From: Gemmatimonadaceae bacterium | Lineage (GTDB): Bacteria > Gemmatimonadota > Gemmatimonadetes > Gemmatimonadales > Gemmatimonadaceae | Length of the DNA: 64,000 nt | Reading direction: 5' to 3' | NCBI GenBank assembly: GCA_020851035.1 | Contig: JADZDM010000005.1 | Span: forward strand, 186,001 to 250,000 | In this document: positions 1-64,000 of the stretch, one piece after another | Layout: each line of letters begins with the position of its first letter | How positions within the stretch are numbered: the first letter of the stretch is position 1 | The notes under the pieces: generated by a model | Seen by the model: only the letters and a program-made list of their open reading frames with translations | What the model was told of the DNA's origin: nothing | Databases searched by the model: none | Made by a program: the position numbers and the translations under genes

Positions 1-16
1 CTCGTTCATCATGGTC

Positions 17-66
17 TTCTTTGCGTCCTTCGCGCTCGTTGCGCCTTTGCGTCCAAGCCGTTCACG
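17..66 (+). repeat. Dispersed CTTTGCGT-rich intergenic repeat, left copy
   Basis: This short stretch just past the yidC stop has two copies of CTTTGCGTCC (19-28 and 45-54) and ends in CGTTCAC. The 11-mer TTCTTTGCGTC at 17-27 recurs exactly at 62700-62710 and, inverted, at 62607-62617. The whole block aligns with the reverse complement of 62574-62617. It is non-coding in appearance and sits at a gene 3' end in both places. I infer a family of dispersed intergenic repeats; function unknown. Confidence 0.6.
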
Positions 67-86
67 ATGCCTGCTGAACACGGACC

Positions 87-1799
87 TCAGGCCTTGCGCG
101 GCTTGGCAGGAGTGCCTTTGTCGCTGTAGACCACCGGCTTGTCCTTCGTCTTCAGCCGCTCGTTCGAGATCAGCCACTGCTGCGGGATCGCCGCCAGGTT
201 CTGCACGAAGTAGTACAGGTTCAGCCCCGCCGCCGCGCTGAAGAAGAAGGTGAACATCATCGCCGGGAACATGTAGGCCATGATCTTCGCCTGCGGGTTC
301 GGCGGCATTCCGCGCATGCCGATCCACGACAGGCCGAAGGCGCTCAGCGCCATCAGCAGCGGGATCACGAACGTCGGGTCCTTCTGCGAGATGTCGGCAA
401 GGTAGAGAAACGGCACGCCGCGGAACTCGATCGTGTTCTGGAACACGAAGAAGAGCGTGATGAACACCGGCATCGGCAGCAGCATCGGCAGGCACCCCGA
501 CAGCGCGCTGAACGGCGACATGTCGTGCTCCTTGTACACCCGCATCGTCTCGGCCTGCATCTTCTGCGGGTCGGACTTGAACTTCTCCTGCACCGCCTGC
601 AGCTCCGGCTGGAGCACCTGCATCTTCATCGAGGTCCGCATGGCGCGCTGGTTGAACGGCCAGAGCAGCAGCCGCACCGCCACGCCGAAGATCACCAGCA
701 CCCAGCCGTAGTTCAGCTTCATCGAGTCGTGCATCCACAGCAGCGCCTTCATCACCAGCGTCGCGAACGGCTGCACGAAGCCCTGCAGCCAGCCGCCGTA
801 CGGGTTGCTGTTCTCGAAGTCGCGGCCCAGCGCCCGCAGCCGCTTCCATTCCTGCGGGCCGGCATAGAGCTCGAAGCGGAAGGTGCCGTCCTGCAGCGAC
901 TGCAGCGCGGTCGCGATCACACGGCTTTCGAGCTTGCCCGTCTTCGGGCCGCCCGTCACCGTCACCTCGTCGAAGGGACGGTCACCGGTGGCGGTCAGCA
1001 GGCCGGCGATGAAGAACTTGTTCTTCGAGGCCACCCAGGTGAACGGGCCTTCCTGCAGCTGCCGCTCGCCGGGATCGAGCTTGTCGAACGCGATGCTCGA
1101 GGTGTTGCCCCCCTTCACCGGCTTCATCGCCACCGCGAGGTGGCGCTGGTCCTCGGTGGTGTCGGCCTCGCTGGAGTTCAGGCCGCTTGGCAGCGTGACA
1201 CGCACGAACGCCGGCGCGGTGAGGCCGGTGACCTTGCCGCCCACGCGCACGAGGAAGCTGTCGGGCTGGAAGGTGTAGGTGATGGCCACCGTCGCCTCAC
1301 CCGCCTGCCCGGTGTAGGCCACCGTCCGGTCGTCGGGACGGGTCGCTGTGAACGACACGCCGGCGAGGTCGATCACGCGGTTCCCGGCCGGCTCCTTCAC
1401 GATCAGCGCGTACTGCAGCAATGCCTCGTCGCGGCGCACGAGCTCGACGCGCTCACCGGCACTCGCCTTCTCGGGCAGGCGCTTGTACCCCGAGAGCTGC
1501 ACCGACACCGGCGCTGCACCCACGCTGCTGAGCCGCACGATGCTCTTGGTTCCCGTCAGCGTGGCCGTGTCGGCCGCCGCCGCCATCACGGCGGTCGCGG
1601 CGCCAGGCTGCAGCGCGGCGGCGGCGCCCGGTGCAACCGGCGCGACGGTTGCCGCCGGTGACGCGGCGGCTGGTGCCGGTGCCGCCGCCGGCGCGGGTGC
1701 GGCCGGCTTGGCCGCTGGCTTCACCGGAGGGAACAGGTACTGAGTGAGACCGATCACCGCCGCCGACAGGGCGAGGGCGAGCAGCATGCGCTTGTTCAT
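87..1799 (-). CDS. yidC: Membrane protein insertase YidC
   Basis: YidC inserts and folds inner-membrane proteins, alone or with SecYEG. The 570-residue product has an N-terminal membrane anchor (about residues 5-23), an Ala/Pro-rich linker to about residue 65, a large periplasmic domain and a C-terminal five-helix core. The core begins near FVQPFATLVMKALLWMHD and holds RLLLWPFNQRAM, with the conserved Arg of the hydrophilic groove. It ends in a short basic tail, as in Gram-negative YidC proteins of about 550 residues. The ATG start directly precedes the anchor. It follows rpmH, rnpA and yidD in the usual order, with 73 bases after yidD. The long low-complexity linker is the only oddity. Confidence 0.97.
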   Translation of the reverse strand: MNKRMLLALALSAAVIGLTQYLFPPVKPAAKPAAPAPAAAPAPAAASPAATVAPVAPGAAAALQPGAATAVMAAAADTATLTGTKSIVRLSSVGAAPVSVQLSGYKRLPEKASAGERVELVRRDEALLQYALIVKEPAGNRVIDLAGVSFTATRPDDRTVAYTGQAGEATVAITYTFQPDSFLVRVGGKVTGLTAPAFVRVTLPSGLNSSEADTTEDQRHLAVAMKPVKGGNTSSIAFDKLDPGERQLQEGPFTWVASKNKFFIAGLLTATGDRPFDEVTVTGGPKTGKLESRVIATALQSLQDGTFRFELYAGPQEWKRLRALGRDFENSNPYGGWLQGFVQPFATLVMKALLWMHDSMKLNYGWVLVIFGVAVRLLLWPFNQRAMRTSMKMQVLQPELQAVQEKFKSDPQKMQAETMRVYKEHDMSPFSALSGCLPMLLPMPVFITLFFVFQNTIEFRGVPFLYLADISQKDPTFVIPLLMALSAFGLSWIGMRGMPPNPQAKIMAYMFPAMMFTFFFSAAAGLNLYYFVQNLAAIPQQWLISNERLKTKDKPVVYSDKGTPAKPRKA

Positions 1800-1872
1800 A
1801 CTGAGGTGTGGAGGGTCAGGCGAGGCGCGAAGGCGCGCTCAGAAGCGCGTACGATCGCGGCGGTCGGAAGGT

Positions 1873-2157
1873 TCAGGGAACGGGGTCGTGTCCGCCGGGC
1901 CGGAACGGGTGGCATCGCGCGATTCGCCGCGCTGCCAGCCAGGAACCGCGAAGGACGCCGTGTCGCTCGATCGCCTCGACGGCATATGCCGAGCAGGTGG
2001 GAGTATAGCGGCAGGTGGCTGGAAACAGCGGGGAGAGGAAGAGCTGGTAGACCCGGATCGCGGCCGTGGCGGTCCAGCGCGCCGCCGCCACCAGCGCGGG
2101 CAGCGGCGGCCGCGGCGGCGGCCCCTCGGGACCGGGCTCTGCCGGCGTGACCGTCAT
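1873..2157 (-). CDS. yidD: Membrane protein insertion efficiency factor YidD
   Basis: This 94-residue protein has the YidD core: [23 protein letters not shown], then [22 protein letters not shown] and PGGHDPVP. The three Cys residues and the CHPF and DPVP motifs are family hallmarks. YidD is a small membrane-associated protein that helps YidC-dependent insertion. I place the start at the ATG whose first base is shared with the last base of the rnpA stop (TGATG), which gives translational coupling. A longer in-frame reading into rnpA has no homologous content. The N-terminal 20 residues are Pro-rich and poorly conserved. Confidence 0.93.
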
Positions 2158-2477
2158 CAGTCCCGGGCCTGCGCCGCGGCGGCAGGCACCGGCTGCGTGT
2201 CGAGACGCCGGAGCAGTGTCGTCACCTCCGCCTGCACCTGCGCCCACGTCAGCCGGTACGCGCCCGGCAGCACTCGCACGACCACATCCTGCGGACGCAG
2301 CGCGGGCAGCGCCAGGACGCGGACCAGTTCGCGCAGCCGTCGCTTCAGTCGATTCCGGTCCACGATCTCGTGGCCATGCTTCGGCACGATGAACCCGGCA
2401 CGCGCATACGACAAAGGGGAAGCCGCGACGCGGAGCTCGAAATGAGCCGACCGCACACGCTTCCCCTCACGTCGCAC
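2157..2477 (-). CDS. rnpA: Ribonuclease P protein component (start uncertain)
   Basis: RnpA is the protein cofactor that helps RNase P RNA bind and cleave precursor tRNA 5' leaders. The RNR signature is seen as [14 protein letters not shown], preceded by [11 protein letters not shown]. The only canonical start, a GTG, gives 106 residues beginning [10 protein letters not shown]. However, the same frame upstream (2478-2534) encodes [19 protein letters not shown], which looks like the conserved RnpA N-terminus (F-x-R-x-x-R-L). That extension has no ATG, GTG or TTG before an in-frame TGA inside rpmH. The true start may be non-canonical, or a frameshift or sequence error may be involved. The partner RNA gene rnpB lies 4 kb away. 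Confidence 0.93.
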
Positions 2478-2532
2478 CCGTTCCAGCTCCGGTTTCCTCG
2501 TGAGACGCTGGTCTCGCGAGAACCGGAACGAC

Positions 2533-2697
2533 TCAGGCGCCGGCGTACTTGTCCGGCAGCTGAACGGTCAGCTGCTTGCGGCCCTTCTTGCGACGACGTG
2601 CCAGCACCGCGCGGCCCCAACGATCGGCCATGCGGGCACGGAAGCCGTGCTTGCGGATGCGGCGCTTGTTTCTCGGACGATACGTCGGCTTGCCCAT
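2533..2697 (-). CDS. rpmH: 50S ribosomal protein L34
   Basis: This 54-residue basic protein starts [19 protein letters not shown] and contains [20 protein letters not shown], the L34 core. L34 is a small protein of the large ribosomal subunit. The ATG is preceded by GGAG with five bases spacing. L34 is usually 44-46 residues; here it ends in an extra tail after QLTV (QLPDKYAGA). The region just before its stop overlaps the extended reading frame of rnpA, so the two genes may share coding sequence. A good promoter lies upstream. Confidence 0.95.
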
Positions 2698-2739
2698 ATG
2701 TACTCCAGGAGCGTTTGCTGTATTCGGGGAAAGTCTCCA

Positions 2740-2768
2740 AACCTATTCAGGACAAGCACTTCGGTCAA
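2740..2768 (-). promoter_or_regulatory. Candidate sigma-70 promoter for rpmH-rnpA-yidD-yidC
   Basis: Read on the minus strand, TTGACC (2768-2763) is followed after exactly 17 bases by TAGGTT (2745-2740). The predicted start of transcription is about 35 bases before the rpmH ATG. It is the only good -35/-10 pair seen in the divergent rpmH-dnaA gap. Confidence 0.5.
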
Positions 2769-2825
2769 GCGACCTGATTCGACGGATCACTTGCCCGGAC
2801 TCACGCGCACCACCATCTGCGCGGT

Positions 2826-2854
2826 TTGCGATCCTGCCCGCGTCCCTGTAAACT
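2826..2854 (+). promoter_or_regulatory. Candidate sigma-70 promoter for dnaA
   Basis: TTGCGA and TAAACT are separated by 17 bases on the plus strand. Transcription would start near 2861, which leaves about 30 bases before the ATG at 2891 but only about 6 before the GTG at 2867. This favours the ATG as dnaA start. Confidence 0.45.
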
Positions 2855-2890
2855 CGCGCTCCCGCAGTGAATTTCTCCCCGCCGCTCGTA

Positions 2891-4264
2891 ATGCTCTCGG
2901 CTGCAGAAACCTGGGCCCGTCTGCTCGACCGCGCCCGCCTCGAACTCCAGGAGCAGACCGTCCGCACCTGGCTCGAGCCGTGCGAACCGCTCCGCGTGGA
3001 CGAACGTGCCCTGACGGTCGGTGTCCCCGACCAGTTCGCCGCCGACTGGAACGAGTCGAAGCACTCGGCACTGCTCGCCAGCTTCGCTCCCGTCGCGCTC
3101 GGACACCCCCTCCAGGTGCAGTTCGTCGTCCACGAGTCGGCACGCACGCGGCCGCAGATGGACCTGTTCGTCGCCCCCGTCGAGGCGCCGCGGCCACCCG
3201 CCGTCCCGAACCCGAACTTCGCGCCACTCTCCGAGCGCTACACCTTCGAGCACTTCGTCGTCGGCAAGAGCAACGAACTGGCCGCCGCTGCCGCCATCGC
3301 CGCCGCTCAGGCCCCCGGCAAGCTCTACAACCCGCTCTTCCTCTACGGCGACACGGGGCTCGGCAAGACGCACCTGATGCAGGCCGTCGCACACGAACTG
3401 CTCAAGCGCGACGCCAGTACCCGCATCACCTTCGTCGGCACGGAACAGTTCACGAATGAGCTCGTCGGCTCCATCCAGAGCCGCACCACCCAGGATTTCC
3501 GCCGCCGCTACCGCGAGACCGACCTCCTGCTCGTGGACGATGTGCAGTTCCTGAAGGGCAAGGAAGCGACCCAGGAAGAGTTCTTCCACACCTTCAACGC
3601 GATCTACGAGGCCGGCCGCCAGATCATCCTGACCTCCGATCGACCACCATCGGAGATCCCGGGCCTCGAGGCCCGGCTGGTGAGCCGCTTCCAATGGGGC
3701 ATGGTCGCCGACATCGCGCTCCCCGACGTCGAGCATCGCGTCGCCATTCTCCGGCGCAAGGCGCAACTCGACCACCTCGAGCTCACGATCCCCGACGATG
3801 TCATCCAGGTCATCGCCGACAACGTGCGGTCGAACGTGCGCGAGCTCGAAGGGGCGATCATCAAGCTCCTCGCCTACGCCTCGCTCAAGCATGCCGACAT
3901 CACCGTCGACCTGGCCCGTGAGGCCCTCAGGGACCGCTTCAGGAGCGACGGTGGCGCTGCCGCGCCGGTCGGGGTCACCGTGGCCGCCATCCAGGCCGCC
4001 GTGGCCCGGGAATGGGGTGTCACGGCCGAAGGCCTGAAGTCGAAGACGCGCACGAAGATGCTCACCGTGCCACGGCAGGTCGCCATGCTGCTCTGCCGCG
4101 AACTCCTCGCACTCCAGCTGGTGGAAATCGGCAACGCGTTCGGCGGACGTGACCACTCGACGGTCATCCACTCCCTCGACCGTGCCGAACAGGCTGCCAG
4201 GGACGACATCACCTTCGCCGCGCGTGTGGAAAAGGTCCGACGGCTGTTGGAAACCGGCGAATGA
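2891..4264 (+). CDS. dnaA: Chromosomal replication initiator DnaA
   Basis: DnaA is the AAA+ initiator that binds DnaA boxes and opens oriC. Visible parts of the 457-residue protein are an N-terminal helicase-loading domain (MLSAAETWARLLDRARLEL), a Pro-rich linker, Walker A GDTGLGKTHL (residues about 153-162), Walker B LLLVDDVQFL, and the C-terminal DNA-binding domain. The last contains the signature GGRDHSTVIHSLDRAE. An upstream in-frame GTG at 2867 would add eight residues (MNFSPPLV); I prefer the ATG because of the promoter position and homology. It faces away from rpmH and is followed by the putative oriC and dnaN, the standard bacterial arrangement. Confidence 0.97.
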   Translation: MLSAAETWARLLDRARLELQEQTVRTWLEPCEPLRVDERALTVGVPDQFAADWNESKHSALLASFAPVALGHPLQVQFVVHESARTRPQMDLFVAPVEAPRPPAVPNPNFAPLSERYTFEHFVVGKSNELAAAAAIAAAQAPGKLYNPLFLYGDTGLGKTHLMQAVAHELLKRDASTRITFVGTEQFTNELVGSIQSRTTQDFRRRYRETDLLLVDDVQFLKGKEATQEEFFHTFNAIYEAGRQIILTSDRPPSEIPGLEARLVSRFQWGMVADIALPDVEHRVAILRRKAQLDHLELTIPDDVIQVIADNVRSNVRELEGAIIKLLAYASLKHADITVDLAREALRDRFRSDGGAAAPVGVTVAAIQAAVAREWGVTAEGLKSKTRTKMLTVPRQVAMLLCRELLALQLVEIGNAFGGRDHSTVIHSLDRAEQAARDDITFAARVEKVRRLLETGE

Positions 4265-4574
4265 TCCACACCACTCCACGCCCGGCACCGACAATCCACA
4301 TGACTCGGCGCGACGATGATGACGGATGCGGAAAAGCGCTGTCGTTCTCCCCGCCGCTCCACAGCCGCTCGGCTTGGCGAAACCCTTGCAGCGACGTAGC
4401 TTCCGGCATTCTTCCACAGTCCCGTCGCCCTCTACGACTACGACTGTTAAAGATCTATAGAACAGCATTACAGCAGTACGTCCACACAGATCGGAACAGG
4501 CTGGTCCAGACCGCAGGATCGATTGCCACACAGGGCGTTCGCCCGGCGTCGATCCGGTGCACCCCGAGGAGCTG
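4262..4574. other. Putative chromosomal origin of replication (oriC)
   Basis: The 310-base dnaA-dnaN gap contains a cluster of 9-mers close to the DnaA box TTATCCACA. TGATCCACA at 4262-4270 has one mismatch and overlaps the dnaA stop. CAATCCACA at 4292-4300 and TCTTCCACA at 4410-4418 have two mismatches each. Weaker CCACA-containing words lie at 4480-4486 and 4531-4537. An AT-rich tract at about 4445-4475 (GTTAAAGATCTATAGAAC) stands out in this GC-rich sequence and could be the unwinding element. The location and content fit an origin; no biochemical evidence is available here. Confidence 0.6.
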
Positions 4575-5687
4575 ATGCGATTCACCATCGCGCGTGAAAA
4601 ACTTCAGGAAGGGCTGGCCGCGGTCGCGGCGAGCATTCCCGGCAAGACAACGCTGCCGGTCCTGGCGAACATCCTCGTCGAGACCACCGAGCGCGGCATC
4701 CGGTTCTCGGGCACTGACCTCGACATCCACGTCAGCCACGAAGTCCAGGCCGACGTCGAACGGCAGGGCGGCATCACCATCCCCGCCAAGAAGCTGCAGG
4801 AACTCGCCCGCGAGCTGCCCCCAAACCCGGTGAAGATCGAGTCGGCCGGCGAGCAGAAGGTGAGCCTCGAGTGCGGCCGCGCGAAGTTCAAGCTGAACGG
4901 CCTGCCGAAGGACGACTTCCCGCAGTTCCCGGCGATCAAGTTCGGGGAAGGCTGGCGCGTGAAGTCGGCCGACGTGCGCAAGCTGATCCGCCACACCTCC
5001 TACGCCGTGAGCACCGAGGAGAGTCGCCCGATCCTCAACGGCGTGCTCTGGGAGCTGAAGCCGGATCACATGCGCATGGTCGCCACCAACGGCCACCGCC
5101 TGGCAAAGATGGACGTCGCCGTCTCCGGTCACGGCGCACAGACGTCGGACCTGATCGTCATGCCGAAGGCACTCGACCAGGTGAGCAAGCTCTTCCCCGA
5201 CGAGGAGGAACTGGAGGTCGCCCGCGGCGACAACCACCTCGCGTTCAAGAGCCCGTTCACCACGATCTACACGCGCCTGATCGAGGGACCGTACCCGAAC
5301 TACGAGCAGGTCATCCCGAAGGACAACGACCGCTTCGCGATCGCCGACAAGGATGCCCTCGCCTCCGCCCTGCGCCGCATGGCCACCGTCGCCAGCGACC
5401 AGACGCACCGCATCAAGCTCTCCTTCAATGCCGGCATCCTCCGCTTCCAGGTCACCACGCCGGACCTCGGCGACGGCCAGGACGAGATCCCCGTCCGCTA
5501 CGAAGGCGACCCGATGGACATCGGCTTCAACGGCGCCTACCTGCTCGAGATCCTGAAGTACATCCCGACGCCCGAGGTGAAGCTCACCTTCAAGGCACCG
5601 GAGCGCGCCGCGACCGTCGAACCGGAAGGCTGGAGCGACCCGGCGACGTACCTCACGATCCTCATGCCGCTGCGCCTCTCCGACTGA
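4575..5687 (+). CDS. dnaN: DNA polymerase III subunit beta (sliding clamp)
   Basis: DnaN dimerises into the ring that tethers DNA polymerase III to the template. The 370-residue length and the order of the three clamp domains match the family. The N-terminus MRFTIAREKLQEGLAAVAA, the segment TLPVLANILVE and the C-terminal YLTILMPLRLSD are typical. I chose the ATG preceded by GAGGAG (4566-4571) over an upstream in-frame GTG at 4557 that adds six non-homologous residues. It lies directly after the candidate oriC and is followed by a strong hairpin terminator. Confidence 0.97.
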   Translation: MRFTIAREKLQEGLAAVAASIPGKTTLPVLANILVETTERGIRFSGTDLDIHVSHEVQADVERQGGITIPAKKLQELARELPPNPVKIESAGEQKVSLECGRAKFKLNGLPKDDFPQFPAIKFGEGWRVKSADVRKLIRHTSYAVSTEESRPILNGVLWELKPDHMRMVATNGHRLAKMDVAVSGHGAQTSDLIVMPKALDQVSKLFPDEEELEVARGDNHLAFKSPFTTIYTRLIEGPYPNYEQVIPKDNDRFAIADKDALASALRRMATVASDQTHRIKLSFNAGILRFQVTTPDLGDGQDEIPVRYEGDPMDIGFNGAYLLEILKYIPTPEVKLTFKAPERAATVEPEGWSDPATYLTILMPLRLSD

Positions 5688-5697
5688 GGCGCTGTGA

Positions 5698-5735
5698 CCG
5701 GGGGGGCGACGGAACCACGCGTCGCCGCCCCCCGG
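5698..5735. terminator. Bidirectional hairpin terminator after dnaN
   Basis: A GC-rich inverted repeat lies between two convergent genes. CCGGGGGGGCGACG pairs with CGTCGCCGCCCCCCGG with one bulge and a short loop. It has no long T-run, so it is a probable rather than classical intrinsic terminator. Confidence 0.5.
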
Positions 5736-5744
5736 CAGACCGGC

Positions 5745-6551
5745 TCAGGGCAGCAGTGTCGCCGAGTCCGTGATCTGCTGCACGATGCGCCGTGTCTGCT
5801 GGCCATTGGTGAGTTCCAGCTCCAGGCTCTGCGTTCCGCGCCACGACTGCAACTGCCGCGTGCCCACCAGCACCACACCCAGTGACTCGCTCGTGCCGCT
5901 CCCGTTCAGCGTGACCTGCTGCGCACGCAGCGTCGCGCCACCCGACACCCGGATCACGGCGCGCCGCTCCAGCAGCAGGCTGGTGCTGTCCATTCCAGTG
6001 AGCAGCCGGTTCGTCACCACCGTCACCGCCGTCACGGGAAGTCCCGCACGACAGGTCGTCACGGTCAGCGTGTCACTCCAGCTCGCGTCGGCGACGAGCG
6101 GCACCGGCAGCAACGGCAGCAGTTCGGGCAGCAGCCCGGCCAGCGGCCGCTCCGAGGCACAGGCCGTGGCGCTGTCACCCGTGACACGCGGCCGCCCACC
6201 GGTCAGCACGGCGAGCACCGACACCCCGCGGGTGAACGCATCCGGCGGACGCTTCACCATCCCGGTCGACGTCACCTGCAGTGAATCCAGCGACATCGTC
6301 GCCACCGTGTCCGCCACCGCACTCAGCGCGATCGTGACCAGCGATGCCGTCGTCAGTGTGTCCACCAGCGGTGGCTGGCCCGCCCGCTCCAGCGCGATCA
6401 CGGCCGTGGACACCACGCGATAACGCGCGCCCTGCGCCTCCGCGTCCTCCACCGACACGACCTGCACGCACACGAGGCAGGCCAGGAAGGCGCAGCAGCG
6501 CCGGCCCGCCAGCACCAGCCAGCGGGGAATCTGCGTGACGAGTGCGGCCAC
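5745..6551 (-). CDS. Exported protein of unknown function
   Basis: I do not recognise this protein. With a GTG start (TTG nine bases upstream is an alternative) it has 268 residues and a probable signal peptide: ALVTQIPRWLVLAG, then a hydrophobic stretch FLACLVCVQVV with cleavage likely after AEAQG. The rest is rich in Thr, Val and Ser with alternating hydrophobic residues, suggesting a beta-rich periplasmic or outer-membrane-associated domain. A longer reading starting at 6644 would run into the RNase P RNA gene and is rejected. It converges on dnaN. The family is unknown. Confidence 0.7.
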   Translation of the reverse strand: MAALVTQIPRWLVLAGRRCCAFLACLVCVQVVSVEDAEAQGARYRVVSTAVIALERAGQPPLVDTLTTASLVTIALSAVADTVATMSLDSLQVTSTGMVKRPPDAFTRGVSVLAVLTGGRPRVTGDSATACASERPLAGLLPELLPLLPVPLVADASWSDTLTVTTCRAGLPVTAVTVVTNRLLTGMDSTSLLLERRAVIRVSGGATLRAQQVTLNGSGTSESLGVVLVGTRQLQSWRGTQSLELELTNGQQTRRIVQQITDSATLLP

Positions 6552-6583
6552 GGGAATCAAGAAGAAGCCAGACGGGAATGATG

Positions 6584-6998
6584 GGTGATGTGCGCCGACC
6601 TGTAAGCCGGGTTCTGTCATCGCGCGAACGCGATGGATGATCATTCCTCTCGGCGTACAATCGCTTGCACGCTCCAGCAGCCTACCCGCGGCGTCCTGAT
6701 CGGGACGGGCCGTCCCTCGCCGCTTATTTGGCCTTGCTCCAGCCGGGGTTTACCCTGCCACCACCGTTGCCGGTGGCGCGGTGCGCTCTTACCGCACCTT
6801 TTCACCCTTGCCTGATCCGGCGCGAACGCCGGCCATCGGCGGTGTGTTTTCTGTGGCACTTTCCGTCGCCGGGCAGCGATCCCGCCACTGCACGACGCCC
6901 AGGCATTACCTGGCGGCCCGCCCTGCGGAGCCCGGACTTTCCTCGAGCAGACATCCTTGCGGACCTGTCTCGCGATCACCCGGTCGACGCCCATCACC
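6584..6998 (-). ncRNA. rnpB: RNase P RNA, bacterial type A
   Basis: This 415-base RNA is the catalytic subunit of RNase P. Reading the minus strand, the conserved GAGGAAAGTCCGGGCTCC lies at 6944-6927. The internal GGTAAGAGCGCACCG, GGAGCAAGGCCAAATA and GGGTAGGCTGCT blocks follow, and the 3' region has ACAGAACCCGGCTTACAGG. The ends are set by helix P1: 6998-6982 (GGTGATGGGCGTCGACC) pairs with 6600-6584 with only minor mismatches. Its protein partner rnpA is 4 kb away. Confidence 0.96.
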
Positions 6999-7106
6999 TG
7001 CCGCAACGTAGCGCCACCCGACGCGACATGGCAGCAGCGCATCCGGCACATCGGTGCGTTTCGACACCGCCCCAACCCCCCCGCCCCTGACAGCGCCGTG
7101 ACGGGC

Positions 7107-7139
7107 CACCTGAGGTTTGCCACGTCCTCAGCACAGGTG
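7107..7139. promoter_or_regulatory. Imperfect inverted repeat upstream of the AraC-type gene
   Basis: CACCTGAGG (7107-7115) and CCTCAG-CAC-AGGTG (7126-7139) form a dyad with a three-base insertion. It ends eight bases before the start codon, so it could be an operator or a 5' leader hairpin. Evidence is only the symmetry and the location. Confidence 0.3.
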
Positions 7140-7146
7140 ACCCGAC

Positions 7147-8046
7147 ATGTCCGCACCGCGACACAGCGCACCGCGCGTCTCCGCCGCCGCCACACGGCCC
7201 GCCGCCCCAGTACCCGTCACCACCATCCTCACCCCGTCCGAACGCAGCGCGGTGGATGCCGCCGGACACGGTCTGTATCGCACGATGCACCGCACCTCGC
7301 TCGACGAGGTCCGTCGCGACCTCCGCGAACAGTCCGCCAACGCGGTGCTGCTCTCCCTTGCCTGCTGCACGCCACGCGACGCCATCCGGATGGCCGCCAT
7401 CCTGCGCGAACACCCGCGCATCCCGATGATGGGACTCGTCACCAGCGCCGACCGCGTCCATCCGCAATCGCTGCTCTCGCTCGGCCGCAGCGGCATGCGC
7501 ATCGTCATCGACGCCCGCGAATCGGGAGGCTGGCACCTGCTGCGCGAGACGGTGGCGACGGCCGACCGCGCTGGGTTCACGGTGGATTCCGCCATCGCAG
7601 ACCTGCGGCAGCGCCTCGTCGCCGCCGGCGACGACTGCCTCGAACTCTTCGAGCTGTTCTTCAGCGCACGCCCCGCAGTCCACAGCGTGCGGCAACTCGC
7701 GAAGATGGTCGCGGTGCACCCTGGCACGCTCATGAGCCGCTTCCATCGCGCCGGACTGCCGTCGCTCAAGTCCTACCTCGACCTCGCGAACCTCGTCCGC
7801 GCGGCACACCGGCTCGAGGACGAACGGCGTTCGATCGCCGACGTGGCGACGAGCCTCGACTACTCCTCCCCCCAGAGCTTCGGCCGCCACGTCACACTCG
7901 TGCTCGGCATGACGGCATCGGCGTTTCGCGAGCGCTACGACTGCGAGGGGATGTACCGACGCTTCTGCGACGAGCTGATCACCCCGCACCTCGGGAAGAT
8001 CTGCGCCCTGCAACCCCTGCGACCGGCGCCCGACGGCCCACACTGA
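7147..8046 (+). CDS. AraC-type helix-turn-helix transcriptional regulator
   Basis: The 299-residue protein ends in an AraC-family DNA-binding domain (about residues 178-275). The first helix-turn-helix is SVRQLAKMVAVHPGTLMSRF; the second, SIADVATSLDYSSPQSFGRH, is followed by the typical GMTASAFRERY. The N-terminal 160 residues look like a receiver-like alpha/beta fold (ANAVLLSLACCTPRDAIRM, IPMMGLVTSADRV). I see no convincing phospho-acceptor Asp, so it may be a degenerate receiver. Targets are unknown; it is transcribed away from rnpB. Confidence 0.8.
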   Translation: MSAPRHSAPRVSAAATRPAAPVPVTTILTPSERSAVDAAGHGLYRTMHRTSLDEVRRDLREQSANAVLLSLACCTPRDAIRMAAILREHPRIPMMGLVTSADRVHPQSLLSLGRSGMRIVIDARESGGWHLLRETVATADRAGFTVDSAIADLRQRLVAAGDDCLELFELFFSARPAVHSVRQLAKMVAVHPGTLMSRFHRAGLPSLKSYLDLANLVRAAHRLEDERRSIADVATSLDYSSPQSFGRHVTLVLGMTASAFRERYDCEGMYRRFCDELITPHLGKICALQPLRPAPDGPH

Positions 8047-8060
8047 CCCCAGCTCAGGGG

Positions 8061-8630
8061 TCAGGATGCCGGGATCAACCCCTTGAGCTCGGCCGCCGTC
8101 GTGAACGCCAGCAGCGGAATACCATCGGCTGCCAACGCCTCCCGTGCACCCTCTTCCCGGTCGACCAGTGTCAGCGCCCCCACCACCGCACCTCCCTCGG
8201 CGCGGATGGCACCTGCAGCGTTGAGTGCGCTTCCGCCGGTCGTCATCGAATCCTCGATCACCACGACCCGGTCGCCGGCGCGGAACGAACCCTCGATCCG
8301 CTTCCCCATGCCATGACCCTTTGCCTCCTTCCGAACCGCGAAGCAGCGGACCGGATCGCCAGCCAGGGCGCTCGCGTAGGCGATCGCGTAGCTCACCGGA
8401 TCGGCACCCATCGTCAGGCCACCGACGGAATCCACCGCCCAGCCGCTGTCGCGCAGCAGCGCGTGCGCCAACGGTCCGACCAGGACCAGGCCGTCAGGGC
8501 TCATCGTCGTGAGCCGGCAATCCACGTAGAAGTCACTCGTCCTGCCGGACGCGAGCGTGAACGAGCCCCGCCGAGCCGACCTGGCCGCGAGCAAGGCCAC
8601 CAGGGCGTCGCGGCGTGGGGGCGCGGTCAC
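8061..8630 (-). CDS. pyrE: Orotate phosphoribosyltransferase
   Basis: PyrE joins orotate to PRPP to form orotidine 5'-phosphate in pyrimidine synthesis. The 189-residue protein shows the PRPP-binding motif VVVIEDSMTTGGSALNA, the substrate segment FTLASGRTSDFYVDCR, and the flexible-loop region RKEAKGHGMGKRIEG with catalytic Lys and His. Length and motif order fit the short bacterial type. The start is GTG, two bases after the stop of the upstream protein kinase gene, so the two are almost certainly cotranscribed. No other pyr gene is nearby. Confidence 0.93.
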   Translation of the reverse strand: MTAPPRRDALVALLAARSARRGSFTLASGRTSDFYVDCRLTTMSPDGLVLVGPLAHALLRDSGWAVDSVGGLTMGADPVSYAIAYASALAGDPVRCFAVRKEAKGHGMGKRIEGSFRAGDRVVVIEDSMTTGGSALNAAGAIRAEGGAVVGALTLVDREEGAREALAADGIPLLAFTTAAELKGLIPAS

Positions 8631-8632
8631 GC

Positions 8633-9556
8633 TCAGGTGTCCCGGGATCCGAAGAGCCCCTTCACCTTCCCGAACAGGCCGCCCGACTTCGACGCGGCCG
8701 ACGGCGCCGGCATCGCGACCAGCGCCGACTCCAGCGCCGTGGCAAAGTCAGTGATGCCCGGATAGCGATCCGCAGGCTGACGCGACAGACCCTTCATGAC
8801 CACCCGCTCGACATCATCTGAGAACGTCATCCCCGGCACCGCCTTGTTCAGCGGCGTCGGCGGCTGCGTCAGGAGCTGCGAGAGCATGTCGCGCGTGGAC
8901 CGGGCCGTGTACGGGTGCACGCCGGTCAGCAGGAAGTACGCGATCGTCGCCAGGCTGTACTGGTCCGCCGCCGGCCCGACCAGCACGCCGCTCAGCGCCT
9001 CGGGCGCCACGTACAGCAGCGTTCCCACGAAGAACCCGTCGCGCGTCAGCCGCTGGTCGTTGCCCTGCTCCGGCTCGGCCGCGATCCCGAAGTCCAGCAG
9101 GCGGATGCGGTCGTTCTCCGCGTCGTACATCAGGTTTTCCGGCTTCAGGTCGCGGTGCACGATGCCCTGCCGGTGCGACGCATCCACTGCGGCGCCGATC
9201 TGGCGCACGATGCTCGCGACCTGTGCCCGCGGGAACGCCCCCGTGCGCTTGGCCACCTTCTCCAGCAGCTCTCCGGGCGCCCACTCGATCGCCAGGTATC
9301 GCAACCCGTCGGCGGCGCCCAGCTCGATGGTGCGCACCACGTTCGGGTGCACCACCCGCAGCCCGAACTCGGCCTCACGCTCGAATCGCGTGACAGCCGT
9401 CGGGTCATTCCGGAGCTTGGTGCGAAGCACCTTCAGCGCGACGACGCCATGCGTCGGATGCGACGCGCGATAGACCATCGCGGTCCCGCCTTCGCCCACC
9501 ATGTCCTGCACCGCATATTCAGCGATGACCGTCCCAACGAGCGCGTCTCGAGTCAC
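8633..9556 (-). CDS. Hanks-type serine/threonine protein kinase
   Basis: The 307-residue protein is essentially one kinase domain. Visible are a glycine-rich loop GEGGTAMVY (residues 21-29), the ATP-anchoring Lys in VALKVL (K42), the catalytic loop HRDLKPEN, the metal-binding DFGIAAE and the APEAL activation-segment end. It has a short tail (PSAASKSGGLFGKVKGLFGS). Unlike most bacterial kinases of this family it shows no transmembrane or PASTA region, so it is probably cytosolic. The GTG start fits the domain; a longer upstream reading is Arg/Pro-rich and unlikely. It is followed two bases later by pyrE. Confidence 0.9.
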   Translation of the reverse strand: MTRDALVGTVIAEYAVQDMVGEGGTAMVYRASHPTHGVVALKVLRTKLRNDPTAVTRFEREAEFGLRVVHPNVVRTIELGAADGLRYLAIEWAPGELLEKVAKRTGAFPRAQVASIVRQIGAAVDASHRQGIVHRDLKPENLMYDAENDRIRLLDFGIAAEPEQGNDQRLTRDGFFVGTLLYVAPEALSGVLVGPAADQYSLATIAYFLLTGVHPYTARSTRDMLSQLLTQPPTPLNKAVPGMTFSDDVERVVMKGLSRQPADRYPGITDFATALESALVAMPAPSAASKSGGLFGKVKGLFGSRDT

Positions 9557-9712
9557 GGGGGTAAGCCTACGTGGCGCGAGGGAAGGCGGCAAGCGCACAG
9601 GCCGTCTGCCCCTCACGCAACGATGCAGCGGGACACGTGTACCGTATCTTGCAGCAGCCCCCGGCGACCGCCACGGCGATGCTCCGGGACACTCCGAACT
9701 GGTCACCAACGC

Positions 9713-11167
9713 ATGATCGCGACCGACGTCTTGGCTCAGCAGGGGACTCACTCTCGAGGGCGGCGCTCCGTCCGGACCCTGGCCCTCGGGGTCCTTGGCG
9801 CGCTGCTGCTCGTCGGCTGCGCCGGACGCGCCGGCGGCCCGAGGCCGGTCGGGCCCCCCGGCGGCGACGGCCAGCCACCGGCGGGGCGACGCGGCGATCT
9901 CGTCGCGCAATCCGACCTCGTGAAGGTGTTCCAGAACCTCGGCATGCTCGCCAACGGTCTGCCGCTGCCCTTCACCGGCTCCATCGCGACACTCGCCGGC
10001 CCGACCGCCGACAGCACGCTGATGGTCGTCTCACTTTCCTTTCCCACTCAGGCCTTCAGCTTCACCCGCGAGGGCGACCGGTTCCGCGCCTCGTACGTGG
10101 TCGCGGTCGAGGCGAGGCAGAACGGGGCCGTCGTGGCCCGTGGCGAATCGAACGAGACCGTCCGGGTCGTGAGCTTCAAGGAGACCCAGCGGATCGAGGA
10201 GAGCATTCTCTTCCAGCAGCAGCTTCTCGTGCCGCCCGGCGCCTACACCATCGCCGTCCTCGTGCGCGACGGAGCGACGTCCCGCTCCGGTGCCCAGGAA
10301 CGCACGCTCGTCGTGCCGCGGTACGGCCGGCAGCCCTCAACGCCGATCATCGCCGTCGAGGCGACGCCACGGAATACTGCCACCACCGCGCCCGACCTCA
10401 TCGTCAACGCGCGCAGCACCATGGTCCTCGGGCGCGACACCGACCTGCCACTGTATCTCGAAGTCCGGGACTCCGCGCCGGGCGGTGTGCCGATCCAGAT
10501 CGCCATCCGCGACGCGAAGGGCGCCTCGCTCTGGCAGGACAGCGTCGTGCTGCCGCAGCGCGCCGGCCTCGCCAGCAACATCGTCCGGGTGCCAGTCAGC
10601 CAGCTCGGAGTGGGCATCGTGCAGGCCGCCGTCTGGCGGACCGGACAGGCCGACACCGTCACGCAGCCCGTGCTGATCAGCTTCGGCGACGACCTCCCCG
10701 TGGCATCGTTCGACGAGATGATCGGCTACCTCCGCTTCTTCGCCAGCACCACGCGGCTCAACGCCCTCAAGACCGGCACGCCGCAGCAGCGTGCGCAGTC
10801 GTGGGCGTCGTTCCTCACCGAGACGGATCCCATCTCGATCACGCCGCAGAACGAGGCGCTGCGTGACTACTTCCAGCGCATCCGGATCGCGAACGAGCGG
10901 TACCGCGAGGATGCGGCGGCCGGCTGGCTCTCCGATCGCGGGTCCGTCTACGTCGCCCTCGGTGAACCCGACCAGATCATCGACAACAACAACCAGGGGT
11001 CGCAGGACCTGAACATCGGCCAGCGCGGGCGCATGCAGGCGTGGGACTACACCGGTGAGCGCCTGCGGCTGATCTTCATCGACCAGAGCGGGTTCGGACG
11101 CTGGCGCTTCTACGGCTCGGGCGCGAACGACTTCGCCTCGGCGCTCCATCGTCGCCTGAACCGATGA
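9713..11167 (+). CDS. GWxTD-domain lipoprotein
   Basis: This 484-residue protein begins with a lipoprotein signal (LGVLGALLLVGCAG, lipobox LVGC). It ends with a GWxTD domain, whose core is AAAGWLSDRGSVYVALGEPD. That domain is common in Gemmatimonadota, Acidobacteriota and relatives, with unknown biochemical function. The middle part (about residues 60-300) is beta-rich, with repeated hydrophobic-polar patterns. The ATG chosen lies 18-25 residues before the hydrophobic core; a much longer upstream reading is antisense to the kinase gene. The next gene overlaps its stop by four bases, so it may work with that membrane protein. Confidence 0.85.
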   Translation: MIATDVLAQQGTHSRGRRSVRTLALGVLGALLLVGCAGRAGGPRPVGPPGGDGQPPAGRRGDLVAQSDLVKVFQNLGMLANGLPLPFTGSIATLAGPTADSTLMVVSLSFPTQAFSFTREGDRFRASYVVAVEARQNGAVVARGESNETVRVVSFKETQRIEESILFQQQLLVPPGAYTIAVLVRDGATSRSGAQERTLVVPRYGRQPSTPIIAVEATPRNTATTAPDLIVNARSTMVLGRDTDLPLYLEVRDSAPGGVPIQIAIRDAKGASLWQDSVVLPQRAGLASNIVRVPVSQLGVGIVQAAVWRTGQADTVTQPVLISFGDDLPVASFDEMIGYLRFFASTTRLNALKTGTPQQRAQSWASFLTETDPISITPQNEALRDYFQRIRIANERYREDAAAGWLSDRGSVYVALGEPDQIIDNNNQGSQDLNIGQRGRMQAWDYTGERLRLIFIDQSGFGRWRFYGSGANDFASALHRRLNR

Positions 11168-11775
11168 CCAACCGGGGCGTCGTCGCGGGCGGCCGGGAGC
11201 TGCCGCGGAAGACGCTCCACCTCACCACGATGTCGGTGCCAGTCGGGCTCTCGCTCGGCGTGCCGCAACGGACGGTGGCACTCGCCCTGCTGGCGCTCTT
11301 CGGCGTGGCCTGCGGCGTGGAGTTCGCGCGCCGCCGGTCGCGGCGGTTCGGCGCGTTCTTCGAGGGCACGTTCGGGTCCCTGCTGCGACCGCACGAGCGC
11401 CACCGGGGCATCACCGGCGCCACGTGGCTGCTGGCCGCCTTCGCCCTGACCACGCTCGCAGCGCCTCCCGCCGCGGCCATCGCCGCCACCTGGGCCGGTG
11501 CCGTGGGCGACGGCACCGCGGCACTCGCCGGACGTGCCTGGCGGCAGCGGCACCCCGGCAGCGGCAAGACACTCGCCGGCAGTCTCGCCTGCCTCGTTTC
11601 CACCGCCGCCGGCGCCTGGTGGCTGGCCGGATTCGCCGCCGCCGCCGCCGCCGGCCTCGGTGCCGTCGCCGCCGGTGCCGAGCGCCCCGGCGTCGCCGTG
11701 GACGACAACCTGCGCGTGACCCTTGCCGTGGCACTCGCCGCAGCCCTGTTCCTCGCGTCCGCGACCCCCGGCTGA
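11164..11775 (+). CDS. Polyprenol/phytol kinase-like membrane protein
   Basis: The 203-residue protein is mostly hydrophobic and resembles the dolichol kinase / phytol kinase / CTP-dependent lipid kinase group. Seen motifs are RELPRKTLHLTTMSVP near the N-terminus, WAGAVGDGTAALAGRAWRQR, HPGSGKTLAGSLACL and a late VDDNLRVTLA. In that group such motifs bind CTP and a prenol. About five or six membrane segments are predicted by eye. The start ATG overlaps the upstream stop (ATGA). The exact substrate cannot be told; a cytidylyltransferase role is the alternative. Confidence 0.7.
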   Translation: MTNRGVVAGGRELPRKTLHLTTMSVPVGLSLGVPQRTVALALLALFGVACGVEFARRRSRRFGAFFEGTFGSLLRPHERHRGITGATWLLAAFALTTLAAPPAAAIAATWAGAVGDGTAALAGRAWRQRHPGSGKTLAGSLACLVSTAAGAWWLAGFAAAAAAGLGAVAAGAERPGVAVDDNLRVTLAVALAAALFLASATPG

Positions 11776-11816
11776 GTCCCGCGAAACCGGGCCGTCTCGC
11801 GGGATAGATTGCCCGC

Positions 11817-14696
11817 ATGACTGCGCCCGCTCCGACCGTGCCCGCGTCGCCACGGCTCTTCCTCGTCGATGGCTATGCGCTGATCTACCGCGCCTTCTTC
11901 GCGCTGATCACCCGCCCGCTCAAGACCAGCCACGGCGTCAACACGTCGATCGCATGGGGCATCGCGAACTTCCTGAACCGCCTCGTGAAGCAGCACCAGC
12001 CCGACTACCTGTGCTGGGTGCACGACTCCGGCGCGACGTTCCGGGACGAGATGTACCCGGACTACAAGGCGACGCGCGAGAAGCTGACCGAGGACCTGCA
12101 GGCGGACTTCGACCTCGGGCTCACGCACGTCCGCGCCCTGCTCGATGCGTACGACACCCCCATCATCTCGCTCGAGGGCTTCGAGGCCGATGACGTGATC
12201 GGCACGCTGGCGCGGAAGGGAGTCGACGCCGGGCTGAACGTCGTCGTCGTCTCCGGCGACAAGGACTTCCACCAGCTCGTGCGACCCGGGGTCTGGCTCC
12301 TCAACCCCGGCCGCGGCGGGCCGGCCAGCGTGGATGAGCACTGGGTCGGCGTCGAGAACGGCAGCGAGCGCCTTGGCGTGCCGCCCGAGCGGACCATCGA
12401 CTTCCTCGCGCTCGTCGGTGATGCGTCCGACAACGTGCCTGGCGTGAAGGGCATCGGCGAGAAGGGTGCGCAGGAGCTGATCCGGGAGTTCGGTGACCTC
12501 GAGTCGATCCTCGCCAACGTCGCGAGGATCACGAAGAAGCGCCCCCGTGAGGCACTCGAGCAGCAGGTCGAGAGCGCGCGCCTGTCGAAGACGCTGGTCA
12601 CCATCCGCACCGACTGTGACGTACCGCTGGACCTGGATCGCCTGCGCTTCCACCAGCCGCACCGCAACCAGCTGCGCCAGGTGTACGTGGACCTCGAGTT
12701 CACGTCGCTGGCGCGGCAGCTCGGTGATGGCGCAGCCGAGCCGCGGCCCGCCGGCCCGCCGGAGGGCGTGGACGCGCCGATGGACGTGATCGTGGCGGAG
12801 GTGGTGCCGTCTCTCGCGACGACCTACACGACCGTCAGCACCGTGGCGCAGCTCACGGCGCTCGTGCGCCGGGCCCGGGAGGTGCCGGTGATCGCGTTCG
12901 ACACCGAGACGCGCATCGACGCCGACTGCCCGATCCCCATCAACGCGATGCGGTCCACGGTGGTCGGGCTCTCGATCGCGACCGCGCCATGCGAGGCGTG
13001 GTACCTCCCGTTCCGGCATGTGCGCGCCGGTGCGTTGCAGGGCGACCTGCTCGATCCCGGGGCGAACGCGGTGGTCGAGGTCCCAGAGAACCTGCCGCCG
13101 CTGGACAGCGAGGCCTGCCTCCCGCTGGTGGCGCTGCTCGAGGACGGGTCGGTGCGGAAGGTGGCGCAGAACGCGAAGTACGACCTGCTCGTGATGCGGA
13201 AGGCCGGCATCACCGTGCGCGGGCTCGTGTTCGATCCCATGCTGGCCAGCTATGTGCTCGATCCCGGCCGCCGCTCGCACGGGCTCGACGCGCTGGCGCT
13301 CGAGGTGTTCGACCATCGCATGATTCCGTACGACGAGGTCACCGGCAAGGGACGCAACCAGGTCACGTTCGATCGCGTGCCGGTGGATGCCGCGACGCAG
13401 TACGCGGCCGAGGATGCCGATTTCACGCTGCGGCTGTACGAGCACTTCGATCCGCTGGTGGAGCAGTCCGGCACGCGCGAGCTGCTGGACCGCATGGAGC
13501 TGCCGCTGGTGAATGTGCTGGCCGACATGGAGTGGGCCGGCATGGCCATCGACCTGTCGTGGTTCGCGTCGCTGAAGGAGCGGTTCATGGCCGAGCGACA
13601 GCGGGTGGAGCAGCTGGTGTACACGTCGGCGGGTGAGACCTTCAACATCAACTCCACGCCGCAGCTCCGCACGATCCTGTTCGAGAAGCTCGGGCTGCCC
13701 GTGAAGAAGAAGACCGCCACCGGCGCCTCCACCGATGCCAGCGTGCTGCAGGAGCTGGCCGACGAGGGCCACGAGCTGCCGGCGCTGCTGCTGGAGTACC
13801 GCGAGATCTTCAAGCTGGAAGGCACGTACATCGACTCGCTGCCGACGCTGGTCGATCCACGTGATGGGCGCGTGCACACGACGTTCAACCAGACTGTCGC
13901 GGCCACCGGGCGCCTGGCCAGCACCGACCCGAACCTGCAGAACATCCCGATCCGTCGCGAGCTGGGCCGCCTGATCCGCCGCGGCTTCGTCGCCGCGCCG
14001 GGCACGAAGCTGCTCGCCGCCGACTACTCCCAGATCGAGCTGCGGCTGCTCGCGCACCTGTCGCAGGACCCGGCCTTCGTGACGGCGTTCAACGCCGGCG
14101 GCGACATCCACAAGCAGACGGCGAGCATCATCTTCGGCGTGCCGCTCGCCGATGTCACCGGTGAGATGCGGGCGCGGGCGAAGACGATCAACTTCGCCAC
14201 GATCTACGGCCAGGGCGCCCGCGCCCTCAGCCTGCAGCTCAGGATCAGCTTCGCCGAGGCGAAGGAGTTCATCGCCACGTACTTCGAGCGGTTCGCGGGG
14301 ATCCGCGCGTTCCTCGACTCGCAGGTCGCGCTGGCGCGGGAGCAGGGCTACGTGCAGACCATCTTCGGGCGGAAGCGCTTCATTCCCGAGGTGCACGACC
14401 GGAACTTCAACACCCGCGCCTTCGGCGAGCGCATCGCGCAGAACTCGCCGCTGCAGGGGTCGGCCGCAGACCTGATCAAGATCGCGATGCTGAAGATCGC
14501 GGATCGCCTCGCTGTCGAGGGCCAGGGCGCTCGCATGCTGCTGCAGGTGCACGACGAACTGGTCTTCGAGATCCCCGAGCCCGCGCTCGACGCCGTGACG
14601 GCGATGGTGGTGCACGAGATGGAGCACGCCGCGGCGCTCAGCGTGCCGCTGGTGGTCTCCACCGGCGTGGGCGACAACTGGCTCGATGCGAAGTGA
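11817..14696 (+). CDS. polA: DNA polymerase I
   Basis: The 959-residue protein has all three Pol I modules. The N-terminal 5' nuclease has LFLVDGYALIYRAFFAL and SGDKDFHQLV. The 3'-5' exonuclease keeps its acidic residues: FDTET (Exo I), NAKYDLLVMR (Exo II) and YAAEDADFTLRLY (Exo III), so proofreading is likely active. The polymerase domain shows motif A ADYSQIELRLLAHL, motif B RAKTINFATIYGQG and motif C LLQVHDELVFE. It fills gaps and removes RNA primers. It is slightly longer than E. coli Pol I (928). The next small gene overlaps its stop by four bases. Confidence 0.97.
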   Translation: MTAPAPTVPASPRLFLVDGYALIYRAFFALITRPLKTSHGVNTSIAWGIANFLNRLVKQHQPDYLCWVHDSGATFRDEMYPDYKATREKLTEDLQADFDLGLTHVRALLDAYDTPIISLEGFEADDVIGTLARKGVDAGLNVVVVSGDKDFHQLVRPGVWLLNPGRGGPASVDEHWVGVENGSERLGVPPERTIDFLALVGDASDNVPGVKGIGEKGAQELIREFGDLESILANVARITKKRPREALEQQVESARLSKTLVTIRTDCDVPLDLDRLRFHQPHRNQLRQVYVDLEFTSLARQLGDGAAEPRPAGPPEGVDAPMDVIVAEVVPSLATTYTTVSTVAQLTALVRRAREVPVIAFDTETRIDADCPIPINAMRSTVVGLSIATAPCEAWYLPFRHVRAGALQGDLLDPGANAVVEVPENLPPLDSEACLPLVALLEDGSVRKVAQNAKYDLLVMRKAGITVRGLVFDPMLASYVLDPGRRSHGLDALALEVFDHRMIPYDEVTGKGRNQVTFDRVPVDAATQYAAEDADFTLRLYEHFDPLVEQSGTRELLDRMELPLVNVLADMEWAGMAIDLSWFASLKERFMAERQRVEQLVYTSAGETFNINSTPQLRTILFEKLGLPVKKKTATGASTDASVLQELADEGHELPALLLEYREIFKLEGTYIDSLPTLVDPRDGRVHTTFNQTVAATGRLASTDPNLQNIPIRRELGRLIRRGFVAAPGTKLLAADYSQIELRLLAHLSQDPAFVTAFNAGGDIHKQTASIIFGVPLADVTGEMRARAKTINFATIYGQGARALSLQLRISFAEAKEFIATYFERFAGIRAFLDSQVALAREQGYVQTIFGRKRFIPEVHDRNFNTRAFGERIAQNSPLQGSAADLIKIAMLKIADRLAVEGQGARMLLQVHDELVFEIPEPALDAVTAMVVHEMEHAAALSVPLVVSTGVGDNWLDAK

Positions 14697-15010
14697 ACCG
14701 GGACGCCGCGGCACCGGAGGCTGCCGACGAGCGGTTGCGGTGGCGTGAGTTCGCCGACCGTCGCGAGGGGATGATCCACGCGATGGAGGGCGGACTCTGG
14801 CTCCACCGCCACGTCTGGTTCGGCACGCCGATGGCGCACCTCGTGAGCACCGATCGCGAGCGGCTGCTGGCCTACGGCGAGTCGGTGGGGCTGCCGGCGC
14901 ACCGGCTGCAGGAGAAGCCGCTCAAGGACCCGCGCACCGGTGCGCGGCGCGCGGCCTGGCACTGGGACCTCGTGGGCCGCTTCCTGCCGCCCGTGCCGCC
15001 GGGCGGCTGA
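14693..15010 (+). CDS. Small conserved-looking protein of unknown function
   Basis: The 105-residue protein starts with a GTG that overlaps the polA stop (GTGA), which suggests coupling. It has no signal peptide. The segments MEGGLWLHRHVWFGTPMAHL, RERLLAYGESVGLPAHRLQ and AAWHWDLVGRFLPP recall small DUF4031-type proteins (a His-rich core with a final WDL motif), but I am not certain. It is probably cytosolic. No function can be inferred beyond its association with polA. Confidence 0.6.
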   Translation: MNRDAAAPEAADERLRWREFADRREGMIHAMEGGLWLHRHVWFGTPMAHLVSTDRERLLAYGESVGLPAHRLQEKPLKDPRTGARRAAWHWDLVGRFLPPVPPGG

Positions 15011-15014
15011 GGCG

Positions 15015-15551
15015 TCACGTCTGCGGCCGCTCCGCCTCGACCTTCATCGCCGCGAGCCCCTTCTCGAAGTCCTTGCCGAGCAGGTCGTCCATCGAGACGA
15101 ACACCTGCATCACCCGCGACAGGAACGGCGACGGGCCGTACATGCGGAACGTCACGGTCGTTGCGCTGCCGGACGGCACGAGGGTGTACTCAGCGGTGTT
15201 CTGCGACGGAATCGGCTTCAGGAAGGTGAACGTCGCCTTCACGCGGGACCCCGGCACCGACTCGATGATCTCCATGCGCCCCGCGCCGGCCTTGCGGTTG
15301 CCGCTCCACGCATAGCTCGCGCCCGTGCCCGCAGAGGGCGTCGAGATCGCGCGCGTCATCCCGGGATCCAGGTGCTCCCACGGCGACCACTTCCCGAACT
15401 GCTGAAAGTCATTCACGAGCGGGAAGATGCGCGCCGGGGGGGCATTGATCGTGATCGATCGCTCGACCCGGAACGAGTCAGGCCGGCGCAGCGCTGCCAA
15501 CGCCACGATGCCGACGATGACCAGGATGACGAACAGCAGCTGCTTGATCAC
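15015..15551 (-). CDS. SRPBCC/polyketide cyclase-like membrane-anchored protein
   Basis: After an N-terminal hydrophobic helix (IKQLLFVILVIVGIVALAAL) the 178-residue protein has an SRPBCC (START-like) domain. Typical features are RVERSITINAPPARIFPLVN, FGKWSPWEHLDP and the late DDLLGKDFEKGLAAMK. This helix-grip fold binds hydrophobic ligands; the ligand is unknown. I chose the GTG directly before the hydrophobic helix; an in-frame GTG at 15608 would add 19 polar residues. It converges with the small gene after polA. Confidence 0.75.
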   Translation of the reverse strand: MIKQLLFVILVIVGIVALAALRRPDSFRVERSITINAPPARIFPLVNDFQQFGKWSPWEHLDPGMTRAISTPSAGTGASYAWSGNRKAGAGRMEIIESVPGSRVKATFTFLKPIPSQNTAEYTLVPSGSATTVTFRMYGPSPFLSRVMQVFVSMDDLLGKDFEKGLAAMKVEAERPQT

Positions 15552-15647
15552 GAACAGGCCCCGGTCGGAGGAGGGACGCGGATGGGACTTCGCCGTGCGC
15601 CCGGACACTTCGGCACACCGCCGCGTCCGGGACGACCCGCCACCACT

Positions 15648-17066
15648 CTACATCGCCGCGACGCCGGTGGCGATGGCCGCCGCCTCGTCCCGCAGCGCGA
15701 ACAGCTCGGTGCGGAGCCTGGCCTGCAGTCCCGGGTCGTCCCGGAAGGCCCGCCAGGCCCGTGCCCGCATCCGCAGGTCCCGCAGGCGTTCGCTGTACCG
15801 GATGTCCCACGATGCACTCGGGATCAGCAACCCGGCGTATGCCAGCGCCCATCCCCCACCGGTGAGCCACCACACCAGCGCCGTCTGCAGGACATAGAAA
15901 CTCGGGACCAGCAACACGCCCAGCACGACGGTGTTCATCGCCAGGTTCGACTTCGCGCTGGCCGTCGCGCGTCCGAGCCAGCGGGTCAGGGTGAACGGCA
16001 GGAAGTGATTGAGCCGGCCCCACATCGCGAGTGGCACGCCCACCGCCGCCAGGAGCAGTTCACGCACCACGAACCGCCCCGCCGCCGGCAACCCGGTGTC
16101 CAGGATCACGTCATCGAGACGGATGCCGAGGCCGGTGGCGGTCCGTCGCAGCGCCAGCAGCCGGTGCTGCACCTGCACCACGTGTGCCTGCACCGGAGCC
16201 GGCAGGTCCCCGCGCGCCATGCGGTCGCGGATCGCGTCGGCACGGCGCGCCACGTCCACCATCGCCGCAATCGGCGCGTCGGGATCGTCCAGCGGCCGCA
16301 CTTCATCGGTCGTCGCCGCCAGCACCGTCGCCACGTCCAGCACCTCGGCCGCGTCGGCATCATCGGTGAAGTTCAGCGTCACCGCATGCAGCCGGCGCGA
16401 GATCTCCGCCGTGAGCGCGTCCACCGTCGACGCCTCCGCCGGCAGCGCGTCGAGCAGGATCGGTGCACCCACCTCCACCAGCACCCGCGACCGCAGGCTG
16501 TGCTTCCCTTCGTAGTTGATGCCCACCGGGACGATCGCAATGCCCGCCACCCCCGCCTGCCGGGCCGAGAGGGCGATGCGCGCGGTGCCCGTGCGGATGG
16601 GGGCGAGGCGCGGTTCGTCCCAGCTGCGCCCCTCCGGAAAGATCAGGACCATCTGCCCCGATTCGAGTGCCGCGTGGATTGCCGCGAACGACTGGGCGTT
16701 GCGCGCGGCATCCGGCAGGGCCGCCCCGCCGGCCTGCGCCAGCTCGTCCTGCACGCGCCGCAATGGCACGACCCGCATGTGGCGCAGGAACGCGCCGATG
16801 GCGGGATTCGCGAACAGCGTCGCCTTGCCGGTGAACGTCAGCTGCCGCGGCGCGATGATCCCCGCGAAGATCGCATCCATCAGCTCGTTCGGGTGGTTGA
16901 CCACGAGCAGCACCGGACCGCCCGCGGGGATCCGGCTTGCGCCGTCGAACGCCACCTCGCGGTAGTACCAGCGCACCGCCAGCCGCGCCACGCCACGCAG
17001 CAGGCGATAGCTGAGCGTCTCACGCTGCTCAGGCGGCACCGGCACCCGGTGTGATGGCTGCGTCAT
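15648..17066 (-). CDS. PlsC-type acyltransferase with C-terminal membrane region
   Basis: The 472-residue protein has a 1-acylglycerol-phosphate acyltransferase-like domain. Its catalytic motif NHPNELMD is at residues 57-64, a glycerol-phosphate-binding FPEGRSWDEP near 146 and IVPVGINYEGK near 180. The His-Pro-Asn-x-x-x-Asp spacing resembles eukaryotic Gpt2/Sct1-type enzymes more than bacterial PlsC. After a helical linker, hydrophobic segments (about residues 305-400) suggest membrane anchoring. Acylation of glycerol-3-phosphate or a related lipid is likely. It overlaps the upstream MFS gene by 38 bases at the chosen ATG, so the two are cotranscribed. Confidence 0.8.
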   Translation of the reverse strand: MTQPSHRVPVPPEQRETLSYRLLRGVARLAVRWYYREVAFDGASRIPAGGPVLLVVNHPNELMDAIFAGIIAPRQLTFTGKATLFANPAIGAFLRHMRVVPLRRVQDELAQAGGAALPDAARNAQSFAAIHAALESGQMVLIFPEGRSWDEPRLAPIRTGTARIALSARQAGVAGIAIVPVGINYEGKHSLRSRVLVEVGAPILLDALPAEASTVDALTAEISRRLHAVTLNFTDDADAAEVLDVATVLAATTDEVRPLDDPDAPIAAMVDVARRADAIRDRMARGDLPAPVQAHVVQVQHRLLALRRTATGLGIRLDDVILDTGLPAAGRFVVRELLLAAVGVPLAMWGRLNHFLPFTLTRWLGRATASAKSNLAMNTVVLGVLLVPSFYVLQTALVWWLTGGGWALAYAGLLIPSASWDIRYSERLRDLRMRARAWRAFRDDPGLQARLRTELFALRDEAAAIATGVAAM

Positions 17067-18432
17067 CGGCAGCCCGCGCCGCCTGCGCACCGGCCTTCTC
17101 GTCCACCAGCGTCAGCAGCCAGGCCCCCACGACGAAGAAGGCGATGACGGACAGGATCGCGACCCGGCTGCTCCCCGCGAGCTGCGCTGCCACGGCGAAC
17201 GCCAGCGGCCCGAGGATGCCGCCGAACTTCTCGAAGACACTGAAGAAGCCGAAGAACTCGCCGCTCTTGTGCCGGGGCACGAGCGTCGAGAACAGCGACC
17301 GGCTGAGCGCCTGCGTGCCACCCTGCACCAGCCCCACCACCACCGCCAGGATCCAGAAATCCCGCGCGGTGCGGAGGAAGTACCCGAAGATGCAGATGCC
17401 GGTGTAGACCATGAGGCCGAGGAAGATCGATCGCTTCGCGCCAAGGCGGCCGGCCAGCGACCCGAAGGCGAACGCGGCGGGGATCCCGATGAACTGCACC
17501 AGCAGGATCGCCGCGATGAGCTGGCCCTGGTCGATCTGCAACTCGGTCCCGTACACGCTGGCCATCTTGATGATGGTCTGGATGCCGTCGTTGTAGATCG
17601 TGAACGCGAGCATCATCAGGAAAGCCTGCTTGTACTCCCGCAGCTCGCGCAGCGTGGTGCCGAGCCGACGGATCGAGGCTGCGATCGGCGACGCGCGCTC
17701 GGTCTCGTTCGGTTCGAGGCCGGCCGGTGGCTCAGCCACCACCCGCAGCACGGGAATGGCGAACGCCACCCACCACGCGGCCACTGCGATGAAGCTCAGG
17801 CGCACCGGCAGCGTCGCCTGGGACGGCGTGAGCCCCGCGCCGTGCGGCAGTCCGAACAGCCCGGGCTTCTGGATCACGAGGAGACTGAGCGCCAGCAGGA
17901 GCCCTCCCCCCACGTAGCCGAGCGCGTATCCGGCGGTCGAGACGCGATCGACCTCGGATTCGTCGGCGATGTGCGGGAGCAGCGCCTCGTAGAACGTCAT
18001 GCTGCCGGTGGCGCCGGCCAGCGAGAGAATGAAGGCGAACGACGCGAAGACCATGTCGCCGCGCGCCGTGAAGAAGAGCGCCGCCGTCGCGCCGGCACCG
18101 ATCAGCATGAACGCGACCAGGAACTTCTTCTTGGCCGCCTTGAAGTCGGCCAGGGCACCGAGGATCGGTGCCAGCACGGCGATCAGGACGGCGCCGATCG
18201 TGTTCACGTAGCCCCACCACGCCGAGGCGCGCTCCGGGGTCATGTCTGCCGCGGCCACCTTCACGAAGAAGATCGGGAAGACGGCCGTCATGATGATCGT
18301 CTGCATCCCCGAGATGCCCCAGTCGTAGAGGGCCCAGGCCCGCAGTTCCGGGCGATGCAGCCCCAGGGCACGCAGCCAGCGCGGGCCGGTCGAGGCCTGG
18401 CGGGAGTGGGGCGCGGACTGCTCTGTCGGCAC
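17029..18432 (-). CDS. MFS transporter, UMF1/Atg22-like
   Basis: The 467-residue protein has about 12 membrane helices. Its signature region near the start is RAWALYDWGISGMQTIIMTAVFPIFF, followed by WWGYVNTIGAVLIAVLAPILG; both are typical of the UMF1 family, related to the yeast vacuolar effluxer Atg22. The second half holds a conserved FLMMLAFTIYNDGIQTI and GTQALSRSLFSTLVP. The substrate is unknown. The GTG start is preceded by GAGG at a good distance; a longer reading to 18516 is not needed. It overlaps the acyltransferase gene downstream. Confidence 0.85.
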   Translation of the reverse strand: MPTEQSAPHSRQASTGPRWLRALGLHRPELRAWALYDWGISGMQTIIMTAVFPIFFVKVAAADMTPERASAWWGYVNTIGAVLIAVLAPILGALADFKAAKKKFLVAFMLIGAGATAALFFTARGDMVFASFAFILSLAGATGSMTFYEALLPHIADESEVDRVSTAGYALGYVGGGLLLALSLLVIQKPGLFGLPHGAGLTPSQATLPVRLSFIAVAAWWVAFAIPVLRVVAEPPAGLEPNETERASPIAASIRRLGTTLRELREYKQAFLMMLAFTIYNDGIQTIIKMASVYGTELQIDQGQLIAAILLVQFIGIPAAFAFGSLAGRLGAKRSIFLGLMVYTGICIFGYFLRTARDFWILAVVVGLVQGGTQALSRSLFSTLVPRHKSGEFFGFFSVFEKFGGILGPLAFAVAAQLAGSSRVAILSVIAFFVVGAWLLTLVDEKAGAQAARAADDAAITPGAGAA

Positions 18433-18527
18433 GGAACCTCGATCGTGGACGGAATGGCGGGTCGTGCCGGTAGGGTAATCGCCAGCGCCGGGTTCGGCAT
18501 CGCGTTGCCGGGGCATGCTGCGACCCT

Positions 18528-19535
18528 ATGTTTGTGCACATGGAGTCGAAATCGACCGCCCGCACCCGCCCGTCCCATCGCCGCCTCACCGCCGCCGTGG
18601 GGTGCTGGATGGTGGCCGGTGTGCTGCTCGTGGCCTGTGGCAAGGACACGCCCGCGCCGCGCGTGGACTCCGTGGCGCCGTCGGTCGCTCCCGCCGCAAC
18701 ACCGGTCGACAGTGTCGCGCCGAAGGTGGATACCCGCTGGAGCGGCAGCGCCGGCCCCGCCCTGTACCTGCCGGGAGAGAATGGGGTTGCGCAGGTCATC
18801 CTGCCGCCGGTGCTCGACGACAGCGTGCCGAAACCGTCGTCGGTCACGCTCCCGGCTGGCGCCGCACCGGCCTCGGTCGACCTGTTCGCGCCCACGGGCC
18901 GGGTCGCCACGGTGTCGCTCGGTGAATACGCCGCGTCGGCCCAGCCGGAAGCGGTCGAGGGGTGCGACGCGTGGCCGGTGGTGCCGCTGCGGGGGGACGC
19001 GGCGGGTGTGGCCCCGGCCTCGTGGAAGGTCGCGCTGCGCGCCGGCGTCGCCGACCCGGTGCCGACCGACTCCATCGGGGCGATGTCGCGGGGCGATTCC
19101 GCGCAGCTCGTCGTCGCGATCAACAAGGCCGCCGCCCTCCTCCCGCTGGACCCCGCCGGCGTGCTCCGACGCGTGCCATTCGGCGTCACTCGTGCCTATC
19201 GCCTGAAGCTCGGCACGGACATCGACGCCGTCGTCGCGGTCGTGGAACGCCGGCTGAACGTCGAGGCCTCGCCGCGCGTCGAGCGCACGGTGATCGTGCT
19301 CGAGAAGTCGCCAGGCATGCGCGCCTACGCCGCCGTCTGGCGCGACACGCAGTACGCCGAGGAGGATGACCTCATCGCCGTGGAACTGCTCGCGGTCGTG
19401 ACGTTCCGCGCCACCGGCATCCCGGCCGTCTTCCTCGGCCAGGACTTCGGCGACGGCTCTCGCGTCCAGATGCTCCAGCGCACTGCGGGCGGCATCTGGT
19501 CGCTGCGCTGGGAGAGCGCCTACACGGGCTGCTGA
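18528..19535 (+). CDS. Lipoprotein of unknown function
   Basis: The 335-residue product has a basic N-terminus, a hydrophobic stretch and the lipobox LLVACG, so it is probably a lipid-anchored envelope protein. The mature part starts with a Pro/Ala/Val-rich linker to about residue 75. A globular domain follows, with no motif I recognise. A second ATG four codons in could also be used. The final residues are SAYTGC. It converges with the ABC permease gene; only 25 bases separate them. Confidence 0.75.
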   Translation: MFVHMESKSTARTRPSHRRLTAAVGCWMVAGVLLVACGKDTPAPRVDSVAPSVAPAATPVDSVAPKVDTRWSGSAGPALYLPGENGVAQVILPPVLDDSVPKPSSVTLPAGAAPASVDLFAPTGRVATVSLGEYAASAQPEAVEGCDAWPVVPLRGDAAGVAPASWKVALRAGVADPVPTDSIGAMSRGDSAQLVVAINKAAALLPLDPAGVLRRVPFGVTRAYRLKLGTDIDAVVAVVERRLNVEASPRVERTVIVLEKSPGMRAYAAVWRDTQYAEEDDLIAVELLAVVTFRATGIPAVFLGQDFGDGSRVQMLQRTAGGIWSLRWESAYTGC

Positions 19536-19560
19536 TGCACGCCAACGCCGGGACGCACCG

Positions 19561-20493
19561 TCAGTCGCGGCCGGATCGGCCCGACATGCGGACGCCGAGC
19601 GCTGCCGGCGCGCGATACCGACCCGACGCGAACGCGAGCGCCAGCAGTGTGAGCACGTAGGGCATCGCGAGGAAGATCTGGTAGGGAACGTCCAGCTCCA
19701 GTGACTGAAACAGGAACTGGAGTGCGCTGGCCATCCCGAAGAGCAGGGCCGCGAGTGCCGCTCCGAGTGGATTCCAGCGGCCAAGTGCCACGATCGCGAT
19801 CGCCACGAAGCCGCGCCCGGCCGACATCCCCTCGGCAAACGTCCCGACCTGCGCCAGCACGAGCGTGCCGCCGGCCAGTCCGCCGCACAGTCCGCCGAAG
19901 AGCGTGCCGACCAGCTGCATGCGCCGTGGTGACACGCCGGCCGCTCGCGCGGCCGCGGGGTTCTCGCCAACCGCGCGCAGCGAGAGGCCGTGCTGCGTGC
20001 GGTAGAGCCACCACCAGACGCCCGGCACGAGCAGGGCGGCGATGTAGCTCGGCAAGGGCTGCGTGAAGAGCACGCGACCGAGCAGGGGAATCCGGCTCAG
20101 CACGGGGATGGCGATCGGCGCGAGGGTCGGGCTCGACAGGGACGCGCCGCCGTCGCCGTACACCACGCGATACAACGTCCCGGTGAGCCCGAGCCCGAAC
20201 ATGGTGATGGCGGTGCCGGTGATGATCTGGTCAGCGGCGAGGCCGATGGCCACCGCGACGAAGATCACGGCCACGGCGATGCCGGCGAGACCGGCCGCGG
20301 CGAGCCCGCTCGCCGGGCCGATGGCGGCCGCAGCCACGAGGCCTGCCAGGCAGCCGGCGATGATCGTGCCCTCGAGTCCGACGTTGATCACGCCGCTGCG
20401 CTCTGCGACGGTCTCGCCGAGGGCGGCGAGGAGCAGTGGTGTGGCGCTGCGGATCGACGCGTCCAGGAAGTCCGCGACCGGTGTGCCCGTCAT
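19561..20493 (-). CDS. ABC transporter permease, nucleoside/BMP-type (second permease)
   Basis: The 310-residue integral membrane protein belongs to the branched-chain/monosaccharide permease superfamily found with BmpA-type binding proteins. Seen features are TPLLLAALGETVAERSGVINVGLEG near the N-terminus and GENPAAARAAGVSPRRMQL, the cytoplasmic coupling segment. About eight to ten helices are present. It pairs with the permease encoded just upstream to form the channel. Its ATG overlaps the upstream stop by four bases (ATGA), and it is the last gene of the operon. Purine nucleoside uptake is inferred from the family. Confidence 0.85.
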   Translation of the reverse strand: MTGTPVADFLDASIRSATPLLLAALGETVAERSGVINVGLEGTIIAGCLAGLVAAAAIGPASGLAAAGLAGIAVAVIFVAVAIGLAADQIITGTAITMFGLGLTGTLYRVVYGDGGASLSSPTLAPIAIPVLSRIPLLGRVLFTQPLPSYIAALLVPGVWWWLYRTQHGLSLRAVGENPAAARAAGVSPRRMQLVGTLFGGLCGGLAGGTLVLAQVGTFAEGMSAGRGFVAIAIVALGRWNPLGAALAALLFGMASALQFLFQSLELDVPYQIFLAMPYVLTLLALAFASGRYRAPAALGVRMSGRSGRD

Positions 20494-21563
20494 GGCGTGG
20501 ACTCGGCGGTCGGGGGCGCCCCCCGATTCCACGTTCGCATGAGAGGCACCCGCGACGCAATCCATTCCGACGCCAGCAGCATCAGGATCACGCACGCTTC
20601 CACCACCGCCACCACGCCGGCCGGCACCTGCGCGTCACGCTGCATGGCACTCGCCCCGGCCTCGAGTGCACCGAACACCACCGCCGCGCCGATCGCCGAG
20701 ACGGGATTGAGTCGGGCCAGCAGGGCCACCGCGATCGCCGTGTACCCATATCCCGGCGAGAGGTTCTCGTAGAGCGCGAAGGTCACCCCGGTGACCTCCA
20801 CCGCGCCGCCCAACCCCGCGATCGCACCGCTCGCCACGAACGCCAGCATCGTCACGCGACGCACGTCGACCAGGCCAGCACTGGCGGCCGCACTCGGGTT
20901 GGCGCCCGTCACGCGCAGGCGGAAGCCGGCGGCGGTCCTGCGCAGGAACCACCCGAGCCCGAGCGCTGCCAGGAGTGCCAGCACCGCCCCTGCATGCAGG
21001 CGCGTCCCGGGCACCACGCGCGGCAGTCGCACGGCAACGTCCAGCAGTGCGGATTGCGGGAAGGTGTGCGTGGGCTCCTGCAATGCGCCGCGAACGAGCA
21101 GGCCGGTCACGTTCAGCGCCACCACGTTGAGCATGATGGTGCTGATCACCTCCAGCACGCCGAAGCGCAGCCGCAGGATCGCCGGCACCGTGGCCCATGC
21201 ACCGCCGGCGACCACGCCGGCACCGAGCGCGACGACCGCACCACCGCCGCCCAGTGTGTCACCCAGCGCAAGGCCGACCGCCGTCGCCGCCGCCGCGCCC
21301 ATGAGCAGCTGGCCCTCGGCGCCGATGTTGAGGATGCCCGCACGAAACGCCACCGTCACCGCGAGCCCGGCGAACAACAGCGGCGTCGCGCGCACGAGCG
21401 TGCCCGAGGTGATCACCATCCACGAGCCGAACGCGCCACGCCACAGCGCAGCGAGTGCGTCAGCGACCGGGTAGCCGGTCACCGTGAGGAGCGCGGTGAG
21501 CACCGCCAGCGACAGCACGGCGGCTGCCGCGAGCTCGGCGATCGGGCGCGCGATGCGTTGCAT
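20490..21563 (-). CDS. ABC transporter permease, nucleoside/BMP-type (first permease)
   Basis: The 357-residue membrane protein is the first of two permeases. It shows GTLVRATPLLFAGLAVTVAF and FRAGILNIGAEGQLLMGA, the family signature that matches VINVGLEG in its partner. The coupling segment is VTGANPSAAASAGLVDVRR. Family members transport nucleosides or simple sugars. Its ATG shares one base with the stop of the ATPase gene (TGATG), and its own stop overlaps the next permease, so stoichiometry is probably kept by translational coupling. Confidence 0.87.
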   Translation of the reverse strand: MQRIARPIAELAAAAVLSLAVLTALLTVTGYPVADALAALWRGAFGSWMVITSGTLVRATPLLFAGLAVTVAFRAGILNIGAEGQLLMGAAAATAVGLALGDTLGGGGAVVALGAGVVAGGAWATVPAILRLRFGVLEVISTIMLNVVALNVTGLLVRGALQEPTHTFPQSALLDVAVRLPRVVPGTRLHAGAVLALLAALGLGWFLRRTAAGFRLRVTGANPSAAASAGLVDVRRVTMLAFVASGAIAGLGGAVEVTGVTFALYENLSPGYGYTAIAVALLARLNPVSAIGAAVVFGALEAGASAMQRDAQVPAGVVAVVEACVILMLLASEWIASRVPLMRTWNRGAPPTAESTP

Positions 21564-23014
21564 CAGCGTCCGGCCGACAGCATCGCACGCCCGATCGCCT
21601 CGCGGTCCAGTCCTACCGCCTGCAACCGCCCCGCTGCGACCACGACGATCCGGTCGGCGAGTGCCAGCACTTCGTCGAGGTCACTCGAGTACACGACCAC
21701 GGCCGTGCCGTCATTGCGGGCGCGGCGGAGGGCGGTGTGCACGTCGGCCGTCGCCCGGATGTCGAGCCCGCGGGAGGGATTCTCGACCACGATGGCGTCG
21801 GATCCGGCGTCCAGCTCGCGGCCGAGCACGAGCTTCTGCTGGTTGCCGCCCGAGAGCGACGACATCCGCGTGTCGGGTCCCGCCGCACGCACGTCGCGCG
21901 CGGCCATCATTCGCGCCGTCCGCGCGCGTTCTGTCGCCCATGCCACCAGCCCGCGCCGTGCTCCGGCGCCCTGCAAGACCACGTTCTCGGTGAGCGTCGC
22001 GTCCAGCACCACGGCGTCCCGGTGTCGATCCTCCGGGACGAAGCCAACGCTCGGGGGTGTGCTCACGGTGCCGTGCGTGGCGCCAAGGCGACCGGACATC
22101 ACGCGAAGCAGCTCGCGCTGGCCGGCGCCCTCCACGGCGGCGATGCCGAGGATCTCGCCGGCATGGACCTCGACCGATGCATCGGCCAGGCGTGTGACGC
22201 CCTGTTCATCGAGGGCCGTCACGTTCCGCAGTGTGATGACCGGGCGGGCGCCGGCGGACGGGATCGCGTCCGCCGGCCCGGCTGGCGCATCGGTGAAGGT
22301 GCTGCCGATCATGGCCCGCGCCAGGTCGGCCTCGGTGACCTGCGACACCGGCGCCGTGAACACACTCGCGCCGCGCCGCAGCACGGTGACACGGTGTGCG
22401 ACGCTCAGCACCTCGCGCAGCTTGTGCGCGATGAGAATGACCGTGCCGCCGGCATCGGCGAAACGCCTCGCCCAGGCAAGCAGTTCGCCCGCCTCCCGTG
22501 GCGAGAGCACGGCGGTTGGCTCATCGAGAATCAGGATCCGGGAGTGCTGCGACAGCGCCTTGATGATCTCGACGCGCTGCCGTGCGCCGACCGGCAGCGT
22601 ACCGACGAGGGCATGTGGATCGAGCGGCAAGCCGGATTCTGCCGAGATGTCGCGGATCCGCCGTGCGGTGTCCTGCAGGTCGAGCCGTCCCTGACGGCCG
22701 AGCGCGACGTTCTCGGCGACCGTCATGGCGTCGACGAGGGCGAAGTGCTGCTGGACCATGCCGATGCCGTGCCGCATGGCATCGCGCGGTGAGCGGAGTG
22801 CCACGCGCTGGCCATCGACGAGCACCGTGCCGCTGTCGGGCTGCTCGAGGCCGAATGCGACCTTCATGAGGGTGGACTTCCCGGCACCGTTCTCGCCGAG
22901 CAGCGCGTGCACCTCGCCTGCGGCGACCGACAGGCTCGCGTCGTCCAGCGCCATGACCGGACCGTAGTGTCGGCTGATGCCTGCCAGCGCCAGGCGCGGC
23001 GCGACCTCCGTCAC
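21563..23014 (-). CDS. ABC transporter ATP-binding protein, nucleoside/sugar type
   Basis: The 483-residue protein has two fused ABC domains, as in RbsA and nucleoside ATPases such as YufO. Domain 1 has Walker A GENGAGKST (residues 40-48) and Walker B ILILDEPTAVLSP. Domain 2 has the degenerate Walker A of this family (EGAGQRELL) and an intact signature LSGGNQQKLVLGREL. It powers the two permeases. I place the start at a GTG that overlaps the stop of the Nif3 gene (GTGA); a longer reading to 23056 adds a sequence antisense-like to Nif3. Confidence 0.9.
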   Translation of the reverse strand: MTEVAPRLALAGISRHYGPVMALDDASLSVAAGEVHALLGENGAGKSTLMKVAFGLEQPDSGTVLVDGQRVALRSPRDAMRHGIGMVQQHFALVDAMTVAENVALGRQGRLDLQDTARRIRDISAESGLPLDPHALVGTLPVGARQRVEIIKALSQHSRILILDEPTAVLSPREAGELLAWARRFADAGGTVILIAHKLREVLSVAHRVTVLRRGASVFTAPVSQVTEADLARAMIGSTFTDAPAGPADAIPSAGARPVITLRNVTALDEQGVTRLADASVEVHAGEILGIAAVEGAGQRELLRVMSGRLGATHGTVSTPPSVGFVPEDRHRDAVVLDATLTENVVLQGAGARRGLVAWATERARTARMMAARDVRAAGPDTRMSSLSGGNQQKLVLGRELDAGSDAIVVENPSRGLDIRATADVHTALRRARNDGTAVVVYSSDLDEVLALADRIVVVAAGRLQAVGLDREAIGRAMLSAGR

Positions 23015-23805
23015 AGACCGCTTGGTGCCGGCAGGAAGGACCAGGGCAGGTTCCACTGCGCGGCCACGCGCGCGGCGAGTGCCTGCACGCCGAGGGTCTC
23101 GGTGGCGTAGTGGCCGGCATAGATCACCACCAGCCCCGCCTCCTCCGCATCGACGGCGGTGTGGTGTGGTCCCTCACCGACCACCAGTGTGTCGGCGCCG
23201 AGGTTGATCGCCTCACGCAGTGATTCGCTCGATGCTCCGCCGCCGGTGCAGATCGCAACGCGGCGAGTCCGGCGTGCTGCGTCGTGCGGTGTCACCACCG
23301 TGTGATGCCCATGCGCGGCGGCGAAGCGCCGGGCCCGGTCGCAGAGCTCGGCCGTCGGCATGTCCGTCTCCGCGACGACGCCGATCGGCACGCCCTTGTA
23401 GGGCAGCCAGGTGGCACCCGGCGTGAGGCCGAGTTCGCGCGCGAGCAGGGCATTGTTGCCGATCGCGGTGTGCCGGTCGAGTGGCAGGTGTGCACTGTAG
23501 ACCGCGATGTCTGCCGTGACCAGCCGGCGGAACTTCCGGTGCAGCGTGCCGCGCACGGGCTGCGCGCCGGCCCAGAAGAGGCCGTGGTGCACGATCAGCA
23601 GGTTGGCGCCGGCTTCCGCCGCCAGTTCCACGGTGCGCAGCGAGGCGTCGACCGCGGCGGCGACGCGGGTCACCGGGCCGAGGTGGTCGAACTGCAGCCC
23701 GTTCAGCGCGCCGGCGTAGTCCGGTGTCGTCTGCGTCTCGAGCAGGTCGTCGAGCCAGGGTGCGATCACCGATGTCGTGGCCGCCTGCGCTCCGGTCCCC
23801 GTCAT
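23011..23805 (-). CDS. Nif3-like dinuclear metal centre protein
   Basis: The 264-residue protein belongs to the NIF3/YbgI family, hexameric metal-binding proteins of uncertain function (some are annotated as GTP cyclohydrolase 1 type 2 homologues). Metal ligands can be seen in LLIVHHGLFW, AVYSAHLPLD, and the C-terminal IYAGHYATETLG. Length fits the short form without the central insert. It is embedded in a nucleoside-type ABC operon: it overlaps the binding-protein stop and the ATPase start by four bases each. This position suggests a link with nucleotide or nucleoside metabolism. Confidence 0.88.
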   Translation of the reverse strand: MTGTGAQAATTSVIAPWLDDLLETQTTPDYAGALNGLQFDHLGPVTRVAAAVDASLRTVELAAEAGANLLIVHHGLFWAGAQPVRGTLHRKFRRLVTADIAVYSAHLPLDRHTAIGNNALLARELGLTPGATWLPYKGVPIGVVAETDMPTAELCDRARRFAAAHGHHTVVTPHDAARRTRRVAICTGGGASSESLREAINLGADTLVVGEGPHHTAVDAEEAGLVVIYAGHYATETLGVQALAARVAAQWNLPWSFLPAPSGL

Positions 23806-24854
23806 TTCGCGGTCGCGGCTGCGGGAGGCACCGGTGCGGTGAAGTCGCCGGTGATGAGGCGCTTCGTGACCGAATCCACGGCGGCGAGCGCGGTAGCCGG
23901 AATCGTGCTGCGGAGCTGCGGATTGAGCACGAGGCGCACCACGTCGGTCTTCATGCCGAGTGCAATGACACGCGGCTTGAAGGTGCCGGCCTGCAGCTCA
24001 CGCGCGACGAGCAGGAATGCATGCGGGAGGTCGATCACCACGCTGCCGAGGACGACCTCCGGTGCCACCGCGTTCTGGTCGCTGTTTGCTCCGAATACCC
24101 GGACGCCGCGGGCTTCGCGCGCGGCCTGGAAGATGCCGAATCCCGCGGCGTCGGCATTCTGGAAGATCACGTCGGCGCCTCGGCCGATCTGCGCCAGCGC
24201 CTGCTCCTTGCCGGCGCTGGCGTCGTCCCAGTTGCCGATGTACGAGGTGATGACCCGGATGGACGGATTGACCGACCTGGCACCCTGCTCGAACGCGTAG
24301 AAGCTGCGTTTCACGGGGGGGATCTCCTGGCCGCCGATCGCACCGATGGTCCCCGTCTTCGTGGTGGCGCCGGCGACGATGCCGGCGAGATAGGCACCAT
24401 CCTCGAAGGCGAACTCCAGTCCGGCGATGTTGGGGCCGGTGAGGGTGCCTGAGGTCGTGACGTATGTCGTGCGCGGGAATTCCGGTGCGATCCGACCGGC
24501 GGCGTCCTGGTATTCGAAGCCGTGCCCGATGACGAGTGAATAGCCCTGCTCGCCGTAGAGGCGGAAGTTCTCATCGAACTCTGCAGGCGTCTTGGTCTGG
24601 ATGTGGCTGATGCGTGCACCGAGTGAATCCCGGATGCGCTGGAGTCCGGCATAGGCGCCACCGTTCCAGGCCTGGTCCGAGATCGGGCCCGGGGTCAGGA
24701 GCGCGACGCGGAGCTGTGCGGCGCCCGTTGTCGAGTCCGCCTTGCTGGGCGAATCCGGTGGTGCGCACGCATTGAGAAGGGCCAGCGCACTAAGCGACAC
24801 CAATGTGGAAAAAGGCGCCCCAAACCCGCGCCTTTTGCTGTAAGTCATTGCCAT
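23802..24854 (-). CDS. BMP family ABC transporter substrate-binding lipoprotein
   Basis: The 350-residue product has a lipoprotein signal (LVSLSALALLNACAPP) and a BmpA/Med-type periplasmic binding fold. It starts RVALLTPGPISDQAWNGGAY, with YSLVIGHGFEY, VTTSGTL, GADVIFQNADAAGFGIF and VFGANSDQN as family landmarks. These proteins bind purine nucleosides. It is the first gene of the five-gene transporter operon and overlaps the Nif3 start by four bases. Two ATGs two codons apart are possible; the first is used here. A palindrome lies in the promoter region. Confidence 0.88.
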   Translation of the reverse strand: MAMTYSKRRGFGAPFSTLVSLSALALLNACAPPDSPSKADSTTGAAQLRVALLTPGPISDQAWNGGAYAGLQRIRDSLGARISHIQTKTPAEFDENFRLYGEQGYSLVIGHGFEYQDAAGRIAPEFPRTTYVTTSGTLTGPNIAGLEFAFEDGAYLAGIVAGATTKTGTIGAIGGQEIPPVKRSFYAFEQGARSVNPSIRVITSYIGNWDDASAGKEQALAQIGRGADVIFQNADAAGFGIFQAAREARGVRVFGANSDQNAVAPEVVLGSVVIDLPHAFLLVARELQAGTFKPRVIALGMKTDVVRLVLNPQLRSTIPATALAAVDSVTKRLITGDFTAPVPPAAATAK

Positions 24855-24872
24855 CAAACGGTTTACGGGTTT

Positions 24873-24898
24873 GTGTAGAAGTCGCGATTTGTCTACAC
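24873..24898. promoter_or_regulatory. Operator-like palindrome upstream of the nucleoside transporter operon
   Basis: GTGTAGA (24873-24879) and TCTACAC (24892-24898) are perfect inverted arms separated by 12 bases. They lie 19 bases before the binding-protein ATG, in the 85-base gap after parB. The symmetry and spacing fit a dimeric repressor site; the cognate regulator is unknown. Confidence 0.45.
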
Positions 24899-24939
24899 CG
24901 GGGTCCGAATACCGAATCCGGCCGGTGGTGGAGCGGGAT

Positions 24940-25869
24940 TCAGCCTGTCGAATCCGCCCCAAGGATCAGGTCGAGCACGCGGGCAAGGTCGTCGTTCGAG
25001 TAGAAGTGGATACGGAGTTCGCCCTTGGTCGACTTGCCTTTCGCGAGGTGAACGCTGACGTCCGTCTGAAGGTGTCTGCGGAGCCGGTCCTCGATGCTCC
25101 GAGCTTCAGCCGAGCTCCCGGTCCGGGTTTTCGCGGGTGTGGCTTTTCCGGCCATGCGTGCGGTCGGTGCTCCCTGCACGCGTCGTTCGACGTCTCGGAC
25201 GGAGAGTCCCTGGGATGCGGCTTCGCGGGCGAGGTCGATCATGGCGCGTTCGTCGCCGAGTCCGAGCAGCGCGCGGGCGTGTCCGAGTGAGATCGCGCCG
25301 TCGCCGAGGAGTCGTCGGACCGCGGCGGGGAGCTGGAGGAGTCGGAGGAGGTTGGCGACGGTGGATCGGTCTTTTCCGACCACTTCGCCGACCTGTGTGT
25401 GCGAGAGGGCGAACTCGTCGACGAGGCGCTTGTAGCCTTCGGCTTCCTCGAGGGGGTTGAGGTCGCTTCGCTGGAGGTTCTCGATGAGTGCGAGCGTGAG
25501 CAGCGTCTTGTCGTCGATGGTCCTGACGACGGCTGGGATCTCGGTCCATCCGAGGGAGGATGCGGCGCGGAATCGGCGTTCGCCGGCGATCAGTTCGTAT
25601 CCAGTGCCGTGCTGGGACGGGCGCACGGTGATGGGCTGGAGGAGTCCGGAGGCTCGGAGTGACGCTTGCAATTCCGAGAGTTCCTCGAGCTTGAACTCCT
25701 TGCGGGGCTGATACGGGTTCGGGCGGATCTCGCTGAGCCGGAGGTTCTGGAGTCCGGCGGCGGGCAGCGTGTCGCTGGTCGCTGCGGCGGCGCCTCGGGG
25801 TTCCGGGTTCTTCATGGCGAGAAGCGCTTCGAGTCCGCGTCCCAGGCGGCGTGGCTGTTCAGGGGGCAT
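24940..25869 (-). CDS. parB: Chromosome partitioning protein ParB
   Basis: ParB binds parS sites and spreads as a CTP-dependent clamp. The 309-residue protein has the CTP-binding/ParB N domain (IRPNPYQPRKEFKLEEL, GLLQPITVRP, LIAGERRFRA). A helix-turn-helix follows in FALSHTQVGEVVGKDRSTVAN, and a C-terminal dimerisation part in LRIHFYSNDDLARVLDLIL. The N-terminus RRLGRGLEALL matches the ParA-stimulating peptide. It follows parA by 60 bases on the same strand, and two parS sites sit just upstream of parA. Confidence 0.96.
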   Translation of the reverse strand: MPPEQPRRLGRGLEALLAMKNPEPRGAAAATSDTLPAAGLQNLRLSEIRPNPYQPRKEFKLEELSELQASLRASGLLQPITVRPSQHGTGYELIAGERRFRAASSLGWTEIPAVVRTIDDKTLLTLALIENLQRSDLNPLEEAEGYKRLVDEFALSHTQVGEVVGKDRSTVANLLRLLQLPAAVRRLLGDGAISLGHARALLGLGDERAMIDLAREAASQGLSVRDVERRVQGAPTARMAGKATPAKTRTGSSAEARSIEDRLRRHLQTDVSVHLAKGKSTKGELRIHFYSNDDLARVLDLILGADSTG

Positions 25870-25929
25870 GATCGGGTCTGGTTGCGTCGGCCGGCCGGGC
25901 GCGGTCGTCGGGGATGTGAGCGTGCGCGG

Positions 25930-26745
25930 TCAGGATTCGGCGCGTTGGCCGGCCGAGCTGGGTGCCGGCGTTGGCGACTTGCGATGGCGTGCGATCAGTT
26001 CTTTCGCGACGGCCATGTATGCCTGTGCTCCGACGGAGGCGAGGTCGTAGAGGATGATCGGCTTGCCGAAGCTCGGGGCTTCTGCGAGTCGGACGTTCCG
26101 CGGGATGACGGACTCGAAGACTTTCGGGCCGAAGTATTCCCGGGCGTCGGTGGCGACCTGTCTGGAGAGGTTGAGCCGGGCGTCGTACATGGTGAGGAGG
26201 ACGCCGTCGATTCCCAGACCCGGGTTGACGCTTCGCTGGACGAGGTGGACCGTGTTCAGCAGCTGGGAGAGGCCTTCGAGCGCGTAGTACTCGCATTGCA
26301 CCGGGATGAGCAGCGCGTCGGCGGCGGCGAGCATGTTCACGGTGATGAGTCCCAGCGAAGGCGGGCAGTCGATCAGCACGTAGTCGTACTCGTCGCGCAC
26401 GGCGGCGACGGCCTTTCGCATCATCGCCTCGCGCTCGTCGCGATCGACGAGTTCCACTTCGGCGCCGGCGAGGTCCGCAGTGGCGGGAAGGACGTCGAGG
26501 GACGGGAACTGCACCCGACGATGACGAGACTCCGCGATCGTCGCTTCGCCGATCAGCACGTCATACGTCGTCTTCACGGCGGCGTCCCGTGCGAGTCCGA
26601 TGCCGGACGTCGCGTTGCCCTGCGGATCGCCGTCGATCAGCAGGGTGCGCTGTTCCGCGACCGCCAGGCTGGCGGCGAGGTTGACTGCGGTGGTCGTCTT
26701 GCCGACCCCGCCCTTCTGGTTCGCGATTGCGATGACTCGTGCCAC
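25930..26745 (-). CDS. parA: Chromosome partitioning ATPase ParA/Soj
   Basis: ParA is a Walker-type ATPase that moves ParB-bound origins. The 271-residue protein starts MARVIAIANQKGGVGKTTTA with the deviant Walker A motif, and shows YDYVLIDCPPSLG (Walker B region). I chose the GTG just before the conserved core; an ATG at 26799 adds 18 Ser/Pro-rich residues. Length matches chromosomal ParA. It is upstream of parB, and two parS palindromes lie 78-133 bases before its start, as expected for a centromere-proximal par locus. Confidence 0.95.
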   Translation of the reverse strand: MARVIAIANQKGGVGKTTTAVNLAASLAVAEQRTLLIDGDPQGNATSGIGLARDAAVKTTYDVLIGEATIAESRHRRVQFPSLDVLPATADLAGAEVELVDRDEREAMMRKAVAAVRDEYDYVLIDCPPSLGLITVNMLAAADALLIPVQCEYYALEGLSQLLNTVHLVQRSVNPGLGIDGVLLTMYDARLNLSRQVATDAREYFGPKVFESVIPRNVRLAEAPSFGKPIILYDLASVGAQAYMAVAKELIARHRKSPTPAPSSAGQRAES

Positions 26746-26823
26746 TGGTCTGTGCGGCGAGGGAGGATGGGAACCCTGCGCCGAATATACTCGCGGCACG
26801 GATCCACAACGGGCTTCGGCTGC

Positions 26824-26837
26824 GTTTCACGTGAAAC
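26824..26837. promoter_or_regulatory. parS centromere site 1
   Basis: GTTTCACGTGAAAC is the perfect palindromic core of the bacterial parS consensus (TGTTTCACGTGAAACA). It is followed by A, so the consensus fails only at the leading base. It lies upstream of parA. Confidence 0.95.
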
Positions 26838-26863
26838 AAACCGGCCCTGCTGCCGAGGACGCC

Positions 26864-26877
26864 GTTTCACGTGAAAC
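26864..26877. promoter_or_regulatory. parS centromere site 2
   Basis: This is a second perfect GTTTCACGTGAAAC core exactly 40 bases from site 1, about four helical turns apart, so both face the same side of the DNA. It is again followed by A. Together they form the ParB loading site; the rest of the gap (26878-27135) holds only a short CGTTG/CAACG dyad and no gene that I can support. Confidence 0.95.
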
Positions 26878-27135
26878 AGGGCGGGTTCAACCTATGACAT
26901 TGTGTTAACTCGTTGCCGCACAACGACTTAGCCAACGTTCCGGGGCACGCTCAATCACCGGGGGTTGCCGGCTCGGAGCCACGTCGCAACACCAGAGATC
27001 CGGAGCGCGCCCACCCCGAGGACCCGCGCCGCTTCCCCGCTGCGCGTCCGCGCACAACTTCACCCCCAGCGCCATACCGCGTCACCGGACCACGCACCAG
27101 ATCGCACCACAGCGCACCGCGCCACCACCACCACG

Positions 27136-27420
27136 ATGCCATTGCCACTGCCCTCCAACGGGCCGACCCTCGCCATCCGCCGCGACGCGTTCGAGTCCGC
27201 AGGCCTCTCCCGCGAACAACTCGACCGGATCCTCAACCTCACCGACGAGGAGTTCCGCGTCGAAGGCGCGCTGATCGCCATCGGGCCACTCCCCAGCCCC
27301 GATGACGTGCCGAACCTCATCGACCTCTTCGAAGACGCAGGCCTGATCTACTTCGACGACTTCATGGAAATCCCCGGCGGACTTCCCGACTGGCTCGAAC
27401 TCTTCGTCCGACATCGCTGA
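27136..27420 (+). CDS. Small acidic protein of unknown function
   Basis: The 94-residue protein is acidic and rich in Leu and Asp. It contains RRDAFESAGLSREQLDRILN followed by LTDEEFRVEGALIAIG and ends with PGGLPDWLELFVRHR. It has no signal peptide or membrane helix. A longer reading to 26965 is Pro/Arg-rich and non-conserved in character, so I use the ATG at 27136. I do not recognise the family; the helix pattern could support protein-protein contacts. It diverges from parA across the parS region. Confidence 0.6.
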   Translation: MPLPLPSNGPTLAIRRDAFESAGLSREQLDRILNLTDEEFRVEGALIAIGPLPSPDDVPNLIDLFEDAGLIYFDDFMEIPGGLPDWLELFVRHR

Positions 27421-27478
27421 ATCCGCACGCCTTCGATGCCCAGCGACGCAACACGGCGCTCGGCCTCGCCGCCGCCGG

Positions 27479-27778
27479 TCAGCGACGCGGCACCACCGGT
27501 GGATAGGTCGGCCGAGCGCGCGTCGCGGCACGCGGCTGGTCCGAGGGCACACGCCGCAGCCGGTGCACCCCACGCCAGCCGCAGGCCAGGCACCAGCTCG
27601 ACCTGAAGGACCGCACACACCGCAGCAGCCACCCAGGCGACAACCGCATCGTCTCGGCATCACACTGCGGGCACCGGCTTCCCTCGGGCAGGATCCACAG
27701 GAACACCACCGTCGCCGCGATTCCGCGCAGCACGAAGAGGCCGCCGAACACCACCACGAACAACATCGCGTCCGACAT
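27479..27778 (-). CDS. Small membrane protein with zinc-ribbon-like cysteines
   Basis: The 99-residue protein has one N-terminal membrane helix (AMLFVVVFGGLFVLRGIAATVVFLW). A cytosolic-looking domain with two CxxC pairs follows, SRCPQCDAE and WCLACGWRG, spaced like a zinc ribbon. The C-terminal 25 residues are Arg/Pro-rich. The function is unknown. It lies 36 bases before the dienelactone hydrolase gene end on the same strand, but any operon link is weak. Confidence 0.6.
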   Translation of the reverse strand: MSDAMLFVVVFGGLFVLRGIAATVVFLWILPEGSRCPQCDAETMRLSPGWLLRCVRSFRSSWCLACGWRGVHRLRRVPSDQPRAATRARPTYPPVVPRR

Positions 27779-27814
27779 CGCTCCGGCCTCCCCGTCAGGC
27801 TGTCAGCACCCCGC

Positions 27815-28750
27815 TCACCGGCCCAGTGCGCGCTGGAAGAAGGCCACCGTCCGCGGCCACGCGGCGCGCGTCGCCGCCAGGTTGGCACCATTCTGCCCAT
27901 CCTGCTGCCGCAGGAAGCCGTGGCCGGCCCCCGCCAGGATCACCGGCTCGAAGGACTTCTTCAACGCCTTCATCGTCGAATCGGCCCCCGCGATCGTTGC
28001 ATTCACGCGTGCATCGTTCTCACCGTAGAGCCCCAGCACCGGCGCGCGCACACTCGACAGCCCCGCCAGCGCGGGCGCGCCGCCGTAGTACACCACGCTC
28101 GCGCGAAGTCGAGGGTGCGCCTGCACGGCCGTCGCGAAGGACGTCGAGCCTCCCCAGCAGAACCCGACGACGCCGAACTTCTGCTGCGCCGACGGCAGCG
28201 CCATCGCATACTCGGCCACCCGCGCGATGTCGCGCTGCACACTGTCCGCCACCAGTGTGCGGATCAGCGCGGACGCCTGTGCCTGCGTGATCGTGTCGCC
28301 TGGGGCCAGCGTGTACTTGCCGCTGATCAGGTCCGGTGCGATCGCGATGTATCCCTCCGCCGCGAGCTGGTCCGCCACGCCGCGGATCCAGGTGCTCAGG
28401 CCGAAGATCTCGTGCACGACCACCACCACCGGCGCCTTGTCCCGGCGCTCAGGGTAGACGACCCACGCCCGCACCGAATCCGGACTGCCCGGGGCCCGCG
28501 CCACCATGACGTACTCGCCGTGACGCGACGACGAGGCGAGTCGCGCGGCGACGGTTGCCGACCCGGCCGGAAGCGATGCGTCGGTGGGCTGGTGTGTGGC
28601 GGCGGCGCCGGCGCCGGCGGAAGCCGCGTCGTCGTGCCCCATGTGCTCATCGTGTTCGCGCGCGGTCTGCACGTGCGAGCTGGAACACCCCACGAGCAGC
28701 GCGATGGTGGCGAGTGACGCAGGCAGCGTGCGACGGCGGAGCAGGATCAT
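27815..28750 (-). CDS. Dienelactone hydrolase family lipoprotein
   Basis: The 311-residue protein has a lipoprotein signal (LATIALLVGCSSSH) and a His/Asp-rich linker. An alpha/beta hydrolase domain of dienelactone hydrolase type follows. The catalytic triad is visible: Cys nucleophile in VGFCWGGSTSF, Asp in YGENDARVN and His in GAGHGFLRQ. Such enzymes open lactones or hydrolyse esters; the substrate here is unknown. The ATG before the signal is preferred over an upstream start at 28885 that gives an Arg-rich stretch. Lipid anchoring puts the enzyme in the envelope. Confidence 0.85.
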   Translation of the reverse strand: MILLRRRTLPASLATIALLVGCSSSHVQTAREHDEHMGHDDAASAGAGAAATHQPTDASLPAGSATVAARLASSSRHGEYVMVARAPGSPDSVRAWVVYPERRDKAPVVVVVHEIFGLSTWIRGVADQLAAEGYIAIAPDLISGKYTLAPGDTITQAQASALIRTLVADSVQRDIARVAEYAMALPSAQQKFGVVGFCWGGSTSFATAVQAHPRLRASVVYYGGAPALAGLSSVRAPVLGLYGENDARVNATIAGADSTMKALKKSFEPVILAGAGHGFLRQQDGQNGANLAATRAAWPRTVAFFQRALGR

Positions 28751-28836
28751 CGTTCGGGTCCGGTGGGGTGGGAATGCGCGGGACGCGGGTGCGGAGCGCG
28801 CGGCGCGGCTGCGTGCTGACCAACGGGCATCGCCCG

Positions 28837-29886
28837 CTACGCGTTCGCGGCTGGCGGATGCACGACTGGCGGGACAGGGGCGCACCGAGTGACGGTCTCG
28901 TCCGCCCGGTGATGCGGAAGCACGAACCGGGACAGGAACGCCGGCACACGATCGGCCAGATAGGATCGTGTGCCACCCGAGTCTGCGCCAGTCACGAATC
29001 CGACGTGCCCACCGAATGGTGACACTTCGAGCTCGACCAGCGCATTGTGGCGCGCCTCCTCCCGGACGTCGTCGAGCACCTCCGCCGGCAGGAACGGATC
29101 GTCGATGGCGCTCAGCAGCAGCAGCGGAATCCGTGCCCCACGGATGAAATGCCGCGCGCTGGAGCGGGTGTAGTAGTCCGCCGCGTCAGCAAAGCCATGT
29201 AGCGGACCGGTTATGATGTCATCGAATTCCCAGAGCGTCCTGATGCGCGCGATGCGTTGCGGTGCGGGAAACAGGTCCGGATATCGCGCGGCCTTCTCGA
29301 GCGCCTTGCGACGGAGCGAACGCAGGAACCACTGCTCGTAGACCCGCGAGAGGCCGGTGCCGATGCGGCGCGAGCCGCGCGCCAGGTCGAATGGCACCGA
29401 CACCCCCGCCGCTGCGCGGAGTGTCGGCGGCAGGGGCACCAAGGGGTCGCCGACGAGCTTCGTGAGCACGTTGCCACCCAGCGAGACGCCGCACGCAAGC
29501 AGCGGCGCGCCCGGGTGCTCGTGCGCCAGCCTGTGGAGGAACCAGGCCGCATCGCCGGTCTCGCCGGAGTGATAGAAGCGAGGGGCGGTGTTGTTGCGGC
29601 CATTGCAACTGCGCCACAGCAGCAGGTCCGCGCCCCAGCCACGGGCCACGGCCTCCCGGAACAGCGCCGGCACGTAGTGCGAACGCCCGGTGCCCTCGAG
29701 GCCGTGAAACAGCACCAGCCGTGGTGCATCGGTATGTGAGGCACCCGCCCGGATCACACCGACGTCATCGCCGTCGGGCGTGACCCACGTCTCGCGCGTC
29801 GTGACCACCGGTGCCGGCGTCCGCGCGAACCTGCCCCACAGTGTCTGGACGTGCGGGTTCCTGGCGTACCACGGCGGCCGGCGCAT
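28837..29886 (-). CDS. YheT-family alpha/beta hydrolase
   Basis: The 349-residue protein is an alpha/beta hydrolase of the YheT/ABHD1-3 type. It starts RNPHVQTLWGRF and has LVLFHGLEGTGRSHYVPAL (oxyanion region), the nucleophile elbow GVSLGGNVLTK with Ser, SAIDDPFLP with the acid and GGHVGFV with the His. These proteins act as esterases on lipid-like substrates; the exact one is unknown. It diverges from the ArsC-like gene over 169 bases. The C-terminus is Pro/Ala-rich. Confidence 0.87.
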   Translation of the reverse strand: MRRPPWYARNPHVQTLWGRFARTPAPVVTTRETWVTPDGDDVGVIRAGASHTDAPRLVLFHGLEGTGRSHYVPALFREAVARGWGADLLLWRSCNGRNNTAPRFYHSGETGDAAWFLHRLAHEHPGAPLLACGVSLGGNVLTKLVGDPLVPLPPTLRAAAGVSVPFDLARGSRRIGTGLSRVYEQWFLRSLRRKALEKAARYPDLFPAPQRIARIRTLWEFDDIITGPLHGFADAADYYTRSSARHFIRGARIPLLLLSAIDDPFLPAEVLDDVREEARHNALVELEVSPFGGHVGFVTGADSGGTRSYLADRVPAFLSRFVLPHHRADETVTRCAPVPPVVHPPAANA

Positions 29887-30055
29887 CGGAGTGCCTGTGT
29901 TCCGTAACTGGACGTCCTACATTGGTGCCGACGTGCCCGGCTCACCGGCCTGCGCCGCGCACGCCCGTCGGGTGCATCCCCTGCATGCCCCGCTCGAGAA
30001 GATACCGGTCCCGCGCGACCCACCGCGCCAGCCCACCGTGCAGCCAGCCCGAGCG

Positions 30056-30415
30056 ATGCCCGTCCAGATCTTCGGTACACGGAAGAACGCCGCCACCCGG
30101 AAAGCCGAACGCTTCTTCGCCGAGCGGCGGATCCCGGTCCATTTCGTGGACTTGGCGGAACGGGGCGCCTCGAAGGGCGAGCTGCAACGTTTTGCGCAGA
30201 AGTTCGGCGTCGATGCGCTCGTGGACCGGAACAGCCGGCGGTTCCTCGACCTCGGACTCGGTGTGGCCAGGTACGGTCCGGACCGCTGGCTCGACATCCT
30301 GATGGATGAACCGCTCATCCTCATGCAACCCCTCGTGCGGAACGGCGGCAAGCTCACGGTCGGCGGTGAGTCCGACGCAGAGTGGAAGGCCTGGGTCAGC
30401 GCCGGCATCACGTGA
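30056..30415 (+). CDS. ArsC/Spx-like thioredoxin-fold protein lacking the catalytic cysteine
   Basis: The 119-residue protein fits the ArsC/Spx/YffB family: IFGTRKNAATRKAERFF, then IPVHFVDLAERGASKGEL and a C-terminal LILMQPLVRNGGKLTVGG. In relatives the N-terminal motif reads like YGIPNCDTVKKA with the key Cys; here Asn stands in that place and no Cys exists in the protein. So arsenate reduction is unlikely; a binding or regulatory role is more plausible. The ATG is preferred over a longer reading upstream. The next gene overlaps its stop by four bases (GTGA). Confidence 0.8.
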   Translation: MPVQIFGTRKNAATRKAERFFAERRIPVHFVDLAERGASKGELQRFAQKFGVDALVDRNSRRFLDLGLGVARYGPDRWLDILMDEPLILMQPLVRNGGKLTVGGESDAEWKAWVSAGIT

Positions 30416-31236
30416 GCCACGCGCGCCAGTCCGGGTTTCCCAGCTGGGGCGGCGCAGCGATCCTCGCCCTGTGCGCCGCGCCGGCAGCGCTCGCCCAGAC
30501 GGCCCCGGAGGCCGTGGCCCCGGCCGAGCGACACGCGAGCCGGTGGGAGCGCACCGTCGAGGTCAACGGCAACTATCTCTACGGCAACACCGAGCAGGCG
30601 ATCCTCGGTGTCCGGACGGGTGTGCTGCGCAACGACAGCACACTCGCTGTGCGCGTGGACACCCGCTACACCATCGGCGTCCGATCCGGCACCGACGGAC
30701 AGCGGACCATGGACCGACGGTCGTGGCTGCTGTCGGCCAACGCCGACTACCGGCAGTACGGACGGGAAAGCCCCTTCGTCTTCGCGAGCCTCGAGGAAAG
30801 TCTCGAGCTCCGCGTCGACCGGCGTCTCAGCCTGGGCATCGGCGAGAAGGTGAGCTTCATCCGGAACGACACCACCCGATTCGACGCCAGCCTGGGCCTC
30901 ATCGGTGAACACAGCCGGCTGCCGAAACAGGTCCCAGCGGGCGACTCGACGCGTCCGGTCGTGGTCAGCTCCCTCGCCCGCCTGTCAGGTCGGATCCGCT
31001 ACCGTCGCGCGCTCACGCACCGGTTCGGTTTTGACCAGGTGGCGTGGTACAAGCCGGAGCTGGCCCATCCGTCACACTGGCTCGGTTCTTCGTCCTCGAT
31101 CTTCAGTTACGTCATGACGCGTCGGACGGGCCTCACGGTGACGCTCTACAACGAATTCGACAGCCTGGCGAAGAGTCGCGGGGTGCGTTCGAACTCGGCT
31201 GGCCAGATCCTCATCGGTGCCTCCTCGAAGTTCTGA
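30412..31236 (+). CDS. DUF481-family outer-membrane protein
   Basis: The 274-residue protein has a signal peptide (GGAAILALCAAPAALAQ) and a DUF481-like beta-barrel. Repeated amphipathic strands follow, such as WERTVEVNGNYLYGNTEQAI, RVDTRYTIGVRSG, LSANADYRQYG and the terminal ILIGASSKF with a C-terminal Phe. DUF481 proteins are small outer-membrane barrels of unknown substrate. The GTG start overlaps the stop of the ArsC-like gene, so the two are cotranslated. It converges with marR. Confidence 0.78.
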   Translation: MSHARQSGFPSWGGAAILALCAAPAALAQTAPEAVAPAERHASRWERTVEVNGNYLYGNTEQAILGVRTGVLRNDSTLAVRVDTRYTIGVRSGTDGQRTMDRRSWLLSANADYRQYGRESPFVFASLEESLELRVDRRLSLGIGEKVSFIRNDTTRFDASLGLIGEHSRLPKQVPAGDSTRPVVVSSLARLSGRIRYRRALTHRFGFDQVAWYKPELAHPSHWLGSSSSIFSYVMTRRTGLTVTLYNEFDSLAKSRGVRSNSAGQILIGASSKF

Positions 31237-31300
31237 GAAGCCCCATCGAGCCAGACACGAGACAGTAACGAAGCTGTAAGCTGGTTCAGGCTCTTTCGTT

Positions 31301-31768
31301 TCATGTACCGCGACCACCACGCTTCAACGCCTTCGCAAGCGGGCCGAATTCCGCCATTCCCCGCTCGAAGAAGTCGGACTCCACGCGGTCAGCGAGCCTG
31401 ATTGCCCGATCAGCGAGCGCACCGCCGGCATCGGTCACTTCGATCGACCGGGCTCGTCGGTCTGTCGGGTGTGGCGACCGCTTCACCAGCCCCCGCGCCT
31501 CGAGGGTCCGCAAAACCTCTGACGTGGTGACGGGATCGGTCCCCGCCACCGCGGCGATGTCAGCCTGGCGGACCCCGGGATCCCGGGGCGACAGCCACGC
31601 AACCGCTGTGAGCAGCCTGAATTGGGCCGGTGTCAACTCCAGAGCTGCCATCGCCGCCCGCAGCACCGACTGCCACGCCGCCGCGACTCGATCCAGCTGC
31701 GCTCCCGCCGCAGACGCGGGCGACTCGGCGCGAGCAACGAGATGTGCTGCCGTCGTGTTCGCTGTCAT
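31301..31768 (-). CDS. MarR-family transcriptional regulator
   Basis: The 155-residue protein has the MarR winged helix. ELTPAQFRLLTAVAWLSP is followed by the recognition part VRQADIAAVAGTDPVTTSEVLRTLEARGLVKR, and the wing is HPTDRRARSIEVTDAG. Such proteins repress nearby genes and often respond to aromatic or oxidant ligands. Two palindromes lie in the upstream 200 bases and may be its operators. No transporter or enzyme typical of MarR control is adjacent, so the target may be its own gene. Confidence 0.88.
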   Translation of the reverse strand: MTANTTAAHLVARAESPASAAGAQLDRVAAAWQSVLRAAMAALELTPAQFRLLTAVAWLSPRDPGVRQADIAAVAGTDPVTTSEVLRTLEARGLVKRSPHPTDRRARSIEVTDAGGALADRAIRLADRVESDFFERGMAEFGPLAKALKRGGRGT

Positions 31769-31835
31769 GCCTGCCCTCTCTCAGAACGTCGCGCGACTCG
31801 CAGTGGTCGACCTCATCCAATGCTGGAGGTCCGGA

Positions 31836-31853
31836 GTTCGTGCGTTCACGAAC
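31836..31853. promoter_or_regulatory. Candidate MarR operator, proximal palindrome
   Basis: GTTCGTG (31836-31842) and CACGAAC (31847-31853) are perfect arms with a four-base spacer, the size of a MarR dimer site. It lies about 68 bases upstream of marR on its 5' side. Confidence 0.5.
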
Positions 31854-31921
31854 GGAATCATACCGAACCCTGCAACTTCGCCTGGCGGAACGTGTTGCAG
31901 CCGTGCGTCTGCGAAAGAAAT

Positions 31922-31961
31922 TAGTTCGTACCTGAACGGAATATTGTTTGTTGACGAACTA
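31922..31961. promoter_or_regulatory. Distal inverted repeat upstream of marR
   Basis: TAGTTCGT (31922-31929) and ACGAACTA (31954-31961) are perfect 8-base arms 24 bases apart, in an AT-richer stretch. They share the GTTCG/CGAAC half-site with the proximal palindrome. This may be a second operator or part of the murB 3' end region. Confidence 0.4.
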
Positions 31962-31972
31962 CTTGTCGACGC

Positions 31973-32950
31973 TCAGGTGGTTGTGAAGGCACCAATGAAC
32001 CCGATCTCGGGCTCCAGCCGGTGCCCGAAGCGCGCTTCGACGGCGGACTGGGCGTGTGTGATCAACGCCCGGACGTCAGCCGCCGTGGCGTGCCCGAGGT
32101 TCACCATGATGTTGGCGTGCATGTGGGAGATCTGCGCGTCCCCGATCCGGAAGCCCTTCAGGCCGCACTGGTCCACCAGCCGACCGGCGCCGATCCCTTC
32201 AAGCTTCTTGAAGATCGACCCCGCGCTCGGGTGGTGCTCGAGCCAGGGGTGCCGGGCGCCGCGCCAGCTCAGGTTCTCCTGCAGGATCCGATGCATGACG
32301 TCCGGATCGCCGCGCGTCAGGCGGAACGTCACGTCCAGCACCACATCCCTCGTATGGTGGAACACCGTGTCGTCGTACCCGAACCCGACGTACGCGGCAT
32401 CGACCGTCGTGCGCGTCCCCGTCGCCGTCCGGATCCGGCACGCCTCGAAGACTTCGGCGATGAACATCGTGCGCTCGCGTTCGGGGGCCGGCGACAGGAA
32501 GTGGAGATTCTGCCAGATCGCGCCGCCGACCGTACTCGGGATGCCGACGTAGTGCTCGAGGCCGGACCACCCGCCCGCGACCGCGTCCCGGATCAGGTCC
32601 GCCATCACAGTACCGCTCTCGGCCGTACAGTGTCCCTCCGGGTCCCACCGCACGTGGCGGGCCCGGTTGCGGATCACCAGCCCCCGGAATCCGCCGTCAC
32701 CCACGAGGATGTTGGCGCCCAGTCCCAGGACGAACCAGTCGACGCCGGCCGCCTCGGCGCGGTCGATGGCGTCGGCGAGGTCGTCCCCGGTGTCGGCGTC
32801 GTACAGCAGGTCGGCCGGACCCCCGATTCGGAAGGTGGTGTATGGCGCGATCGGCACATCGCGCCGCAGCTGCCCCGCCTGGAGGCCCCTGGCAACGGCA
32901 TCGAGGGCTTCGGCAGGCACGGGGGCGGTACCACGGCTTTTTTCAGTCAT
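31973..32950 (-). CDS. murB: UDP-N-acetylenolpyruvoylglucosamine reductase
   Basis: MurB reduces the enolpyruvyl ether to UDP-N-acetylmuramate, a flavin-dependent step of peptidoglycan synthesis. The 325-residue protein has the FAD-binding part (TTFRIGGPADLLYDA, VLGLGANILVGDGGFRG) and the conserved GLEHYVGIPSTVGGAIWQN. The active-site stretch PSAGSIFKKLEG carries the Ser proton donor, and the terminal LEPEIGFIGAF has the catalytic Glu. I use the ATG at 32950; a start at 33022 adds 24 residues overlapping the divergent M16 gene. No other mur gene is adjacent. Confidence 0.93.
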   Translation of the reverse strand: MTEKSRGTAPVPAEALDAVARGLQAGQLRRDVPIAPYTTFRIGGPADLLYDADTGDDLADAIDRAEAAGVDWFVLGLGANILVGDGGFRGLVIRNRARHVRWDPEGHCTAESGTVMADLIRDAVAGGWSGLEHYVGIPSTVGGAIWQNLHFLSPAPERERTMFIAEVFEACRIRTATGTRTTVDAAYVGFGYDDTVFHHTRDVVLDVTFRLTRGDPDVMHRILQENLSWRGARHPWLEHHPSAGSIFKKLEGIGAGRLVDQCGLKGFRIGDAQISHMHANIMVNLGHATAADVRALITHAQSAVEARFGHRLEPEIGFIGAFTTT

Positions 32951-33009
32951 CGTCCGAAACAACTCATCCCCCGCGTTGCGTGCCAGATGTCCCGAGTCCG
33001 GGTGGCGCA

Positions 33010-34476
33010 ATGCCCGCAACACAGCTCCCCCGCCCGTCCGTGACCAGATCCCGCACCACTCCGCCCGTTCGCCTCGCCGCCACGCGCTCCGCCGCGTTGT
33101 TCCTCGGCGGCCTCCTCCTCGCGCTCGCTGCGCCGCTCGGTGGCCAGCGGGCCGAGCTCGAGCGCGTGATCAAGCGCACCGTGCTCAGGAACGGGCTCGA
33201 GGTGATCGCCGTGGAGAACCACGGCATCCCGATCGCGACCGTCGAGCTGAACGTGAAGAACGGCGCCTTCACGCAGCGCCCCGAATACGAGGGGCTCGCC
33301 CACATGTACGAGCACATGTTCTTCAAGGCGAGCAAGGCGTACCCGAACGCCGAGGCCTTCGGCCAGCGTGCGGCCGAGCTGGGGGCGCGCTACAACGGCA
33401 CGACGCAGGAGGAGCGGGTGAACTACTACCTGAGCCTTCCGTCGGACAGCGTGCGTGGTGGCATCAGGCTGATCGCCGATGCGGTGCGCGGTCCGCTCTT
33501 CCTGCCCGAGGAGCTCGCGCAGGAGAAGCAGGTCGTCCTCGGCGAGTATGACCGCAACGAGGCCTCGCCGGGGTTCGAGATCATGCAGCGCCTCGGCGCA
33601 GCGCTGTATCCCGGCAACTCCAGCCGCAAGAACACCATCGGCAACCGCGAGGTGCTGCGCACCGTGACCCCGGAGAAGATGCGCTTCATCCAGGCGCGGT
33701 ACTACGTGCCGAACAACATGGCGCTGATCGTCACCGGTGACATCAACCCGGCGCAGGTCTTCGCGTATGCCGATTCCGTGCTGGGTGCGTGGCCGCGGGG
33801 CGCGGATCCGTTCACGGTGGATCCCATCCCGCCGATCCCGCCGCTCACCGCGCCGCAGGCCATCATCGCGGAGGCGGAAGTCGGTGCGGTGACGGTGCTG
33901 ATCCAGTGGCAGGGACCCAGCGTGCGGCGTGACCGGGCGAGCACGTACGCGGCGGACGTGTTCTCCGACGCCCTCAACACGAAGGGGTCCCGCTTCCAGC
34001 GGCTGCTGACCGACAGCGGACTCTGGACCGCGGTCGGCGTGAACTACTACACGCTGGACCAGGTCGGGCCGATCACCATCAGCGGCCAGACCTCGCCGGA
34101 GCGGCTGAGGGAGGCCCTCGCGGTGCTGTGGCGGGAGATCGAGAAGCTGGATGATCCGGGGTACTTCACGAGCGCGGAGCTGGAGGCGGTGAAGGCGCAG
34201 CGCGGCACCGACAACCAGTTCGGCATCGAGAAGACATCCGAGCTGACGCACACGATCGGCTTCTGGTGGGCGGTGGCCGACCTGGACTACTTCATGGGGT
34301 ACGTGGACAACATGGCACGACAGACGCCGCTCGACCTGCAGCGTTACGCTGGCCGGTTCATCGTCGGCAAGCCAAGCGTCACGGGTGTGCTGATCAGCGC
34401 GGAGGACCGCGCGCGGCTCCGGCTCACGCCGACGGACGTCGTGGGCCCCGTGAAGGGTGCGAGGGTGGCGCCATGA
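33010..34476 (+). CDS. M16-family zinc metallopeptidase, catalytic partner
   Basis: The 488-residue protein has a signal-like N-terminus (ALFLGGLLLALAAPLGGQ), which suggests export. The M16A active site HMYEHMFF (inverted HxxEH) is followed by the third zinc ligand region VLGEYDRNEA. These peptidases degrade peptides in a clam-shell chamber made of two homologous halves. The second half is encoded by the next gene, which overlaps by four bases (ATGA). Together they probably form an active/inactive heterodimer, as in mitochondrial processing peptidase and several bacterial M16 pairs. Confidence 0.9.
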   Translation: MPATQLPRPSVTRSRTTPPVRLAATRSAALFLGGLLLALAAPLGGQRAELERVIKRTVLRNGLEVIAVENHGIPIATVELNVKNGAFTQRPEYEGLAHMYEHMFFKASKAYPNAEAFGQRAAELGARYNGTTQEERVNYYLSLPSDSVRGGIRLIADAVRGPLFLPEELAQEKQVVLGEYDRNEASPGFEIMQRLGAALYPGNSSRKNTIGNREVLRTVTPEKMRFIQARYYVPNNMALIVTGDINPAQVFAYADSVLGAWPRGADPFTVDPIPPIPPLTAPQAIIAEAEVGAVTVLIQWQGPSVRRDRASTYAADVFSDALNTKGSRFQRLLTDSGLWTAVGVNYYTLDQVGPITISGQTSPERLREALAVLWREIEKLDDPGYFTSAELEAVKAQRGTDNQFGIEKTSELTHTIGFWWAVADLDYFMGYVDNMARQTPLDLQRYAGRFIVGKPSVTGVLISAEDRARLRLTPTDVVGPVKGARVAP

Positions 34477-35807
34477 TGCGCACGGTCGGTCGTGCCGCGC
34501 CGCTCGCCCTCCTGCTGGCCGGGGCAGGCCTGCTGCTGCCGGCGCGCGCGGCACACGCGCAGCGGGCCGCCGACTCGGCGACGGTCGCCTTCGAGGTGAA
34601 CGGGCTGCAGGTCATCCACCGTCGCGTGACGGCCAACGAGGTCGTGGCTGCGAACCTGTACCTGCTCGGCGGCGTGTCGCAGGTGCCGGCGTCCAAGGCC
34701 GGCCTCGAGCTGTTGCTGCTGGAGTCGTCGGAGCGGGGCACGCGCAAGTACCCGCGCGAGGCGCTGGAGCGGAAGATGGCGCGCCTGGGGAGTGCGATCG
34801 TCGCGTCGCCGTCCATCGACTGGACGATGGTCGGGGTGCGCAGCACGGTCACCGCATTCGACTCCACCTTCGCGATCTTCGCCGATCGCATCATGCAGCC
34901 GCGCCTCGATTCGTCGGAGGTGGAATCGGTCCGCACCACGATCATCAGCGGCGTGCGCCAGCGTGGCGATGATCCCGAGGCACTCCTGAACACCTTCTCC
35001 GACAGCGTGTCGTTCGCCGGCCATCCGTACGGGACCCCGCCGCTGGGCAGTGAGGCGACGCTGCGGGCGATCTCGCTCGCCGACCTCCGGCAGTGGCACC
35101 GCACGCAGTTCGTCACGTCGCGCATGCTGCTGGTGGTGGTGGGCGACATCTCGCGCACGCGCCTCGAGGCGATGGTGCGCGCGACTCTCGGCACGATGCC
35201 GCGGGGGGAGTACCGCTGGGCGCCGCCGCTGGTGCCGGCGCCGCGCGCCAGCTCGCTCCACGTGATCGCCCGGCCGCTGCCGACCAACTACCTGCAGGGC
35301 TACTGGGTGGGGCCGCGCGCGGACAGCCGCGACTACCAGCCCATGCGCATCGCGATGGCGGCCCTCGGCGGCCGGCTGTTCACGGAGGTGCGCGTGAAGC
35401 GGAACCTCACCTACGCCGTCAACGCCCCATTCGTGGACCGTGCCGTGACGGCGGCGGGGCTGTACGTGACGACCACCCAGCCCGACTCGGTGCTGGGGAT
35501 CATGCGCCGTGAGGTCGAGGCGATGAAGCGCGGGTTCATCGACCCCGAGGGGCTGCGCCTGCTGGTGCAGCAGTTCATCACCGAGTTCTTCCTCGACAAC
35601 GAGACCAACTCCGACCAGGCCACCTTCCTCGCGCGGTCGGAGCTGTACCGAGGGGACTGGCGGCTGGCCGGCCGCTTCGTGGATGAGCTGCGCAAGGTCA
35701 CGCCGGAGGACATCCAGCGGGTGGCGCGGCAGTACCTCAGCGGCCTGACGATGGCATATGTCGGCGATCCGCGGCGCGTGTCGGGGGCGCGGGTCACGAC
35801 GTTCTAA
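34473..35807 (+). CDS. M16-family peptidase-like protein, catalytic site lost
   Basis: The 444-residue protein has a signal peptide (PLALLLAGAGLLLPARAAHAQ) and the M16 fold. Where the active HxxEH should be, the sequence reads GLELLLLESSERGTRKYP, so both zinc His are missing. The C-terminal M16 half is conserved (PTNYLQGYWVGP, GRLFTEVRVKRNLTYAVNAP, including the R/Y substrate-binding pair). It should be the non-catalytic partner of the preceding gene, supported by the ATGA overlap. The reading begins with two consecutive ATG codons. Confidence 0.88.
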   Translation: MMRTVGRAAPLALLLAGAGLLLPARAAHAQRAADSATVAFEVNGLQVIHRRVTANEVVAANLYLLGGVSQVPASKAGLELLLLESSERGTRKYPREALERKMARLGSAIVASPSIDWTMVGVRSTVTAFDSTFAIFADRIMQPRLDSSEVESVRTTIISGVRQRGDDPEALLNTFSDSVSFAGHPYGTPPLGSEATLRAISLADLRQWHRTQFVTSRMLLVVVGDISRTRLEAMVRATLGTMPRGEYRWAPPLVPAPRASSLHVIARPLPTNYLQGYWVGPRADSRDYQPMRIAMAALGGRLFTEVRVKRNLTYAVNAPFVDRAVTAAGLYVTTTQPDSVLGIMRREVEAMKRGFIDPEGLRLLVQQFITEFFLDNETNSDQATFLARSELYRGDWRLAGRFVDELRKVTPEDIQRVARQYLSGLTMAYVGDPRRVSGARVTTF

Positions 35808-35840
35808 TTACTCCATGCAGCATTGTTCACTCGGGGAGGC

Positions 35841-36407
35841 TCACATCGTCGCACTCCAGTGACCACGGCAGTTGATGGTGTACGCAATCGGAATCTGCGC
35901 CGCTGGCCTGCTGACCTTGTTCCGCATGCACACAGCTCGCCGTGCGACAGCGCGAATGAGATTCGATTCTCCAAACGGGAGCGTGAATGAATAGATGTGA
36001 GTCGCGCTCCCAGATGGGTGCAGCACTGGCAATGACCTGGCGATGAGCGCTGTGCGGTCTTGGGTCGGCACGAAGGTGAGACCGCCGATCTGAATTGTGG
36101 TCCGCGACCGACTGATGCCCCGCTTGAAGACAAGAGCGGTGGATCGTACACAGAGATTGCCGAGCGCAACCGGCATGCTGCATAGGTGACTCGTCTCAAA
36201 CTCAAGTTGCAGCCAATACTGGTAGCGAGTCTCGCTGCCAAATCCAGCGAAGCCTGCGATGAGCACCGTCACCGTCCTCCCGCACTCCGAAAGCTTGACC
36301 GCCTTGACAGTCGTGCGGCGCGGTGAGACTGCGTATTCCTTGAATTCTGCCTTGGTCGTCAGTTCGCCACAGTCTCGTTCTGCCCCACGCCTATCGATTT
36401 GCGTCAT
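35841..36407 (-). CDS. Orphan protein at the island edge
   Basis: I do not recognise this 188-residue protein. It is rich in Arg, Thr and Ser, with hydrophobic stretches GRTVTVLIAGFAGFGSE and IQIGGLTFVPTQDRTALIA, and three or four Cys. It has no signal peptide or membrane helix. The ATG is preceded by GGAG at five bases spacing. Base composition is AT-richer than the core genome, and it lies downstream of the MazF-like gene on the same strand. Two overlapping frames are also open, so coding is likely but not certain. Confidence 0.5.
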   Translation of the reverse strand: MTQIDRRGAERDCGELTTKAEFKEYAVSPRRTTVKAVKLSECGRTVTVLIAGFAGFGSETRYQYWLQLEFETSHLCSMPVALGNLCVRSTALVFKRGISRSRTTIQIGGLTFVPTQDRTALIARSLPVLHPSGSATHIYSFTLPFGESNLIRAVARRAVCMRNKVSRPAAQIPIAYTINCRGHWSATM

Positions 36408-36455
36408 GGTGTCTCCAGTTTGAGTGATTGCTTTGTCTTCGCGCTACCGCAGTCG

Positions 36456-37070
36456 CTATGAGGCGAGCTGCACATCAATGCCCAGCGCCCGCCGGACACG
36501 ACGCAAGAAGTCCATGGTCAGCGTTGCACTGATCCTGCGTTCGTCGAACACGATTCTGTCACGCGCCACCGTGGTGAATCGCAGTTGCGGGTTGCCGTGC
36601 GCATACTCCGCCACCACATGCCATCCCGCGTCCCCGCCGTCGCGGCCGATCACATCGAACACCACGCAGCTTCCATCAGCAAACACCCCGTCAACCCGGG
36701 CGAGCCGTCCCTGCAGTGGCCCCGCGTCAGCGCGTGACATCGTGGCCAGCTCACGCAGAAGTGTCCGGAGCTTGCCCTCGTGCAGCCGGCCAATCGGTGC
36801 ACTGATCTCGGAGAGCGGCACTGTGTACAGCTGCGACAGGTCAAGGATTCGAGCCTGATCCAGTCCTGCCGGCGTGTACCGCCGGAGATCGTTCGGTTGG
36901 AGAAGCACGCCGGTGGTGAAACCGTTGGGCCGACGCAACGGGGCTGCAATGGCCAGCCCGGTGCTGTGTGCGTACGCTGCGGTGCTGAGCACCACGCATG
37001 TGTGTGCTCCACCACTCAGCTTTCCAAGGATCGTGGTGTCAATCCACGCGCAATCTCCTGCACGCAACAT
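36456..37070 (-). CDS. MazF/PemK-like protein with C-terminal extension
   Basis: The first 110 of 204 residues resemble the MazF/PemK/Kid toxin fold. GDCAWIDTTILGKLSGGAHTC is followed by VVLSTAAYAHSTGLAIAAPL, then QARILDLSQLYTVPLSEISAPIG, which matches the usual DxxRxxDxxRL region. These proteins are typically ribosome-independent mRNA endonucleases. The remaining 95 residues (GVFADGSCVVFDVIGRDG, LGIDVQLAS) are not part of the known fold. A strong GGAGG lies six bases before the ATG. No clear antitoxin is present, so a toxin role is unproven. Confidence 0.6.
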   Translation of the reverse strand: MLRAGDCAWIDTTILGKLSGGAHTCVVLSTAAYAHSTGLAIAAPLRRPNGFTTGVLLQPNDLRRYTPAGLDQARILDLSQLYTVPLSEISAPIGRLHEGKLRTLLRELATMSRADAGPLQGRLARVDGVFADGSCVVFDVIGRDGGDAGWHVVAEYAHGNPQLRFTTVARDRIVFDERRISATLTMDFLRRVRRALGIDVQLAS

Positions 37071-37171
37071 GTCGCGCCTCCAATGTGATATGATTTGTGT
37101 GTGAGACCTGCTGAATCGCCTACAGCGTGTCTGGTACGCTGTTGCTGGAATTCAGAGATGCTGATTTCCAT
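37016..37171 (-). CDS. Possible small protein overlapping the MazF-like gene
   Basis: This 51-residue reading frame starts at an ATG with AAGGA nine bases before it and runs 55 bases into the MazF-like gene. The product begins MEISISEFQQQRTRHAVGD and has two adjacent Cys. It occupies the place where a MazE-like antitoxin would be, but it has no recognisable AbrB or similar DNA-binding motif. Coding is uncertain; the overlap could be chance. Confidence 0.25.
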   Translation of the reverse strand: MEISISEFQQQRTRHAVGDSAGLTHKSYHIGGATCCVQEIARGLTPRSLES

Positions 37172-37205
37172 GTGCGTCTGTCCTTCTTTGCGCACAAACA
37201 AGCAA

Positions 37206-37226
37206 CGGCGGCCAATCTGGCCGCCG
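37206..37226 (-). terminator. Short-loop GC hairpin between res and the MazF-like gene
   Basis: CGGCGGCCA and TGGCCGCCG form a perfect 9-base stem with a three-base ATC loop. On the minus strand it is followed by a T-rich run (TTGCTTGTTTG), as expected for an intrinsic terminator after the restriction gene cluster. The remaining 37227-37373 is AT-rich and shows no gene. Confidence 0.55.
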
Positions 37227-37373
37227 CTATCTCAGCAATTCTGACAAACTGTGTGTACGTCTGACGCGTACTGTGCAGGAACGCACGTCAGAACTGAACA
37301 TTCGCACAGTCAATTCAATCTGTTCTACGCTAGAACTTTGAATCACTACAAAATATGTGTTCTTCAAACTGAA

Positions 37374-37399
37374 TGAGCGACTCAATTCCGAGTCGCTCA
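37374..37399 (-). terminator. Perfect hairpin downstream of res
   Basis: TGAGCGACTC and GAGTCGCTCA are perfect 10-base arms around a six-base loop. It lies 171 bases after the res stop codon on the minus strand. The T-run is weak, so it may terminate or only stabilise the transcript. The AT-rich gap 37071-37569 otherwise shows no clear gene except the possible small frame. Confidence 0.45.
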
Positions 37400-37569
37400 G
37401 AGTGTACAGTGTTCAGATCTATTCCTACTGACTTGAACAGATACTCGTTGAGTGAACATAGAGGGCAGTTGTCCGCCCATGCGTGTGCGCTCGACCCCGC
37501 GCCCGCCTGCGACGAGTATGATGGCTCGCCAACCCGCGCGCAAGCCCCACGAAACTCGAAGGCGCCGCG

Positions 37570-40344
37570 CTACTCCGTGCACCCATACTGCGCGATCAAC
37601 CCCGGCAACGTCGCCAGTGCATTCAGCGCCGCATCAGGCACCAGCAGATATCGCCACCGCTTTCCACCATGCTGCGACGCATGCGCTGATGCATGCGTAC
37701 ACCACATCACCGCCGCACGCTTCTTCGCCTGCACCTCGGCTGACTCAAGCTCGTCCGGGTCCTTGATCTCGACCAGCAACTTCTCTGTCGCCGTCTCGAC
37801 CACGAAGTCCGGCTGATACTGATGGTCCGCGCTCCAGAAGATGCGGATGTCCTGCCGCCCGGGCCGGAACCAGCGGAGTGTGGTATCGGCATCGTCCTCA
37901 AGGACCACGGCAAACCGGCGCTCACCATCGGACTCGAACTGCACCTCCGCAAACAGGCACCTGCCGAAGCCGATGAAGCGCATCTGTCGGATGCGTGAGC
38001 GGTTCGGCACCGCCTCGCGGAACGACGTGAACGGTTCGTCGCGTGCCACGGTGCGCGTGCGTCCGCTCAACAGCGCCCATCCGTGCGTGACCACTGGCTC
38101 GTACGATGCCGGCACGTCAATCCGATGCGCCCGCAGATGCGCGGCAACCTTCCGCGCGATGTCGCGCGAATAGAACGCCACCAGATTGTGCAGCTTCGTC
38201 TCATCGCCCTCGTACTGCCGTATCGCAGCCACCGCCTCGCCCGCTCGTGCGTACAACAGGTCGGCGTGCTCCTCGTAGTCCAGGTCAGGTTCGTCAATCA
38301 GCACGCGGATGATGTAGTCCTCGACCCGTGACTCGGTGGCTGGCAGGCCGACCGAGATTCGTTCGCGCTGGCGCGACTGCAGCTCCTGCACCACCAGGTC
38401 CATCTCGGGCATCACGAACCGAAGCCCGTCCGCTGACAGCGGTCCGTCACCATACGTCACCGTCGTCTCGCCCGACGGCTGCAGCAGGATGCGTGGCACA
38501 TCGATCGTGGCGCCACGCACCGTTGCCGTCACGTCCGCCACGATCTTCTCCAGATCAACCGCAGGCGCGTCGATCGGCATCTCCATCTGCGCACCGGCAA
38601 GCCCGCTCCGGACCTGCGTCACGATGGCCTGCTGCTGCACCGGATCGCTCAGGCGTTCGCTGGTGGGCAGGGCCGATAGCGTGGAAATCACCTGATAGGC
38701 AACATGCGCCACCCGCTGCTCGGCCGGGTTGCTGTAGAACGGCTTCGGTACTGCCGGTGCAGGTGCTCCGCCGGCAATGGCCGATATGGGCGCAGGCGCT
38801 GCCACGGGGGGGGATCCCGCTGGCAGTGGTGCAGGGGCAGCCGGCGGCGGGGCGAACTGATGCGCGACGGTCGGCTGGAGCGTCACCGGCACCAGTGGCG
38901 CGAGCGCGCCCGGCGCATCCAGCAGCACCTCTTCGATGGCAAAGGGCGAGTCGCCCCGCTTCGCCTCCTCCACGATCTCGGTGAACCGGTCATGGGCCAC
39001 GATCGTCAGGCGGTCCACGGCGTCCACACCGGTGTGCCGGCCATAGGGCAGGCGCAGCCCGCGCCCGATGGACTGCTCCACCAGCGTGCGCGAGTTCGCC
39101 GCGCGCAGCGGCACCACCGTGTAGAGGTTGGTGACGTCCCACCCCTCCTTCAGCATCTCCACATGGATCACGATCTCCGTCGGCTCGTCGGGATCCTCCA
39201 CCCGCAGCAGCCGCTGGATCACCTCATCCTTCTCGGCGCCGGTGCGGTTGGAATGCACCGTGATCACACGACCGTTGTAGAAGCCCTTGTGGAAGCCATC
39301 TGATGAGATCAGCGCCTGCAGCTGCTCAGCATGTGTGGTGTCACGCGCGATCACCAGCACGAACGGCTTCACTCGCTTCACATTCTGCTGATCGGCGTAG
39401 GTGATCAGCTCGGTCTTCACCCGCTCGTGCAGCACGAGGGCGTCCTCGAGCTTCATCCGGTCCAGCTGTTCGGCGTCGATCTCGCCGGCACGCAGGTTCT
39501 GACGTCCAGCCACGGCCGGCTTCTTCACGAACCCGTCGCGGATGGCGGCGCCGAGTGGGTAGGAGTAGGCGATGTTTCCGAAGGAAACCACCCGCGTGCC
39601 CTCCTGCACCTGGGGCGTGGCCGTGAGCTCGATGCCCAGCAGCGGCTTGAGGTCATTCAGCGCACCGGCTGCCGCGCGCGCCCTGTAGCGGTGCGATTCG
39701 TCCATCAGCACCACCAGGTCGGGCAGCGTGGAGAGGTACTCGAAGTAGCTGCTGCCGATGGTCTCGTGCAGCCGGCGCATCCGTGATCCGTCCACCGTGT
39801 CGAACTTGGCCACGTTGAACAGGTTGATGTGCACGGCATCCTGCCCGAACAGCCCGCCCCCGCCGCCGCGCAGCCCGCGCCCCGTGTCCCAGTCGTCGCC
39901 GGTGATCAGCTCGGGGGGCGTGGTGGCAAACTCCGAGAGCCCCTCGAACACGTACTTCGGGGTGTTCGGGGTGAAGTCCTGCTTCAGCTTGTCGTAGATG
40001 GTGAGGTTGGGCGCCACCACGAAGAAGTGCCGCACCCCGTGCACCCGGTGCAGGTAGGCGATCTGCGCCCCCATCAGCCGCGTCTTCCCCACGCCGGTCG
40101 CCAGGGCAAAGCAGAACGACGGGAAGTCGCGGTCGAAGGCCTTGAGGCTGGGCACGCGCTCCACACACCGGGCCAGCTGTTCGGTGCGATCACCCGCCTT
40201 TACGGAGTTAAACGCACGCGGATCGGCGCCGGCTGTGGGCAGCGCGAGACATTCCGCCAGCACGCCCAGCCGCGCCAACGCCTCCCGCTGTGGAGCGCGA
40301 AGCGACAACCGGTTCGAGATATCGCGATGTGCGCGCTCGTTCAC
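37570..40344 (-). CDS. Type III-like restriction enzyme Res subunit (helicase-nuclease)
   Basis: The 924-residue protein has an SF2 helicase core: Walker A ATGVGKT (residues 82-88), LVVLMDESHRYRA (DEAD-box-like motif II) and GRGLRLPYGRH (motif VI). Near the C-terminus, a PD-(D/E)xK nuclease is seen: PDFVVE with D846, and LLVEIK with E859 and K861. This is the Res architecture of type III restriction systems, which cleave DNA with ATP after translocation. A Pro/Ala-rich linker (about residues 488-545) is unusual. The GTG start overlaps the mod stop by four bases, coupling it to the methyltransferase. Confidence 0.93.
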   Translation of the reverse strand: MNERAHRDISNRLSLRAPQREALARLGVLAECLALPTAGADPRAFNSVKAGDRTEQLARCVERVPSLKAFDRDFPSFCFALATGVGKTRLMGAQIAYLHRVHGVRHFFVVAPNLTIYDKLKQDFTPNTPKYVFEGLSEFATTPPELITGDDWDTGRGLRGGGGGLFGQDAVHINLFNVAKFDTVDGSRMRRLHETIGSSYFEYLSTLPDLVVLMDESHRYRARAAAGALNDLKPLLGIELTATPQVQEGTRVVSFGNIAYSYPLGAAIRDGFVKKPAVAGRQNLRAGEIDAEQLDRMKLEDALVLHERVKTELITYADQQNVKRVKPFVLVIARDTTHAEQLQALISSDGFHKGFYNGRVITVHSNRTGAEKDEVIQRLLRVEDPDEPTEIVIHVEMLKEGWDVTNLYTVVPLRAANSRTLVEQSIGRGLRLPYGRHTGVDAVDRLTIVAHDRFTEIVEEAKRGDSPFAIEEVLLDAPGALAPLVPVTLQPTVAHQFAPPPAAPAPLPAGSPPVAAPAPISAIAGGAPAPAVPKPFYSNPAEQRVAHVAYQVISTLSALPTSERLSDPVQQQAIVTQVRSGLAGAQMEMPIDAPAVDLEKIVADVTATVRGATIDVPRILLQPSGETTVTYGDGPLSADGLRFVMPEMDLVVQELQSRQRERISVGLPATESRVEDYIIRVLIDEPDLDYEEHADLLYARAGEAVAAIRQYEGDETKLHNLVAFYSRDIARKVAAHLRAHRIDVPASYEPVVTHGWALLSGRTRTVARDEPFTSFREAVPNRSRIRQMRFIGFGRCLFAEVQFESDGERRFAVVLEDDADTTLRWFRPGRQDIRIFWSADHQYQPDFVVETATEKLLVEIKDPDELESAEVQAKKRAAVMWCTHASAHASQHGGKRWRYLLVPDAALNALATLPGLIAQYGCTE

Positions 40345-42128
40345 GCGTCCGCCGGGTTGTTGTCGGCATCGTCCAGCAGCGACGGCTGATTCCGCAGGAC
40401 GGAGCGTGTGCCCGCCGTCTTTGCGGCCTTTTTGGCTGCCTTTTTTGCCGCCGGTCGCGCTGTCGTCCGCGACGCACGGGGCGCGGCCGGTGTGGCGTGA
40501 TCATGATGATCCTGGTGATCGTCTTCGTCATCCTGATCCACATCATCATCAGCAGCAGCCGGCAACGACGCCACCTGCAGCGAGTAGTCATCCTTCCCAA
40601 ACTCGCACCTGCCCAGCACTGCGTTCGGCACCTTCTTCAGCGTGAGGTTGGGCCACTGCTCGGCGTTCCCGCGCCACGAGCGGCATAGCACCAGCAGGGA
40701 GCGATGCTCACCAACGTCATGGCTCAGCCACTCCAGCTGCACGCTGTCGAGCGTCTGGGTGGTGGCGTACAGGTAGTCGGTATCGGTGCTGCGCCCCTGC
40801 TGCCAGAACACTTCCGGGCTGGGGTCGTAGCGGAAGCCTTCAAGCTTGCAGAGCGCCTCGGTCAGCATGGCCGCGTTGTACTCGCGGCTGACGACCCAGT
40901 TGCCCCAGCGGTCGCGTTCGAGCAGGGAGGGGGCGAGGCGCATGAAGCGGAAACCGCCACCGCCGGCCCAGCTGGTTTGCGTGGTGACTCCGCCCGGGTC
41001 GCTGCCGTCAATGACCTTGCGCAGGCGCGGTGCGCAGTGCGTCACGGCGTGGTCACCCAGTTCGACACCAATCCAGCGACGGTTCATTTTGTGTGCAACG
41101 GCGGCCGTGGTTCCTGAGCCGAGAAACGAGTCGAGCACGAGATCACCAGGATCCGAAGAAATCTGGATCACGAGTCGTAGTAGTCTCTCAGGCTTTGGTG
41201 TGTCGAATGCATTCTGGATTCCGAAGATTCCGTGCATTTCCTTCTTCGCTTCATCGGTGTGCCCGGCTTCTTCGTGCGGCCACCAAGTCCACGGCACGAA
41301 TCCATCTACCTCGTCGAGATAGCGAATGATATTGGGCTGGCTATTGCCGTTTTGCCCAAAGTAGATTCGCCCCGCATCGCGAAGCTTCAAGTACTCAGGC
41401 TCTATCGTTGACCAGCAGCGCCCTTCTGGAGGGAGGTGGGTAGCTCCTCCAGGAGCGGTGATCGTGTACATCTGATTGGGCCGATAGCCTTGCGCAGTCA
41501 TGGGAATCGGGCGCCAGCGACCGCGCGGATCATTGTTCGGATTCTTGTATATCCTTGCTTGATCTTCCGTGATCGGAACCTTGTTCCTCACTTTCTTGAA
41601 TCGGTCCGGATCCTTCGCGTAGACAAGCAGGTAGTCGTGCGCATCGCCGATCGCTTCGCGATTTTCGCGGGAGTAGCGCTTCTGCCACACGATGCTCGCG
41701 ACGAACTGCCGACGGCCAAAGACCTCATCACAGAGGACTTTGAGATAGTGCGCCTCGTTGTCGTCTATCGTGATCCAGATGCTACCATCCTCCGATAGCA
41801 GCGTTCGCAAGATCTCCAACCTGTCACGAATCAGCGTCAACCACAGCGAATGCTCCACCCCATCATCGTAGTGCTCGAACGCACTCCCCGTGTTGTACGG
41901 CGGATCGATGAACACACACTTCACCTTGCCGGCATACTCCTGCTCCAGCGCCTTCAGCGCGAGCAGGTTGTCGCCCTGAATCAGCAGGTTGTCGAATCGG
42001 TCCGACTCGCTCACCCGGTGGCTGGCGTGATATGACAGCGCCGGATCCTCCAGCAGGATGCGCGGCTCGAGGCGGGGGCGTTCGTCCTTGCCCACCCAGG
42101 TCAGTCCCAGCTTCTGTGAACGAGTCAT
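40341..42128 (-). CDS. Type III-like DNA methyltransferase Mod subunit
   Basis: The 595-residue protein is a beta-class DNA methyltransferase. Motif IV DPPYNTG is at residues 75-81, the target-recognition part lies between, and motif I FLGSGTT is at about 335-341, followed by GVELGDHA. The DPPY form suggests N6-adenine (or N4-cytosine) methylation. The C-terminal 75 residues are odd: an Asp/His-rich stretch (DDDVDQDDEDDHQDHHDHA) and then a Lys/Ala-rich one (AKKAAKKAAKTAG) like a histone H1 or HU tail. It is coupled to res downstream and follows the ATPase gene by 34 bases. Confidence 0.93.
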   Translation of the reverse strand: MTRSQKLGLTWVGKDERPRLEPRILLEDPALSYHASHRVSESDRFDNLLIQGDNLLALKALEQEYAGKVKCVFIDPPYNTGSAFEHYDDGVEHSLWLTLIRDRLEILRTLLSEDGSIWITIDDNEAHYLKVLCDEVFGRRQFVASIVWQKRYSRENREAIGDAHDYLLVYAKDPDRFKKVRNKVPITEDQARIYKNPNNDPRGRWRPIPMTAQGYRPNQMYTITAPGGATHLPPEGRCWSTIEPEYLKLRDAGRIYFGQNGNSQPNIIRYLDEVDGFVPWTWWPHEEAGHTDEAKKEMHGIFGIQNAFDTPKPERLLRLVIQISSDPGDLVLDSFLGSGTTAAVAHKMNRRWIGVELGDHAVTHCAPRLRKVIDGSDPGGVTTQTSWAGGGGFRFMRLAPSLLERDRWGNWVVSREYNAAMLTEALCKLEGFRYDPSPEVFWQQGRSTDTDYLYATTQTLDSVQLEWLSHDVGEHRSLLVLCRSWRGNAEQWPNLTLKKVPNAVLGRCEFGKDDYSLQVASLPAAADDDVDQDDEDDHQDHHDHATPAAPRASRTTARPAAKKAAKKAAKTAGTRSVLRNQPSLLDDADNNPADA

Positions 42129-42162
42129 GCTGCCAATATCGTGGAAGGGTCTGACAATATGT

Positions 42163-43434
42163 TCACTTGGAGAAGATCAACCGGCTCATGCCTGTGAGCA
42201 CATACCGTGTGGCCTGGCCTCCGGTGCGCGGCAGTGCCATGGCGTACCCGCGGCGCATCAGCCAGGCCAGCGCCTGGGACACCGCCGGCTGGCTGAGCGA
42301 CCAGAGATCGACCAGCGTCTTCTGCGTCTGCTCCGCCTCCGGGTCGGTATTCCCCCACGCCGTGAGCTGCTCGGCGCGAACATCCTCGCCGAGGGAGTCC
42401 AGCTCGTCGCGGTAGCGCTGCTGCAGCGCGTGGCGCAGCTCGTCGAAGGTGAGCGGGCGCCGAGACCCGGCCAGACCAATGTTCGGCGCCACGCCATCCT
42501 CCAGCGCCTTGAGCAGGCCGCGCAGGTCGCCCCGGTACAGCGTATAGATCGTCGTCACGGCGTCGTCGCCTACCGGCGGGATCAGTGGCTCGCCGCCCCG
42601 ATGCAGGTGGTCGTACCGCGCGTGCAGCATGGCGCGCAGTTCGTCCAGCGACATTGGGGGCAGGGGGATCACGCTGAAGGTGGTGCGCACCTGGGTCTCG
42701 CTCAGCGCCGCCTGCACCGCGTCGGCCGTCCCGGCGATGATCACGTGCAACCCGTTGTGCATCAGCATCGGGTCGCGCAGGTCGCGGAGCACCTGGCCTG
42801 CCCGCGTCGCATCGGCCTCGGAGAGGTTCTCGAGGTTATTGATGTGCAGCACCAGCCCGTGGGCATCGCTGGTGGCCACCAGCCGCATCAGGTCGCGGAG
42901 CACCCGCGGGCCATCGATCAGCATCTCGCGCGGGCCGGTGGTGCTGATGCTCTGGCTGGCCGAGGCGCCAAAGCCTGCCGCCGAGAACCCGCCGCCGCGC
43001 AGTCGTTCCCGGGACGCGCGCACCAGCACCTGGGCATCCTGCATGGCCTGGTTGTCCACGGTGGCGGGCCGGTTGGCGAGGATGATGTCGTAGACCGCGC
43101 TCAGCACCCGCCCGAAGAGCCCTTCGGCCGTTTCGTCGGCCATGATCGCCACGAAGCCGTCGGCGGTGAGGTAGCGCAGCTCGAGTGCGCGGGCCTTGAA
43201 CTGCTTGACGAGGGTGGTCTTTCCGATGCCCGGTGGGCCGGCGATTGCCCGGCGCGAGGAGCTCTGGCCGGCGCCTTTGAGTCCGTTGAGCAGGACCTCC
43301 AGCTGATAGTCCCGTCCCCGGAACAGGGTGAGCGGATGAGCCGAATCGCCGTCCCCGAGTGGGTCCTGCCAGTAGGGGGAGGACTGTAAGTTGAAGAAAT
43401 TCCAGAGGTTAGGGAGATTTTGGAGTTGCTGCAT
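42163..43434 (-). CDS. ORC/Cdc6-like AAA+ ATPase with winged helix
   Basis: The 423-residue protein has an AAA+ domain: FRGRDYQLEVLLNGL precedes Walker A GPPGIGKT (residues 66-73), then GLVLHINNLENL (Walker B region) and LHVIIAGTADAV (sensor 1). The C-terminal 50 residues look like a winged helix (LWSLSQPAVSQALAWLMRRGY, RYVLTGMSRLIF). The domain order is that of ORC/Cdc6-like or STAND-type ATPases. An ATG with GAGGGA just upstream is used. It sits between the SNF2 helicase and Mod, so it may load the nuclease or helicase on DNA or sense invading DNA. Confidence 0.8.
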   Translation of the reverse strand: MQQLQNLPNLWNFFNLQSSPYWQDPLGDGDSAHPLTLFRGRDYQLEVLLNGLKGAGQSSSRRAIAGPPGIGKTTLVKQFKARALELRYLTADGFVAIMADETAEGLFGRVLSAVYDIILANRPATVDNQAMQDAQVLVRASRERLRGGGFSAAGFGASASQSISTTGPREMLIDGPRVLRDLMRLVATSDAHGLVLHINNLENLSEADATRAGQVLRDLRDPMLMHNGLHVIIAGTADAVQAALSETQVRTTFSVIPLPPMSLDELRAMLHARYDHLHRGGEPLIPPVGDDAVTTIYTLYRGDLRGLLKALEDGVAPNIGLAGSRRPLTFDELRHALQQRYRDELDSLGEDVRAEQLTAWGNTDPEAEQTQKTLVDLWSLSQPAVSQALAWLMRRGYAMALPRTGGQATRYVLTGMSRLIFSK

Positions 43435-43448
43435 GCCGTCCCTCGGTA

Positions 43449-43549
43449 GTATTTGCGTGTCGTTTAAAGTCGCAAATGCACCACGCTTATTTGCTGTTTG
43501 TCGAATAGAAAGGAAAGGCGATCCCGTCCATTCGTCAATACGCAAATAC
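43449..43549. repeat. CGCAAAT half-site repeats between the SNF2 and AAA+ genes
   Basis: GTATTTGCGT (43449-43458) and ACGCAAATAC (43540-43549) are perfect inverted 10-mers about 80 bases apart. A third half-site, GTCGCAAATGC, lies at 43469-43479. They are in the 154-base gap directly before the AAA+ gene, whose product has a winged helix. I infer a regulatory or loading site for a DNA-binding protein, perhaps the ATPase itself. A promoter for the downstream genes is likely here too. Confidence 0.5.
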
Positions 43550-43588
43550 ATCCGACATATCCGTCATTCCGTGAGGCGGACAAATAGA

Positions 43589-46396
43589 TCAGGAGAGAGC
43601 CCACGAGAGTACGAACCGCTCGTCCCAAACCGACGACATCGCCAACTGGCGCTCCACCGCCTCGATCAGCTCGTCGCGCCGAGCGATGATCCGATCCTGC
43701 GCCTCGAACAGCTCGCGACGGGAGGCGTTCCGGCGCTGTTCCAGCGCCTTGAGGCTTCGCTGCAGCTCCAGCTTCTCCGCCAGCGTTTCGGCCAAGCGGG
43801 CTAGGCGGCGCACTTCGGCAATCTGCTGATCGAGCTGCTTCAGCTGCTGCTCCAGCGACAACCGCAGGTCGTCCGCCCACCGGTCGAGCTTGCAGACTTC
43901 CTCGTCGTACCAGGCGCCGTTCCGGCGCTCCACCGCGTGGAGCACATCCCGCGTCATTGCCCCACGCGCTTCGGCCAGCGCGTCGGGCACCGGCCGCAAC
44001 TCCACGTGCTCCGCCAGCGCCGGGACTGCCAGCAGACGGCGCGCCTGTTCCACATCCAGCACCTCGCCGGTGGAGGTGATCGCAGCGACCACCACGTGCG
44101 CCTCGGACTGGAGCGAGTCCACTTGCAGCGCGCCACAGACGAGCCAGCCGGTGGTCCCCTTCAAGGGCGCCAGCGATGCCGCCGCCGCCGAATCGGTGCC
44201 GAGCGACAGAGACACGGCACCGACCGGGAGCGCGCGGGTCGCCGCCGCCTCGATGCATGCCACCGCCAGCGGATGATCGGAGCGAAAGAAGTGATCCCCC
44301 CGCGCCTCGGCCGACGGCCAGAGCAGGTGGTACCACCCCGGCTCCGCATGGCCGCCCCGATACTCGAATCGCGGTTCCGCGTCGCTGAACGTCGCGTCAC
44401 CGCGCAGTTCATGACGGGCCAGATCCCAAAGCAGCCGCTGGTGGATGGCCAAGGCAGACTGGGCCTTGTCACGGTGCACCTGCAGGCGGGTGCGCACATC
44501 ATCGTCGAAGTGTTCGAGCACGGCGCGACGCGTTGCCTCCATGCGGTCGGCGATCTCGGCTTCGAGTTCCGCCTGCAGGGCATCGAACGCCGCCTCGATC
44601 TCGTCGGAAGTGCGGCAGCTCTGGTACACGCTGGCGATGCGGCGCTCCACATCAACGCCGCTTTCCAGCGCACCCAGCACGCCGTCCGACGCCCCGAACA
44701 CGCCTTCGAAGAGCCTGAACTTCGTCGACAACAGTTCGAACACCCGACGGTCCGCGGCGTTGGCCACGTTCACCAGGTTCAGCACCACCACGTCGTGCTG
44801 CTGTCCGTAGCGGTGGCAGCGCCCGATGCGCTGTTCGATGCGCTGCGGATTCCAAGGCAGATCGTAGTTCACCACCAGGGAGCAGAACTGCAGGTTCACC
44901 CCTTCCGCCGCCGCCTCGGTGGCCACCAGAATCGTCGCATCGTCGCGGAACGCATCCACGATGGCGGTACGCGTGTCGGCGGCCCGTGAGCCGGTGATGC
45001 GCGTGGAGCCGGCGTTCCGCACCTTCCAGGCGTCAACAAGTGCCCGCGATTCTGGATCCGTGTTCTGGCCGTTGAGCGTGACCACCTTGCCGTTGAACCC
45101 GTGCCGGTTGAGCAGCCGCACCAAGTACTCCTGCGTGCGGCGCGACTCGGTGAAGATCACGGCCTTGCGCTGCGCACCGAGTCGCTCGGCCTGCGCGAAC
45201 GCCACCGCAAGCGCCGCCAGCAGGGCATCGCCCTTGGCGTTGGTGGTGATCCCTTCGGCCAGTTCAGTGAAACGCCGCAACTCATCGATCTCCGCCGCGA
45301 GGCGCTCGGCGGGATCCGACACGTGATTCTCGACGCCCGGCTCCCACTCCTCACTGATCTCCTCGAACGCGTCGAAGTCGTCGGTCAGGCCGAGCGCGGG
45401 CTCCGGCAACTCGAAGTCACCCCGTTCCAGCCGATCGAGCAACGATCGCAGGGTGGCGGCGATGGCGAACGACGACGATGCCAGCAGTCGCCGCAGCATG
45501 AGCGTGAGCAGTGCCCTCTGACCACGGGGAATTGCGACGATGTCAGCACGCTGGAGGTACTCCGAGACCAGCTCGTACAGCCGTTGCTCATCAGCCGACG
45601 GTTCGAAATCGTAGGTGATCGGGATGCGGGTAGTGAATCGCACGTATTCCCGTACTTGTGAGCGCAGCGTGCGCGTCACCACATGGTTCAGGCGCTGTCG
45701 CAGCTCGGCCGCATTGGCGGCGTTCAGTGCGGTGCCGTTGCCGAACCGGGCACGAAACGATGCCTCGTCGCCGAACAGGTGCGGATCGACGAAGCTGGCC
45801 AGTCCGAACAGCTCGATCAGCGAGTTCTGGAGCGGTGTTGCCGTGAGCAGCAGCTTGGGTGCATGGGCGGTTGCGTCACGCAGCGCGCCGGCAATCCGGC
45901 TCGACGAGCGATACACGTTGCGCAGCCGGTGTGCTTCATCGAAAACGACGAGATCCCACAGCACATCTGCCACCGCCGCAGCGCGCTCGGCAGCGTACTG
46001 GTACGAGGCGACCAGCACGGCGTCGCCTCCGTCCATTGGTTGTGCCTTGCGGTCCAGCAGGCGCACGGGGAGGCCGAACTTGCTTTCGAGTTCGCCGATC
46101 CACTGGGTGCGCAGCGATGCGGGTACGACGAGCAGGATACGACGCCTGCGCTCGGCCCACTTCTGCGCAATGACCAGCCCTGCCTCGATCGTCTTGCCGA
46201 GTCCCACTTCGTCGGCCAGGATCACGCCGCGCGTGAGCGGTGAACGGATCGCAAAAAGCGCCGCGTCCACCTGATGCGGGTTCAGGTCAACGCGGGCATT
46301 CGCGATGGAGCGGGTCAGGTCAGTGGCGGAGCCACTGAAATCGGATGCCGTAAGCCGGGCGGCCCACCAGGCAGCGTGATAGTTGGTCCAGGTCAC
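43589..46396 (-). CDS. SNF2-family helicase, RapA/HepA-like
   Basis: The 935-residue protein has a Swi2/Snf2 ATPase core. It shows Walker A DEVGLGKT (62-69), motif II VVFDEAHRL (DEAH 153-156), the SNF2 motif LTATPLQNSLIELFGL, and motif VI QRIGRCHRYGQ. The C-terminal 350 residues are helical with a long coiled coil (LEQQLKQLDQQIAEVRRLAR), ending in RFVLSWALS. SNF2 translocases move along duplex DNA. Proteins of this type occur in DISARM (DrmD) and other defence systems, but the neighbours here differ. A GTG start is used. It is the first island gene. Confidence 0.9.
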   Translation of the reverse strand: MTWTNYHAAWWAARLTASDFSGSATDLTRSIANARVDLNPHQVDAALFAIRSPLTRGVILADEVGLGKTIEAGLVIAQKWAERRRRILLVVPASLRTQWIGELESKFGLPVRLLDRKAQPMDGGDAVLVASYQYAAERAAAVADVLWDLVVFDEAHRLRNVYRSSSRIAGALRDATAHAPKLLLTATPLQNSLIELFGLASFVDPHLFGDEASFRARFGNGTALNAANAAELRQRLNHVVTRTLRSQVREYVRFTTRIPITYDFEPSADEQRLYELVSEYLQRADIVAIPRGQRALLTLMLRRLLASSSFAIAATLRSLLDRLERGDFELPEPALGLTDDFDAFEEISEEWEPGVENHVSDPAERLAAEIDELRRFTELAEGITTNAKGDALLAALAVAFAQAERLGAQRKAVIFTESRRTQEYLVRLLNRHGFNGKVVTLNGQNTDPESRALVDAWKVRNAGSTRITGSRAADTRTAIVDAFRDDATILVATEAAAEGVNLQFCSLVVNYDLPWNPQRIEQRIGRCHRYGQQHDVVVLNLVNVANAADRRVFELLSTKFRLFEGVFGASDGVLGALESGVDVERRIASVYQSCRTSDEIEAAFDALQAELEAEIADRMEATRRAVLEHFDDDVRTRLQVHRDKAQSALAIHQRLLWDLARHELRGDATFSDAEPRFEYRGGHAEPGWYHLLWPSAEARGDHFFRSDHPLAVACIEAAATRALPVGAVSLSLGTDSAAAASLAPLKGTTGWLVCGALQVDSLQSEAHVVVAAITSTGEVLDVEQARRLLAVPALAEHVELRPVPDALAEARGAMTRDVLHAVERRNGAWYDEEVCKLDRWADDLRLSLEQQLKQLDQQIAEVRRLARLAETLAEKLELQRSLKALEQRRNASRRELFEAQDRIIARRDELIEAVERQLAMSSVWDERFVLSWALS

Positions 46397-46477
46397 AACA
46401 TGAGTTTAGTGATTCGATGCTGTCCTGACGCCGCCAGCTTGACGCCCCGGAGCCAGGTATCGTCAGCGAGACCGCCG

Positions 46478-47095
46478 TCAGCCCTCCGCCGACCGTCGGG
46501 CCAGCTCCTCGCGCACGTCGTCGAGCCTGATGCCGAGTGCCCGGAGCGCCACGAGGGTGTGATAGATCAGGTCCGCCGCCTCACCGGTGGCGCGTTCGGC
46601 ATCCCCATCGGCGCAGGCGAGGACGAGTTCGGCCGCCTCCTCGCCCAGCTTCTTCATGCGCAGGTTGCGATCATCGAGCAGCCGTCGCGTGTAGCTGAGA
46701 CGCGGTGACGTATCCACGCCGGCGCGCGCGTCGATGATCTCGTCGAGCGCCGCGATGGCATCGGGCGGCGGCGGCGATGCGCCTTCACGCGTGAAGCAGG
46801 TTGCCGCCCCCGTGTGGCAGGCAGGCCCTTCAGGAATCACCAGTGCCAGCACGGCGTCCGTGTCACAGTCTGCAGTGAGCGACACCAGGCGCTGCGTGTT
46901 GCCGCTGGTCGCCCCCTTGTGCCAGAGCCCGCGCGTCCGCGAACGGTAGTGCATCTCGCCGGTTCGTACCGTGGCGTCCATCGCCTCGCGATCAGCGAAC
47001 GCGATCATCAGCACGTCGCCGGTGATCGCGTCCTGCGTGACGACCGTCACCAGGCCGTTGCCCTTCTCGAAGTCCAGCGTGTCCAGATCAATCAT
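46478..47095 (-). CDS. hisI: Bifunctional phosphoribosyl-AMP cyclohydrolase / phosphoribosyl-ATP pyrophosphatase
   Basis: This HisIE fusion carries out the second and third histidine steps. Residues 1-105 form HisI, with the metal-binding SLTADCDTDAVLAL and CHTGAATCF. Residues 125-205 form HisE, with RNLRMKKLGEEAAELVLAC and a TGEAADLIYHTLVAL helix. The 205-residue length matches fused enzymes. The ATG is used; an upstream reading overlaps hisN further. It overlaps hisN by eight bases and is the last gene of the operon. The accessory island follows immediately downstream. Confidence 0.94.
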   Translation of the reverse strand: MIDLDTLDFEKGNGLVTVVTQDAITGDVLMIAFADREAMDATVRTGEMHYRSRTRGLWHKGATSGNTQRLVSLTADCDTDAVLALVIPEGPACHTGAATCFTREGASPPPPDAIAALDEIIDARAGVDTSPRLSYTRRLLDDRNLRMKKLGEEAAELVLACADGDAERATGEAADLIYHTLVALRALGIRLDDVREELARRSAEG

Positions 47096-47873
47096 CGAGG
47101 CCGGGATCTCCACCCGGGCAGAGGATGTCGCGCACGGCGGTGTCCAGTGCGGCGTTGGTCGCGATGCTGTCGCCGCCGAAGGCGGTCGGGCGCCCGCGGA
47201 AGTCGGTGAACACGCCACCGGCCTCCTCGACCACCACCTGCACCGCGGCGGCGTCCCACGGGTTCATCAGGTCGTCCACCATCACGTCGGCGCGGCCTGT
47301 TGCCAGCAGCAGGTAGCCGTAGCAGTCGCCCCACGTGCGCACGACGCGTGCGCGGCTGGCGAGGTCGTTCCAGCGCGCCTTGCGGCGGGGACGATCCCGG
47401 TACCGCTCGTCGGTGGTGAGCAGCACGGCCGACGACAGGTCCGCGGTGGTGGACACCTGCGTGCGTGCGCCGTTGAACCACGCCCCCTCGCTGGTCGCGG
47501 CGACGACGATCTCCCGGGTTGGCGGGGCGTACACGGCACCGGCGAGCACGGTCTCCCCCTCCACCACCGCCACCAGGGTGCCCCATAGCGGCACGCCGGC
47601 GATGAAGCTCTTGGTGCCATCGATCGGGTCGAGCACCCAGCGTCGCGGCGCGTCGGCGCCCTCGAGGCCGAACTCCTCGCCGAGGATCCCGTCACCGGGA
47701 AAGTGCGCGCGGATCCACTCGCGCGCGGCGGTCTCGGCGGCGCGATCGGCGTTCGTCACGGGCGAGCCGTCGCCCTTCACCTCGATCTCGATCCGCTGGC
47801 GGAAGAAGGCATTGGCGGTGTCGCCCGCGAGCGTGGCGAGTGTGTGAACAGCCTGCAGCAGTGGACTGGTCAT
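47088..47873 (-). CDS. hisN: Histidinol-phosphate phosphatase, inositol-monophosphatase type
   Basis: The 261-residue protein is of the IMPase superfamily. GEE (65-67), DPIDGTKSF (82-90) and WDAAAVQVVVEEAGG (about 207-221) are the metal and substrate motifs. Its place inside the his operon, where no bifunctional HisB phosphatase domain exists, identifies it as the HisN enzyme that makes histidinol from histidinol phosphate. It starts at an ATG that overlaps the hisF stop (ATGA). The alternative annotation would be generic inositol phosphatase, which the context makes unlikely. Confidence 0.9.
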   Translation of the reverse strand: MTSPLLQAVHTLATLAGDTANAFFRQRIEIEVKGDGSPVTNADRAAETAAREWIRAHFPGDGILGEEFGLEGADAPRRWVLDPIDGTKSFIAGVPLWGTLVAVVEGETVLAGAVYAPPTREIVVAATSEGAWFNGARTQVSTTADLSSAVLLTTDERYRDRPRRKARWNDLASRARVVRTWGDCYGYLLLATGRADVMVDDLMNPWDAAAVQVVVEEAGGVFTDFRGRPTAFGGDSIATNAALDTAVRDILCPGGDPGLDD

Positions 47874-48625
47874 CGGACCACCAGCCCCGTGGCGCGCATC
47901 GCGTCCTTCAGCGCGCCCACCGTCGTCACGCCGTCGTGCAGGATGCCTGCCACAAGCGCGGCATCGGCATGCCCCTCGGCCAGCACATCCACCACGTGTG
48001 ACGCGGTGCCGGCACCGCCGCTGGCGATCACCGGCGCCGCCACACGCGACGACACCGCGCGCATCAGCGGCAGGTCGTAGCCCGTGCGAGCACCATCGCG
48101 ATCGATGCTGGTCAGCAGCACCTCACCAGCGCCGCGCGAGACGCACTCCTCGGCCCACTCCACGGCGTCCAGGTCGGTGGCGGTACGACCACCGTGGGTC
48201 CAGACCCGCCACGCGCCGCCGTCATCCAGCTTCGCGTCGATGCTGGCCACGACGCACTGCGCGCCGAACCGCTCGGCGCAGGCCGTCAGCACGCCGGGAT
48301 CGGCGACCATCGCCGAGTTCAGCGAGACCTTGTCGGCGCCGGCGCGCAGGACGCGCCCCACGTCATCCGCCGTCCGCACGCCGCCTCCGATGGTCAGGGG
48401 AATGAAGAGCCGCTCCGCGGTGCGGCGCGCCACGTCGAGGAGCGTGGCGCGGTCCTCGGCACTGGCCGAAATATCGAGGAACGTGATCTCGTCGGCACCC
48501 TCGGCCTCGTAGCGGGTCGCCAGTGCCACTGGGTCGCCCACGTCGCGCAGGCCGGTGAAGTTGACGCCCTTCACCACCCGTCCGCCCTGCACGTCCAGAC
48601 ACACGATCAGCCGGCGGGTCAGCAT
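47870..48625 (-). CDS. hisF: Imidazole glycerol phosphate synthase subunit HisF
   Basis: HisF is the cyclase half of the synthase that makes IGP and AICAR. The 251-residue (beta-alpha)8 barrel starts MLTRRLIVCLDVQGGRVVKG, with the catalytic Asp in CLDV and a second in LLTSIDRDGA. Phosphate-binding loops are GGGVRTADDV and ASGGAGT. The ATG chosen sits where the HisF core begins; an upstream reading overlaps hisB. It lies seven bases after hisB and overlaps hisN by four. Its glutaminase partner HisH is in the same operon. Confidence 0.96.
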   Translation of the reverse strand: MLTRRLIVCLDVQGGRVVKGVNFTGLRDVGDPVALATRYEAEGADEITFLDISASAEDRATLLDVARRTAERLFIPLTIGGGVRTADDVGRVLRAGADKVSLNSAMVADPGVLTACAERFGAQCVVASIDAKLDDGGAWRVWTHGGRTATDLDAVEWAEECVSRGAGEVLLTSIDRDGARTGYDLPLMRAVSSRVAAPVIASGGAGTASHVVDVLAEGHADAALVAGILHDGVTTVGALKDAMRATGLVVR

Positions 48626-48632
48626 GCGGACG

Positions 48633-49175
48633 TCACTCGGACACCTGCAGCGCCACGCTCCCCTTGGTGCTGAACACCGCCCCCGATTCCACGAACGCGT
48701 CGCGCACCGCCAGTCCCAGCGCCTTGAACGCCGCCTCGACGATGTGGTGTGTGTCGGTGCCCCGCAGGACGCGCAGATGCAGCGTGGCCTTCGCGTTGTC
48801 GGCAAAGGAGCGCATCCAGTGCTCCCAGATGCCGACCGGCAGCCGGCCGCGATAATACGGCCGTCCGCCGAGGTCCAGCGCGCACTGCACCAGCGCATCG
48901 TCCATCGGGATCGTGCGATCCGCGTACCGCGCCGCCGTCGGCGGCAGCTCGGCCGCGACCGCGGCGCCGATGCAGATGGCGACGTCCTCGATGAGGTGGT
49001 GGGGTAGGTCGCCGCGCGCATGCACCTCGACATCGAGGCCGCTGTACCGCGCGAAGGTGACCAGCATGTGGTCGAGGAACGGGCGCGTCGTGTCCACCGT
49101 GGCCAGCCCCGTGCCGCCGCGCGTGACCACGGCGCGGACCTGGGTTTCCCTCGTCTCGCGGACCACGGTGCTCAT
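48633..49175 (-). CDS. hisB: Imidazoleglycerol-phosphate dehydratase
   Basis: HisB dehydrates IGP to imidazole acetol phosphate with two manganese ions. The 180-residue protein is the monofunctional type and shows both metal-binding repeats: LPHHLIEDVAICIG and THHIVEAAFKALG. FLDHMLVTFARYSGLD and the final FSTKGSV are also typical. The ATG overlaps the stop of hisA by four bases. The histidinol phosphatase activity that E. coli HisB carries is supplied here by the separate hisN. Confidence 0.96.
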   Translation of the reverse strand: MSTVVRETRETQVRAVVTRGGTGLATVDTTRPFLDHMLVTFARYSGLDVEVHARGDLPHHLIEDVAICIGAAVAAELPPTAARYADRTIPMDDALVQCALDLGGRPYYRGRLPVGIWEHWMRSFADNAKATLHLRVLRGTDTHHIVEAAFKALGLAVRDAFVESGAVFSTKGSVALQVSE

Positions 49176-49885
49176 GCGCAGAACTCCCCGGCAATGGCGC
49201 GTGCGTCGAGTGCGCCGGTGTAGAGCGCCATGCCCAGCACGGCCGCGGCCACGCCGCAGTCGTCGAGGAGGCGCAGGTCGGTGTCGGTGGTGATGCCGCC
49301 GCTGGCGATCACGGGCAGCGCCGTGGACTCGGTGACCGATTCCATCAGCGCCAGGTCGGCGCCCTGCAGCAGCCCTTCCTTGTGGACCGCGGTCACCAGC
49401 ACCCCCGCCAGGGGCAGCGACGACAGGCGTTCCATCGCCTCCGCGATGTCGACGTGGAGCGTCTTCGCCCAGCCGCGGGTCACGATCGTCCGGTCGCGCA
49501 CGTCGGCGGCGACGATCAGCTGGTCCGGAAAGTCGTCGGCCATCTCCGCCAGCCACGCCTCGTCCTCGAGGGCGCGCGTGCCGACCACGACGTAGGTGGC
49601 ACCGGCGTCGATGAGCCAGGTGATGTCGTCACGATCCCGCACGCCGCCGCCCACCTGCACCGTGAGGTCGGTGCGGTCGAGCAGGCGCTCGATGAGCCGC
49701 CGGTTGCTGCCACGGCCGGTGGCGGCATCGAGGTCGACCACGTGCAGGGCCTGGAAGCCCTTCGCCTCCCAGTCGAGTGCCACCGCGAGCGGGTCGGGCA
49801 GCCGGATGCGTTCGGCCGTGTACTCACCGCCCACCAGCTGCACGCAGGCGCCGTCGCGGAGGTCGATGGCGGGAATGGCGATCAT
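49172..49885 (-). CDS. hisA: Phosphoribosylformimino-AICAR isomerase HisA
   Basis: HisA opens the ribose ring of ProFAR to PRFAR. The 237-residue (beta-alpha)8 barrel starts MIAIPAIDLRDGACVQLVGG, with the catalytic Asp in AIDL and a second in VAADVRD. Phosphate loops are VQVGGGVRDRDDI and ASGGITTDTDL. The length is typical. Its ATG overlaps the hisH stop by four bases, and its stop overlaps the hisB start, so it is translationally coupled on both sides. Confidence 0.96.
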   Translation of the reverse strand: MIAIPAIDLRDGACVQLVGGEYTAERIRLPDPLAVALDWEAKGFQALHVVDLDAATGRGSNRRLIERLLDRTDLTVQVGGGVRDRDDITWLIDAGATYVVVGTRALEDEAWLAEMADDFPDQLIVAADVRDRTIVTRGWAKTLHVDIAEAMERLSSLPLAGVLVTAVHKEGLLQGADLALMESVTESTALPVIASGGITTDTDLRLLDDCGVAAAVLGMALYTGALDARAIAGEFCA

Positions 49886-50487
49886 GACAGCACCTCGCGC
49901 AGCCACGCGTGCACGAAGCTGACGCCCGCGCTGCTGCTCTTTTCGGGATGGAACTGCACGCCAGTGCATCGGCCGACGCGGATCATGGCGGGAAAGCGGT
50001 CATCTTCGTGCGTGCTCCACGCCACGACCGTCGTGTCGTCGAGCGGCCGGCAGGCATAGCTGTTCGCGAAGTATGCGGTGCGCAGCTCGGAGGCGTCGAG
50101 CAGCGGGTCGCGGGCGGGGCCGAGCTCGAGCTGGTTCCACCCGATCTGCGGCACCCGACGGGCGGCCAGCCGCGTGACCCGCCCGGCCACCACGCCGAGT
50201 CCCGCCCCGCCCCCTTCCTCGCTGGCGTCGAGGAGCACCTGCATCCCCAGGCAGATCCCGAGCGTCGGGAGGCCGCCGAGGATCGCATCGCGCAGGCACT
50301 CGCGCCCGGTCGTGCCCAGCGCGCCGGTGGCCGCCGGAAAGGCGCCCACCCCGGGCAGCACCATCGCGTCCGCCTGCACCGCCCGGGACGGATCCGTCTC
50401 CACGTGAACCTCGACACCGGGGCGCTCGACCGCCTTGAGCAGCGAGTGCAGGTTGCCGGCGCCGTAGTCGAAGACGCTGAGCCTCAC
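49882..50487 (-). CDS. hisH: Imidazole glycerol phosphate synthase subunit HisH
   Basis: HisH is the glutaminase that supplies ammonia to HisF. The 201-residue class I amidotransferase shows the nucleophile Cys in LGICLGMQVLLD and the His-Glu pair in GVQFHPEKSS. LPGVGAFPAA and ANSYAC are also family marks. It starts at a GTG (FDYGAGN follows), whose codon overlaps the hisC stop (GTGA). The alternative longer reading into hisC is not coding in this frame. It is coupled to hisA. Confidence 0.95.
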   Translation of the reverse strand: MRLSVFDYGAGNLHSLLKAVERPGVEVHVETDPSRAVQADAMVLPGVGAFPAATGALGTTGRECLRDAILGGLPTLGICLGMQVLLDASEEGGGAGLGVVAGRVTRLAARRVPQIGWNQLELGPARDPLLDASELRTAYFANSYACRPLDDTTVVAWSTHEDDRFPAMIRVGRCTGVQFHPEKSSSAGVSFVHAWLREVLS

Positions 50488-51569
50488 GCCGTCCTGCCGG
50501 GCTTCCGCCTGCGCAGCACCGTGCCGAGCACCTTCACCGCCTGTGCCACCAGCGGCCACGGCCCGACGGAGATGCGCAGGCAGTCGCCCACGCGAGGCAG
50601 GTACGGGAACGGCCGGACTCCCACGCCGCGCTCGCGCATCGCAACGCTGGTGGCGACCGCGTCCGGCACCGGCACGCACACGAAGTTCGCGCTGGAGGGG
50701 ATCGGGTCGAGGCCGAGCTTGAGCAACTCGATCGTCAGGCGATCGCGGTTCTCGACGGCGAGCTGGATGTGCTCCAGCACCCACTGCACGTCATCGCGCA
50801 GCGCGGTGGCCGCGACCCGCTCGGCGAGCGCGCTCACCTTGTACGGCCCCCGTGCCTTCTCCACCTCGCGCACGAGCGACGGGTGCCCGAGTGCGTAGCC
50901 CACGCGCAACCCCGCCAGCCCGAAGGCCTTCGACATCGTGCGCACGAGCAGCACGCGTGGGGACCGCTGCAGCAGGTCCACGTTCGAGACACCCGCGAAC
51001 TCCACGTAGGCCTCATCGATGACCAGCAGGCCCGGCGCGTTGTCGACCAGCGTCTCGAGGGTGCGCCGCGCGACCAGTGCCCCCGTCGGGTTGTTCGGTG
51101 AGCAGAGGTAGATGATCTTCGCGCCGGTGGCCAGCAGCGCGTCGGCGTCCGCCTCATGATCCGGCAGCTCGGTGAGGAGCACGGAGCGCAGCGCATTCAT
51201 CCGCGCGAGGATCGGCACCATCGCGAATGTCGGGTCGGGCGCGGCGACCAGGTCGCCGGCATCGCCGAACGCCCGCAGCGACGCGTCGAGGATGTCGTCC
51301 GAGCCGCAACCGGTGACGACCATGTCCGCGGTGACGCCGGCGTGTGCCGCGATCGCCGCCTTCAGGTCCGCGCAGTAGAGCGACGGGTACCGGGTGATCG
51401 TCGCGGCACTGCAGTCGCGGATCGCGCGGGCCGCCGCCGGCGGCACGCCCCAGAGGTTCGTGTTGTCCGTCAGGTCGAGGTCGACGGGCGCGCGTCGGGG
51501 GTCGTAGAGCGTGAGGTCGTCGTAGCAGGCCCGCGCGATGGAGAGGCGGTCCGCGGTCGGCACGGTCAT
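50484..51569 (-). CDS. hisC: Histidinol-phosphate aminotransferase
   Basis: HisC transfers the amino group from glutamate to imidazole acetol phosphate. The 361-residue PLP enzyme of fold type I has DLTDNTNLWG, SPNNPTGA, the Schiff-base Lys in TMSKAFGLAGLRVGYALG and LRISVG near the C-terminus. The ATG at the start of the domain is used; upstream sequence in frame is Arg-rich and antisense to hisD. It overlaps hisD by four bases and hisH by four bases. Confidence 0.95.
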   Translation of the reverse strand: MTVPTADRLSIARACYDDLTLYDPRRAPVDLDLTDNTNLWGVPPAAARAIRDCSAATITRYPSLYCADLKAAIAAHAGVTADMVVTGCGSDDILDASLRAFGDAGDLVAAPDPTFAMVPILARMNALRSVLLTELPDHEADADALLATGAKIIYLCSPNNPTGALVARRTLETLVDNAPGLLVIDEAYVEFAGVSNVDLLQRSPRVLLVRTMSKAFGLAGLRVGYALGHPSLVREVEKARGPYKVSALAERVAATALRDDVQWVLEHIQLAVENRDRLTIELLKLGLDPIPSSANFVCVPVPDAVATSVAMRERGVGVRPFPYLPRVGDCLRISVGPWPLVAQAVKVLGTVLRRRKPGRTA

Positions 51570-52876
51570 GGGGTCGGGCTCCACTGCCGCGCGGCGGCGG
51601 CGTGATTCGGCAGGCCTTCGCTGTCGGCGAAACGTGCGACATCGTCGGCAAGGGCGGCGGCGGCGTCGGGGGTGACGCGCTGCCAGGAAGTCCAGCGGAT
51701 GAAGTCCAGGGTCGAGAGGCCGGAATAACACCGCGACAGGCCACCGGTGGGAAGCACGTGGTTCGCCCCCGTCATGTAGTCGCCGAACGCCACGCTGGCG
51801 CTCTCGCCGATGAACACGGCGCCGGCGCCGCGGAGGGCGGCGAAGGCGGCGTCTCGAGACGCGGCGTGCACCGCGAGCAGCAGGTGTTCCGCTGCCCACT
51901 CGTTCGCGAAGGTGATCGCGTCCTCGAGCGTCCCGGCCTGCAGCACGCCGCCAGCCTGCGCGAAGGCCTCCTGCACGATGCCGTCGCGGCCGGCCACCGG
52001 GCAGCGGGCGTCGAGGGCTGCCAGCAGGGCCGCGGTGGCGCCCTCGCCGATGGTGACGCAGACCACCGCGGCGCGCGGGTCGTGTTCCGCCTGCGCGAGC
52101 ATCTCGAGCGCGACCGCGTCCATGTCGCTCGACTCGTCGGCGATGACCAGCAGCTCACTTGGCCCGGCCGGTGAATCGATCGCCACGGCACCGGCGCACT
52201 GCAGCTTCGCCTCGGCCACCCATGCGTTGCCCGGACCGACGATGCGGTCGACGCGTGGCACGGTGGCGGTGCCATAGGCCATGGCCGCGACGGCACCGGC
52301 ACCGCCGACGGCGAAGAGACGGTCGGCACCGGCGATGGCAGCCGCGGCCAGCACCACGTCGGTCGGGAGCCCGGTGGCCGACGGGGGCGAGCAGACGATG
52401 ACGTCGCGCACACCGGCGACCTTGGCTGGCACGACGCCCATGACCAGCGAACTGGGATAGGCGGCCCGTCCGCCCGGCGCGTACACGCCCACACGGCGCA
52501 AGGGATCGGGACGGCGGCCGATCACGACACCGGGCTCCGTCTCGACCTCGACGGCGGTGGGAAGAAACGCGCGGTGCGCCGCGCGGACATTGCGCACCGT
52601 GCGCTCGATGGCGGCGCGGAGCGCCGGCTGCATGGCATCGCGCGCCCGGTCCCACTCGGCGCGGGGCACCTCGAGCGCCGACAGCGTGGCGCCGTCGAAT
52701 CGGGCCGCCAGTGCCCGCAGGGCATCGTCTCCCTCCCGCTGCACCTGGGCGATGATGGTGGCCGTGCCGGTCCGGATGCCCTGGTCGGCGGAGGTCGAGC
52801 GATCGAACAGCGCGCGCCGGTCAGCGGAGCTCAGGGCGGACACCGGGCCGGAGAAGCGGAATCGCGGTGGGGTCAT
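51566..52876 (-). CDS. hisD: Histidinol dehydrogenase
   Basis: HisD oxidises histidinol twice to histidine, with zinc and NAD. The 436-residue protein shows RRVGVYAPGGRAAYPSSLVM, VGPGNAWVAEAK, IDSPAGPSELLVIAD, EHLLLAV and the zinc and substrate segment TGANHVLPTGG. It ends SEGLPNHAAAA. The length fits. The ATG overlaps the hisG stop by four bases and its own stop overlaps hisC. Confidence 0.97.
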   Translation of the reverse strand: MTPPRFRFSGPVSALSSADRRALFDRSTSADQGIRTGTATIIAQVQREGDDALRALAARFDGATLSALEVPRAEWDRARDAMQPALRAAIERTVRNVRAAHRAFLPTAVEVETEPGVVIGRRPDPLRRVGVYAPGGRAAYPSSLVMGVVPAKVAGVRDVIVCSPPSATGLPTDVVLAAAAIAGADRLFAVGGAGAVAAMAYGTATVPRVDRIVGPGNAWVAEAKLQCAGAVAIDSPAGPSELLVIADESSDMDAVALEMLAQAEHDPRAAVVCVTIGEGATAALLAALDARCPVAGRDGIVQEAFAQAGGVLQAGTLEDAITFANEWAAEHLLLAVHAASRDAAFAALRGAGAVFIGESASVAFGDYMTGANHVLPTGGLSRCYSGLSTLDFIRWTSWQRVTPDAAAALADDVARFADSEGLPNHAAAARQWSPTP

Positions 52877-53730
52877 GGCATCAGGCGCTCGATGCGCGTC
52901 ACGAGGATCCCGGTGCACCCCAGTTGCTTGAGCTGGCCGATGGTGCGGTAGATGGTGGCGGCGGGGACGACCGCGTGGACGGCGACCATCTCGCCATGGT
53001 CCATGATGTCGATGACCGTCGGTCCGTTGATGCCGGGGAGGATCGTCCGGACCTCGTCGAGCCGCACGCGCGGCACGTTCGCCATCAGGTAGCGGCGGCT
53101 GCGGGCCCGCAGGACCGAGGCCAGCGCGTCCACCAGCTCGTCGAGCACGACGCGGGCGGGGTCGCCCGGCGGGACGATGGTGATCAGCCGCGCCGACGAC
53201 TCCAGGACGGTCGCGATCTCCGTGAGGCCGTTGACCTTGAGCGTCGAGCCGGTGGAGGTCAGGTCGACGACGATGTCGGCGATGCCGAGGTGCGGCGCGA
53301 TCTCGGCCGCGCCGGAGACCGGGACGATGTCGACCGGGATGCCGCGCGCGGCGAAGTAGTCCGCCGTGATGCGCGGGAAGACCGTGGCGACGCGGGGCCG
53401 GTCGTGGAGGTCGTCGATGGACCGGAGCCGGCTGTCCTCGCGGACTGCGACCACGAGGCGGCAGCGTCCGAATTCGAGGTCGAGGAGCTGCTCGACCTGC
53501 CGTCCCGACTCCCGCACGAGGTCGATGCCGGTGATGCCGGCCTGCGCGGCGCCGTCGGCGACGAATTCTGGTATGTCAGCGGCTCGCACGAAGATGGCCT
53601 CGAACTCACCACCGAGGGACGCGGTGAGCGCGCGCTCCCCCTTGCCTCGAACCTCGAGTCCGGCGTCGGTGAAGAGCTCTCTGGCGTCCTCGGAGAGGCG
53701 GCCTTTGTTCGGCAGGGCGATGCGCAGCAT
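52873..53730 (-). CDS. hisG: ATP phosphoribosyltransferase, long form HisG
   Basis: HisG joins ATP and PRPP in the first committed step of histidine synthesis. The 285-residue protein starts MLRIALPNKGRLSEDA and has FVRAADIPEFV, the PRPP-binding DLTSTGSTLKVNGL and a C-terminal ACT-like regulatory domain (residues about 210-285). It is therefore the long, histidine-inhibited type and does not need HisZ, which is absent. An attenuator lies 20 bases before the ATG. It is the first structural gene of a complete operon. Confidence 0.96.
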   Translation of the reverse strand: MLRIALPNKGRLSEDARELFTDAGLEVRGKGERALTASLGGEFEAIFVRAADIPEFVADGAAQAGITGIDLVRESGRQVEQLLDLEFGRCRLVVAVREDSRLRSIDDLHDRPRVATVFPRITADYFAARGIPVDIVPVSGAAEIAPHLGIADIVVDLTSTGSTLKVNGLTEIATVLESSARLITIVPPGDPARVVLDELVDALASVLRARSRRYLMANVPRVRLDEVRTILPGINGPTVIDIMDHGEMVAVHAVVPAATIYRTIGQLKQLGCTGILVTRIERLMP

Positions 53731-53750
53731 GCGGTGTTGCGGTGGGTGGG

Positions 53751-53795
53751 GACAAAAACAGCGGCGGCCCGTCCAGACTCCGGACGGGCCGCCGC
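53751..53795 (-). terminator. Transcription attenuator of the his operon
   Basis: On the minus strand, GCGGCGGCCCGTCC (53795-53782) and GGACGGGCCGCCGC (53774-53761) form a perfect 14-base stem with a seven-base loop. TGTTTTTGTC follows. This is a Rho-independent terminator 20 bases before hisG and 24 bases after the leader-peptide stop. The leader segment GACGGGC (53853-53847) is complementary to GCCCGTC in the 5' arm (53789-53783) and could act as antiterminator. Confidence 0.9.
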
Positions 53796-53819
53796 GATGT
53801 ACGTGCCAGCGCGTGAGAC

Positions 53820-53903
53820 CTACGCGAAGCACCACACCCGGACGACGCCCGTCGGGCGGCGACCATGATGGTGGTGGTGGTGCAGGCTGGCGGATCGGGA
53901 CAT
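53820..53903 (-). CDS. hisL: His operon leader peptide
   Basis: The 27-residue frame reads MSRSASL, then six consecutive His codons, then GRRPTGVVRVWCFA and a TAG stop. A run of His codons just before an intrinsic terminator is the hallmark of ribosome-mediated attenuation, known from the enterobacterial his leader. When histidyl-tRNA is scarce, the ribosome would stall on the His codons and allow antitermination. No Shine-Dalgarno is present; the promoter spacing places the transcription start at or next to the ATG, so a leaderless mRNA is likely. Confidence 0.88.
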   Translation of the reverse strand: MSRSASLHHHHHHGRRPTGVVRVWCFA

Positions 53904-53910
53904 GGCGCGA

Positions 53911-53939
53911 AGAGTAGCGGCGCCCGGGAGCGGGGTCAA
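53911..53939 (-). promoter_or_regulatory. His operon promoter
   Basis: TTGACC (53939-53934) and TACTCT (53916-53911) on the minus strand are separated by exactly 17 bases. Only seven bases separate the -10 box from the ATG of the leader peptide, so the transcript should begin at or next to this ATG. Confidence 0.65.
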
Positions 53940-54030
53940 TCACGGCAGCCAGGGAACGTCCGGGAAGCGGCCGTGTGTTCAGTCAGCGCGATGGTGCATC
54001 TCCTGACCGCCCACCCGCGGGTCACGGGGC

Positions 54031-54058
54031 TTGCCCCCGGCGCAGTGTGGTCTATGCT
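54031..54058 (+). promoter_or_regulatory. Candidate promoter for the plastocyanin-like gene
   Basis: TTGCCC and TATGCT are separated by 16 bases. Transcription would start around 54065, at the base of a strong 5' hairpin, about 98 bases before the start codon. Confidence 0.45.
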
Positions 54059-54060
54059 TC

Positions 54061-54099
54061 CCGCAGTTTCGAGGCGGCGTCTCGTTTGCGAAACTGCGG
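54061..54099 (+). promoter_or_regulatory. 5' leader hairpin of the plastocyanin-like gene
   Basis: CCGCAGTTTCG (54061-54071) and CGAAACTGCGG (54089-54099) are a perfect 11-base inverted repeat. It overlaps the predicted transcription start and ends 63 bases before the ATG. It could protect the mRNA 5' end or be an operator of a dimeric regulator. Confidence 0.5.
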
Positions 54100-54162
54100 A
54101 GGGCGGCTCTGGAAATCGCGTTCGCCGTCCCAGAAATTCACCGGTTTCGAGGAGTCATTCCA

Positions 54163-54672
54163 ATGCAGTTCAAGGTTCTGGCTGTTGCAACGAGTGCCTT
54201 TGCACTTGCCGCATGTGGTGGTGGTGAGAAGAAGGCGGCCGACACCGCTGCTGCGGCGGCGCCGGCTCCGGAAGCCGCGGCCGCCCCGGCCGCGGCGGCA
54301 CCTGCCGCCGCCGGTGCAGTCGCTGCGAGCCCGATCACGGGCACGACGCACACGGTCAACATGATCGGCGACGAGAAGGGCTATCGCTTCGAGCCCGCCG
54401 AGATCACGGTCAAGGCTGGCGACGGCATCAAGTTCGTGGACGTGAAGGGTGGGCCCCACAACGTGGCGATCGACCCGGCCACCGCCGGCGCCTCGGCGGC
54501 GCAGCTGACGGCCAACATGCCGGAGAGCACGGGCGAACTCACCGGAAAGATGCTGGTGACCGATGGTGAGACGTGGACGATGTCGTTCGGCGGCGTTGCG
54601 CCGGGCACGTACACGGCCATCTGCACGCCGCATCAGGCGATGAACATGATCATGAAGATCACGGTCCAGTAA
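54163..54672 (+). CDS. Plastocyanin/azurin-like cupredoxin lipoprotein
   Basis: The 169-residue protein has a lipoprotein signal (VATSAFALAACGGG), an Ala/Pro-rich linker to about residue 53 and a cupredoxin domain. The copper ligands are complete: His in GGPHNVAI, then Cys, His and Met in CTPHQAMNM with the spacing of plastocyanin. It should be an envelope electron carrier. The ATG is preceded by GAGGAG eight bases upstream. A hairpin-bearing 5' leader and a strong terminator frame it as a single-gene unit, divergent from the his operon. Confidence 0.9.
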   Translation: MQFKVLAVATSAFALAACGGGEKKAADTAAAAAPAPEAAAAPAAAAPAAAGAVAASPITGTTHTVNMIGDEKGYRFEPAEITVKAGDGIKFVDVKGGPHNVAIDPATAGASAAQLTANMPESTGELTGKMLVTDGETWTMSFGGVAPGTYTAICTPHQAMNMIMKITVQ

Positions 54673-54694
54673 GTCCGGACCGTCCCGCAGGATC

Positions 54695-54729
54695 CAGCGC
54701 GGCGCCCGGTGTCACCGGGCGCCGCGCTG
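54695..54729 (+). terminator. Strong hairpin terminator after the cupredoxin gene
   Basis: CAGCGCGGCGCCCGGT and ACCGGGCGCCGCGCTG form a perfect 16-base stem with the three-base loop GTC. A weak T-rich tail (TCGTTC) follows. It lies 23 bases after the stop codon. Confidence 0.75.
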
Positions 54730-54830
54730 TCGTTCACGACCCGGGACGCCGCCTCCGGGGGCGTCCGACACCACCGGCGCCGCATTGCGCGCCCTGTCCC
54801 ACTCGTCCGGTACGTCCCTAGACTTCAGTC

Positions 54831-56543
54831 GTGATCCACCACTCCACCGATGCCTCGCCGCGCACGTCACGCGGCCGCTGGATGGCCGCGCGCGCGCGCA
54901 ACCTGGTGCACCGCAGCGGTGTGCTGGTCGGCGTCGGTGGCGTGACCTTCACGCTCGCATTCGGGCTGCTGCTCTGGTTCACGCGCGCCGAGCGTGATGC
55001 GCTCCAGCGGGTGCCGGCGCCGGTCGACACACTCGACCTCGCGCGGCAGGCCACGAGCATGCGACGGCTGCAGTTCCGCGCCGACAGTATCCTCGCCGAG
55101 GCGGCACCGGCGCGCCGGATCGTGGTGCCATCCGCGCCGGCCACCGGCAGCACGGCACCGGTCGACAGCGCCGCCGCCGACCGTGGCCGGGCCGACACCG
55201 CGGGCGGACTGGCGGGCACGTCACCGCAGCGGGACTCGGCGGCCGCGGGAGTGCGCGTGGTGCCGGATTCCATCCGCCTTGCCGTTGCCGCACTCACGGC
55301 GCGCCTCGAGCGTGCGCAGAACGCCCCGCTGGCGGCATCCTGGCGCGCCCTCGCGGCGGATCCGATGCTGCAGGAGGACCCGCAGGTGCGCGCACTCGCC
55401 GATTCCCTCGCCGACGCCGAGCGCTCCCGCAACGACTACGACGCGATCGGCGGTGTCGACCCGATCTACCTCGAGCTGTCGAGTCGCGTGACGGCCCACG
55501 GCCGCGCGATCGAGCGCATCGCCAGCACGCGCATCGCGGCGCTGATGCGCGGGGCGGTCGCGGTTTCGGTGGCCCGCACCGGACCGAGCGCCGTGGAACT
55601 GGCGCGACGCTTCTCAGGCGATTCCGCGCGCCACGCCACCGCCGTCGCGCGGCGCAACGAGGCGGCCCGCGTGGCGGACTCGATCGAGTCGCTGCTTTCG
55701 GCGCGCCGGGCGGAGGTGCTCCAGCGCACGGCCGCGCGGGTGCGGGCACAGCGCCGCGTGGATGCACTCGCGCCTCCGCTCGCGATGCTCGCGGCCAGCG
55801 CAGCGGCTGCGATCGGCCTGGCCCTGCTCGTGACGCTGCTGCTCGAGTTGCGCGCGCCGCGGCTGTCGGACGACCTCGAGATCACGACGCAGGCCCGGGT
55901 GCCGGTGCTGCTCAGCATCCGCGCCACCGATGCGGTCACCCCCGATGCCCTCACCAGCGCCTTCAGCCAGCTCGCCTTCGACCTCCAGGATGCGTTGCTC
56001 CGTACGCGCACCCTGATCATCGCCGGCGACGACGCGATGCTGGCCACGCGAACGGCGGCGCGGGTGGCCGAGCGGCTGGTGTACGAGGGTCGCAGTGTCC
56101 GCGTGGTCTCGGCGCCGCTGGTCGATGACCGGGCGCTCCAGCGTGTGACCCCGCGCGCGCGCGCCGGTCGGCCCACGCCGATCAATGCGCAGTCGGTGCT
56201 CGTCTATCCGCAGCGCGACGAAGGCATGGCGTGGACGGGTGAGTTCGTGCGCGACGCGCTCCCCGACGATGCCATCACGATCCGCTCCGGGTCGCTCGAC
56301 GACGTGCGGCCGGCGCTCGTGTCCGGCGAGGGCGATGCCCAGGTCATCCTGGTGGTGCGGACGGGGAGCACGCCGACCGCCTGGCTCGAGCGGGCGCGCG
56401 CCGAGATTCACCGCACCCGCGGCACGCAGGCGCTGGGGGTGGTGAGCTGGGCCCCCGAGATCGAGGACACCGATCCCGTCACCTTCGCGCTCGACAAGGC
56501 CCGGCAGCACACCCGGCCCCCCGTCATTGCCGCCGCCCGGTGA
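54831..56543 (+). CDS. Wzz-like two-helix membrane protein
   Basis: The 570-residue protein has a membrane helix at about residues 29-50 (GVLVGVGGVTFTLAFGLLLWF). A long periplasmic region follows with Ala/Arg-rich helices likely to form coiled coils. A second helix at about 316-340 and a cytosolic tail of 230 residues complete it. This layout is that of Wzz/GumC-type polysaccharide co-polymerases; the tail looks like a degenerate BY-kinase-type fold without a Walker motif. The start is GTG. No polysaccharide genes are nearby, so the assignment is tentative. Confidence 0.6.
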   Translation: MIHHSTDASPRTSRGRWMAARARNLVHRSGVLVGVGGVTFTLAFGLLLWFTRAERDALQRVPAPVDTLDLARQATSMRRLQFRADSILAEAAPARRIVVPSAPATGSTAPVDSAAADRGRADTAGGLAGTSPQRDSAAAGVRVVPDSIRLAVAALTARLERAQNAPLAASWRALAADPMLQEDPQVRALADSLADAERSRNDYDAIGGVDPIYLELSSRVTAHGRAIERIASTRIAALMRGAVAVSVARTGPSAVELARRFSGDSARHATAVARRNEAARVADSIESLLSARRAEVLQRTAARVRAQRRVDALAPPLAMLAASAAAAIGLALLVTLLLELRAPRLSDDLEITTQARVPVLLSIRATDAVTPDALTSAFSQLAFDLQDALLRTRTLIIAGDDAMLATRTAARVAERLVYEGRSVRVVSAPLVDDRALQRVTPRARAGRPTPINAQSVLVYPQRDEGMAWTGEFVRDALPDDAITIRSGSLDDVRPALVSGEGDAQVILVVRTGSTPTAWLERARAEIHRTRGTQALGVVSWAPEIEDTDPVTFALDKARQHTRPPVIAAAR

Positions 56544-56557
56544 GGCACGAGTGACCG

Positions 56558-56992
56558 ATGTGGGCTGACCAGGTGCTCGCCTTCGAGCGCGCACACCTCG
56601 CTCGGCTGCTGCTGTGGGGAGGTGCCAGCCTCCTGACCGGCATCGGCTGCTGGCTCTTCCTGCGCGCCCGCCGCATCGACACGCCGCTGCTGCGCCACTT
56701 CGCGATCCAGACCGCAGCGTGGGGTGCGATCGACTGCGTGCTCGCGCTCGCTGCGCGGCCGCGGCTCGCACTGCGCGACTACGACGGCGTCACCGGGCTC
56801 GATCGGTTCGTCTGGCTGAACTGTGGCCTGGATGTCGGGTACGTCGCGGTCGGCATCACGCTCGGCTGGTGCGGCTGGCGCCTCGCGAAATCGCGCGGCC
56901 TGGTCGGCGCGGGACTCGGTGTGGCCATCCAGGGGGCAGCGCTGCTGCTGCTCGACATGCGGCTCGCCGCGCTCCTGTCGCAGGCCCGCTGA
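56558..56992 (+). CDS. Small multi-helix membrane protein (DUF6992-like)
   Basis: The 144-residue protein has four membrane helices: LLLWGGASLLTGIGCWLFL, FAIQTAAWGAIDCVLALA, LDVGYVAVGITLGWCGW and LGVAIQGAALLLLDM. Between them lie short polar loops. I recall a DUF6992-type family with this pattern, but the assignment is tentative and no function is known. It starts 14 bases after the Wzz-like gene, so they are probably cotranscribed. Confidence 0.65.
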   Translation: MWADQVLAFERAHLARLLLWGGASLLTGIGCWLFLRARRIDTPLLRHFAIQTAAWGAIDCVLALAARPRLALRDYDGVTGLDRFVWLNCGLDVGYVAVGITLGWCGWRLAKSRGLVGAGLGVAIQGAALLLLDMRLAALLSQAR

Positions 56993-57247
56993 GCGGCGTG
57001 CGCGCACCGGCATGTGCCGGTCGGGACGCGGCGCTCGTGGACCGGAAACGAAGTTCGGGATGCAGTCGGCCGCCGTGACATCCCACCCGCCGACGTTGGA
57101 AATCCTCGCAACACCGCTGGTATTGCTGCGGTTTCCGCCTTGGCGGCTGGGCGCCACGACGCCCGTCATGCTATCCCAACTTCATTTCCAATCCACTACC
57201 TTCCGGGATCGCGTCGCTCGATCCCTGATCCAGGTCACCGGCCCTTC

Positions 57248-57865
57248 ATGCGCGGATACTCCGACCGCATCAACCACGCGCTCGCGTTCGCGGCGAAGCA
57301 TCATGACACGCAGGTGCGAAAGGGGCTGCGCATGCCGTACGTCACGCATGCCGCGAACGTGGCCGTGATCCTGACGCACTACCGGTGCGACGAGAGCGTC
57401 GTGGTGGCCGGGGTGCTGCATGACGCCATCGAGGACAGCGTGCGCGACGGGCTCACGCGCACCGACCTCTCCGACCGGATCGGGAGCAAGTTCGGCGAGG
57501 ACGTGCTGACGGTGGTGCTCTCCGTCACGCGGCGCCGCGTGGACGATGACGGCATCGAGATGAGCAAGGATGACGTGCGCGACGACTACCTGCTGCGCCT
57601 CGCGTCCGCATCCGAGCCCGCCCGCGTGGTCTGCGCGGCACACACGCTGCACAACGCCGGCACGATCCTCGCCGACCTGCGGCGCACGATCGAGCCGGCG
57701 ACGGTGTGGGGTCGCGGCGGCTCGGGGCGCGAGGGCACGCTGCAGTGGTACCGCGCCGTGGCCGACCGGCTGCGTGCGGTCGGCTTCTCCGCACCGATCA
57801 TGGACGAGCTCTCGACGATGGTCGCGGCGCTCGAGGTGGCACCGGCCGGCGACGCCCCCGCCTAG
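57248..57865 (+). CDS. HD-domain hydrolase (Mesh1/SpoT-like)
   Basis: The 205-residue protein has an HD metal-dependent phosphohydrolase domain: LAFAAKHHDTQVRKGLRMPY, then THAANVAVIL and VVAGVLHDAIED. This is the pattern of the small SpoT/Mesh1-type hydrolases of (p)ppGpp and related nucleotides. The second conserved region VCAAHTLHNAGTILADL is like VKLADRLHNM in SpoT but altered at the Asp. The ATG at the start of the domain is used; a longer upstream reading is not conserved in character. The synthetase domain is absent, so hydrolysis is the likely role. Confidence 0.8.
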   Translation: MRGYSDRINHALAFAAKHHDTQVRKGLRMPYVTHAANVAVILTHYRCDESVVVAGVLHDAIEDSVRDGLTRTDLSDRIGSKFGEDVLTVVLSVTRRRVDDDGIEMSKDDVRDDYLLRLASASEPARVVCAAHTLHNAGTILADLRRTIEPATVWGRGGSGREGTLQWYRAVADRLRAVGFSAPIMDELSTMVAALEVAPAGDAPA

Positions 57866-57866
57866 C

Positions 57867-59114
57867 TCAGGTGCCCGCGCCGGCGGTGGCTGCCGGGTAG
57901 GTGCGCGCCACGTAGTCCTCGAGGATGGCGAGGAACTCCGGCACGATCCGGTCGCCCTTCAGGGTGATGCGCAGCGCGCCGTCGACGTACACCGGCGCCT
58001 TCGGCTCCTCGAACGTGCCCGGGAGCGAGATGCCGATGTTGGCGTGCTTCGACTCACCCGGCCCGTTCACCACGCATCCCATCACCGCCACGCGCATCTC
58101 CTCCACGCCGGGATGCCGGTCACGCCACACCGGCATCTGCTCGCGCAGGTAGTGCTGGATGTCCTCGGCCATGCTCTGGAAGAACGTGGACGTGGTGCGG
58201 CCGCAGCCGGGACAGGCGGTGACCTGCGGCGCAAAACTGCGCAGCCCGAGCGACTGGAGGATCTGCTGCGCCACATGCACCTCCTCGGCGCGATCCCCGC
58301 CCGGCTTCGGCGTGAGCGACACGCGGATCGTGTCGCCGATGCCGTCGGCCAGCAGCAGCGACAGGCCGGCGGCGCTGGCCACCATGCCCTTCATGCCGAG
58401 TCCGGCCTCCGTCAGCCCGAGATGCAGCGGGTAGTCGCAGCGTGCGGCCAGCTTGCGGTACACATCCACCAGGTCGGGGACCAGCGAGACCTTGGCCGAG
58501 ATCAGGATGTGGTCGTGCGGCAGCCCCACCTCCTCCGCCATCTCGGCGGAGCGGAGGGCGCTGGCCAGCATGGCCTCGACGTAGACGTCGTGCGCCGTGC
58601 ACGGATAGCCTGACGCGGCGTTCTCGTCCATCATCGTCGTGAGCAGGTCCTGGTCGAGCGAGCCCCAGTTCACGCCGATGCGAACCGGCTTGCCGTTGTC
58701 GACGGCGATCTGGACGATCGAGCGGAAGTTCTCGTCCCGCCGCTTGCCGCCCACGTTCCCGGGGTTGATCCGGTACTTGGCCAGCGCCCGCGCGCAGCCC
58801 GGGTACTTCGCGAGCAGTTGGTGCCCGTTGTAGTGGAAGTCCCCCACGATCGGCACCGTGACGCCCTGATCGGCGAGGCGATCGACGATCGCCGGGAGCG
58901 CCGCCGCGGCCTCCTCGTTGTTCACGGTCACCCGGACGATCTGCGAACCGGCGCGTGCCAGAGACGCCACCTGCGCCACCGTGCCGGCCACGTCGGCGGT
59001 GTCGGTGTTCGTCATCGACTGCACCACCACCGGATGGCTGCTGCCGACGGGGACGGCGCCGACGAGCGCCGTCACGGTCTGGCGGCGGGGACGGAACACG
59101 GAGGGAATGCTCAC
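57867..59114 (-). CDS. ispG: 4-hydroxy-3-methylbut-2-enyl diphosphate synthase
   Basis: IspG reduces MEcPP to HMBPP in the MEP isoprenoid pathway with a [4Fe-4S] cluster. The 415-residue protein has an N-terminal barrel ([33 protein letters not shown]) and the cluster domain. The cluster Cys residues lie in [10 protein letters not shown] and [17 protein letters not shown]. The length is that of the bacterial two-domain type. It is monocistronic and converges with the HD hydrolase gene. No other MEP gene is adjacent. Confidence 0.96.
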
Positions 59115-59291
59115 GGAACGGTGATTCGGGGATTCGACGGGGGGCGGCCTCCCGGAATCTATCGTCCCCCCGGGTCCGTATCAGGTCAGGCGGGATCGAG
59201 GTCGACTCGCCCGGCGGGGTTGTGGCGGCGGTGCGAATTCGCCGACATTGCCTCTGCCAGCGTCCTACCCACTGCGACCAAGAGACGACCC

Positions 59292-59858
59292 ATGGCCGAC
59301 GCGCCAGACCGCACCCATACAAGCCCTTCCATCGACACCGGCGGCCCGCTCGCCCAGGCACCCAGGCCCAAGGGCAAGGGACGCTGGAAGATCACGGCCG
59401 TGCTCTTCCTCGTCGTGCTGCCACTCGCGGCCTTCGCGCTGTGGGTGACGATCGCGCTCAACTTCTCGTACGCCAGCGGCGAACGCGCGGGCTTCGTGCA
59501 GAAGCTTTCCAACAAGGGCTGGGTCTGCAAGACCTGGGAGGGCGAGCTCGCCCTCGCCAACGGCCCGAACGTGATGCCGGAGATCTTCCGCTTCACCGTG
59601 CGTGACGACAAGGTCGCCGAGACGATCAACAGCTCGCTCGGCAAGCAGGTGAAGCTCACCTACGAGCAGCACAAGGGTGTGCCGACGCAGTGCTTCGGCG
59701 AGACCGAGTACTTCGTGACCGACGTCTCGGTGATCGGGGCGCCGCCGCCGGCGTCCGGTGGTGTCGTGGCGCCGCAGTCGGCGCCGGCTGTGGCGCCGAC
59801 TGCGGCGCCGGTCGCAACGCCCCCGACCGTGCCCGTGCCGTCCGGCGCCCCGCGCTGA
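59292..59858 (+). CDS. Membrane-anchored protein of unknown function
   Basis: The 188-residue protein has a Pro/Lys-rich cytosolic N-terminus, one membrane helix (ITAVLFLVVLPLAAFALWVTIAL) and a domain. The domain has SNKGWVCKTWEGELAL and SLGKQVKLTYEQHKGVPTQCFG, with two Cys that may pair. It ends in a Pro/Ala/Val-rich tail (APAVAPTAAPVATPPTV). Homologues seen in other bacteria are often misnamed 6-phosphogluconate dehydrogenase, which the sequence does not support. The FAD oxidoreductase gene overlaps its stop by one base (TGATG). Confidence 0.65.
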   Translation: MADAPDRTHTSPSIDTGGPLAQAPRPKGKGRWKITAVLFLVVLPLAAFALWVTIALNFSYASGERAGFVQKLSNKGWVCKTWEGELALANGPNVMPEIFRFTVRDDKVAETINSSLGKQVKLTYEQHKGVPTQCFGETEYFVTDVSVIGAPPPASGGVVAPQSAPAVAPTAAPVATPPTVPVPSGAPR

Positions 59859-61159
59859 TGGCGTCAGCCGGCCCGACCCTCGTGATCGGGGGTGGGATCG
59901 CGGGGCTGATGTGCGCCCGCACCCTTGCCCGGGCCGGCCAGCCGGTGTTGATCGTCGAGCGTGAGCCGGAGGTGGGGGGGCGTGTGCGGACCACCCTGCG
60001 CGACGGCTTCCGGCTCGACCACGGATTCCAGGTGTTGTTCACCGCGTATCCGGTGCTCACGTCGGCGCTCGACCTTCCGGCGCTGTCGCTGCGTGAGTTC
60101 CGGCCGGCGGCGCAGATCGCCGACGGCGCAGGCGGTGTCGCCCTCGTCGGCGACGCGCTCGCGGACCTTTCGCTGCTGCTGCCGACGCTCGCGGCGGCGA
60201 CGCTCCCCCTGGGTGACAAGCTGCGGCTGCTGCGGCTGCGCTATTTCGCGACGTCGATGTCGTTCGAGGAGTGCTTCGCGCCACGGTTCGACCGGGTGAG
60301 CACGCGGGCGTTCCTGCGCACGCGGGGATTCAGCCGGGCGGCGATCGACGCGTTCTTCGCGCCATTCTACGGCGGCATCCTGCTGGATCGTTCGCTCGCC
60401 ACCTCGGCCTCGGTGCTGCTGTACACGTTCAAGATGCTGGCCGAGGGACGCACGGCGGTGCCCGCGGCCGGCATGGGAGCGATCGCAAGCCAGCTCGCGG
60501 CGGGGTTGCCGGCGGGCAGCGTGCGACTGAACGCCCCCGTCGTGCGGCTGGTGCGCGACGGGAGTGCGGTACGCGGGGTGGCGCTCGCGGACGGCGAGCT
60601 CGTGTCGGCCGCGCGGGTGGTGCTCGCGTGCGAGGCACCGTCGATCGCGACGATCGCGGCCACCGCACAGGTGCATGTGCCGGTGCCCGATGCAGGACTC
60701 GGGTGTGCGACGGTGTACCTCGGATCACGGCGCCCGCTGCTCGACGGGACGGCGCTCTGGCTGAATGCGTCGCCGGACGCGACGGTCAGCCATGCCGTGA
60801 CGATCAGCAATGTCGCGCCCACGTATGCGCCCTCGGGGTCGTCGCTGACGGCGGCGACCGTGCTCGGTGCGGCGGCGACACTCGATGACGAGACACTGGT
60901 GTCCCGTGTCCGGGCTGATCTCAGCCGCATGAGCGGAACAGCCGAGCCTGCACTGGCGGAACTTCTCGCGGTATGGCGTGTCCCGTTCTCGCAGTATGCG
61001 CAGCCGCCGGGGAGCGTCGCTCGCCGGGTTGCCGCCGCGACGAGCCTGCCAGGGCTGTTCGTGGCGTCCGAGGTGTCGCATACCAGCTCGCTCGAGGGTG
61101 CCGCGCGTGGCGGAGTGGCTGCCGCTGATGCCGTGCTGGGGAGCATCAGGCACGGGTAG
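59858..61159 (+). CDS. FAD-dependent oxidoreductase, amine oxidase/phytoene desaturase-like
   Basis: The 433-residue flavoprotein starts with the Rossmann motif TLVIGGGIAGLMCARTLARAG. EREPEVGGRVRT (ribose-binding acidic residue and GG-R) and LDHGFQVLFTAYP follow. The C-terminal GLFVASEVSHTSSLEGAARGG binds FAD. It resembles phytoene desaturase or protoporphyrinogen oxidase-type amine oxidases; the substrate is unknown. It is translationally coupled to the membrane protein upstream. No carotenoid synthesis gene is nearby. Confidence 0.85.
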   Translation: MASAGPTLVIGGGIAGLMCARTLARAGQPVLIVEREPEVGGRVRTTLRDGFRLDHGFQVLFTAYPVLTSALDLPALSLREFRPAAQIADGAGGVALVGDALADLSLLLPTLAAATLPLGDKLRLLRLRYFATSMSFEECFAPRFDRVSTRAFLRTRGFSRAAIDAFFAPFYGGILLDRSLATSASVLLYTFKMLAEGRTAVPAAGMGAIASQLAAGLPAGSVRLNAPVVRLVRDGSAVRGVALADGELVSAARVVLACEAPSIATIAATAQVHVPVPDAGLGCATVYLGSRRPLLDGTALWLNASPDATVSHAVTISNVAPTYAPSGSSLTAATVLGAAATLDDETLVSRVRADLSRMSGTAEPALAELLAVWRVPFSQYAQPPGSVARRVAAATSLPGLFVASEVSHTSSLEGAARGGVAAADAVLGSIRHG

Positions 61160-61319
61160 TGCACCGCTGGGGGGCCAGCCGGCACGCGTGTGGTCCTTCA
61201 CGCTGCCGGTGAGTGAGCTGACGAACAGGTCCATGGCCGTCGCCGGGTGCGCCCGCGAGGCGGCCGGTCGTCGATCACCGCACGGTCGCGCGTGCGTTCA
61301 CCCCAATACACCAGAACCC

Positions 61320-61880
61320 ATGTCCACACTTCGCGGATTTGCTGCTGCTGCCGGCGCTGCGTTCGTCCTCGCGGCGTCACCGGCCCAGGGCCAGGTCGCC
61401 TTCGGGATCGCCGCCGGAGCCACCGTGCCATCCGGCTCCCTGAACGATCGCCAGAACCTCGGCTACAACGGTCTCGCCACCGTGCAGCTCGGCGTGCCGA
61501 CCTTCCCGCTCCAGCTCCGGGCGGACCTGCAGTACAACGGCTTTGGCGGCAAGAACTTCACCAATGCGCTGAACCAGGCCGTCGATGGCGCCGACACGCG
61601 GATCATCAGCGGGACCGTGAACGGGGTCTTCACGCTCCTCCAGGGTCCGGTCAAGCCGTACCTGATCGGCGGCGTCGGCTACTACGACACCCAGCTCAAG
61701 GGCACGGATGCCACGCGCAAGTTCGGCTACAACTATGGGGCGGGCGTGAAGTTCGGGATGACGGGTGCCAGCCTGTTCATCGAGGCGCGCCTGCACGAGA
61801 TCAAGGACGCGACGTTCGACGTCGGCGGGAGCCGGAGCACGGCGAAGTTCATCCCGATCTCCGCCGGGATCATGTTCTAG
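61320..61880 (+). CDS. Outer-membrane beta-barrel protein, tandem copy 1
   Basis: The 186-residue protein has a signal peptide (AAAAGAAFVLAASPAQGQ) and eight or so beta strands of an OmpA/OmpW-like small barrel. Examples are LGYNGLATVQLGVP, LQLRADLQYNGFGG, VKPYLIGGVGYYDTQL and the terminal FIPISAGIMF, with a C-terminal Phe. The next gene encodes a close paralogue with the same motifs in the same order. The function of the family is unknown. The ATG 18-20 residues before the hydrophobic core is used. Confidence 0.8.
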   Translation: MSTLRGFAAAAGAAFVLAASPAQGQVAFGIAAGATVPSGSLNDRQNLGYNGLATVQLGVPTFPLQLRADLQYNGFGGKNFTNALNQAVDGADTRIISGTVNGVFTLLQGPVKPYLIGGVGYYDTQLKGTDATRKFGYNYGAGVKFGMTGASLFIEARLHEIKDATFDVGGSRSTAKFIPISAGIMF

Positions 61881-61989
61881 GTCCGTGGACAAGTGGGGGA
61901 GTCCGGGGGGTCGACGTGTCATGTATCGCCTGCCGCAGCCAGTCGTCTTCCAGCGGTTCTGCTCGCTTCACCCCCATTCCCCCCTTGCC

Positions 61990-62544
61990 ATGACCTCGTT
62001 GCGAAAGACTCTCGCCGCTGCTGGCCTTGGTCTCGCCGTCGCCGTGCTGGCCACGCCTGCCCAGGCGCAGTTCTCGATCGGGCTCGCCGGCGGCGGTACG
62101 ACGGCTTCCGGCTCGATCAACAACCGGCAGGACATGGGCTACAACGGCCTGATCGCCCTGCAGGCCGGCCTGCCGCTGATCCCGTTCAGGATCCGGGCGG
62201 ACCTGCAGTACAACAGCTTCGGCGGCAGCAGCTTCTCGAATGCCTTCTCGCAGGCCACCGCCGGCACCGATGCGCGCGTGATCAGCGGCTCCATCAACGC
62301 CGTCATCGGCCTGCTGCCCGGCCCCGTCAAGCCGTACCTGATCGGCGGCGTCGGCTACTACGACACGAAGTTCGACGGCACGTCGAGCAGCCGGAAATTC
62401 GGCTACAACTACGGCGCCGGCGTGAGGGTGACGAAGCTCTTCATCGAGGCCCGCATGCACACGGTGCAGAACACCTCGTTCGACGTGGCCAACGGCCGGA
62501 GCACGGCGAAGTTCATCCCGGTCAGCGTCGGGTTCATGTTCTGA
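61990..62544 (+). CDS. Outer-membrane beta-barrel protein, tandem copy 2
   Basis: The 184-residue protein has a signal peptide (AAAGLGLAVAVLATPAQAQ) and a small beta-barrel. It is a clear paralogue of copy 1: MGYNGLIALQAGLP, RIRADLQYNSFGGSSFSNAF, the identical VKPYLIGGVGYYDT and RKFGYNYGAGV, and a terminal FIPVSVGFMF. The two must have arisen by tandem duplication. The 109-base gap has no clear promoter. It is followed by the inverted-repeat element. Confidence 0.8.
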   Translation: MTSLRKTLAAAGLGLAVAVLATPAQAQFSIGLAGGGTTASGSINNRQDMGYNGLIALQAGLPLIPFRIRADLQYNSFGGSSFSNAFSQATAGTDARVISGSINAVIGLLPGPVKPYLIGGVGYYDTKFDGTSSSRKFGYNYGAGVRVTKLFIEARMHTVQNTSFDVANGRSTAKFIPVSVGFMF

Positions 62545-62573
62545 TCCTCTGCGTTTCTCGAGCATCGTCAACT

Positions 62574-62710
62574 GCGTGAACGCAAAGACGCAAAGGGAAC
62601 GCAAAGGACGCAAAGAACAGCAAGCATTCTGGGGGTGTGGCGCGAGATTCCGCGCTACACCCCCAAAATGCTTGCTGTTCAGCTCTTCATTCCAGCAGCT
62701 TCTTTGCGTC
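62574..62710. repeat. Dispersed repeat with 66-base hairpin and terminal inverted repeats
   Basis: GACGCAAAGAA (62607-62617) and TTCTTTGCGTC (62700-62710) are exact inverted repeats at the ends of a 104-base element. Inside, 62615-62680 forms a near-perfect hairpin: 30-base arms with about two mismatches and a six-base loop. Upstream (62574-62606) are more GCAAAGG/ACGCAAAG units, aligning with the reverse complement of bases 17-66 of this window. The element lies between convergent genes and resembles a small MITE- or REP-type repeat. Confidence 0.7.
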
Positions 62711-62718
62711 ACAGCAGT

Positions 62719-64000
62719 TCAAGAGGCCGACGAAGCACCTGACAGAGCAGCGTGCGCCGACGCGATCTGGTCGCGGACCGCACTGACGGCGGTGCCACCG
62801 GGTACTGATCGCCGATCGACGCTGGCTTGCGCCGACAGCGCGTCGAGCGTGTCGTCACCGAACGTCGCGTGCGCCGCCTTGAACGCGGACAACGGCAGTT
62901 CGTGCAGCTCGAGCTTCCGTTCTTCTGCCTGTCGCACGAGCGAGCCGACGGCGCCGTGCGATTCGCGGAAGGTGACACCGCGCAGCACGAGATAGTCGGC
63001 CAGGTCGGTGGCCATCATCACCGAGGTCACGGCAGCGTTCATGCGATCCGTGCGGAACGTCAGCTCGTCCACCGCACCGGCAACGGCTGGCAGCACCAGC
63101 GACATCACGTCCACCGCATCGAACAGCGACCGCTTGTCGTCCTGCAGGTCCTTGTTGTAGCCGCCCGGCAGCCCCTTGAGCGCCATCACCATGCTGGTGA
63201 GGTCGGAGAACACGCGGGCCGCGCTGCCACGCGTGAGCTCGAGCGCGTCGGGGTTCCGCTTCTGCGGCATCATGCTCGATCCGGTCGAGAAGGCATCGCC
63301 GAACTGCACGAAGCCGAACTCGCTGGTGCCGAACAGGATCAGGTCCTCGGCGAGGCGCGAGAGGTGCGTGGCCGTCATCGTCAGCGCATAGAGCGTGTCG
63401 GCGACGAAGTCGCGATCGCCGACGGCATCGATGCTGTTCGGCGACAGCGAGGCGAAGCCCAGCTCGTCGCGCAGCAGCTCGCGCGAGACCGGGAATGCCG
63501 TGCCCGCAATGGCGCCCGAGCCCAGCGGCAGCACGTTTGCCGTGGCGGCCGCGTGGGCGAGGCGCGTGCGGTCGCGCGCGAGGGGCCAGAAGTGCGACAG
63601 CAGCCAGTGCGCCAGCGTGACGGGCTGTGCGCGCTGCAGGTGCGTGTAGGCGGGCAACAGGTCCGCCTGGTGCTTCTCGGCGTGTGCCAGCAGCACCTTC
63701 TGCACCTCGGCGATGCCGAGGTCGAGCTGCGAGATCGCGTCCAGTGTCCAGAGGCGCGTGCCGGTGGCCACCTGATCGTTGCGGCTGCGGCCCGTGTGCA
63801 GCTTGCTGGCAAGGTCACCGACGTGTGTGTGCAGCAGCCGGTCGACCATGGTGTGCACATCCTCGTCGCTCGGCAGCGGCTGCGCGCCGGCCACGAAGTC
63901 GTCGGCCACCGCGGCCAGGCCCGCGTCCATGCGCGCACCCTCGTCCTCGGTCAGGATGTCGCCGCGCACCAGCCCCTTGGCCCACGCACGCGAGAGCTGG
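62719..64000 (-). CDS. argH: Argininosuccinate lyase (3' part)
   Basis: ArgH splits argininosuccinate to arginine and fumarate. The family signature GSSMMPQKRNPD is present, with TGRSRNDQVATGTRLW, the THLQRAQPVTLAHW region and the C-terminal LSAFKAAHATFGDD. The frame is open to the window edge (LSRAWAKGLVRGDIL before the first inner ATG), so the start, about 35 residues upstream, lies outside. It is thus partial. It converges with the tandem barrel genes, with a dispersed repeat in the gap. Confidence 0.95.
   Translation of the reverse strand, partial: QLSRAWAKGLVRGDILTEDEGARMDAGLAAVADDFVAGAQPLPSDEDVHTMVDRLLHTHVGDLASKLHTGRSRNDQVATGTRLWTLDAISQLDLGIAEVQKVLLAHAEKHQADLLPAYTHLQRAQPVTLAHWLLSHFWPLARDRTRLAHAAATANVLPLGSGAIAGTAFPVSRELLRDELGFASLSPNSIDAVGDRDFVADTLYALTMTATHLSRLAEDLILFGTSEFGFVQFGDAFSTGSSMMPQKRNPDALELTRGSAARVFSDLTSMVMALKGLPGGYNKDLQDDKRSLFDAVDVMSLVLPAVAGAVDELTFRTDRMNAAVTSVMMATDLADYLVLRGVTFRESHGAVGSLVRQAEERKLELHELPLSAFKAAHATFGDDTLDALSAQASVDRRSVPGGTAVSAVRDQIASAHAALSGASSAS

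Follow-up and report, generated by a model that had tools for sequence, protein, structure and literature searches.

A known histidine attenuator is that of the enterobacterial his operon (Rfam RF00514, His_leader), in which a run of His codons lies in a leader peptide, a terminator stands before the first his gene and alternative pairing of the RNA is available. In the available text of the sources, His leader-peptide attenuators are described in enterobacteria and in Firmicutes (PMC9413887, PMC2965389), where His leaders with a terminator precede hisZ/hisS in bacilli, the his operon of the B. cereus group and others (PMC2965389, PMC9413887). Leaderless or nearly leaderless leader peptides have been reported for other amino acids. 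In the C. glutamicum ilvBNC operon the start codon of the leader lies 1 nt from the site of transcription initiation, with no ribosome-binding site, which is experimentally supported (PMC11857589), and in S. meliloti the attenuator RNA of trpL (rnTrpL/peTrpL) starts at the leader-peptide ATG (PMC7298713). Additionally, leuL, trpL, ilvL, metL and thrL of S. lividans encode leaderless leader peptides behind TTGACn/TAnnnT promoters, some of them with terminators (PMC8079986), and leaderless poly-Cys ORFs occur in mycobacteria (Canestrari 2020, as cited in the available text of PMC13236596). Thus, both leaderless leader peptides and attenuators for histidine are already known elsewhere, as are comparable switches for other amino acids. 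Our searches of the literature, outside which subscription papers largely fell, returned nothing on leader peptides in Gemmatimonadetes, nothing on Gemmatimonas combined with leaderless and nothing relevant on His leaders in Myxococcus; neither the combination of a leaderless leader with a His attenuator nor its occurrence in Gemmatimonadota or Myxococcota was found in the literature searched.

The window, i.e., the whole stretch of 64,000 nucleotides analyzed here, is part of a 4.97-Mb genome whose named close relatives are Gemmatimonadaceae. On its minus strand, a promoter, a leader ORF and a terminator are followed in that order by hisG-hisD-hisC-hisH (Table 1). We interpret this arrangement, with a probability of about 0.83, as ribosome-mediated attenuation of his operon transcription, in which the leader peptide is read from a leaderless mRNA (5' UTR of 0 to about 3 nt). 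Leader and terminator very probably switch the his genes on when histidine is short. The open frame of hisG extends upstream through the terminator and the leader to a GTG at 53943 (window 52873-53943, minus strand), and automatic annotation could wrongly over-extend hisG in this way, thereby masking the leader. The divergent neighbor (54164-54672, plus strand) is a small cupredoxin of the plastocyanin/azurin family with a lipoprotein-like start.

Table 1. Features of the his leader region and operon in the window (strand and supporting observations as given).
Feature	Position	Strand	Support
-35 box TTGACC	53934..53939	-	TTGAC 34-41 nt before leader start in 106/119 relatives
-10 box TACTCT, 7 nt before leader ATG	53911..53916	-	same spacing in relatives
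his leader ORF, 27 codons + TAG, predicted leaderless (ATG at 53903, TAG at 53822-53820)	53820..53903	-	His leader in 119/124 upstream regions
Six consecutive His codons (CAC x4, CAT x2), regulatory codons	53865..53882	-	CAC/CAT about equal across relatives
Segment 1:2, local hairpin CGCCC-GAC-GGGCG, antiterminator competitor	53846..53858	-	
Segment 2, GACGGGC, predicted to pair with terminator 5' arm, starting the antiterminator	53847..53853	-	
GCCCGTC within terminator 5' arm, partner of segment 2	53783..53789	-	
Intrinsic terminator stem, 16 pairs, 3-nt loop	53761..53795	-	kept in 118/119 relatives with leader
T5 run of terminator	53754..53758	-	
hisG, long form with HisG_C, first structural gene (ATG at 53730)	52873..53730	-	Pfam HisG 170 bits + HisG_C
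hisD open frame, mechanical listing; true start maybe further in	51566..52918	-	
hisC open frame (class I/II aminotransferase), mechanical listing; true start further in	50484..51899	-	
hisH open frame (glutamine amidotransferase domain), mechanical listing	49882..50784	-	

The likeness to the enterobacterial system is close: a His-codon run, a terminator ahead of the first his gene and alternative pairing are all present, and the operon and the logic are identical. The differences lie in the predicted leaderless start, in another RNA core (ACGGG/CCCGT) and in the phylum. No part of the window matched the RF00514 model at E<=10, and against ten relatives the best score of the model was 26.8 bits, below the gathering cut-off of 49. 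The Firmicutes attenuators likewise belong to another phylum, with no sequence relationship shown and no leaderless start described in the available text. As predicted for the locus described here, the C. glutamicum ilvBNC attenuator combines a near-leaderless leader with regulatory codons and a terminator (PMC11857589), but it responds to branched-chain amino acids and belongs to Actinobacteria. The S. lividans leaders share the TTGACn/TAnnnT promoters and have the leaderless start that is predicted here, although no His leader is given there (PMC8079986) and the phylum is again a different one, while trpL of S. meliloti concerns tryptophan in an alphaproteobacterium.

An earlier note on this DNA had reported a 27-codon frame with six consecutive His codons, and this frame (MSRSASLHHHHHHGRRPTGVVRVWCFA) is indeed present on the minus strand. 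The comparison suggested there, a search for His-codon runs before hisG in related genomes, was carried out on the regions upstream of hisG from about 190 loci, which were reduced to 124 non-redundant sequences, mostly from several families of Gemmatimonadota together with a Myxococcaceae/Archangiaceae set and a few bins labelled otherwise. With a His leader defined as an ORF having at least four His in nine codons, a His-rich leader was found in 119 of the 124 regions, versus 3 in the reverse complement and 0-2 in shuffled sequences. These leaders comprise 22-33 codons (median 27), of which 4-8 are His codons, and over all of them CAC was used 409 times and CAT 343 times, so that the amino acid is conserved and not the base. 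CAT is nearly as common as CAC in spite of the GC-rich genomes. Tandem His codons in a short ORF precede hisGDCH in the window and hisG in nearly all relatives, and the attenuator is real and widely conserved, with a leader that is predicted to be leaderless.

An intrinsic terminator separates the leader from the first gene, and it starts 24 nt after the leader, as the note had given. Its stem is GC-rich and is followed by TG and then T5 (TGTTTTT). The T5 run of the noted "perfect 14-base-pair" terminator was correct; the stem length was not, as the stem has 16 pairs, one of them G-U, around a 3-nt loop, and the run ends 23 nt, not 20, before hisG. In 118 of the 119 relatives that carry a leader, the stretch separating it from hisG contains a GC hairpin that has a T run. 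A looser count detected a terminator in 120 of the 124 regions, versus 8 in the reverse complement and 16-25 in shuffled sequences.

The promoter described previously, TTGACC-17-TACTCT ending seven bases before the leader ATG, was confirmed, with TCGCGCC between TACTCT and the start codon; a strict 9-of-12 promoter scan missed it because it scores 8 of 12. When any in-frame ATG or GTG was allowed as the leader start, 106 of 119 leaders had a TTGAC 34-41 nt ahead of it, versus a mean of 0.67 and a maximum of 4 in shuffles, and 13 leaders lacked an exact TTGAC at that distance. Ten of the 11 myxobacterial leaders listed share this feature, and most begin with GTG. With the start codon closest to the His run used instead, 74 of 119 leaders had a promoter scoring at least 8/12 that ended 5-9 nt before it, versus 0.57 in shuffles. 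Shine-Dalgarno-like motifs before the leader were not enriched (9/119 versus 13.3 in shuffles). The spacing of 5-10 nt from the -10 box to the start is conserved among the relatives, some of which have 9-10 nt, so that a UTR of 2-4 nt is possible in them. In S. lividans the mean distance from the -10 box to the start is 6.3 nt, and start sites in Streptomyces were measured 4-9 nt after the -10 box (PMC8079986); similar start sites would leave a 5' UTR of 0 to about 3 nt here. The leader mRNA is accordingly predicted from sequence to be leaderless or nearly so, with its first base coinciding with the ATG or lying no more than about 3 nt from it. The leaderless leader proposed in the earlier note is thus supported by comparison, through the promoter-to-start distance fixed in the relatives and the lack of Shine-Dalgarno enrichment, whereas its expectation that such a leader would be unusual in this phylum is not: the His attenuator with a predicted leaderless leader is the rule in Gemmatimonadota, not an oddity.

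The window's own genome was also searched for TTGAC-N18/19-TANNNT. Six sites, the his leader included, are followed by an ATG at 5-9 nt, versus zero sites with an ATG at 12-16 nt and zero at 22-26 nt. At least four of the other five sites (L194-L198) open long or clearly coding frames, and one is a 56-codon frame; leaderless genes seem, as judged from these sites, to be in general use in this genome. By eye, genes were recognizable at at least three of the five, namely a RelE/HigB-like gene followed by a helix-turn-helix-like frame, an ArsR-like regulator and a transglutaminase-like protein.

The leader segment ACGGGNCG is complementary to the 5' arm of the terminator. The pairing of GACGGGC with this arm, also proposed earlier, stands as complementarity and recurs in nearly all relatives, where ACGGG[TC]CG follows soon after the leader His codons and the 5' arm carries CGGCCCGT. 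The ACGGG segment is not tied to one reading frame: it falls in each of the three leader frames (in 97, 15 and 6 sequences) and reads, for instance, as GPTG in Gemmatimonas and as GPDG in Myxococcus. It is therefore the RNA that is constrained, not the peptide. With relatedness ignored, the antiterminator columns were paired in 82.9% of cells, versus a mean of 81.1% and a maximum of 82.4% among 500 sets of shuffled partners, and both sides had changed in 17 cases, versus a shuffled mean of 7.8 and a maximum of 15. Since the ACGGG/CCCGT pair hardly varies, this covariation is modest; one clear compensatory case was seen (L161, GACAGG opposite CCTGTC). Duplex energies of leader and arm differed only slightly overall between cognate and random partners (-17.0 versus -16.6 kcal/mol). 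In addition, a small hairpin, GGCCC-GAC-GGGTC, is widely available and can compete (84% paired, versus 32-65% when slid).

The switch was further explored by folding growing transcripts, with the pairing probability of the terminator 5' arm with upstream RNA as the measure. This probability was 0.77 with a ribosome on the first His codon, 0.39 with one at the stop codon and 0.62 with none; shuffles gave 0.63, and 106 of 117 sequences exceeded their own shuffles. In the window, the stalled state is predicted to fold into one long antiterminator, GACGGGC...GUGUGGUGC with GCAC...GCCCGUC. With the 3' arm present, as in the folded full-length transcript, the terminator is more stable than the antiterminator, so the switch must be kinetic, here as in classical attenuators; a stall at the first His codon also leaves the small 1:2 hairpin free, and thus timing must decide. 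The folding, together with the modest covariation, predicts that a mutually exclusive antiterminator forms when the ribosome stalls.

Several other explanations of the locus were considered. The same attenuator could be carried on an mRNA that is not leaderless, if the main transcript started further upstream and the leader were initiated internally without a Shine-Dalgarno sequence. Initiation of this kind exists in GC-rich bacteria, and the strict scan gave no 9/12 promoter. However, the distance from promoter to leader start is fixed in 106 of 119 relatives, and promoters of this type in the window's own genome lie 5-9 nt before an ATG and are absent at the two larger distances tried, which makes an internal start unlikely. 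A function of the leader ORF in controlling hisG translation, or in shielding the RNA from Rho, could stand in place of transcription termination, and the mycobacterial poly-Cys ORFs are cited as translational attenuators in the available text of PMC13236596. Shine-Dalgarno-like motifs precede hisG in 21 of 124 regions. Against such a function, the strong intrinsic terminator and T run between leader and hisG are retained in 118 of 119 relatives, and we consider it very improbable.

Direct sensing of histidine or uncharged tRNA by the RNA, as in a riboswitch or a T-box, would render the His codons incidental. The RNA of the window is indeed structured (z -3.5), but the window contains neither a T-box covariance match nor any other relevant Rfam match at E up to 10, and conservation of the His run is at the level of the codon, CAC and CAT being freely exchanged, so that we give direct sensing hardly any credence. 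Finally, His codons and hairpins arise readily in GC-rich sequence, and a search for ATG plus four His-like codons returned 26 matches in the own genome, the his leader among them; yet a chance His run next to an ordinary terminator is refuted by conservation, given His leaders in 119 of 124 regions versus 0-2 in shuffles, and its probability is negligible.

Ribosome-mediated attenuation with a leaderless leader is therefore the reading retained. From the observed anatomy, its conservation, the fixed promoter spacing and the complementarity kept in multiple frames, we infer a start site, translation, stalling and a histidine response as follows. RNA polymerase would begin at or beside the leader ATG, and a ribosome would load, unaided by any Shine-Dalgarno sequence, onto the start codon at the 5' end. 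With plentiful charged tRNA-His, the ribosome would pass the six His codons and segment 2 would be unavailable as the terminator arm emerges, so that the 16-bp terminator would form and transcription would end before hisG. With scarce charged tRNA-His, the ribosome would stall at the His codons and GACGGGC...GUGUGGUGC would pair with GCAC...GCCCGUC, including the terminator 5' arm, ahead of synthesis of the 3' arm; with this antiterminator formed, the polymerase would continue into hisGDCH.

The range of the system extends to a second hisG subtype (L224-L253) in other families of the phylum, which has its own His leaders and a different terminator core (CGCCGGC...GCCGGCG). The promoter spacing is unchanged in many of these leaders; within this subtype the antiterminator was less clear and the expected compensatory change was not clear-cut. 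Some hisG upstream regions (L226, L249 and similar) have the promoter spacing and a terminator, yet few or scattered leader His codons, as in the short frame after ATGACGAACACCCAT in L226; these leaders are possibly degraded or sensing other codons. Most genomes with short HisG have no leader directly upstream of hisG, and no similar leader was seen in the stretches around trpE and leuA of the own genome, where gene starts are only partly resolved. In the HisG tree, the main myxobacterial group forms a well-supported clade among Gemmatimonadota sequences; the backbone is weak, and transfer and shared descent, as well as the direction of transfer, are therefore indistinguishable. The hisG sequences of L059 and L088, labelled Comamonas sp. 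KCTC 72670 and Candidatus Kuenenia, fall inside Myxococcus and Gemmatimonadaceae, and their labels or bins are probably wrong.

Altogether, these observations would extend ribosome-mediated attenuation to Gemmatimonadota and Myxococcota. The more than 100 natural variants of an attenuator predicted to be leaderless allow the study of how a ribosome without a Shine-Dalgarno sequence keeps pace with the polymerase, and the fixed promoter-to-start spacing provides a genome-based sign of leaderless translation in a little-studied phylum. More tentatively, the attenuators may form an old leaderless family that runs through Gemmatimonadota and, whether by descent or by transfer, also takes in Myxococcota. 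Leaderless initiation would in that case belong to the switching mechanism itself, with a 5' end that has to stay unpaired and a ribosome that has to load at once behind the polymerase. If so, no leader-peptide attenuator would have been described before in Gemmatimonadota and Myxococcota.
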